Shown here: positions 1 to 27,806 of the stretch, piece by piece | Position numbering within the stretch: the stretch's first letter is position 1 | How the letters are laid out: the number at the start of each line of letters is the position of its first letter | Origin: a virus | Length of the DNA stretch: 27,806 nt | IMG/VR virus record: IMGVR_UViG_3300007609_000075 | Span: 1 to 27,806 of that record | Reading direction: 5' to 3' (one strand) | Made by a program: the position numbers and the translations under genes | Notes under the pieces: model-generated | Seen by the model: only the letters and a program-made list of their open reading frames with translations | What the model was told of the DNA's origin: nothing | Database searches by the model: none

Positions 1-1
1 C

Positions 2-148
2 ATCGCCAACATCTAAACACCATTGACCGTTGTGTTCAATAGGATGTGACCACCAATAGATAGTAGGCGGTTGACACCCTCTTTTGAACGCTTCAAACTT
101 GTTGCGTTCATCTGCTTGTTCCTTTGTATCAAATGGTAGTAGCATCAT
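2..148 (-). CDS. Partial hypothetical protein (N-terminal 49 residues)
   Basis: This ORF starts at ATG 148 and stays open to the left edge of the window, so only its first 49 codons are visible. Its ATG overlaps the TGA of the preceding 743-residue neck protein in an ATGA arrangement, which argues for a real, translationally coupled gene. The visible protein begins MMLLPFDTKEQADERNKFEA and continues with a Trp-rich stretch (IYWWSHP, then GQWCLDVG). I do not recognise the family. By position it follows the head-tail connection genes, so a structural or virion-displayed role is possible but unproven. Confidence 0.6.
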   Translation of the reverse strand, partial: MMLLPFDTKEQADERNKFEAFKRGCQPPTIYWWSHPIEHNGQWCLDVGD

Positions 149-2376
149 GGCAATAAACTTGGCGTAAAGTTGTTGTCAATGTTGGCTTCGATTGCTGCTC
201 GGTCTGCTGTCTTATCGGTAGCGTATGTTACTATACAGGCTATTTTACCTCTCATGTATGAAGATGTAGGTGAGTCCGACCTCGTTCCAATTCGAGTCAC
301 AACAGGGTCGTCTATCGTGCCCGATGCGCTCAAACCACCATCTACATATACACCCGTGTCTGCTAAAAATGACGCTAAATGAGGGTTGAAATCTTCAACG
401 GATGTAAACAAAGTATTCCCCGCGTCTTTCATACCTATACCAGTAATACCTGAGAAAGACCCACCCCAACTGAAACCTTGGTTATTACCACCCAACACGT
501 AATTAATGGTGCTATACGCATCATTTTGAGCCACAATAAACGCTGAATTGACCGTTAATGGTGCGCTAATGGTATAATTATTTGAGTTGCCAACCATTGC
601 AACGACACCGTTCAAATCTTCAAGCACTCCTGCTGTTGCAATTTTAGCCTGATTGGCCGCGTTAGCAGCGGTAAATGTTACGCCAGATAAGTCTTGCGAA
701 TAACCTGTAACCAAGTATGCATCTGCATTTCCCAACCAATCACCGAATGTAGTTCCACTTCCATCTTCACTCAAAAGACTAAAACTGTTATTTGTGTCCA
801 GATAAAACGACTTCTGCTGTTGGTCGTTAGAACGTCTTACTAACGCAATTACATCGGAATATCCACCGCGTAATCGGCTGAACTGAAATGCAAAGTTTGC
901 GCCTGCACCTTCGGGCGTATCAAGCAAGAAAGCAGATGAAATAGTTACTTCTTGTGTTCCAAATGCAGTTACGTCAAGTGTACCATTCTCAACCCCAAGA
1001 ACGTAAATCTCATACGTGCCAACCTCAATAGACGGTATTGTCCAATTAAATGTGTTACTCGCTTGCTCTGCAATGAAAATAATTTCCCCTGTTCCATCGT
1101 ATGCGAAGTATAGATAACTGTCAGGTGTGAAACTTGAAGGTGTTGCTGTTATTGTAACCATATCGCCTATACTTGGCGAAGTGTCGCTTACTGCTACGGA
1201 TATTGAGCCTCCTCCAGCAGGACAACTCGGAATGATAAATGCCGACCCATTCCAACTTCCAACAGGTGAACCGTCTTGTGTTACTGGAATGTCCAACGAA
1301 TCCTCCGACTTAACATCTGCAACAGGTGAGCCGTTAATGCTTATTTCGCTATCGTCAATACTCCAATGAGTACCTTGCTTCGAGCCTACCTGTGTAATGT
1401 CGTTACTTTGAAGAACAAGAATGTTCTCCGTATCGCCCGATGCAATGTCCGCCATGTCAACCCCGTTCAATTGAACCGTAGCGTCTGCACATGGGTTAGA
1501 AGTTACCTCCCAACTATCACCATCCCACGAGCCACTTGGAACACCATCAAGGTTGACTGTAAAACTATCAGTGTCACCACTTGGAATTGTTCCAATAGTT
1601 GAACCATTTAATTGAACCGTTGCATCATCGCAATTTAACCCCAACGTAATACTAACACTAGCTGTTGCTGTTTCATCTCCGTTAACAGCAGTTACGGTAT
1701 AGGTTACATCTCCGGTTATCGTAACGGTCGTTGAGCCGTTAGCAGAAACCTCTCCTATTCCATTATCAATTGTAACTGTATCTGCATTCTCAGAAAACCA
1801 AGCCAATACAACTTGATCACCTGAGTTCAGAACGGAATAACCCGATGAGTATAACTGAACCGTTGGTATAATAGGGCCGACTTGAGCAGAACCCGTTACT
1901 GTAATCTGTTCAATCAGAGTTGATACGTCTTGGTCAGGATCTCCAATAGCAACAGTCTTGGTTATCATGTCCAAGACAAAGCTGAATACGTTGTCGTTCA
2001 TCCCATCAGGGTCAATCGGTTCAAAACCGACCATCTTTAATGGAAGAACGCAGTTGTCAGGCTTGTAACCGATAAGCAGCTTTTTAGCAAGGTCAGCTAG
2101 TTCATAACATCCTATTCTGCCACCATCTGTTCTTAGCCTTTTTGCCCTTATTATGACTTGGACTGATATGAACTCGTCTTGAATTGAATCATTCGTCAAT
2201 GAATGAATGTCATCAATGTTACCTTTGGATTTACCTGCAAAAACGGTAATTCTACCATTATGCTGCATACCCTTGTTGTCGCTAGGCTTAGATGGCATAT
2301 ACTCCACCTCATGTCCTGCGGTAACAATAGGAGCTAACCTAGCTACAATATCATCTTCAAGCTCTGAATAGATCAT
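145..2376 (-). CDS. Gp37-like tail terminator/neck protein fused to Ig-like repeats and a lectin-like domain
   Basis: A 743-residue multidomain protein. Residues 1-140 look like the Mu gp37-like (DUF1834) family of small neck or tail-terminator proteins: an N-terminal helix (IYSELEDDIVARLAPI), beta strands, then a helix ending in GRIGCYELADLAKKLLIGY. Residues 165-246 form an Ig-like sandwich. Residues 249-387 hold three tandem units of about 45 residues (DATVQLNG...IPSGDT; DATVQLNG...IASGDT; EISINGS...VKSEDS). Residues 393-480 look like a second Ig-like domain. Residues 483-743 resemble the concanavalin A-like domains displayed by Bacteroidota phages (RLRGGYSDVIALVRRSND). The start overlaps the head-tail joining gene by ATGA. 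The N-terminus should sit at the head-tail junction and the rest project outward, perhaps binding glycans. Family terminators are normally only about 150-200 residues, so the C-terminal 550 are an accretion. Domain names are by eye. Confidence 0.72.
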   Translation of the reverse strand: MIYSELEDDIVARLAPIVTAGHEVEYMPSKPSDNKGMQHNGRITVFAGKSKGNIDDIHSLTNDSIQDEFISVQVIIRAKRLRTDGGRIGCYELADLAKKLLIGYKPDNCVLPLKMVGFEPIDPDGMNDNVFSFVLDMITKTVAIGDPDQDVSTLIEQITVTGSAQVGPIIPTVQLYSSGYSVLNSGDQVVLAWFSENADTVTIDNGIGEVSANGSTTVTITGDVTYTVTAVNGDETATASVSITLGLNCDDATVQLNGSTIGTIPSGDTDSFTVNLDGVPSGSWDGDSWEVTSNPCADATVQLNGVDMADIASGDTENILVLQSNDITQVGSKQGTHWSIDDSEISINGSPVADVKSEDSLDIPVTQDGSPVGSWNGSAFIIPSCPAGGGSISVAVSDTSPSIGDMVTITATPSSFTPDSYLYFAYDGTGEIIFIAEQASNTFNWTIPSIEVGTYEIYVLGVENGTLDVTAFGTQEVTISSAFLLDTPEGAGANFAFQFSRLRGGYSDVIALVRRSNDQQQKSFYLDTNNSFSLLSEDGSGTTFGDWLGNADAYLVTGYSQDLSGVTFTAANAANQAKIATAGVLEDLNGVVAMVGNSNNYTISAPLTVNSAFIVAQNDAYSTINYVLGGNNQGFSWGGSFSGITGIGMKDAGNTLFTSVEDFNPHLASFLADTGVYVDGGLSASGTIDDPVVTRIGTRSDSPTSSYMRGKIACIVTYATDKTADRAAIEANIDNNFTPSLLP
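1216..1632 (-). repeat. Three tandem ~45-residue protein repeats in the neck protein
   Basis: Within the 743-residue protein, residues 249-295, 296-342 and 344-387 repeat a pattern: an acidic or Cys-containing lead, DATVQLNG or EISINGS, then an SGDT or SEDS turn, then a V-D/G-S-W-like ending (GSWDG, GSWNG). The first two share the identical stretch DATVQLNG. Similar short repeats, often with a Cys at the boundary, are frequent in surface-displayed Bacteroidota phage proteins. At DNA level the units have diverged, so recent duplication is not indicated. Confidence 0.6.
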
Positions 2377-2735
2377 ACTACTTCTTCTAGTCTTGCTTTG
2401 AAGTTACGACCATCGTACTTCTTCTCTGTTGATCGGACATAGAAAGTCCTATCACCTGAGTCAAAGGTAATAACTACTTGCTCTTCTTCATCATCTCGGA
2501 TAGCGGTATCTAAACCTGTGAAGTCATCGTCCCAATACTCCATAAAAAAAGTACGCTGAATATAACTATCAGCGTACTCTCCTATTTCTTCGTCTTTGGT
2601 TGGTTCCATGAACAGCACTCTGGCTGTTTGTGCAGAACCTCCTTGAGATGGTGACCATGAGGCATCATACCCCATAGTTCTTTCACAGGCATCAAATACC
2701 CTGTCCGACAATCCATCGAACGGGTTCTGAGCCAT
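2373..2735 (-). CDS. Head-tail joining protein (lambda FII / phage attachment-like)
   Basis: A 120-residue acidic protein between the decoration gene and the gp37-like gene. The N-terminus (FDGLSDRVFDACERTMGYDASW) followed by beta-rich sequence with VLFMEP and EEQVVITFDSGDRTFYVRSTEKKYDGR matches the general pattern of lambda FII/Phage_attach head-tail joining proteins, which plug the connector and provide the tail docking surface. Its start shares one base with the upstream stop (TAATG), and its stop overlaps the next start by ATGA. The assignment rests on position and overall pattern rather than on one diagnostic motif. A generic neck protein of another family is the main alternative. Confidence 0.6.
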   Translation of the reverse strand: MAQNPFDGLSDRVFDACERTMGYDASWSPSQGGSAQTARVLFMEPTKDEEIGEYADSYIQRTFFMEYWDDDFTGLDTAIRDDEEEQVVITFDSGDRTFYVRSTEKKYDGRNFKARLEEVV

Positions 2736-3076
2736 TATCCCACCAACTTACAGTTTACAGTTGCATCTCCAGAATCAGCAGCAGCAGCAGCATATCCAAC
2801 TAGAGTGAAATCTCCCCAAGGAGAACCACCTTCTGAATCAGTAGTTACCTCGTCATTATCTGCATCGAAATACAGCTTCTGCCCGATTGTAACTGCTCCT
2901 GTTGCTTTCGCAAGCTCAAAGACACCGCATACTTGAACAGCAATCTCTTCTCCAACAGCTCCATCGGTTACAGCTACACCAACTAGGTCGGTAAGCTCAA
3001 CGATGTCACCGCTTGAGATAGCAGTACCTGCTACTGTATGGTTGAGGACTTTTCCTTCTTGAACGTAATTAGTCAT
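2735..3076 (-). CDS. DUF2190-like capsid decoration (cement) protein
   Basis: A 113-residue beta-rich protein directly after the capsid gene. It opens with NYVQEGKVLNHTV, continues with SGDIVELTDLVGVA, then EIAVQVCGVFELAKATGA, GQKLYFDADNDEVT and a terminal LVGYAAAAADSGDATVNCKL. This is the arrangement seen in DUF2190 proteins, which are found next to HK97-type capsid genes and behave as capsid-stabilising surface proteins in characterised phages. The 45-base gap after the capsid gene shows neither a TAnnTTTG box nor a terminator hairpin, so the gene is probably co-transcribed with capsid. The start ATG follows an A-rich leader (AACAAGAAGTAAAAA), usual for this genome. Confidence 0.75.
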   Translation of the reverse strand: MTNYVQEGKVLNHTVAGTAISSGDIVELTDLVGVAVTDGAVGEEIAVQVCGVFELAKATGAVTIGQKLYFDADNDEVTTDSEGGSPWGDFTLVGYAAAAADSGDATVNCKLVG

Positions 3077-3121
3077 TTTTTACTTCTTGTTTTTGTCGTT
3101 AGCAATTAAGCGTAGACTCTA

Positions 3122-5068
3122 TTACGAGCCTACGTTTCTGAACAATCCTCTCCAATCAATCGCTTTAGCAGCGAAGAACATTCTAACTTTTACCTCCATG
3201 CTGTCAGTATCGAAGTTCATCTTGTTCTCGGTTGTGAAATCTCCTTCACCATCAAGGAAAGCATATTCAATCGTGTCGATGTTGGTTGGAGCAGCACTTA
3301 CGTACCAATTATCTCCTGTCAATCGAGGATCAACGATAACTTCCATTGCACCTTGATAGATGTTCTTGTTAGCTACTGTTGATGGGAAGTGCGATTGAGT
3401 CATCCACTTGATAGCATCAGCTTCTGCTTCCGGTCCTACAATAAGATACCTAGGAGCAACATTGATGAACTTACCGTTCAATCCTGTTTGCTGTCGCATC
3501 TTCTTGATCGCTTCTTTTAAAGTAGTGTCAGAAATAGCACCTCCTGTTCCATCGTTACCATGACTTGCAGAGTCAAACAAGCTGTTTCCATCTCCCATTG
3601 TTGGGTTTCCACTCAAAATTGAGTAAACGATGTCAGACTGCTTGTAACCAGCTTCGTAAGCGATAGCTCGTGGAATACGACTGAAAGCATCAAGGTCATC
3701 ATTGATGATTGTTTCATCTGTGATTTTAACCTTTTTACCGTACTTAACTAGAGAGTATTCCTCTTTAGCCTCGGTCATTGAATCTGCCTTGTACTCTGCT
3801 CCTTCTGGAATCTCTTCGAGTTTTCCGAGTAAGCCAGACAACTGATTCACAGACTTGGTTTTCAAGTCAGACATTGTTGTTCTACGGCAGAATGGTTGGA
3901 AAGTACGCTCAACCAGGTCATACTCAGCTCGAAGTGATTTGTTCACAGCGTTAGCTAAGATGTATGGGAAATCTGAACTAGACAAAGCACGAGAAGCCAA
4001 TTCCAAGTTAGATGAAGTTCTAACGTTCTCACCCTTACGGATAAGTGCATCTTCAGCCATTCGGATAAGGCTCATTCCTCGGAATGAATCACCACCTTGT
4101 TTTGCTTCTTTAACGTAACCTGTTCTGAGAAGTATTCCTTCCTCCATTGCAGCACGAACCTTATCAGCTTCGTCTACACCTGTTCGGACTCCCTGACCTT
4201 TCACTTCTTGAGCAGGGTCATTCTTCTCAAGTTCATCAAGAATCAAAGCACGAGCTTCATCAACGGTCTTATCATTCTCGATAAGATTCGTCTTGAACTC
4301 GTCATCCATCCCATGCTTACGGCACAGAGATGAAATCTCCAATGAACGTTTCTTTTCAGTTTCAACTGCTTCGGCTCTTGCCTTTTCAGCAGCTTTTTTA
4401 GCAGCCTCTTGAGCTTTTCTCTCTTGCTCTTTAGCCTCAGCTTCGTTTACTTCTGGCATTTTTGTAGTTTGTTGGTTTTCTTTATTAGTTTTAGCGGTCT
4501 TTTCGGAACGCTCTGATTGCAAATTTACGTCAATTATTTCGACTTGGTGCAATTCCTCGCTATTTTTTCTGATAAATGCGTTAGGATCTGCTTGAATCGG
4601 TGCTAAACTGATTTCAAACGGCTCCCAATCAATAGCTCGGAGTTTTGGAATTTCACCCTCACCGACTTCTTCTTTCATGTACTTATATACCCGATAACCG
4701 AAACTGATACCACTCAAGATACCATCTCGTACATCTTGCCAAATACCTTTCACATCTTCTCGGTTTGAGAATCGCAATTTAGCTATACCCTTACCATCCT
4801 CAGTTCGGTATTCGTCAACCTTTCCAAGAACACCTTTAGCTCCTTCGTATCGGTTGTGGTTATCCAACAATGGCGCACCGTTGTCGAATCTATCCCATCT
4901 TACTGAACCTTCTGAGAAGTCCATGATTTCCATGAACTCACCCATATCCCAATCATACATTCTGACCGGTGTATCAGTACCGAATACAACTTCAACAGTC
5001 CTTTCTTCCTCGTTTACAGTTGATGGAACAAAAGCTGCCCTAGCTTGTAATTCACCTAATTTTGGCAT
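3122..5068 (-). CDS. Fused prohead protease / scaffold / major capsid protein
   Basis: A 648-residue single polypeptide. Residues 1-170 are an HK97-type (U35) prohead protease with the probable catalytic His71 in LLDNHNR and Ser122 in GISFGY. Residues 205-290 are a charged Lys/Glu/Ala-rich helical segment (KAQEAAKKAAEKARAEA) like a scaffold or delta domain. Residues 300-648 are the HK97-fold capsid protein, ending in MEVKVRMFFAAKAIDWRGLF. The protease would mature the prohead by cutting itself and the scaffold from the capsid subunit. NCBI-style annotation recognises such protease/capsid fusions in phages. An internal ATG at residue 204 (position 4459) lies after an A-rich stretch and could start a protease-free protein of about 445 residues. 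A TAACTTTG box lies 17 bases upstream of the main ATG, so this is probably the first gene of a capsid operon. Confidence 0.88.
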   Translation of the reverse strand: MPKLGELQARAAFVPSTVNEEERTVEVVFGTDTPVRMYDWDMGEFMEIMDFSEGSVRWDRFDNGAPLLDNHNRYEGAKGVLGKVDEYRTEDGKGIAKLRFSNREDVKGIWQDVRDGILSGISFGYRVYKYMKEEVGEGEIPKLRAIDWEPFEISLAPIQADPNAFIRKNSEELHQVEIIDVNLQSERSEKTAKTNKENQQTTKMPEVNEAEAKEQERKAQEAAKKAAEKARAEAVETEKKRSLEISSLCRKHGMDDEFKTNLIENDKTVDEARALILDELEKNDPAQEVKGQGVRTGVDEADKVRAAMEEGILLRTGYVKEAKQGGDSFRGMSLIRMAEDALIRKGENVRTSSNLELASRALSSSDFPYILANAVNKSLRAEYDLVERTFQPFCRRTTMSDLKTKSVNQLSGLLGKLEEIPEGAEYKADSMTEAKEEYSLVKYGKKVKITDETIINDDLDAFSRIPRAIAYEAGYKQSDIVYSILSGNPTMGDGNSLFDSASHGNDGTGGAISDTTLKEAIKKMRQQTGLNGKFINVAPRYLIVGPEAEADAIKWMTQSHFPSTVANKNIYQGAMEVIVDPRLTGDNWYVSAAPTNIDTIEYAFLDGEGDFTTENKMNFDTDSMEVKVRMFFAAKAIDWRGLFRNVGS

Positions 5069-5085
5069 TTCTTAATTGTTTAATG

Positions 5086-5093
5086 CAAAGTTA
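5086..5093 (-). promoter_or_regulatory. TAACTTTG -7-like box before the capsid gene
   Basis: On the minus strand the sequence reads TAACTTTGCATTAAAC and ends 17 bases before the capsid ATG. It exactly fits the Bacteroidota TAnnTTTG -7 consensus. No clear TTG/TTTG -33 element is visible 17-23 bases upstream. The box lies just downstream of the portal stop codon. Confidence 0.6.
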
Positions 5094-5103
5094 CTAAATC
5101 TGA

Positions 5104-6591
5104 TTAACTCGGATCATCTTCATTGTCATCCGTATTCTCACCTGATGTAGCAGGTCTACCTGCTCCTGTTCCTTTCGGTTTGATTCCTTGCCTTGGGTCT
5201 GATTCTAAAACAACTCCTGCTTTATCAATCATCTCATTCCAATCCTTGATTTCTTCTACCACTTTCTCAGGGTCGTAACCTTGCTCTCGGATAGCATCAG
5301 GAGGTGAAATCAAACCATTACGCATTGCTTCACCAATAGCCTTGATTTCTTTCGCAGGGTCAATCATTTCCCTTCTTGGTGGAACCCATTCAGCAGTTAC
5401 ATTAACCGTACCGCTTCTTAATTCGTAGGCTTCAATGAACCAATCCCATATCTTTTGACAGAACTGAGGTATCAATAGGTTGTATTGCCAATCCTCAATG
5501 TTTCGATGGTGTTCAATCCAACCCATACGACCAGAACTGAAGTTGACGTTATTGAGATCGCCTGTTAGGTTCTCATAGGTTGTTCCGAATCCTGCCGCAA
5601 CAGATTGAAGTATAGTTCTACTGAACTCACCGAAATTCTCTACTGATGGTGGTTGTCCGAATTTCACATCCTCACCAGGAGCAAGTCGATAAACCATTCC
5701 GGGTTCTACTCTTGAGAACTCTTCTTCTTCAGCAGATGTAGCAGGACCATCCGTAGGACTCGTGATCTGAACAGAATAACAAGCAGCTACTTTCTGTTTT
5801 ACAACTTGAGCATCTTGGTATTCATCCATGTCTCTTACCCGCATGAAAGCAGAAACACCAAATGGAACACCTATCTGTTGTCCTGGTCGTGATTGTTCAA
5901 ATACGTGAATAACCGAATCAGCAGGAACTAACTTAGATGAAAGACTACCTACATTCATAGGGTCTCCTGGATGTTTGTCAAACAACCAATAACCAATTCT
6001 ATCTCCTTTCTGATTGAAACGGATTCCCATAAAGTCGTAAGAACCATCTTGATTTCCTGTACCTAGAACCAATGAGTTCTTGGTGTGGTCCAAGTAATCA
6101 ATTTCCAATACTTGAAGTCGTAATGGAATCTTTCTTGACTTATCCCAATGCTTTACAATAAGGCAGTCTCCAGATTCAACAACAGCTCGGACAACCATTT
6201 TCTGAATACCGTAACCATTCTTGAATCCATCATGGTCACACTTGGTTGTGTCGAACCAATTCGTGAAGTCTTGATATACCTTTTCCTTCTGTCTCTTGTT
6301 CTTCGAGTTTATCTTGGCTCGTATACCTGTTCCAACTACATTGTTTGATATAGACTGAACTGCTCTTTTTACGAATGGGTTATTTCGTGTCAATTCACGA
6401 CTTCTGTCTCGTAATGTTTGAGCAGCAGCATAGGCTTCAGCGTTCTGAGATGAACCAGATGTAGACCATGAAGAAGTTCTTCGTGTTCCTTTACTTGCAG
6501 CATCGTAAGCTCTTAAAGCTCTACGTGCTTGTTCTCGTCTCAACGCATACTGAGGTGCAACGAGTTTGATTATCTGCTCGAATCTGTTCAA
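5104..6591 (-). CDS. Portal protein, lambda gpB family
   Basis: A 495-residue portal protein of the lambda family. It would form the dodecameric ring at the capsid vertex through which DNA enters and leaves. The N-terminal half shows the family pattern LTRNNPFVKRAVQSISNNVVGTGI. Further signs are the central core with DSVIHVFEQSRPGQQIGVPFG and the helical region around NLTGDLNNVNFSSGRMG. The C-terminus is hydrophilic and probably flexible (GRPATSGENTDDNEDDPS). The start overlaps the gpW stop by ATGA, as expected for the W-B gene pair. Length is typical for the family. Confidence 0.93.
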   Translation of the reverse strand: MNRFEQIIKLVAPQYALRREQARRALRAYDAASKGTRRTSSWSTSGSSQNAEAYAAAQTLRDRSRELTRNNPFVKRAVQSISNNVVGTGIRAKINSKNKRQKEKVYQDFTNWFDTTKCDHDGFKNGYGIQKMVVRAVVESGDCLIVKHWDKSRKIPLRLQVLEIDYLDHTKNSLVLGTGNQDGSYDFMGIRFNQKGDRIGYWLFDKHPGDPMNVGSLSSKLVPADSVIHVFEQSRPGQQIGVPFGVSAFMRVRDMDEYQDAQVVKQKVAACYSVQITSPTDGPATSAEEEEFSRVEPGMVYRLAPGEDVKFGQPPSVENFGEFSRTILQSVAAGFGTTYENLTGDLNNVNFSSGRMGWIEHHRNIEDWQYNLLIPQFCQKIWDWFIEAYELRSGTVNVTAEWVPPRREMIDPAKEIKAIGEAMRNGLISPPDAIREQGYDPEKVVEEIKDWNEMIDKAGVVLESDPRQGIKPKGTGAGRPATSGENTDDNEDDPS

Positions 6592-6788
6592 AGTCCTTTG
6601 TTATGTTTAGAGTAGAATTTCTTAGGAGTGGTTCCATCCAATCCTAATGATTGACGAATCAGGTTTCTGGCTTGAATCATTGCTGTTGTGGATTGATACC
6701 TTACGGATTTGTCACCGTAACGCACTTCGCTTGCTCCACTTGCAATAGCAGCTTCCAAAGCATCTAAATCTGATTGTGTCCACGCCAT
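6588..6788 (-). CDS. gpW-like head-tail connector protein
   Basis: A 66-residue protein of the lambda gpW family: helix TQSDLDALEAAIASGASEV, a short beta hairpin RYGDKSVRYQS, then a second helix TTAMIQARNLIRQSL. GpW binds below the portal and is needed for stable head completion and tail attachment. Its order between large terminase and portal is the lambda order (A-W-B). A TAACTTTG box 16 bases upstream suggests it starts a transcript containing the portal. The fit of length, fold pattern and position makes this call strong despite the small size. Confidence 0.88.
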   Translation of the reverse strand: MAWTQSDLDALEAAIASGASEVRYGDKSVRYQSTTAMIQARNLIRQSLGLDGTTPKKFYSKHNKGL

Positions 6789-6804
6789 TCTTTTAGCTTT
6801 AGTG

Positions 6805-6812
6805 CAAAGTTA
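6805..6812 (-). promoter_or_regulatory. TAACTTTG -7-like box before gpW-portal
   Basis: The minus strand reads TAACTTTGCACTAAAG, ending 16 bases before the gpW ATG. It sits in the 185-base gap between terminase and gpW (6789-6973), where I see no ORF worth calling and no convincing terminator. The -33 region lacks a well-spaced TTG. The box shares TAACTTTGCA with the capsid and sheath upstream sequences. Confidence 0.58.
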
Positions 6813-6973
6813 ATGTTTTGTAGTTTCAAAATAGTTTGTATGTTTACCGAAAGAAATGACCGAATGCGATTTTCTCCTACGGTTCGGGTATGTTGTCGTA
6901 GCGGATTAGAAAGCACGAATCTTGAATTATTCAATGCAAATTTGAAAGCTAAGAACTATTCAAAATCAACCAT

Positions 6974-8866
6974 CTAATACCCATCCCAAAAACCACCAGA
7001 ACGTTTCTTTTTAGGTTTGGTCGTTTCACGATTGACAGGAACGGAATTTTCAGACTTCTTGACCTTGTATTTTCCTATCAAGTTATCCCAATGCGAATCA
7101 TTGAATCGGTCCAACCCAACAATAGCTGCTGCTGCTCTTGAATAAACTCGGCAATCCAAAGGCTCATTCCTTTCATAAACCTTCTCCCAATACAATTTGC
7201 GATAACCATGATGTTCTCTGTACTTCAATTCCTCTGCTGTTATACCCTTGAAGTATTCAATTGGGTACTCAGGAAAGTGACAGAATCCACTAGGTCTTTC
7301 ACCTTCTTCATCCACGCCAATACGTAGATTAGCGTAAACCTCAGATTTCGCAACACCGACACCAACATTCCACATCTTCATAGATCCCGTTGATTTTCCG
7401 TTCCAAGCAACATCAACTGTACTCGGTCTACCAATAATGGTAGCTTGGTTGTCTCTACCCTTTACAGGTACAACCTTTGTAGATGAATGTTTCCTACACC
7501 AATTGTAAACGGTCTGAGTGTTGTTTCCAGAGTCAACAGCCATCATAAGCATAGGTAGTTCAACGCCATCCGGTCTGTACCATTTCTCATTAACAACTTC
7601 ATCTAACTGTTTCCAAGCATCACCATCAGGAGTAGACGTATCACCATAAAGCACTCGGTAGTCAATTGAATAGGTTGTCTTATCCCTACACCATCCAACT
7701 ACTTCAAGTTCGATTCGTGAGTTCTTTCCTGCTTGAATATCCACTCCAACCGTTATCATTTCCACCGAATTGTTCGGTTTGTTTCGGTCATAGCTTTCTC
7801 GCCTTTCGTAAAGCATCTCCCAATCCGGAGCTTCACCTCTATCTTCCCAAGGTTGACCTAGTACTGTATTGATAAATGTTCTAAGCAGAACGGCATTGTC
7901 CTTATCCTTTAAGAATTGAGTAGCTATTTCTTCCCAAGACATCCAACCCAAAGGTGAATAAAGCGAGTTGATTCGATAACCTGCAACAAGCGGGTCAGAC
8001 ATCTCAGGTCTTGTTGGTTCCCAAACACCGTTCATCAGCATTTGAGTTTTGTACTTTTCTTCAATCAGAACACCGCAACCTTCACAAGCGTACTTAGCTG
8101 TTTCTGGTTTACCGCTATCCCATTTTAAGTTGTCAAATTCTAACTCTTGCTTGTGATCACAATGAGGACATGGGACTTTGTAAACTCGTTCGTCTGTTTC
8201 TGATAATTCCTTTGCTATTACGGATGTACCTGCTGCCGTTGGAGTTGAAAGCAGGAATATCTTCTTGTCCGAGAATGTAGTTGTACGTTTCTCAGCAAGT
8301 CTGATCGGACTACCTTCATCATCAATAGATAACGGATAAGCATCAACCTCATCTAGCAGAAGCACCTTAACAGGATTGGAACGCAACCCGGAAGCTGAGT
8401 TAGCACCCGTTAGGAATAGTACACCTCCAGGAAAGTTCTTCTCCAATATCGTACTTGAACCTTCTCTACGGTTTGAATCAATCACTTTGTCTTTCAAGGT
8501 TGGAGATTCATTGATAAGGTGAAACAGTCTTTTCTTGGATAACTGTTTTGCCATATCCACCGTTGGCATAACGTACATTACAGGAGCAGGAGCAATGTCG
8601 ATGTAAGCACCAACACAGTTCAAAGCAGCTTCAGTCCCTGAAATCTGAACACCTTTCATAAACACCACTCGTTGACATGGGTCTGATGGAGATAGCTTCT
8701 TGAATATCTCTCTCATGTAAGGTACTCTATCCGTTCTCCAACGTCCAGGTTCTGCTGAACTTACCGAACTAAGGAATCTGTACTTGTCAGCCCATTCATC
8801 AACTGTTAGGTCGGGGATTGGTCTGAGCCCTTCTAGGAAGCCTTGGATGTGCGGAGATGGGTTCAT
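6974..8866 (-). CDS. Terminase large subunit, gpA family (ATPase/nuclease)
   Basis: The packaging motor that pumps DNA into the prohead and cuts concatemers. From the chosen ATG it is 630 residues. An in-frame TTG at 8890 would add eight residues but overlaps the upstream 41-residue gene; ATG 8866 is preferred. The ATPase domain shows a variant Walker A region (VVFMKGVQISGTEA), then VKVLLLDEVDAYP as Walker B with its catalytic Glu, and LLSTPT as the coupling motif. A CPHC...CEGC pair looks like a zinc knuckle. The C-terminal RNase H-like nuclease contains VGVDIQ and MMAVDSGNNTQ acidic positions. These features fit the lambda gpA family, usually cos-type, although some gpA-family phages package differently. 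The small subunit lies about 18 kb away, which is unusual. Confidence 0.93.
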   Translation of the reverse strand: MNPSPHIQGFLEGLRPIPDLTVDEWADKYRFLSSVSSAEPGRWRTDRVPYMREIFKKLSPSDPCQRVVFMKGVQISGTEAALNCVGAYIDIAPAPVMYVMPTVDMAKQLSKKRLFHLINESPTLKDKVIDSNRREGSSTILEKNFPGGVLFLTGANSASGLRSNPVKVLLLDEVDAYPLSIDDEGSPIRLAEKRTTTFSDKKIFLLSTPTAAGTSVIAKELSETDERVYKVPCPHCDHKQELEFDNLKWDSGKPETAKYACEGCGVLIEEKYKTQMLMNGVWEPTRPEMSDPLVAGYRINSLYSPLGWMSWEEIATQFLKDKDNAVLLRTFINTVLGQPWEDRGEAPDWEMLYERRESYDRNKPNNSVEMITVGVDIQAGKNSRIELEVVGWCRDKTTYSIDYRVLYGDTSTPDGDAWKQLDEVVNEKWYRPDGVELPMLMMAVDSGNNTQTVYNWCRKHSSTKVVPVKGRDNQATIIGRPSTVDVAWNGKSTGSMKMWNVGVGVAKSEVYANLRIGVDEEGERPSGFCHFPEYPIEYFKGITAEELKYREHHGYRKLYWEKVYERNEPLDCRVYSRAAAAIVGLDRFNDSHWDNLIGKYKVKKSENSVPVNRETTKPKKKRSGGFWDGY

Positions 8867-8873
8867 GCTGTTC

Positions 8874-8999
8874 TTAGGCGTAATTAGCAAACACTAAAGC
8901 CATTATGGTAATTATTAAAATAGCTATATAAGAAAAGTCACCACCACCTTTATTCCAAGTTGTTTGACTAGTAGTTGTTCTAGGTCTTTTTTTGCTCAT
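8874..8999 (-). CDS. Small single-pass membrane protein, 41 residues
   Basis: A short ORF starting MSKKRPRTTTSQTTWNKGGG, followed by the hydrophobic span YIAILIITIMALVFANYA at the C-terminus. Its ATG overlaps the stop of the GT7-like gene as ATGA, and its stop lies seven bases before the chosen terminase ATG, so it fits tightly between two real genes. The basic N-terminus predicts N-in orientation with a C-terminal anchor. Function unknown. A membrane-anchored partner for the adjacent glycosyltransferases or a lysis-related peptide are both possible but unsupported. Confidence 0.55.
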   Translation of the reverse strand: MSKKRPRTTTSQTTWNKGGGDFSYIAILIITIMALVFANYA

Positions 9000-9640
9000 A
9001 TCGAAACAGTAACATTCAATACACCTTTATCTAATTCCTCTTGATTGACCAATTCAAACCGAAGCGTGTTAATACCATCCTTACTTGTGTCGTACCAATT
9101 AGCGAATCTTTTTCCATTCTTCGCGTGTAGTTTCTTCTGCTCTTTTTGTTCCAATGCGTGTTCGTGCGATAATGATTGGAACGGATTGGATTCGACTCTT
9201 GTTACCTTAACATCTGCTTCTTGGCAACGTTTAAGCATATCGTCATCTTCTGCACCCCAACCCCAATACTCGTTTGAGTAACCATTAGTTCGTTGGAACG
9301 CATCTGCTGAAAATACAGTAACACCACCAAAGTATTCATCGTAAGGCATCTTTCCACCGAATTGAGTTGCAGCAGAAGCAAGATGAACCGCATCACCTAG
9401 TTCGTACTTGGTGAACTTGGTAGGAATCATATCAACATCATGCGTTATTACATGAGTAGCACCTTGTTGGAAAGAAACAACCGAACCTACATTAAGTAAT
9501 TTCGCTCTGTTGAATGGTTTACCTTGTTCTTGTTCTACAATTAGAACCGGGTAATTTACCTTTAACTTGCGTAAAGCTCTAATCAATACAGGTAGGTGTT
9601 CTTTTCTATCTCGGTATGGTACGACTATGAATGGGTTCAT
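8996..9640 (-). CDS. Beta-1,4-galactosyltransferase-like protein (GT7 family)
   Basis: A 214-residue protein carrying the whole motif series of animal beta-1,4-galactosyltransferases: VPYRDR near the N-terminus, FNRAKLLNVG (43-52), the metal-binding DVD (68-70), YFGGVTVFS (103-111), NGYSNEYWGWGAEDDD (119-134), a His-containing segment (SHEHALEQKE) at the position of the metal-ligand His, and DGINTLRFEL near the end. The enzymes transfer galactose or GalNAc from UDP-sugars to an acceptor sugar. Here there is no signal anchor or stem, so it is a cytosolic catalytic domain only. It lies in an ATGA-coupled accessory run with other glycosyltransferase-like genes. Donor and acceptor cannot be told from sequence; the Tyr/Leu/Ile position controlling Gal versus GalNAc needs alignment. 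Confidence 0.85.
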   Translation of the reverse strand: MNPFIVVPYRDRKEHLPVLIRALRKLKVNYPVLIVEQEQGKPFNRAKLLNVGSVVSFQQGATHVITHDVDMIPTKFTKYELGDAVHLASAATQFGGKMPYDEYFGGVTVFSADAFQRTNGYSNEYWGWGAEDDDMLKRCQEADVKVTRVESNPFQSLSHEHALEQKEQKKLHAKNGKRFANWYDTSKDGINTLRFELVNQEELDKGVLNVTVSI

Positions 9641-9963
9641 TCTTCAACTGTTCTCTTTTTCAATATTTCAACCAATTGTTCGTAGCTGTTCTCTTTCATT
9701 AGTTTATCCATGTAAAACCTATCGGCTTGCCTACACTTACCATTTGAAATTACATAAGGTCTTGGATAGCAGATTGACGGTGGATATCCATGCTCGAACA
9801 GGCCATATTCAATAACTAACCCATCCTTTTCATAAGCATTGAATAGATTTGTCATAGATGATAAGTTGGCATATCCATTTACTTTTTTCATCCGTTTTTT
9901 TCTAGTGTCAATGTGGTAACACTTAAAACCCTGCTCAATTAAATATTCTTCAAACTTTGTCAT
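9637..9963 (-). CDS. Conserved-looking hypothetical protein, 108 residues
   Basis: The protein begins TKFEEYLIEQGFKCYHID, then NGYANLSSMTNLFNAYEKDG and FEHGYPPSICYPRP, and ends with a helical ENSYEQLVEILKKR. It resembles small proteins I associate with Bacteroidota phages and mobile elements (an 'SSMTNL...GL.E.G.PPT' pattern), with no known function. It overlaps both neighbours by four bases and so is translated with the glycosyltransferase genes. No signal peptide or membrane span is seen. No enzymatic motif is recognisable. Confidence 0.7.
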   Translation of the reverse strand: MTKFEEYLIEQGFKCYHIDTRKKRMKKVNGYANLSSMTNLFNAYEKDGLVIEYGLFEHGYPPSICYPRPYVISNGKCRQADRFYMDKLMKENSYEQLVEILKKRTVEE

Positions 9964-10631
9964 CTCTGCTTTGCTATTAATGATTCCTTAAATCGTTCGT
10001 CAATTCGTTTATTCTGCTCTTCGTTGGTTGTGTATTCACGAGAATACCAAGTATGTATTGCAAAAGGTCTGTTCTTGTACTTGATGATAGTGCTGATTCC
10101 ATCCTCATGTAAATCACCATGCAACCAAAGTGGTTCTCCGTACTCGAATAACCAGTTGAAAAAACCATTGAACGGCTCCCACATTGACTTTTCATATTCG
10201 GGTATGAAGTCTGGTTTTCTGTCATTCATGCTAGGTCGAAATCCGAAGTCTCGAACGTCCTCCAATCGTTCCAAATTAAAAGGAATCGAACTTTTAATCC
10301 AATCCGAAGCAAACAGATTGAAGAACGGATTCATTACAGCCCAAGATATGTTGTTCCTTCCAGATAAGCATCCACCATCTGAAATACCTGCATGAGTGTA
10401 CGTTCCTTCTCGGAAGTCCTTGATAAGCTGATTCAGAACCGATTCATCCGTAATAAAACAATCTATATCAATGTTCATGGCTACTTCATCACCATGCGAA
10501 ACAACCCATTCCAAGTAGTCTGCTGCGTGAGTCCAATGATTGAAACCTTCTCCTTTGATGACTTCATAAGGACAAAGCGATTGCATCCTGTCAAATAGAA
10601 CTGAATTGTTGTATCTAGTGTATGCTTTCAC
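9960..10631 (-). CDS. Glycosyltransferase-like protein with DxD motif
   Basis: A 223-residue protein with a nucleotide-sugar-transferase look. The strand DEVAMNIDIDCFI carries a DxD (Asp55-Ile-Asp57) of the GT-A type, which normally holds the divalent metal and UDP-sugar. Downstream are many aromatic residues (SMWEPFNGFFNWLFEY) and a late HTWYSREY segment. I cannot place it in a numbered GT family. Its four-base overlaps with the methyltransferase upstream and the 108-residue gene downstream, and the nearby GT7 and GT2 proteins, support a role in the same glycan-building set. The call is inference from the DxD motif and context. Confidence 0.5.
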   Translation of the reverse strand: MKAYTRYNNSVLFDRMQSLCPYEVIKGEGFNHWTHAADYLEWVVSHGDEVAMNIDIDCFITDESVLNQLIKDFREGTYTHAGISDGGCLSGRNNISWAVMNPFFNLFASDWIKSSIPFNLERLEDVRDFGFRPSMNDRKPDFIPEYEKSMWEPFNGFFNWLFEYGEPLWLHGDLHEDGISTIIKYKNRPFAIHTWYSREYTTNEEQNKRIDERFKESLIAKQR

Positions 10632-11344
10632 TTCGCTTTTGTTTTGTCAAATACATAAATACTGTTCTTGAACCACGGCAGGTCAGCTCCTGCAATATCG
10701 CGCAGTTCTTGACTAAGGTCTTGCTTGAAAGAGAAACCTAGCTTCTCAATGGTCGGAATGACGTAATTCGCATTTCGTTCGTTCACATGACCGCAACCAC
10801 CTTGTCCTTCAATACCCCAAGACAGAATCAATCTACCATTACAAGCGTTCTTGATGTTTGCTAGGACTTTCTTTTCTAGTTTAGCAGGTATGTGTTCCAT
10901 AACCTCTAAGCAAAGCACAGAACCTCGTTTGACTCCTTTTATCTGCTTGGTAATATCCTGCTTCTTAATGAACTCAGGCGCATCTTTCAAAGGCTGACCT
11001 TCATAGCCTTGAACCTTGTATCGGAAATTCTTGAGTCGTTTAATGTACTCTCCATTACCGCATCCAAGGTCTATCACCATTTTATTTGCAGGAAGCACGT
11101 TAGGTAATCTCCGAGCAAGTCGGTAAGATGTCTTGTGTTCTTTTTCGGATTGCTCTTTAGTGAATATTCCGTTTTCGTTTATCTGATCCATGTATTCGAT
11201 TTTTGATTCGTGTAATGTGTAAGTGTCTAACCTATCTTCATCAGCGTACATTGAGATTGATAGGTTTCCTTTAGTGTAAGTCTCTCCAAGTAGTTCAAAA
11301 CCTGCTTGAATTAGGTTTCTGTGGTTGATTCTAGTTTTTGGCAT
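10628..11344 (-). CDS. Class I SAM-dependent methyltransferase
   Basis: A 238-residue protein with motif I VIDLGCGNGEYIKR (residues 90-103), the SAM-binding glycine loop, an acidic motif II position (GYEGQP), and CLEVMEHIP (about 145-153), typical of class I small-molecule or sugar methyltransferases. The first 85 residues form a separate N-terminal extension containing LIQAGFELLGETYTKGNLSISMY. The substrate is not evident. In a run with several glycosyltransferases, methylation of a sugar or of a glycan end is a reasonable inference. No DNA-methylase catalytic motif (DPPY, PCQ) is seen, so it is unlikely to be a base methylase. Confidence 0.82.
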   Translation of the reverse strand: MPKTRINHRNLIQAGFELLGETYTKGNLSISMYADEDRLDTYTLHESKIEYMDQINENGIFTKEQSEKEHKTSYRLARRLPNVLPANKMVIDLGCGNGEYIKRLKNFRYKVQGYEGQPLKDAPEFIKKQDITKQIKGVKRGSVLCLEVMEHIPAKLEKKVLANIKNACNGRLILSWGIEGQGGCGHVNERNANYVIPTIEKLGFSFKQDLSQELRDIAGADLPWFKNSIYVFDKTKAK

Positions 11345-11351
11345 CTTTGAT

Positions 11352-11699
11352 TTACTTTATGGTTAGTTCTTGACCCGTCAAAGCAAAGTAGAGGTTTTGG
11401 AGTTGGTGTGCATATTTAATTACCGCCATTCCATGCTTATATTGCATCCAATAACCTCTTTCATCTACTTTTACCCTAAATCCGTCTTTTGTTTGGTAAG
11501 CCGTAGGTATTGACATTTCTATTTTCTCAAAACCGAAACGCTCCAACCATTCTTGTGTTAGTGGTATTGCTATACAGTACTTATCAATATATCCAGTTTC
11601 TGTTTCTATCTGCAAATCATTTAAGATTGCCGTTACTACAGTAACCCCATCATTAGGCTGTTCTACAAAATTCCCAATACGTAGTTCGTTTACTCTCAT
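11352..11699 (-). CDS. Hypothetical protein of a family common in Bacteroidota phages, 115 residues
   Basis: The protein opens MRVNELRIGNFVEQ and closes HQLQNLYFALTGQELTI, with IPLTQEWLERFGFEK in the middle. This start and end pattern (RxNELRIGN ... PLTEEWLxxFGF ... HQLQNLYFALTGEEL) is one I recognise from many uncharacterised proteins of Bacteroidota genomes, phages and mobile elements. Its role is unknown. It overlaps the upstream GT2 gene by ATGA and precedes the methyltransferase by seven bases, so it belongs to the accessory operon. It is a useful marker of the host phylum. Confidence 0.78.
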   Translation of the reverse strand: MRVNELRIGNFVEQPNDGVTVVTAILNDLQIETETGYIDKYCIAIPLTQEWLERFGFEKIEMSIPTAYQTKDGFRVKVDERGYWMQYKHGMAVIKYAHQLQNLYFALTGQELTIK

Positions 11700-12367
11700 C
11701 CTCTGATTCCTCTTTTGTTACCAATGTGTTTTACAAATCCGTTTCCTTTGATTATGGCTGAAACAAAACCATGTTCCACCATGTACTTTCCAATCCTCAT
11801 TTCAGATACCCAAGGTTGTTTCGGGTAGAACTTACTGATTGATGAGTAAGGACCATGCTGAAGGTAATCACCCATTCTTCTCAATCCAGGATTGAATGAG
11901 AAACCATGCCATTTGTGATTATGGTTCTTGTGCATGATGTAGTATTCAGCTAAATTAGTTGATCGCAAAGCATCATAATGTGGATGTCCATTGGTGTCTT
12001 TTTCAGACCGAATCCAAACCTGCTGAACGGTTGGATTTGACTTGAGTATTGATAGGCTTTTCTCAATGAATCCTTCTTCGTAGAACTCCCAATCTTCTTC
12101 AAGATGAAAAATGTAACGAGAAGCAATCTGCGAATAAGCAAGGTCGATTGATTCTATTTGACCTAATCGTTCCGTATTGTATTGGAATGTTACCCCTTGA
12201 AACGAGTCTGATAGATGGTCGTTACATCCTACCTTTCCCGAATCATCTATCACTAAGAAGTCCTCAATCGGATAGGTGTTGAATTTAAAGAAGCTGTGTA
12301 ATGTTCTCTCTAATAGGTCTGGCCGATTGAAACTCGTGCAGACCACCGATACTGTGTCTTTGTTCAT
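11696..12367 (-). CDS. GT2-type glycosyltransferase
   Basis: A 223-residue protein with a GT-A fold start: VSVVCTSFNRPDLLERTLHSFF, then FLVIDDSG (nucleotide-binding Asp pair), and FHLEEDWEFYEEGFI where EED takes the place of the usual DxD metal site. The C-terminal part is rich in Trp, His and Tyr (HKWHGFSFNPG) and ends KHIGNKRG. It would transfer a sugar from an activated donor; donor and acceptor are unknown. It is the first gene after a 69-base leader with inverted repeats (12368-12436) and is coupled by ATGA to the next gene. No membrane span or signal peptide. Confidence 0.82.
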   Translation of the reverse strand: MNKDTVSVVCTSFNRPDLLERTLHSFFKFNTYPIEDFLVIDDSGKVGCNDHLSDSFQGVTFQYNTERLGQIESIDLAYSQIASRYIFHLEEDWEFYEEGFIEKSLSILKSNPTVQQVWIRSEKDTNGHPHYDALRSTNLAEYYIMHKNHNHKWHGFSFNPGLRRMGDYLQHGPYSSISKFYPKQPWVSEMRIGKYMVEHGFVSAIIKGNGFVKHIGNKRGIRG

Positions 12368-12405
12368 TTAGTGTGTTTTAGCGCCCTTTTGGGCTGATTT
12401 CTCAA

Positions 12406-12424
12406 TTCGCGAATCGCGATTTGC
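12406..12424. repeat. Adjacent TCGCGA-containing palindromes upstream of the GT2 gene
   Basis: TTCGCGAA (12406-12413, perfect 8-base palindrome) overlaps a 16-base near-palindrome at 12409-12424, GCGAATCGCGATTTGC, in which only one base pair departs from symmetry. A further small GCCC-TTTT-GGGC hairpin lies at 12383-12394, closer to the GT2 start. Together they occupy the 69-base gap between the MazG-like stop and the GT2 start. The G+C-rich palindromes contrast with the A/T-rich surroundings and could be a protein-binding operator. No TAnnTTTG box is present in the gap. Confidence 0.45.
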
Positions 12425-12436
12425 AATAATAGTGCG

Positions 12437-12664
12437 TTATTCCGCATCTTTCGAGAGTATTTCAAGCAAGGTGTTGCCTTTTAACTCAATCTGTTTCAAC
12501 TTCTCTAAATACAGAATCAGATCCATTGCTTCTTCTTGAGCGTGGTTTATCCATTCTAGCTTTGTCAGGTTGTTCTTTTCTAAGGTAGTGCCGTACTTTT
12601 TAATTCCGACTTCTGATCGTTCCTTGAACTTATCTCGTACTGCTTCAACTATTGGGTCTTTCAT
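12437..12664 (-). CDS. MazG-like nucleotide pyrophosphohydrolase-type small protein
   Basis: A 75-residue, mostly helical protein with KFKERSEVGIKKYGTTLE, then a helix LEWINHAQEEAMDLILYLEKLK. The HAQEEAMD segment (Glu44-Glu45...Asp48) resembles the EExxD metal-binding motif of single-domain MazG-like and dUTPase-type all-alpha NTP pyrophosphatases, common in phages. Such enzymes clear unwanted nucleotides or lower (p)ppGpp signals. Only one of the expected metal motifs is clear, so catalytic activity is uncertain. Its ATG overlaps the stop of the 56-residue membrane protein (ATGA). Confidence 0.5.
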   Translation of the reverse strand: MKDPIVEAVRDKFKERSEVGIKKYGTTLEKNNLTKLEWINHAQEEAMDLILYLEKLKQIELKGNTLLEILSKDAE

Positions 12665-12831
12665 ATCAATCCGATGATTTCGCAGAACCCCAAGAAAGCT
12701 ATGATTCTCAATGCAATTACAAAAAGAGAAGCCGCGATACCTGTTCCGCTTTTCTGAATCAGTTCATTTCTTAAATCTGACAACGAGCCAAATAATGATA
12801 AACCAAGCATGACTAAAATAAATACCTTCAT
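12661..12831 (-). CDS. Small two-span membrane protein, 56 residues
   Basis: A short ORF starting MKVFILVMLGLSLFGSLSD, then a polar linker RNELIQKSGTG, and a second hydrophobic stretch IAASLFVIALRIIAFLGFCEIIGLI. It could be two transmembrane helices, or a signal peptide followed by one helix. It is the first gene of the leftward block, 83 bases from the divergent plus-strand gene, and its stop is ATGA-coupled to the MazG-like gene. Family unknown. Its hydrophobicity pattern and coupling are the evidence that it is real. Confidence 0.55.
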   Translation of the reverse strand: MKVFILVMLGLSLFGSLSDLRNELIQKSGTGIAASLFVIALRIIAFLGFCEIIGLI

Positions 12832-12843
12832 AATTTTGATGTT

Positions 12844-12851
12844 TAAGTTTG
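12844..12851 (+). promoter_or_regulatory. TAAGTTTG box in the divergent promoter region
   Basis: TAAGTTTG fits TAnnTTTG on the plus strand, 63 bases before the first rightward gene (12915). A start point just downstream would place the inverted repeat at 12860-12890 at the beginning of the transcript. The -33 region has no convincing TTG. No matching box is seen for the leftward genes in this 83-base gap. Confidence 0.4.
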
Positions 12852-12859
12852 TTTCTGAC

Positions 12860-12890
12860 CGCTAAGTAAAGAATAATTACTTACTTAGCG
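12860..12890. repeat. Perfect 10-base inverted repeat between divergent operons
   Basis: CGCTAAGTAA (12860-12869) is repeated in inverse as TTACTTAGCG (12881-12890) around an 11-base A/T-rich spacer. It lies in the 83-base gap between the leftward block (first ATG 12831) and the rightward block (first ATG 12915). The roughly 21-base centre-to-centre spacing of the arms, two helical turns, suits a dimeric DNA-binding regulator. It could instead form a 5' leader hairpin in rightward RNA. No T tract follows immediately, so a terminator is unlikely. Confidence 0.55.
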
Positions 12891-12914
12891 AAAACTTTTT
12901 AAAAGAAACGAGCG

Positions 12915-13115
12915 ATGGAAGAAGATGAATTGGTCAAGGCTTTAAAGAAACAAGCATTGACTTACAAAGGTCGAAACAACAATAAGGAGTTACTAGATGA
13001 GATCACTGATGATTTCACTAAGATATTTGAGGATTTCGGCATAACAGATGGTGTTCCTTTGGTTACTTTTAGAGGTAGTTCGGTTCATGTAGAACGCATT
13101 GCTAAACCCAAGTAA
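12915..13115 (+). CDS. Hypothetical protein, 66 residues
   Basis: A small charged protein: an N-terminal helix EEDELVKALKKQALTYKG, then KELLDEITDDFTKIFEDFG, and a short beta-like tail VPLVTFRGSSVHVERI. No family recognised. It is the first gene of the rightward block, only two bases before the glycosyltransferase start, so the two are probably co-translated. The ATG is preceded by the purine-rich AAAAGAAACGAGCG. The rest of the track in this strand supports coding here: no competing long ORF lies opposite it. Confidence 0.55.
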   Translation: MEEDELVKALKKQALTYKGRNNNKELLDEITDDFTKIFEDFGITDGVPLVTFRGSSVHVERIAKPK

Positions 13116-13117
13116 TA

Positions 13118-13666
13118 ATGAACATAATCTGCATCACAGGAAAACGAGGTTGTGGAGATGCCTTGAGTGAATTTACCGAGAAATCACATCTGCCATTCAA
13201 CTTTATGGCTTCTCCTGCTAACTACTCACAACCCGTTAGGCATGGTATCAAGTTGGCTCACCAACACGCATTGAACGTAGCTAAGAAGAACGGAATAGAC
13301 CAATCCATAATAGTTGAGGACGATGTGGAACTGACCTCTACTCGTAGCTTGGATTACTTTATTGAATCAGCTAAAGTTGCTCGTGAATGTGAATATGACA
13401 TCATTGTTGGTGGAGCGCATCATTACGAACGAACCAAGCGCGGAGCAAAGAAACTATCGGGTATGCACTTTTACATGGTGCTTAATCCTGATGTGGACTT
13501 CGCAGATTGTCCTAAGTCGGAACACATTGATAATTGGGTTGGTCGGAACTATAAGGTATGGGTCTGTTCGCCTATGATCGCAATACAACGTCCAGGTTGG
13601 TCTGAACACCGAAAGATTGATGTGGATTATTCAGAATTATTCGGGAAGTATGAGGTATTGAGATGA
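13118..13666 (+). CDS. GT25-like glycosyltransferase
   Basis: A 182-residue protein resembling the LPS glycosyltransferase family GT25 in outline: a strand MNIICITGKRG, a region with RHGIKLAHQHALNVAKKNGI before SIIVEDDVEL (EDDV at 67-70, the family's acidic metal site), then a late GRNYKVWVCSPMIAIQRPGWSEH with the typical 'V..P.i.iQ...S.H' ending. GT25 enzymes add galactose or other sugars to LPS cores or, in animals, to collagen hydroxylysine. Acceptor here unknown. It overlaps the methyltransferase-like gene by ATGA, so the two are coupled. No signal or membrane span. Confidence 0.75.
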   Translation: MNIICITGKRGCGDALSEFTEKSHLPFNFMASPANYSQPVRHGIKLAHQHALNVAKKNGIDQSIIVEDDVELTSTRSLDYFIESAKVARECEYDIIVGGAHHYERTKRGAKKLSGMHFYMVLNPDVDFADCPKSEHIDNWVGRNYKVWVCSPMIAIQRPGWSEHRKIDVDYSELFGKYEVLR

Positions 13667-14322
13667 GCTTAAATGTATTAGAATTATTCGCGGGAAGCAG
13701 GTCTTTCGGAAAAGAAGCGGAGAAAGTAGGTATGAACGTTTTTTCGGTGGATTGGGAGCCGTTTGATAATATTGATTTATGTATTGATGTTGAACAAATG
13801 CAGCTTAATGACATTCCATTCATTCCAGACGTTATTTGGGCTTCGCCAGATTGCAAAACTTACAGTATTGCAGCTTGTAGCACTCACAGAATAAACAGCA
13901 TTGAACCTAAGTCAGATTATGCTAATAAATGCGACTCTGTAAACCAACATTTCATATCTCTAATAAAATCTTGGTTAAAATTAAATCCCACAATGGTTTT
14001 TTTTATAGAAAATCCAAGAGGTATGCTTCGTAAAATGCCATGGATGCAAGAGTTTAAAAGGCACACAATATGGTATTGTAAATATGGAGATGACAGGGCA
14101 AAACCGACAGATGTTTTTACAAATAGTGAAAATTGGATTCCAAGACCGCAATGTAAAAACGGTAACAGAGATTGTCATCATCAGCCAGCTCCGAGAGGTA
14201 GTAGAACGGGGACTCAAGGGAGAAAAGGAAGTTACGAACGGTCCATTATACCATCCGAACTATGCAAAGAAGTATTACTTAGCGTTGTAGATAGTGAAAG
14301 ACAATTACTCATGCAAATCTGA
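13663..14322 (+). CDS. Compact C5-cytosine methyltransferase-like protein
   Basis: A 219-residue protein with C5-MTase motifs: motif I VLELFAGSRSFGKEA (5-19), VDWEP for the SAM ribose site, motif IV WASPDCKTYS (59-68) with the likely catalytic Cys64, motif VI FIENPRG (114-120) with ENP where ENV is usual, a motif VIII-like WYCKYGDDRAKPT, and a motif X-like IIPSELCKEVL near the end. Full-length C5 MTases exceed 300 residues and have a target recognition domain between motifs VIII and IX; only a Cys/His-bearing stretch (PRPQCKNGNRDCHHQ) lies there. It could methylate phage DNA against host restriction, or use another pyrimidine. Coupled by ATGA to the GT25-like gene. Confidence 0.78.
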   Translation: MSLNVLELFAGSRSFGKEAEKVGMNVFSVDWEPFDNIDLCIDVEQMQLNDIPFIPDVIWASPDCKTYSIAACSTHRINSIEPKSDYANKCDSVNQHFISLIKSWLKLNPTMVFFIENPRGMLRKMPWMQEFKRHTIWYCKYGDDRAKPTDVFTNSENWIPRPQCKNGNRDCHHQPAPRGSRTGTQGRKGSYERSIIPSELCKEVLLSVVDSERQLLMQI

Positions 14323-14327
14323 TTCCG

Positions 14328-14335
14328 TACCTTTG
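14328..14335 (+). promoter_or_regulatory. TACCTTTG -7-like box before gpU-gpX-gpD
   Basis: Plus-strand TACCTTTGCAATACGC, ending 19 bases before the gpU ATG, in the 32-base gap after the methyltransferase gene. It matches TAnnTTTG and shares TTTGCA with the boxes before sheath, capsid and gpW. It would let the tail genes be transcribed apart from the accessory genes upstream. A -33 TTG is not evident. Confidence 0.55.
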
Positions 14336-14354
14336 CAATACGCAACTCAACTGA

Positions 14355-15224
14355 ATGTACGCACAACTAGGAGATATTATTTTTGAAGGATTGTACGGTC
14401 CAAAGTCATTTGAGCAGACCGAATCTGTTTCCTTACCACAGCATAGTCATATCAACCGTAGACCGAAACAACAGTTTACGGGCATCGACCTAAGTACGGT
14501 GAAAATCAAGATAGGTCTTAACAACTCGTTCATTGATGTTGAAGGTGCGATTGAGCAATTCCGCAGATACCGTAATTCAGCAACACATCTCAAGTACATT
14601 ACAGGTGCCGGTTCTGTAATAGGAACATTCGTAATTAAAAAAACAAAGACAAATCTGACCCGAACGGACCGACAAGGTAATATCGTCCAAGCAGAGTTAG
14701 AGCATGAATTGGTTGAACTAAGCTATTCCAATCCAAGGTTGGATTCAGTACGTATAGCTTTAGCAAACTCTAAGAACAGACCTCAAGTGTTTGAGATTCC
14801 TGTTAGACCGATTGCACCTACTCTAGCTGTTTCTGCCGCTTTGGATGTGGTTGACACTCGCGCTGCTGCTTCTGTAAGTCAAAACCTGTTGGATGGTTAC
14901 GTTCTTGCGCCTGATGAAGCTGAAAGTCGCGTAAACCAAGCGAGAGAGCGTTTTGAAACGGCAAAGCAACACATGGCCGATGCTGCTGCAAAGGTTCAGC
15001 AAGCGGAGGATGTGGCTGTTCAAGCTCAAGGTTACGTTAATAATATGTACACAGCAGTTCAGAACGCTCAGACCGTAATTGATTACATTGATTCATTTGA
15101 CCCTGCTGACCCTGTTGGGTCTTTAGCTGGAATTAACGATGCAAACAATCAGTTCATGTCTAGTCTGTCTGTTGTTTCAACTACATCTACACCACTAGCT
15201 GCTTGGACAGGAGCAAGAAGATAA
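14355..15224 (+). CDS. Tail protein gpU (P2-like) with helical C-terminal extension
   Basis: A 289-residue protein whose first 140 residues fit P2 gpU: YAQLGDIIFEGLYGPKSFEQTE, then INRRPKQQFTGIDLSTVKIKIGLN, and GSVIGTFVIKKTKTNLTRTDRQGNIVQAELEHELVEL. GpU acts in late tail assembly, probably at the tail end or baseplate hub. P2 gpU is about 160 residues; here residues 190-260 add a long amphipathic helix (VNQARERFETAKQHMADAAAKVQQAEDVAVQAQ) that may form a coiled coil. It is followed three bases later by gpX and then gpD, as a tail-completion set on the strand opposite to the other tail genes. Confidence 0.87.
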   Translation: MYAQLGDIIFEGLYGPKSFEQTESVSLPQHSHINRRPKQQFTGIDLSTVKIKIGLNNSFIDVEGAIEQFRRYRNSATHLKYITGAGSVIGTFVIKKTKTNLTRTDRQGNIVQAELEHELVELSYSNPRLDSVRIALANSKNRPQVFEIPVRPIAPTLAVSAALDVVDTRAAASVSQNLLDGYVLAPDEAESRVNQARERFETAKQHMADAAAKVQQAEDVAVQAQGYVNNMYTAVQNAQTVIDYIDSFDPADPVGSLAGINDANNQFMSSLSVVSTTSTPLAAWTGARR

Positions 15225-15227
15225 CTC

Positions 15228-15452
15228 ATGGCAACCTACACAAGACACATAACGAAAGATGGAGATAGATGGGATGAACTCGCATACCGCTATTTTGGAG
15301 ATTCAATGAATATCAAGCCATTGATAGATGCAAACCCGTTCATACCTATCCGACCTGAGATAGATGGTGGAATCGAACTTTATATTCCTATCTTCGACCC
15401 TCAACCATTACAAGACTTCAATAATTTACCACCCTGGAAAAGACCGCAGTAG
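15228..15452 (+). CDS. Tail protein gpX (LysM-like)
   Basis: A 74-residue protein of the P2 gpX tail family. It starts ATYTRHITKDGDRWDELAYRYFGD and continues with MNIKPLIDANPFIP and a terminal GGIELYIPIF. This is a LysM-like fold of about 60 residues, found in contractile-tail hub or tube-end proteins (P2 gpX, T4 gp53-related modules), where it may contact peptidoglycan or neighbouring hub proteins. It sits between gpU and gpD with gaps of three and zero bases, a normal order for this family. Confidence 0.9.
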   Translation: MATYTRHITKDGDRWDELAYRYFGDSMNIKPLIDANPFIPIRPEIDGGIELYIPIFDPQPLQDFNNLPPWKRPQ

Positions 15453-16646
15453 ATGGCATCAGTTCGCGCCCCGTATTTCAAGGTAATCTACGATTCGGTT
15501 GATATTACAGAGGAAATCAGTAAAGACGTAATTGAGATAACCTATTCGGATTCAACCGAGAATGAAGCTGCTGAATTGACCATATTGGTTGATGATATGT
15601 TCAGCAAGTGGAAGAACGAATGGATTGTAAATACAGGTGTTTCCATCGAAGCTGAATTTGGTTGGCAAGAGGATTCAGCTTTGGATTGCGGTAAATTTGA
15701 GGTTGATGAAATCCACTACTCTGGAGATTACGGAAGAGGCGATACGGTTGAGATCAGATGCCTTGCTATTTCCGAGAACTCTGAATTGAGAACTGAAAGA
15801 TCTGAAATATACACCGAACAAACAATTCAACAGATAATTGATAAAGTTGCAGAAAGGAACAACTTAACATTAGCTGACCCGAACATAAACATAGATGGAA
15901 CGGTTGAAACAAATCCTTTCGTTCTACCTCAACAAGATGTTATTTATCGGAATAGGGTTTTAGGGCTTTTCTTTTCCAGGATAGTTCAAGACCGAGAAGA
16001 TGACCTTTGTTTTCTTGATAGGTTACTAAGTCAATACGGTATATCTGTTGTTTTTCACAATGATTCGATATTTCTTACCGTTGAGGTTTCAGACATTGTA
16101 AGCAGAAACATTAGCGAAAGAGTTGGTTATTTTCTTAGAGAAGATATACCAGAAGGAATGATAGAAATAGATGGAGAATTGACAGACTTAAATAGCATAC
16201 CATCAATTAAATCATATAGACTGAAGAATTGTGCCGCTAACACCATAAATGGAGTCACGCTAAAGTATCACGACCCATACACAGATGCTGAATTGATTTA
16301 CGATGCTGATTTAGGAAACATACCTCAATCAAGTCAAATCAACCCGCTTGGTGTTGAGTATGAAATAGTAAACAGAAAAGCTATTGAGTACGGTTACGTT
16401 GAAAACGAACAACAAGCAGAGATAGTCGCAAAGGCTAAACTATTTGACATCATATCCAAACAAGTTGAAGGAGATATGGAATTGGAAGGTCAACCGAACG
16501 TTATTGCAGGAACAGCTATTGAAGTAAGCGGTATCGGTAAACTTAGTGGAAGATACTACGTGAATCAATCAAGACATCGAATCAATCGAGCTTCGGGTTA
16601 CACTACGAACATCCAAGTTCAGATGTTAGCAGGAGAATCTACTTAA
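15453..16646 (+). CDS. Baseplate hub protein gpD (late control D family)
   Basis: A 397-residue protein of the P2 gpD/T4 gp27 hub family. The N-terminus (APYFKVIYDSVDITEEISKDVIEITYSDST, then AAELTILVDDMFSKW) is the usual hub barrel start. The centre has an extended helix (EQTIQQIIDKVAERNNLTL), and the C-terminus has AIEVSGIGKLSGRYYVNQSRHRINRASGYTTNIQVQ, a second barrel with the family ending. The hub connects the tail tube to the spike. It begins immediately after the gpX stop. Its last codons overlap by eight bases the 3' end of the convergent small Tfa-like gene. Confidence 0.9.
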   Translation: MASVRAPYFKVIYDSVDITEEISKDVIEITYSDSTENEAAELTILVDDMFSKWKNEWIVNTGVSIEAEFGWQEDSALDCGKFEVDEIHYSGDYGRGDTVEIRCLAISENSELRTERSEIYTEQTIQQIIDKVAERNNLTLADPNINIDGTVETNPFVLPQQDVIYRNRVLGLFFSRIVQDREDDLCFLDRLLSQYGISVVFHNDSIFLTVEVSDIVSRNISERVGYFLREDIPEGMIEIDGELTDLNSIPSIKSYRLKNCAANTINGVTLKYHDPYTDAELIYDADLGNIPQSSQINPLGVEYEIVNRKAIEYGYVENEQQAEIVAKAKLFDIISKQVEGDMELEGQPNVIAGTAIEVSGIGKLSGRYYVNQSRHRINRASGYTTNIQVQMLAGEST

Positions 16647-16866
16647 CCTTACTGTTAACCCACTTACCCTTATCTAAATCCCATTTCACAACGTAACCTT
16701 TCTTATTTGAAGGTGGCTCTTGGGTTGTGCAGTTTGCTGCAATCTGCCAATTATTAACATTGTTCGGGTCTGGATCTGCAAACGCTTCACCGTTAAATTC
16801 CATTGTAAGCATATTCCAAGAATATACCTTCTTTGGCTTTCTAGTGTCTTTTATTGTCCTGCCCAT
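16639..16866 (-). CDS. Small tail-fibre assembly-like protein, 75 residues
   Basis: A small protein: SWNMLTMEFNGEAFADPDPNNVNNWQIAANCTTQEPP, then KKGYVVKWDLDKGKWVNSKV. The 'F.G...ADPDP..... W..PANCT..EPP......W...W' design is seen in short proteins next to phage tail-fibre genes and in C-terminal parts of Tfa-like chaperones. It overlaps the collar-fibre gene by 16 bases, so it is read directly after it. The role as fibre chaperone or small fibre tip is inferred from position and style. It is the last leftward gene before the convergent gpD, and I see no terminator hairpin there. Confidence 0.6.
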   Translation of the reverse strand: MGRTIKDTRKPKKVYSWNMLTMEFNGEAFADPDPNNVNNWQIAANCTTQEPPSNKKGYVVKWDLDKGKWVNSKVK

Positions 16867-17489
16867 ATTATGTAGTTTACGTAAGCATTCTTGGGACGAG
16901 TTTCGTTACCCCCTGTTGATGATGTGGCATTTGTTGGGTTGGCTGCGTTTTGAGAGTAACCACTTAATCCTGTTCCCGCTTCTTGATCTACTATGTTCAC
17001 ATCATGCGTATGCGCTTCAAACTCGTCATCTTGCACCGAACCAACCGCATCGCCTGTATTACCACCTGTATTCATGGCCGTTCTACTTGCTGCATCAGGG
17101 TCTAATCCACTTGCTCCAAAAAACGTATTTGTTCCACGCAAGAACCTACCTCTAAAATCAGGGATTCTAAACTGAGTTCCACTAGGCTCACCGTATGCTG
17201 TACTTATAGCAGCAAAAAGTTCAGGGTAATCCGACCTATCTACCGACTGACCATTACAAGCTAACCAACCATCAGGAACAGAAGTTCCACCGTAAGGCAC
17301 AATAACTCCAGCAGGTAGCAGCCTTTCAAATAAATACTTAGTCCGATTAGCCAATGCTTGTGCTTGAGCGTTGGATTGACCATCAGTAGGTGCATCAACG
17401 GGACCAGCAACAGTTCCGCCTTTTACAGGGTCGGAAGTATCAAGTGAATAAACATCACTAAATTCATCTATCGGAGTAAGTATTGCCAT
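16851..17489 (-). CDS. Tail-collar-domain fibre protein
   Basis: A 212-residue protein. A short N-terminal helix region (QAQALANRTKYLFERL) attaches it to the tail, followed by a phage tail collar domain: LLPAGVIVPYGGTSVPDGWLACNGQSVDRSDYPELF, GTQFRIPDFRGRFLRG, and a C-terminal beta region with HTHD and a final ETRPKNAYVNYIIWAGQ. This family includes T4 gp12-like short fibres and microcystin-dependent proteins. His-containing turns such as HTHD can bind metal in trimeric fibres. It probably acts in host contact. Preceded by a TATCTTTG box and followed by the small Tfa-like gene. Confidence 0.9.
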   Translation of the reverse strand: MAILTPIDEFSDVYSLDTSDPVKGGTVAGPVDAPTDGQSNAQAQALANRTKYLFERLLPAGVIVPYGGTSVPDGWLACNGQSVDRSDYPELFAAISTAYGEPSGTQFRIPDFRGRFLRGTNTFFGASGLDPDAASRTAMNTGGNTGDAVGSVQDDEFEAHTHDVNIVDQEAGTGLSGYSQNAANPTNATSSTGGNETRPKNAYVNYIIWAGQ

Positions 17490-17502
17490 TGGTTAATTTG
17501 GT

Positions 17503-18129
17503 TTAGGTTACAAAGATAATGGTATTGGTCGGTAATCCACCATAAGTAGCAGAACCATCGTGAGTAAACAACCCATCGTAATCCGGAGTCAATGAATCAT
17601 AATACCCGATTCCGACAAGTTTGGAACGAGCGTTCTTCCAATGATTGACGTAATCAACCAACTCTTGAATCTCTGTTGCTGTAAGCCCGATAAGTTCTGC
17701 TTCGGGTAGAACAACAGCGAATTGCGCCCATCCGTTATTACCGCCCGAATAAGTTACGATTCCGTTGTAGTTATTGTTTCCTGAGTAGTTTATAGGAGCG
17801 TTTCCGTAACCTTCAACTATAACCGGAGTTGAATAGCCTAACGTTTCAACTGCTCTCTTAATAGCCCAAGGTGTTCCTGTACGTTTTCTTGTACGTATTG
17901 CCGCAAACAGAACATCTCTTCTTTCTTGTTCCGTAGTAGCTTGAGCAAATCCACCTACACCGTTTACGGATAGGTCGGTTGCCATTGTATTCAAAGCCGT
18001 TTCTTCAAGAATACCCATCAAGAACGTCATAACGACTTCAACAGGGAATTGGTCGATTCGGTCTATTACCGCATCATCCAATCCTTTGATGTGTTCTGAA
18101 GCTGCTAATGTAGTTGGTAAGATTGACAT
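17503..18129 (-). CDS. Baseplate protein gpI (P2-like)
   Basis: A 208-residue protein matching the P2 gpI tail family: SILPTTLAASEHIKGLDDAVIDRID at the start, then WAIKRAVETLGYSTPVIVEGYG, and a helix TEIQELVDYVNHWKNARSKLVGIGYYD, ending with YDGLFTHDGSATYGG. GpI works with gpJ in the baseplate wedge and links to fibres. It shares one base with the gpJ stop. The last codons contain the TATCTTTG box that precedes the collar-fibre gene. Length is close to the family norm. Confidence 0.88.
   Translation of the reverse strand: MSILPTTLAASEHIKGLDDAVIDRIDQFPVEVVMTFLMGILEETALNTMATDLSVNGVGGFAQATTEQERRDVLFAAIRTRKRTGTPWAIKRAVETLGYSTPVIVEGYGNAPINYSGNNNYNGIVTYSGGNNGWAQFAVVLPEAELIGLTATEIQELVDYVNHWKNARSKLVGIGYYDSLTPDYDGLFTHDGSATYGGLPTNTIIFVT
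17511..17518 (-). promoter_or_regulatory. TATCTTTG -7-like box before the collar-fibre gene
   Basis: Minus strand TATCTTTG, ending 21 bases before the collar-fibre ATG and lying inside the final codons of gpI. It matches TAnnTTTG. There is no TTG at the expected -33 spacing. Because it overlaps coding sequence, chance occurrence cannot be excluded; the spacing match to the other boxes is the reason for listing it. Confidence 0.42.
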
Positions 18130-19232
18130 TACCCTTCGTTAGTTCCTGTTACGGTTACTTGGATGTTGGTGCAAAAACCATACTCATTCGAGTCAATGAT
18201 AATATCTGTGAAAGAACCAAAATCTACATCGTAAACACCATCCACCATACAAGCTGCTATAAGTTGGTCAGCCATAATATCCCTTCCCATTCTTTGACGT
18301 TGTTGAAGAACGTATGCTTCAACTGCCGCTTCTGCTGCTTCTTGAACCGTTATCGGGTCTGCCGTTTCGTAAATGGTCAGGTCAATATCCAAAGTGTAGG
18401 AAACTTGCGTTGGAGCAGTTACTTGAACCGTATCTGTCAATGGTCTAACTTCATCTGCATCAAGAACAGCAAAAACAGCGTTAAGAACAGGTGTTGTTGG
18501 TACTGTTCCACTTTCCAATAATGGATAAACGATAACTGTTCCGGGTGTGTTTGGAATGGTATCAACTCCAACATCTATTATTCCAGGATTGGCTGTGTAA
18601 GTCCAATACTTGTAAGCGTTACGACTTCCTGCCGTTCCGAAAGCATCTGGAGCTAATCTTGCCCTTGCTCGTAATTGATCATCCGTTTCCGCATCAGACC
18701 CACCTTCCGAAATGTCTACATTCGATGCAGAGTTTACAAAAGCAACAGGGTCTAATATGTTCGTGATAGTTCCAACTGCATAACCATTGAAGTTTGCACC
18801 TGCTGTTACTGAAACACAAGTAGCTTCAGCCCAAGGAAAGTTAGATATTACCGTAATGTCCTGCTGCGTTTCAAAAACAGCTAATCCATCTACACTAGAA
18901 ACCCTTGTTCCTTGTGGAATAGTAACTCCAGGATGAAGCAATGGAAGCTCGAAACGAATGGTTACAAGCGAATTGGTTGGTCCCAACCTAGTTACACCAA
19001 GTAGTTCAGTCAAGTAATCCAATACAGGAGCAGTAGAAAAGCTAAGTAGGTTGTTTGTGGCTGCTGCTTGAACCTGAGAGCGCAAAAGTGATTCACGATA
19101 AGCCCAAACATTAAGCAATACTCGTTCTACTTGAGCAGGTTGGAGCGTTACGCCCAATTCTGTCTCATAGAATGAAACCATTTCATCTACAATGGTCTGA
19201 GGTACTACTTCAATCTGTATCGGTGCTGCCAT
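18129..19232 (-). CDS. Baseplate protein gpJ (Baseplate_J family)
   Basis: A 367-residue protein of the P2 gpJ/T4 gp6 type. It has IQIEVVPQTIVDEMVSFYETELGVTL at the start, DYLTELLGVTRLGPTNS, the typical VTIPQGTRVSSVDGLAVFETQ, EGGSDAETDDQLRARARLAPDAFGTAGSRNAYKYW (the family's most diagnostic segment), and a C-terminal domain with AAEAAVEAYVLQQRQRMGRDI. It forms the baseplate wedge ring that opens on sheath contraction. It overlaps the upstream small membrane gene by 23 bases and touches gpI. Length is ordinary for the family. Confidence 0.93.
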   Translation of the reverse strand: MAAPIQIEVVPQTIVDEMVSFYETELGVTLQPAQVERVLLNVWAYRESLLRSQVQAAATNNLLSFSTAPVLDYLTELLGVTRLGPTNSLVTIRFELPLLHPGVTIPQGTRVSSVDGLAVFETQQDITVISNFPWAEATCVSVTAGANFNGYAVGTITNILDPVAFVNSASNVDISEGGSDAETDDQLRARARLAPDAFGTAGSRNAYKYWTYTANPGIIDVGVDTIPNTPGTVIVYPLLESGTVPTTPVLNAVFAVLDADEVRPLTDTVQVTAPTQVSYTLDIDLTIYETADPITVQEAAEAAVEAYVLQQRQRMGRDIMADQLIAACMVDGVYDVDFGSFTDIIIDSNEYGFCTNIQVTVTGTNEG

Positions 19233-19476
19233 TATCTTTTCTATCTATTCTTTCCCAATTCCATTTCACCACCTTGTAAGCTATACTCAAAGCTAGTGAT
19301 ATTGCCGTTAGAACAAGTATGACTGAAGGTAAAACCCCATCAATGAAATCTTGCAGGTTAAATCCGAACAATAGAACACACATTACTGCTCCAAAACCAT
19401 CTGCAATAGCCAATCCTTTTTCAATAGGTGTGCTAGGTTCAAATATCTTTTCCAACAGTTCTAAAAAATCGTTCAT
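19210..19476 (-). CDS. Small membrane protein, 88 residues (possible holin-related)
   Basis: The protein has an acidic N-terminus (NDFLELLEKIFEPSTP) and two hydrophobic spans, about residues 20-43 (GLAIADGFGAVMCVLLFGFN) and 48-71 (VLPSVILVLTAISLALSIAY), followed by a basic then polar tail (KVVKWNWERIDRKDNGS). Small proteins with two helices and a charged C-terminus match class II holin layout, but the layout alone is not diagnostic. It is ATGA-coupled to the 121-residue membrane protein upstream and overlaps gpJ by 23 bases. I see no endolysin gene in the window, so the lysis role is only a suggestion. Confidence 0.65.
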   Translation of the reverse strand: MNDFLELLEKIFEPSTPIEKGLAIADGFGAVMCVLLFGFNLQDFIDGVLPSVILVLTAISLALSIAYKVVKWNWERIDRKDNGSTDTD

Positions 19477-19838
19477 TTCAATAGCTTGTCAATTAACGAA
19501 TCTGTGTAATAACCTATTAGAACAGACACTAGAAAAATTGAATCTTGAGGTTCTAAAGCACTTGTATGTTCTGAAACACCTGCTGCTTGAAATGCGTATT
19601 CCGCGACAAAACCTATAAGTCTAACAAGGATGTATGTAACGAAGAATCCAACAATCATATCATCCATATTGTCTCTGAACCAAATACTGAAATTGAACTG
19701 ATTGTCTTGGTTCGGTCTGTTCTGAAACCTCTTGTACTTTTTGAATAGATTACCAAGTAAAGCAATCAACATGGAAGAAACAAGCACAACGTAACCGTTT
19801 GTCCCAATGAATATATCAGTAAAGGTCAGTTCGTTCAT
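19473..19838 (-). CDS. Membrane protein, 121 residues
   Basis: Hydrophobic spans at about residues 15-32 (GYVVLVSSMLIALLGNLF) and 59-83 (DDMIVGFFVTYILVRLIGFV), with a possible third near the C-terminus (FLVSVLIGYYTDSLIDKLL), separated by a basic loop (KKYKRFQNRPNQ). No family recognised. It overlaps the fibre-like gene and the next membrane gene by four bases each. Two membrane genes between fibre and baseplate genes suggest an imported lysis or membrane module. Membrane-penetrating tail parts are a less likely alternative. Confidence 0.65.
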   Translation of the reverse strand: MNELTFTDIFIGTNGYVVLVSSMLIALLGNLFKKYKRFQNRPNQDNQFNFSIWFRDNMDDMIVGFFVTYILVRLIGFVAEYAFQAAGVSEHTSALEPQDSIFLVSVLIGYYTDSLIDKLLK

Positions 19839-21370
19839 TTTAACCTGTGTAATGTGATTTTACCGTTCAGTACATCAACATCATCTGCTGAACCTGTATT
19901 CTCAACAAATACGCGAAGAACATCACCATCAGATAGGTCGGTAATGTCTGTGTACGACAATGAGAACTTTTCGTTATTGTGTAGGCTTAGAACACTTGAG
20001 CAGGTGCAATCTTCCACCCCGTTCTTGAATAATTTAAGTTCTATTTTACTACCAGTTGACCCAGACATACTCAATTGAATGTTGACCTGATATACACCTG
20101 CTGTTTCAATCAAAAGTGAATCTCCTGTGTAAGACACCCCATTGCTAAAATTAACAGCACCTAAACTCCAAAGGTCGTTGTCTGGATTGGTTACCCATGC
20201 AGGTGTATTTAAAGCTAATGCTATTGTTGATATTGAATCACCAAACCCCATTTCACCGAAGGATGGTAATTCCCAACTTGCATTACCCGATGCATCAGAA
20301 ATCAGTTTTGCTCCTGCCGATTGGTTTCCGTCATCATACTTGAATTGACCTTTAACATGAAGCGTTGTGTCGGGGTTTTGTAAATCTCCTAATCCAATAC
20401 CAATATTTCCTGACTGCAATATTTTGAATGGGAATCCAGCTCTTGTTATAATTTTAAAATCCGCTGTATCTGTTTCTCTTATGGATATATAACTACCATT
20501 TGCCTTAGTATTGACAAACCCGTTAAACTCAGATCCCCCGTTCATCAAGTTTGATGATATTATTCTGGACTCAAGAGAATCAACCCCAATCTCATAATAA
20601 TCTCCATTTGATTTATTGATTGCTATTGAATTGGCATAAACAGCATTTGACACAGAGTTTGAAGCCGCGCTATTTATAAAGTGCCAATTTCCAGCAGACT
20701 TTCGTGCAACAGCACCATGAAACAGAACATCAATAGCACCATCAAAAAGAGATAAGGTCGTTAAACCCAAATTAAACCTTGCTGAATCTCCGTCTTTTGC
20801 TTGAAATGTACCGTCAACATCAAGCGTTGCGGCTGGCGAACTTGTACCTATACCAATACGCTTACCAACCACGCTTACCGTATCTGCTTCTTCAACCCAA
20901 GCCCCACTTACACCATCAATCACATCTGCAAAAACCGTATCGAACGGAGATGTACTTGACCCGATGTTAACGTTTCCATTAGGGTAAATCAATCCATCAA
21001 TCTGAGCAGTATCAACACGTAATTTATCCGCAAATTCCATCGGTAGAATAAAACCACCCGACCTGCTCCAAACTGCTGTATCTGATAAGCTACCTATCTC
21101 AACCCAAGATGAACCATTCCATTGAAAGAATCCTTCATCTGACTTAACAGAATCCAATGATTCAACCGTTTCGGCAAACTCAGCCCGTTCAGCTAGGTTT
21201 GCACTAGAACGCATCAGTTCTTCAGCTACGTTACGAAGGTTTTGAGGCGTGATAGCTCCAGAAGTATTATCCGGCATTTGACTACCTATGTACGTCTTTA
21301 ACGTAGTTGTGTCAGACTGAGCAATACTTAGTAATGGTGCTAGAATAAGTAGTAACAGAATTTTCTTCAT
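19835..21370 (-). CDS. Fibre/adhesin-like protein with N-terminal signal peptide and C1q-like end
   Basis: A 511-residue protein. Residues 1-18 (MKKILLLLILAPLLSIAQ) look like a Sec signal peptide with cleavage after IAQ, as in many Bacteroidota secreted proteins. Residues 172-187 (IGIGTSSPAATLDVDG) and 323-341 (IGIGLGDLQNPDTTLHVKG) repeat the 'GIGT..P...L.V.G' motif found in Bacteroidota surface and fibre proteins. Residues about 380-511 resemble a C1q/TNF-like jelly roll (AGVYQVNIQLSMSG, GSKIELKLFKNG, DGDVLRVFVENTG). It lies between gpW/gp25 and two membrane genes, where a fibre is expected. A signal peptide is odd for a virion protein assembled in the cytoplasm; a surface protein made by the infected cell is the alternative. 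Confidence 0.75.
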   Translation of the reverse strand: MKKILLLLILAPLLSIAQSDTTTLKTYIGSQMPDNTSGAITPQNLRNVAEELMRSSANLAERAEFAETVESLDSVKSDEGFFQWNGSSWVEIGSLSDTAVWSRSGGFILPMEFADKLRVDTAQIDGLIYPNGNVNIGSSTSPFDTVFADVIDGVSGAWVEEADTVSVVGKRIGIGTSSPAATLDVDGTFQAKDGDSARFNLGLTTLSLFDGAIDVLFHGAVARKSAGNWHFINSAASNSVSNAVYANSIAINKSNGDYYEIGVDSLESRIISSNLMNGGSEFNGFVNTKANGSYISIRETDTADFKIITRAGFPFKILQSGNIGIGLGDLQNPDTTLHVKGQFKYDDGNQSAGAKLISDASGNASWELPSFGEMGFGDSISTIALALNTPAWVTNPDNDLWSLGAVNFSNGVSYTGDSLLIETAGVYQVNIQLSMSGSTGSKIELKLFKNGVEDCTCSSVLSLHNNEKFSLSYTDITDLSDGDVLRVFVENTGSADDVDVLNGKITLHRLK

Positions 21371-21384
21371 TTCTGAATCAGAAG

Positions 21385-21822
21385 TTAGTTGTTTCCTTGA
21401 AAACCGCCACCAAAACCTGAGCTGAATGGACCTTGAATGGTCGGACTAGCAAAGCCTTGGGTAATCGGTACAATTGCTACAAAGTTACCCAAATTACTTG
21501 ATATGAATATGTTGAAAACAACATTACTCAAGTCGTTCAATTCGTGCGTAATTGCTTCAACCGTTATCAACGGTACATCTCGATTCAATGTTTCCAATAT
21601 CCCTATCTTTCCATTCGGAATAACAAAGTTTACAGGCTTGTCAACCAATTCTTGAATGTTGAAACCAAACTCAGGGTCGAAAGGAACTGAACCTTTGTTG
21701 GTAGACAGAGCAATTGCTATCTGCTGTTTCAAATCAAGTAGGTCCTCAACTATCGCACCTTGATTCTCTAAATCAAGTTGGAAATACTGAGTGTTAATGT
21801 CTGATGTTAGTGTAACTGCCAT
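21385..21822 (-). CDS. Baseplate wedge protein gpW/gp25 family
   Basis: A 145-residue protein of the P2 gpW/T4 gp25 baseplate family. The conserved part is DLLDLKQQIAIALSTNKGSVPFDPEFGFNIQELVDKP (the 'R.p.d..yG...' region reads FDPEFGFNI here), then VEAITHELNDLSNVVFNIFIS. It starts sheath polymerisation at the baseplate. The C-terminus is an unusual Gly/Gln-rich tail (FSSGFGGGFQGNN). It shares one base with the gpV stop (TAATG) and precedes the fibre-like gene by 14 bases. Length fits the family. Confidence 0.85.
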   Translation of the reverse strand: MAVTLTSDINTQYFQLDLENQGAIVEDLLDLKQQIAIALSTNKGSVPFDPEFGFNIQELVDKPVNFVIPNGKIGILETLNRDVPLITVEAITHELNDLSNVVFNIFISSNLGNFVAIVPITQGFASPTIQGPFSSGFGGGFQGNN

Positions 21823-22304
21823 TACAATGGTGTTGATGTTGTTTCTGGAGTTGTAATTTGACCTGTTGTTGGTGTTGTATGTGTATGAGTAGTAAGGTTC
21901 ACCGAACCTGCGCTAACCTCAACTCCAGCATCAACCGACCCCGAAACGCTAAGATCACCCGTAATGGTGACACCTCCACTAGCTTGAATTTCCATTTGAC
22001 CGTTTGCTCGGTTAAATACAATTTTGTTATTCGCATTGAATACAACAGAAACAATATCATTACCCGATTCGGATGGTTGTAGGTCACGAGAGTAAATTGC
22101 GCCTAAAATTACCCCTGTTATACCGTTATCCGACATCATGCAAGCTACGTGTTCCTGAATGTCAAAAGTATGGAAGTAGCTGTTACCACTTGTTCCATTG
22201 TGAATGGTAGGTAGCCAATCCGTTACAACTTCATCCTCACCAAAGGAAACCTTGCAAAGCCCTTTGTCTGCATCAATATCCGATATTCGACCAAAACGTA
22301 ACAC
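21822..22304 (-). CDS. Baseplate spike protein gpV
   Basis: A 160-residue P2 gpV-like spike. The N-terminal OB-fold segment has FGRISDIDADKGLCKVSFGEDEVVTDWLP and the typical EHVACMMSDNGITGVILGAIYS. A beta-helical part follows (VTITGDLSVSGSVDAGVEVSAGSV). The tip carries THTH (HxH, near residues 138-141), which in P2 and phi92 spikes coordinates an iron ion at the sharp end. The trimeric spike is the first part to cross the outer membrane. It is coupled by one-base overlaps to tape measure and gpW/gp25. Confidence 0.9.
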   Translation of the reverse strand: MLRFGRISDIDADKGLCKVSFGEDEVVTDWLPTIHNGTSGNSYFHTFDIQEHVACMMSDNGITGVILGAIYSRDLQPSESGNDIVSVVFNANNKIVFNRANGQMEIQASGGVTITGDLSVSGSVDAGVEVSAGSVNLTTHTHTTPTTGQITTPETTSTPL

Positions 22305-24070
22305 TATGCGAAACTTCTCCTTTGTTGTTGTCTCATCTGCTCTTGAACCATTCTAGCTATCTCATCTTTATGTACCGCAAGTTGTGATAGGAAAGATTCG
22401 CGCTCTTGTTCCGTTGCGCCACTACCTAAATTGACCGTTGGGTTGTAGTTGATTGCTACTTGACCGCCTTGAACACCAGAAACAGGTGAAACTTGACCAG
22501 ATATACCTGATGAAGCCGTTTGGTTCGGGTTGTTCTGAGTGCTAATGGTCTGAGTTGTTGCAATAAGGTCATTCGTAACCCTTGTTGTCTTTAAACTTGC
22601 TTCAAAATTCTTAGCCCATTCAAAACCTGTTAGCTTGGAGATAAAACCCATCAATTGCTGCATAGGGTATAAAATAGAATCCCACATAGCGTTTCCAACA
22701 GCTTTTATACCTGCCAATAAACCATTCTGTCCGAACGCTTCGGTTATTCTGCTCCAATGCTCTCGTATGGACATAAAAGCATTGACAATCCATCCAACGG
22801 GTCCCATCAGAAGCATCATGGATGCTCCGAACTCTTTCCATTTGTAGATTGCTATTCCTACGTATGCAACTAGAGCGGTAATAGCGACAATCACTACTCC
22901 TATCGGATTGGCTAACATCATAGCGTTTAAAGCAGCCCATGCCGTTGTAGCAGATCCGAGAGATGGAACTAAAGTCGTTACAATAGCGGTTGACATTACC
23001 CAAAATCCCTTTATGGATTGCCAGACTCCAAGTGTAAGCAGTTTCAAACTAAGCAATGAAACACGAACTGCTTTATTCCAAAAAATGAACTTTAGTATGT
23101 CTAAAGTTTTAGCTGATGTTCCTGCTACAATAGCTGTATTTAGCAGGAACTGAGCTGTTGCAAAAGCAAAAGCTGTTGCAGTAACAACCGTAAACACAGC
23201 AACCAATCCCATCACCGCTTTCGTTATGAATTGGTGTGATTTGAACCAATCCGCCATGCTTCGCAAATGAGGTATCAGCCATTCCCCGAAAATCTTTAAA
23301 GTAGGTAGTAAAGACTCACCAAATACAGCAGCAAAACGAGCTACTTCATCAGTCAGTCTCACCCAAAGACCTTCACCTGTGCTTGCTAGTTTTCCAAGTC
23401 CGTTCTCAAACCTTCCACCCGCATCTGTTGATTGCTCTAACGCTTTCTGTAATAGCGTAAACGTGATTTCACCATCCTCTGCCATTTGAAACACATCTGC
23501 TTGCGCTCCTAATATATCTTGAAGAATACTTACAATAGGAACACCAGCGTTAATCAACTGACGAAGGTCACGGGTCATCATCTTACCCTCCTGACGAGCT
23601 TGACCATAGGCAACAATAGCATTATCCAATTGTCCATTGGTCAATGCTGTAATATCACCAAGCATCTTAACTGAATCCGTTGCTTCTTTAGCCGAACTAC
23701 CATAACCAATCATCATTGTAGTAACTTTCGCTACTTCTGACAATTGTAATGGTGTATCAGCAGCTAAACGGATAAGCTCGTTGTACGTCCTAGTTCCCTC
23801 TTGATTTGAACCAGTCAACGCAATCATGCTAACCCTTAAACGTTCGTAGTTAGCAGCCATCTTCAACGGATAGGCTAATGCAGCAGCCCCTGCCGCAGCA
23901 GCCATCCCCGAATCAAACATCTGCTCCCTTGCAGCAGCAGCCCTCTTCTGAGCTTTCGCTTGCATCTGACCCATAGCGGTGTTAGCCCTATTGGTAGCAG
24001 CAGAAACGACATTCGACATCTTATCGACTGCCGTAAGTAAAAGCGTTAAACGAAGATTCTTATCAGCCAT
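22304..24070 (-). CDS. Tape measure protein
   Basis: A 588-residue tail tape measure. The N-terminus has a helix with NVVSAATNRANTAMGQMQAKAQKRAAAAREQMF, then a TP901/PhageMin-type core (YERLRVSMIALTGSNQ, SEVAKVTTMMIGYGSSAKEATDSVKMLGDITALTNG). Hydrophobic spans lie near residues 283-318, 340-372, 385-410 and 415-432, usual in tape measures that insert into the inner membrane. At about 0.15 nm per residue the tail would be roughly 85-90 nm, if uncut. The ATG overlaps the stop of the chaperone frameshift extension by eight bases, the normal position for this gene after the E/E'-type pair. Confidence 0.9.
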   Translation of the reverse strand: MADKNLRLTLLLTAVDKMSNVVSAATNRANTAMGQMQAKAQKRAAAAREQMFDSGMAAAAGAAALAYPLKMAANYERLRVSMIALTGSNQEGTRTYNELIRLAADTPLQLSEVAKVTTMMIGYGSSAKEATDSVKMLGDITALTNGQLDNAIVAYGQARQEGKMMTRDLRQLINAGVPIVSILQDILGAQADVFQMAEDGEITFTLLQKALEQSTDAGGRFENGLGKLASTGEGLWVRLTDEVARFAAVFGESLLPTLKIFGEWLIPHLRSMADWFKSHQFITKAVMGLVAVFTVVTATAFAFATAQFLLNTAIVAGTSAKTLDILKFIFWNKAVRVSLLSLKLLTLGVWQSIKGFWVMSTAIVTTLVPSLGSATTAWAALNAMMLANPIGVVIVAITALVAYVGIAIYKWKEFGASMMLLMGPVGWIVNAFMSIREHWSRITEAFGQNGLLAGIKAVGNAMWDSILYPMQQLMGFISKLTGFEWAKNFEASLKTTRVTNDLIATTQTISTQNNPNQTASSGISGQVSPVSGVQGGQVAINYNPTVNLGSGATEQERESFLSQLAVHKDEIARMVQEQMRQQQRRSFA

Positions 24071-24514
24071 TCGGTTCTGGTGGTGGAGAATTTAAGTAGT
24101 TATGCAAAGATACCGCTTCTTCGTACCAATCCCTAACCTCATCGGCAGGTCGTTCCTCTATCTCGAAAATTGAGGTCGAACTGAAATGAGCGAGGAACAT
24201 CATTTGCTCTCTAGTAAGTCCGACCCCACTAACTTTCCCTGCAAGAACATGAAGTCAGTTCCGGGCATTGATTCCAAAATATCTTCAGCAGCCAACTTCT
24301 CACCATTAAACGTGCAAGTTTCAGCTATCATAGCCGCAATCATCATATTCTGATCAACCGAATCTCCATTGGTCGCAATCTCTTGTGCCAACCTTGCTTT
24401 CTTCGCTGAGAAGAACGTCATTACAACACTCAACCCCGAATCGGGTAGTGTGAACTCCTTACTTGCTGTTTTCTCCTTTAGCAACTCTAATACTGTTTTC
24501 TTGTCTTTTTTCAT
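24063..24514 (-). CDS. Frameshifted tail assembly chaperone (GT/E+E'-like, ~150 residues)
   Basis: Read through a -1 shift at the GGGAAAG heptamer, the 104-residue chaperone is extended. After residue 94 (Lys) the -1 frame continues with 56 codons: VSGVGLTREQMMFLAHFSS, a central IFEIEERPADEVRDWYEEAV, then LHNYLNSPPPEPNG, ending at TGA 24063-24065, overlapping the tape measure start. This mirrors lambda G-GT and P2 E-E', in which the minor longer product joins the tape measure to tube subunits. The extension has no start codon of its own at the right place except internal ATGs, which supports production by frameshifting. The proportion shifted cannot be read from sequence. Confidence 0.85.
24105..24112 (-). 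promoter_or_regulatory. TATCTTTG box before the tape measure gene
   Basis: Minus strand TATCTTTGCATAACTA, ending 34 bases before the tape measure ATG. It matches TAnnTTTG and the TTTGCA of the other boxes, but lies inside the chaperone frameshift extension (Val-Ser-Leu codons), so it may be chance. No -33 TTG at 17-23 bases. Confidence 0.35.
24200..24514 (-). CDS. Tail assembly chaperone (gpG/gpE-like, unshifted)
   Basis: A 104-residue protein immediately upstream of the tape measure, the normal place for tail chaperones. It has KKTVLELLKEKTASKEFTLP, SGLSVVMTFFSAKKARLAQE, and MMIAAMIAETCTFNGEKLAAEDILE, a compact pattern of a beta segment and helices as in phage tail assembly chaperones. It coats the tape measure during tube assembly and is absent from mature virions in known systems. 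It stops at TGA 24200-24202 unless ribosomes slip at GGGAAAG (24233-24239), 10 codons before the stop. It has its own TAACTTTG box and follows a terminator, so it is probably a separate transcription unit from sheath and tube. Confidence 0.85.
   Translation of the reverse strand: MKKDKKTVLELLKEKTASKEFTLPDSGLSVVMTFFSAKKARLAQEIATNGDSVDQNMMIAAMIAETCTFNGEKLAAEDILESMPGTDFMFLQGKLVGSDLLESK
24233..24239 (-). other. -1 ribosomal slippery heptamer GGGAAAG
   Basis: On the minus strand codons CAG GGA AAG give the X XXY YYZ heptamer G GGA AAG. Both tRNAs can re-pair in the -1 frame as GGG AAA. This is the same heptamer used in lambda gene G. Its frame relation is exact: the -1 frame is open from here to TGA at 24063 and encodes the expected GT-like extension. 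Confidence 0.85.
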
Positions 24515-24551
24515 CTACTGATAGTTACGTATGGTTATGTTTAGTTTGCAC

Positions 24552-24559
24552 CAAAGTTA
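24552..24559 (-). promoter_or_regulatory. TAACTTTG -7-like box before the tail chaperone gene
   Basis: Minus strand TTAACTTTGGTGCAAAC, box ending 37 bases before the chaperone ATG. It begins only two bases after the T tract of the terminator that follows the tube gene. This terminator-promoter arrangement supports it as a true start site. The -33 region is taken up by the hairpin and shows no TTG at standard spacing. Confidence 0.58.
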
Positions 24560-24561
24560 AT

Positions 24562-24597
24562 AAAAAACCAAAGCCCCGCATGAAGCGAGGCATTTGG
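24562..24597 (-). terminator. Rho-independent terminator after the tail tube gene
   Basis: Reading the minus strand: CCAAATGCCTCGC, loop TTCAT, GCGGGGCTTTGG, then TTTTTT. The stem pairs CCAAA with TTTGG and GCCTCGC with GCGGGGC (one T-G wobble, one bulged T). The run of six T follows at once. The opposite strand has no T tract after the hairpin, so it is directed at leftward transcripts from sheath and tube. It lies 25 bases after the tube stop. Confidence 0.85.
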
Positions 24598-24622
24598 AAC
24601 AGAGAACACAGAAAAGAGACTC

Positions 24623-25141
24623 TTATATACCTAAGTTAGCTCGGAATGTTGCTAGTTTGTCAACTCCATCAATCTGATAGATGTTGTTCAATACGTCAAT
24701 CTTGTAGATTTCTTCACCGCCTATCTCCAATCGGAAATAGTCGATTTTGAACTTGGTTGTAGCTTCAACATTCTCATGCTGCTTGAAGTTACCACCAGGG
24801 ACATTCATTGGTCTGCCTCTGAAATCAGCCACATAGCTAGATTCCGAAGTTCTACCACTTGAATTATACTCTTCAAGACTTGAGCGAACTTGAAAAGTAA
24901 AGCTAGTGTAAATATCAGTTACCAACTTCTGAACGTCAGGGAGAATCGTTGTCCACATCATCTCCAATTCCATCGCTTCGATTCCCGTTGGAGTATTGAT
25001 CACTCCGAACATTCCTAAAGCGTTATGTTCCGCTTGTTTCGAGGTTACGTCAGGAAGATTTACCTCCTTGACCTTTCCTACATAGTTGTTACCCTCAAGG
25101 TAAACATTCGCGTTGGTTAATTTTCTTACGTCAGCAGCCAT
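24623..25141 (-). CDS. Tail tube protein (P2 FII-like)
   Basis: A 172-residue contractile-tail tube protein. It has RKLTNANVYLEGNNYVGKVKEVNLPDVTSKQAEHNALGMFGVINTPTGIEAMELEMMWTTI-like order of the Phage_tube family: an N-terminal strand, a loop with 'P.....E......G..G.....G...me', then a long middle and the end FKIDYFRLEIGGEEIYKIDVLNNIYQIDGVD. Hexamers of it stack to the tube that carries DNA. It starts two bases after the sheath stop and ends before the terminator, so sheath and tube form one transcript, fitting their need for equal, high amounts. Confidence 0.92.
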   Translation of the reverse strand: MAADVRKLTNANVYLEGNNYVGKVKEVNLPDVTSKQAEHNALGMFGVINTPTGIEAMELEMMWTTILPDVQKLVTDIYTSFTFQVRSSLEEYNSSGRTSESSYVADFRGRPMNVPGGNFKQHENVEATTKFKIDYFRLEIGGEEIYKIDVLNNIYQIDGVDKLATFRANLGI

Positions 25142-25142
25142 T

Positions 25143-26549
25143 TTAGCTTAGTTGTGTTAGTAGGTTGATGTCAAATGTTGACTTGAGAGTTATTCTCTCA
25201 GCAGGTACTGCGCCCGCATAAACTCGTCTGAATACGATCTTACCTGCTGCTAGGTCAACCGCAGGGTTGTCGTTAGCATCGTAGTAAACATTGGAACCGG
25301 GAAGTAACGCTCCTGCTTGAATCAAGCTGTCAATGTATGCGTTAGCCGTAGCTTTGATCGCATCAATAGTTGCTTGAACAAGTGGTCGGTCAATGTACTG
25401 AATCAATGTCTTTTCAATCGTTTCAGAAACAATATCATCCAAATACTGAACCGAGATAAAGTTGTCAGGAGCAGTATTGCTTGGGTATGCAGCACTTCGG
25501 TTTCCGTAAGTTCTATACGAACCCGCAACTTTTACAACCGAGAAAATACCTGCCGCATTAAGCAACTGAACATCTCCGCTTGCATCGTTCGGTCCCGTTC
25601 CCGCCATCGGATATTCTGGTTTCACAATCACATTGGAAACCTTATTCGATGGAGAAACCCAATACCCTTCAGTTCGTGCAATTCGTGAATTGATACCTGC
25701 CGCAACTGCTGATAGTGGATAATCAGCCAATACACCCAAGTAATCGTAATCTTGAATCCAAGGCCCACATGGAATAACTCGTGTTGAAACTGTTGCAGAT
25801 GAATTACCTGCTGTTGTTCTGTTCGAGATAAGGTCAGCCCGTGAAGTAGCGTTCTCGTCATCAATGTAGCATCTAGCTCGGAAAGTATCACATTGGCTTT
25901 CCATCTCGTTTGCTACTGCATCAATAGAACTGTACTCAGGACAAACAAAAATCTTCGGTGCGAATCCGAAACTGTCATACGCTTCATCAAACAGTTTGAA
26001 TCCTGTCTTTGGAGATGCCGTTCCAACAAAATCAGCAGCAGCTAATCCGGAAACATCAAACGTATCGTAAGTAACGTAAATCGTATCACCTTCAGCAATA
26101 TCACCTGATGGGATAATGCTTACAACTCCATATTCCGAAATAGTGTAGTCCGTTCCAGCCACAAACGTACTCCAAGGAGAACCACCGGCTACAACGGGTG
26201 TAGCCGCCTCACTCAGAACAGGAAAGTCTAAAGTAGCTTTTCCGTTAGTGATAGTTATAGCTTCTTCCGTAATGGTGGTTGAAACCGAAGATGGGTCGTA
26301 AACGTTAACTACGATTACTTTCGCAGCAGGGTCCTCTCTACGAATGTGATCCAATGACCTGTTAATGGACATTGGGTATAAATTACCTCCGAACTGCTCG
26401 TCATCTTGAGCCGAAGCGCATAATTTCATTGTATTCACATCGCCTTGAGGCGCAACACCTACAAGTCCGATAACCGCAGTCTCAACTGCTGCTGCGGGTT
26501 GGGTTAGTCCAGGTACATTGACCGTTTCGACTCCGTGAAAAAAACTCAT
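25143..26549 (-). CDS. Contractile tail sheath protein (P2 FI-like)
   Basis: A 468-residue phage sheath protein. Start FFHGVETVNVPGLTQPAAAVETAVIGLVG is the family's N-terminal pattern ('HGV...ei......p....st.vigliG'). A variable protruding domain follows, and the conserved C-terminal part has YWVSPSNKVSNVI, RTYGNRSAAYPS, DDIVSETIEKTLIQYIDRP and the ending GAVPAERITLKSTFDINLL. Sheath subunits contract to drive the tube through the envelope. A TAACTTTG box lies 23 bases upstream in a 146-base gap, making this the first gene of a sheath-tube unit. Length is typical. Confidence 0.94.
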   Translation of the reverse strand: MSFFHGVETVNVPGLTQPAAAVETAVIGLVGVAPQGDVNTMKLCASAQDDEQFGGNLYPMSINRSLDHIRREDPAAKVIVVNVYDPSSVSTTITEEAITITNGKATLDFPVLSEAATPVVAGGSPWSTFVAGTDYTISEYGVVSIIPSGDIAEGDTIYVTYDTFDVSGLAAADFVGTASPKTGFKLFDEAYDSFGFAPKIFVCPEYSSIDAVANEMESQCDTFRARCYIDDENATSRADLISNRTTAGNSSATVSTRVIPCGPWIQDYDYLGVLADYPLSAVAAGINSRIARTEGYWVSPSNKVSNVIVKPEYPMAGTGPNDASGDVQLLNAAGIFSVVKVAGSYRTYGNRSAAYPSNTAPDNFISVQYLDDIVSETIEKTLIQYIDRPLVQATIDAIKATANAYIDSLIQAGALLPGSNVYYDANDNPAVDLAAGKIVFRRVYAGAVPAERITLKSTFDINLLTQLS

Positions 26550-26572
26550 TGGCTAGTTTTATCTGTTTGATG

Positions 26573-26580
26573 CAAAGTTA
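26573..26580 (-). promoter_or_regulatory. TAACTTTG -7-like box before sheath-tube
   Basis: Minus strand TAACTTTGCATCAAAC, ending 23 bases before the sheath ATG, in the non-coding gap 26550-26695. It matches TAnnTTTG and is identical over ten bases with the boxes before capsid and gpW (TAACTTTGCA). There is no TTG at standard -33 spacing. Confidence 0.62.
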
Positions 26581-26695
26581 AGCAAGATTTTCGGAAACTA
26601 GCGAGGTGGAAAGAAAAAAGTGATAACCAAGGATATGAATCGGTTTCAATGGTTCATGTTGGGGTGTTGTAGGCAATTATTTTGCGCCTAACTTT

Positions 26696-26953
26696 TTACC
26701 GAATTTGTAAAGACATATCGCATTTCTTGCAACTGGTGTGCTTCCTTGTAGGGTTTTTTGGTTCATGTTCGCATTTTAACTGTTCGCTTTGCCCTACAAC
26801 ATCAGCTAAATCACAGTTTTTAACTAGAGCGTCAATCCTATAATATTCTGTTGCTCTTTTTAATTGCCTTTCCATGCTTACGTTTTTCCAGCCTTCTTCT
26901 ACAAGTTGATTATACAATTTGTCGGCTAGTTTTTTTACTCTATCCTCTTTCAT
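26696..26953 (-). CDS. Hypothetical protein with C-terminal Cys/His motif, 85 residues
   Basis: A helical N-terminus (VKKLADKLYNQLVEEGW, MERQLKRATEYYRIDALVKN) followed by a short metal-site-like end: KCEHEPKNPTRKHTSCKKCDMSL. Cys-x-His ... Cys-x-x-Cys gives four possible ligands for a zinc ribbon. Function unknown. It lies between the small terminase gene (48 bases downstream of its stop) and the sheath promoter region. It may act in packaging or regulation, or be a passenger gene. Codon pattern and hydrophilic sequence support coding. Confidence 0.6.
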   Translation of the reverse strand: MKEDRVKKLADKLYNQLVEEGWKNVSMERQLKRATEYYRIDALVKNCDLADVVGQSEQLKCEHEPKNPTRKHTSCKKCDMSLQIR

Positions 26954-26972
26954 GTCGTAGTTATTTATCCGT

Positions 26973-26988
26973 TAAAACTCGTGTTTTA
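26973..26988. repeat. Short inverted repeat between small terminase and the Cys-motif gene
   Basis: TAAAAC and GTTTTA flank a TCGT centre (16 bases) in the 48-base gap. It could form a weak hairpin. No T tract follows, so it is not called a terminator. Confidence 0.3.
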
Positions 26989-27001
26989 GCAGTTACAGTT
27001 A

Positions 27002-27574
27002 TTACCCAAAATCCCTTTCAACCACTTCGGTCAGTTTGTTCAATGCAAAATCAACTGCTTTGCGAATCTCGGCTTTAGCTTCCCTTCGAGACTTAGCCAT
27101 CATCACCTCATCTACACAAGCATCAGGAACACCTTGCATTGCAACTCGGACTTCTGTTGCGTAGCTAAATAGGTCTTTTCTTACTTGAGTAGCTGAAACC
27201 AAGATTTTCTCTTTTTCTTCAAATTCAATCCGAGCCAATTCAGCTTTGTAATGCTCTTGCAATTTCTTGGAAGCGGAAATATCTCTCACTTTTCCTTCCG
27301 CTTCAATCTTACCGATTAGACCTTCAGCCTCAAGATTATCCATAACACCGGAACTCTTGTTTACTCCAGGGTCATAGACAGCAGCCCACTCTTTTTTAGC
27401 TAACTGCCAATCAATACCTTTTACTCTACCCGAAGATTCATGTCGGTGAACAGCTTCAACTATCTTGTTATCTCGGATTGCTTTTCTAACGGTTGCTTCA
27501 TTGCAATCCATCATGTCAGCAAAAGCCGCAACGCTGATTACATCATCTATCCTATTCTCCTTCTTCCTTCCCAT
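27002..27574 (-). CDS. Terminase small subunit, Nu1-like
   Basis: A 190-residue protein with the Nu1 plan. The N-terminal winged helix has VISVAAFADMMDCNEATVRKAIRDNKIVEAVHR, like the excisionase/MerR-type DNA-recognition domain of lambda gpNu1. A linker follows, then the helical self-association part (LQEHYKAELARIEFEEKEKILVSATQVRKDLF), a hallmark of these proteins, and a C-terminal helix end binding the large subunit. It would recognise the packaging site. The large subunit is about 18 kb further along the same strand, unusual since the two genes are normally adjacent. The start ATG overlaps the 33-residue ORF upstream by 23 bases. Confidence 0.82.
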   Translation of the reverse strand: MGRKKENRIDDVISVAAFADMMDCNEATVRKAIRDNKIVEAVHRHESSGRVKGIDWQLAKKEWAAVYDPGVNKSSGVMDNLEAEGLIGKIEAEGKVRDISASKKLQEHYKAELARIEFEEKEKILVSATQVRKDLFSYATEVRVAMQGVPDACVDEVMMAKSRREAKAEIRKAVDFALNKLTEVVERDFG

Positions 27575-27653
27575 TGGATTCTATCTTTTCATCATCACTC
27601 AATATAAACTCCCAATCAGGGTGTATAGATATTAGGTATTCTTCGATTGACAT
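27552..27653 (-). CDS. Possible leader ORF, 33 residues
   Basis: A short acidic ORF beginning MSIEEYLISIHPDWEFILSD and ending in a Glu/Lys-rich tail, overlapping the start of the small terminase gene by 23 bases. A well-formed promoter-like sequence lies only five bases before its ATG, so the transcript start may be at or near this ATG, giving a leaderless or nearly leaderless ORF. It may be a true small gene, a translation-coupling leader, or chance. Function unknown. Confidence 0.35.
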   Translation of the reverse strand: MSIEEYLISIHPDWEFILSDDEKIESNGKEEGE

Positions 27654-27658
27654 TCAAG

Positions 27659-27687
27659 CAAATCTAAAACAATTTATGACAACTCAA
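27659..27687 (-). promoter_or_regulatory. Bacteroidota-type promoter (-33 TTG, -7 TAGATTTG) before small terminase
   Basis: Minus strand: TTG (27685-27687), an 18-base spacer, then TAGATTTG (27659-27666). This matches the flavobacterial TTG-N17-23-TAnnTTTG promoter, and is the only box in the window with both elements at standard spacing. It would start the packaging/tail block. Between here and the right edge (27688-27806) I see no complete gene; all three minus-strand frames are open from the edge to stops at or before 27750, so the end of another gene cannot be excluded. Confidence 0.65.
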
Positions 27688-27806
27688 GCACGATCAGGTT
27701 AAAATAATTCGGAAAAAGTTTTAATCGGAGAATAAGGTGTCTTACGCGGTCAAATCACGTACCACTCAAAAATCGGTCTGTTTTGTCTTTTTGCGCTTGG
27801 CTGTGC

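Follow-up and report, generated by a model that had tools for sequence, protein, structure and literature searches.

What does the DNA at positions 24063-24199 encode, in the gap that ORF calling leaves between a small open reading frame and the tape measure gene of virus record IMGVR_UViG_3300007609_000075? The window, i.e. the whole stretch of DNA that was analysed, is this entire record (27.8 kb). The structural genes around the gap were assigned as follows:

25143-26549, minus strand: tail sheath protein (PF04984, E 3e-9; phrog_23, E 2e-64)
24623-25141, minus strand: tail tube protein FII (PF04985, E 5e-48)
22304-24070, minus strand: tape measure protein, 588 aa (PF20155 TMP_3, E 4e-25)

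We observed from the ORFs and profile matches that the gene order is sheath-tube-chaperone/extension-tape measure, with the chaperone ORF sitting between the tube and tape measure genes as in the P2 E/E+E' type. Pfam and PHROGs also placed a sheath initiator/gp25 and baseplate J, GPD and GpU proteins in the window. These neighbours, along with the sheath, FII tube and tape measure genes, identify the module as a contractile tail of the P2 type.

A terminator-like hairpin with a T-rich tail (24591-24573, minus strand) lies between the tube and chaperone genes, and could perhaps set their expression ratio. The GpU-like, gpX-like and GPD-like tail genes (14355-16646) lie on the plus strand and the other tail genes on the minus strand, unlike P2, where the U, X and D-type genes lie within one FETUD operon. 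The block between the terminase and tail genes (8996-14322) contains ORFs that we take, by eye from their translations, to be glycosyltransferase-like and methyltransferase-like.

The end of the chaperone ORF, together with the gap, contains the following features:

24200-24514, minus strand: 0-frame tail assembly chaperone (gpE / gpG analogue), 104 aa, from the ORF, the PF10109 matches of its relatives and the fold
24233-24239, minus strand: slippery heptamer G.GGA.AAG, from the sequence; identical in the relatives L002/L003 and L017/L018
24066-24233, minus strand: extension in the -1 frame (analogue of E'/T), 56 codons long and closed by the TGA at 24065-24063, from the open frame, pN/pS, the PF06528 family and P2 E'

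The minus-strand codons around the site read TTC TTG CAG GGA AAG TTA GTG. GGGAAAG (24239-24233) is thus in the X.XXY.YYZ phase suited to -1 slippage and lies near the end of the chaperone ORF (24514-24200), whose 0-frame C-terminus is FLQ GK LVGSDLLESK. When the -1 frame is entered at 24233, it translates as VSGVGLTREQMMFLAHFSSTSIFEIEERPADEVRDWYEEAVSLHNYLNSPPPEPNG up to a TGA that overlaps the beginning of the tape measure ORF (24070-22304), and the fusion junction is Lys94-Val95. An earlier note on this DNA had described the heptamer within CAG GGA AAG, the 56 open codons ending over the tape measure start, and this same junction, and we found each of them to be correct. The GGGAAAG taken alone is weak evidence for a frameshift. 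When the last 20 chaperone codons were recoded synonymously, GGGAAAG appeared in phase in 6% of the trials, and any in-phase X.XXY.YYZ in 12%.

We further compared the site with relatives obtained by tube-protein searches: L002/L003 (85-86% tube identity) and L017/L018 (61%). Both of these independent lineages have GGGAAAG at the equivalent position and have retained the -1 relation together with an extension, which spans 52-56 codons of the -1 frame. Synonymous differences between the window and these relatives were near-saturated (0.60-0.90 per site). Past the 0-frame stop, pN/pS was 0.29-0.40 in the -1 frame as against 1.0-2.0 in the other two frames, both of which contain stops. The window and L002 were 69% identical over the fusion and 65% over the extension. 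These substitution patterns show that the -1 extension is under purifying selection and hence coding; across the alignments, the conservation of the GGGAAAG site lifts it above coincidence. Since the heptamer is present in two other lineages, purifying selection is seen in the -1 frame only, and the wider family has a phase preference (below), we conclude that the gap 24063-24199 is coding, and that it is the missed extension proposed by the earlier note. The note had suggested aligning the -1 frame and heptamer among relatives, and both were conserved in L002/L003 and L017/L018; we also looked for homologues with a broken -1 frame and for lack of heptamer conservation, and the claim withstood both.

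To identify the two parts, we relied on the relatives found with the tube protein. Neither the window chaperone nor the window extension alone gave a significant match in Pfam or PHROGs, direct searches of viral contigs and phage records with the chaperone only gave no match, and nothing relevant came from a sequence search of the PDB. Among the chaperone relatives, 18/32 matched PF10109 Phage_TAC_7, while PF06528 Phage_P2_GpE was matched by 7/28 extension relatives (best E 3.7e-6). The extension family profile aligned to P2 E' with an hhalign probability of 92.5%; the chaperone family compared directly with P2 gpE by hhalign was not significant. The AlphaFold model of the chaperone (pLDDT 86) had the HK97 tail assembly chaperone 2ob9 as its top PDB match (probability 0.99, E 0.026, TM 0.52), and several tail assembly chaperones were among its matches to viral models. 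The extension was modelled as three helices (pLDDT 91). Since the window chaperone has no significant TAC match, its assignment to the TAC family PF10109 rests on its relatives and the HK97 fold match; the homology of the extension to PF06528 likewise comes through family members and the profile, not through the window's own sequence. The GT/E'-like character that had been described for the extension is thus well supported.

We also surveyed the regions that follow FII-type tube genes in viral contigs and genomes, some 150 loci in all. The extension profile recovered 87 of them (54 non-redundant clusters) in which a chaperone ORF and an extension stand in -1 relation. Heptamer matches in L042, L046, L059, L095, L120 and L127 were out-of-context chance matches and were kept out of this profile. 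After exclusion of the doubtful clusters L006 and L134, an in-phase heptamer lay within the overlap in 39/52 clusters, as against 10 and 12 clusters for the other two phases. Heptamer-bearing loci served as seeds for the profile, so the share of clusters with a heptamer is inflated. All of the GGGAAAG copies in the survey (11/11) were in phase. A canonical in-phase heptamer was absent from the overlap in 13/52 clusters, and so the heptamer is not universal in the family. The last in-phase heptamer across the 54 clusters was GGGAAAG in 10, AAATTTT in 9, TTTTTTG in 4 and GGGAAAC in 3, followed by others. As GGGAAAG is among the commonest heptamers at FII-tube loci, its presence in a P2-type module is ordinary. 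The earlier note had presented the lambda heptamer as a peculiarity for a P2-type gene set, and this part of it did not hold, TTTTTTG being just one alternative. The frameshift itself is a well-known, textbook mechanism, and the implied novelty of GGGAAAG in a P2-type set is unsupported. These heptamers and others are interchangeable within one FII-tube contractile-tail family, and heptamer identity therefore says little on lineage.

Other junctions were seen in the survey. The L043 cluster (9 loci) and L044 have a -1 extension without a canonical heptamer, and the junction has CTTTTTGTGTAA, which suggests slippage on a non-canonical run. A sister group (L006, L007, L009, L010, L042, L068, L086, L134 and L160, the last being Pseudomonas phage Bise) has a GpE-like ORF in the +1 (= -2) frame directly after the chaperone stop, e.g. 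GGC GGC TGA G. No canonical heptamer and no junction start codon was seen in these nine loci, and their stop codon is a candidate +1 or -2 recoding site. L056, L065, L069 and L072, unlike these nine, have an ATG at the junction.

A -1 slip at a site such as GGGAAAG yields a minor fusion product. From the anatomy, the phase, the conservation of heptamer, arrangement and coding, and the family of the relatives, we infer the slippage, its efficiency and the functions of the products. Most ribosomes would stop at 24200 and make the 104-aa chaperone. In a minority, the tRNAs on GGA and AAG of G.GGA.AAG would slip back one base, re-pair on GGG/AAA and read on in the -1 frame. The resulting fusion would be 150 residues long and end in a GpE/E'-like helical domain of 56 residues. 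If the two products work as in lambda, the N-terminal part that they share would bind the tape measure protein, and tube protein would be brought in by the extension as the tail assembles. In lambda, the tape measure protein is bound by gpG and gpGT, and the tube subunit by T; in E. coli, ribosomes shift very readily on G_GGA_AAG, and the -1 frameshift in tail chaperone genes is widely conserved among long-tailed phages (PMC5009743). Taken together, the region very probably encodes a tail assembly chaperone pair of the P2 E/E+E' (lambda G/GT) type, made with a programmed -1 frameshift. The earlier claim of such a frameshift extending the chaperone is supported by the phase, conservation, selection and family survey.

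Two further elements downstream of the heptamer bear on how the extension is made:

24171-24228, minus strand: possible stimulatory stem of 12 bp, 5' arm 24228-24217 and 3' arm 24182-24171, from folding
24198-24203, minus strand: ATGATG in the -1 frame that shares bases with the 0-frame stop TGA (24202-24200), a possible termination-reinitiation start

The stem begins 4 nt past the heptamer (MFE -25.2 kcal/mol, z -2.4), and none of 500 synonymous recodings folded as stably. In the window phage this predicted stem may stimulate the frameshift. However, 9 bp of the helix are kept in L002 and the stem is absent in L018, so we do not claim it as conserved. It is unlikely that the window frameshift is stimulated by an unusually stable structure, unlike that of P2, with the ATGATG also yielding a third, free extension product.

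The extension could instead be, or be made alongside the frameshift as, a separate protein of 45-46 aa, by termination-reinitiation at the ATGATG. An NTGATG is found at the 0-frame stop in the window (ATGATG), in L002 (TTGATG) and in L017/L018 (GTGATG in L018), and ATGATG also occurs in L037 and L064; T4-like phages reportedly obtain proteins of this sort by another route than frameshifting, going by the title of Vladimirov et al. 2022. However, many extension-bearing members have no junction start codon (e.g. L024, L032, L036, L107, L113 and L119), so that a separate protein started there cannot account for the product across the family, whose common form must be the fusion. The conserved Met doubles as a conserved residue of the extension, and reinitiation leaves the heptamer conservation and phase preference unaccounted for. 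We consider this reading highly improbable as the main route, and a free extension would be a minor rival or by-product beside the fusion.

Another reading is that the -1 frame is open by chance, or is what is left of a decayed gene, and that the heptamer is a coincidence. It has the recoding frequencies in its favour but is refuted in practice by the comparative data, namely the -1 purifying selection between lineages with near-saturated synonymous sites, the identity of the extension to that of L002 and its homology to the GpE family, and we give it next to no weight.

As the reading of a programmed frameshift stands, annotating an E'-type extension requires joining two frames, and ORF calling alone omits it in the window. 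The note's remark that standard annotation misses the extension is a fair one, since one GenBank record of P2 also lists gpE alone and leaves the E' stretch unannotated. With the window, the conserved tail frameshift gains a further lineage, one that is divergent and of metagenomic origin.

When we compared the locus with P2 gpE/gpE+E', the position between the FII tube and tape measure genes, the -1 relation and the C-terminal GpE-type domain were alike, and the sizes were similar (104 / 150 aa in the window and 91 / 142 aa in P2; PMC3091744). The N-terminal parts, unlike these features, had no significant direct sequence match. P2 and its relatives shift at TTTTTTG without downstream structure (PMC3091744), whereas the window has GGGAAAG and a predicted downstream stem. 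With lambda gpG/gpGT, the window shares G.GGA.AAG (a widely shared heptamer and no marker of lineage), its phase, a site before the tape measure gene and a predicted minor extended product; the lambda tail, however, is non-contractile, and the window extension groups with the GpE-type family. L141-L149 differ from the window in having much longer 0-frame overlaps. The same heptamer, the same arrangement and a homologous extension, in divergent sequence, were found in FII-tube phages and prophages such as L107/L116 (Gastranaerophilales), L101 (Hydrogenophilales), L102/L144 (Neomegalonema) and L017/L018.
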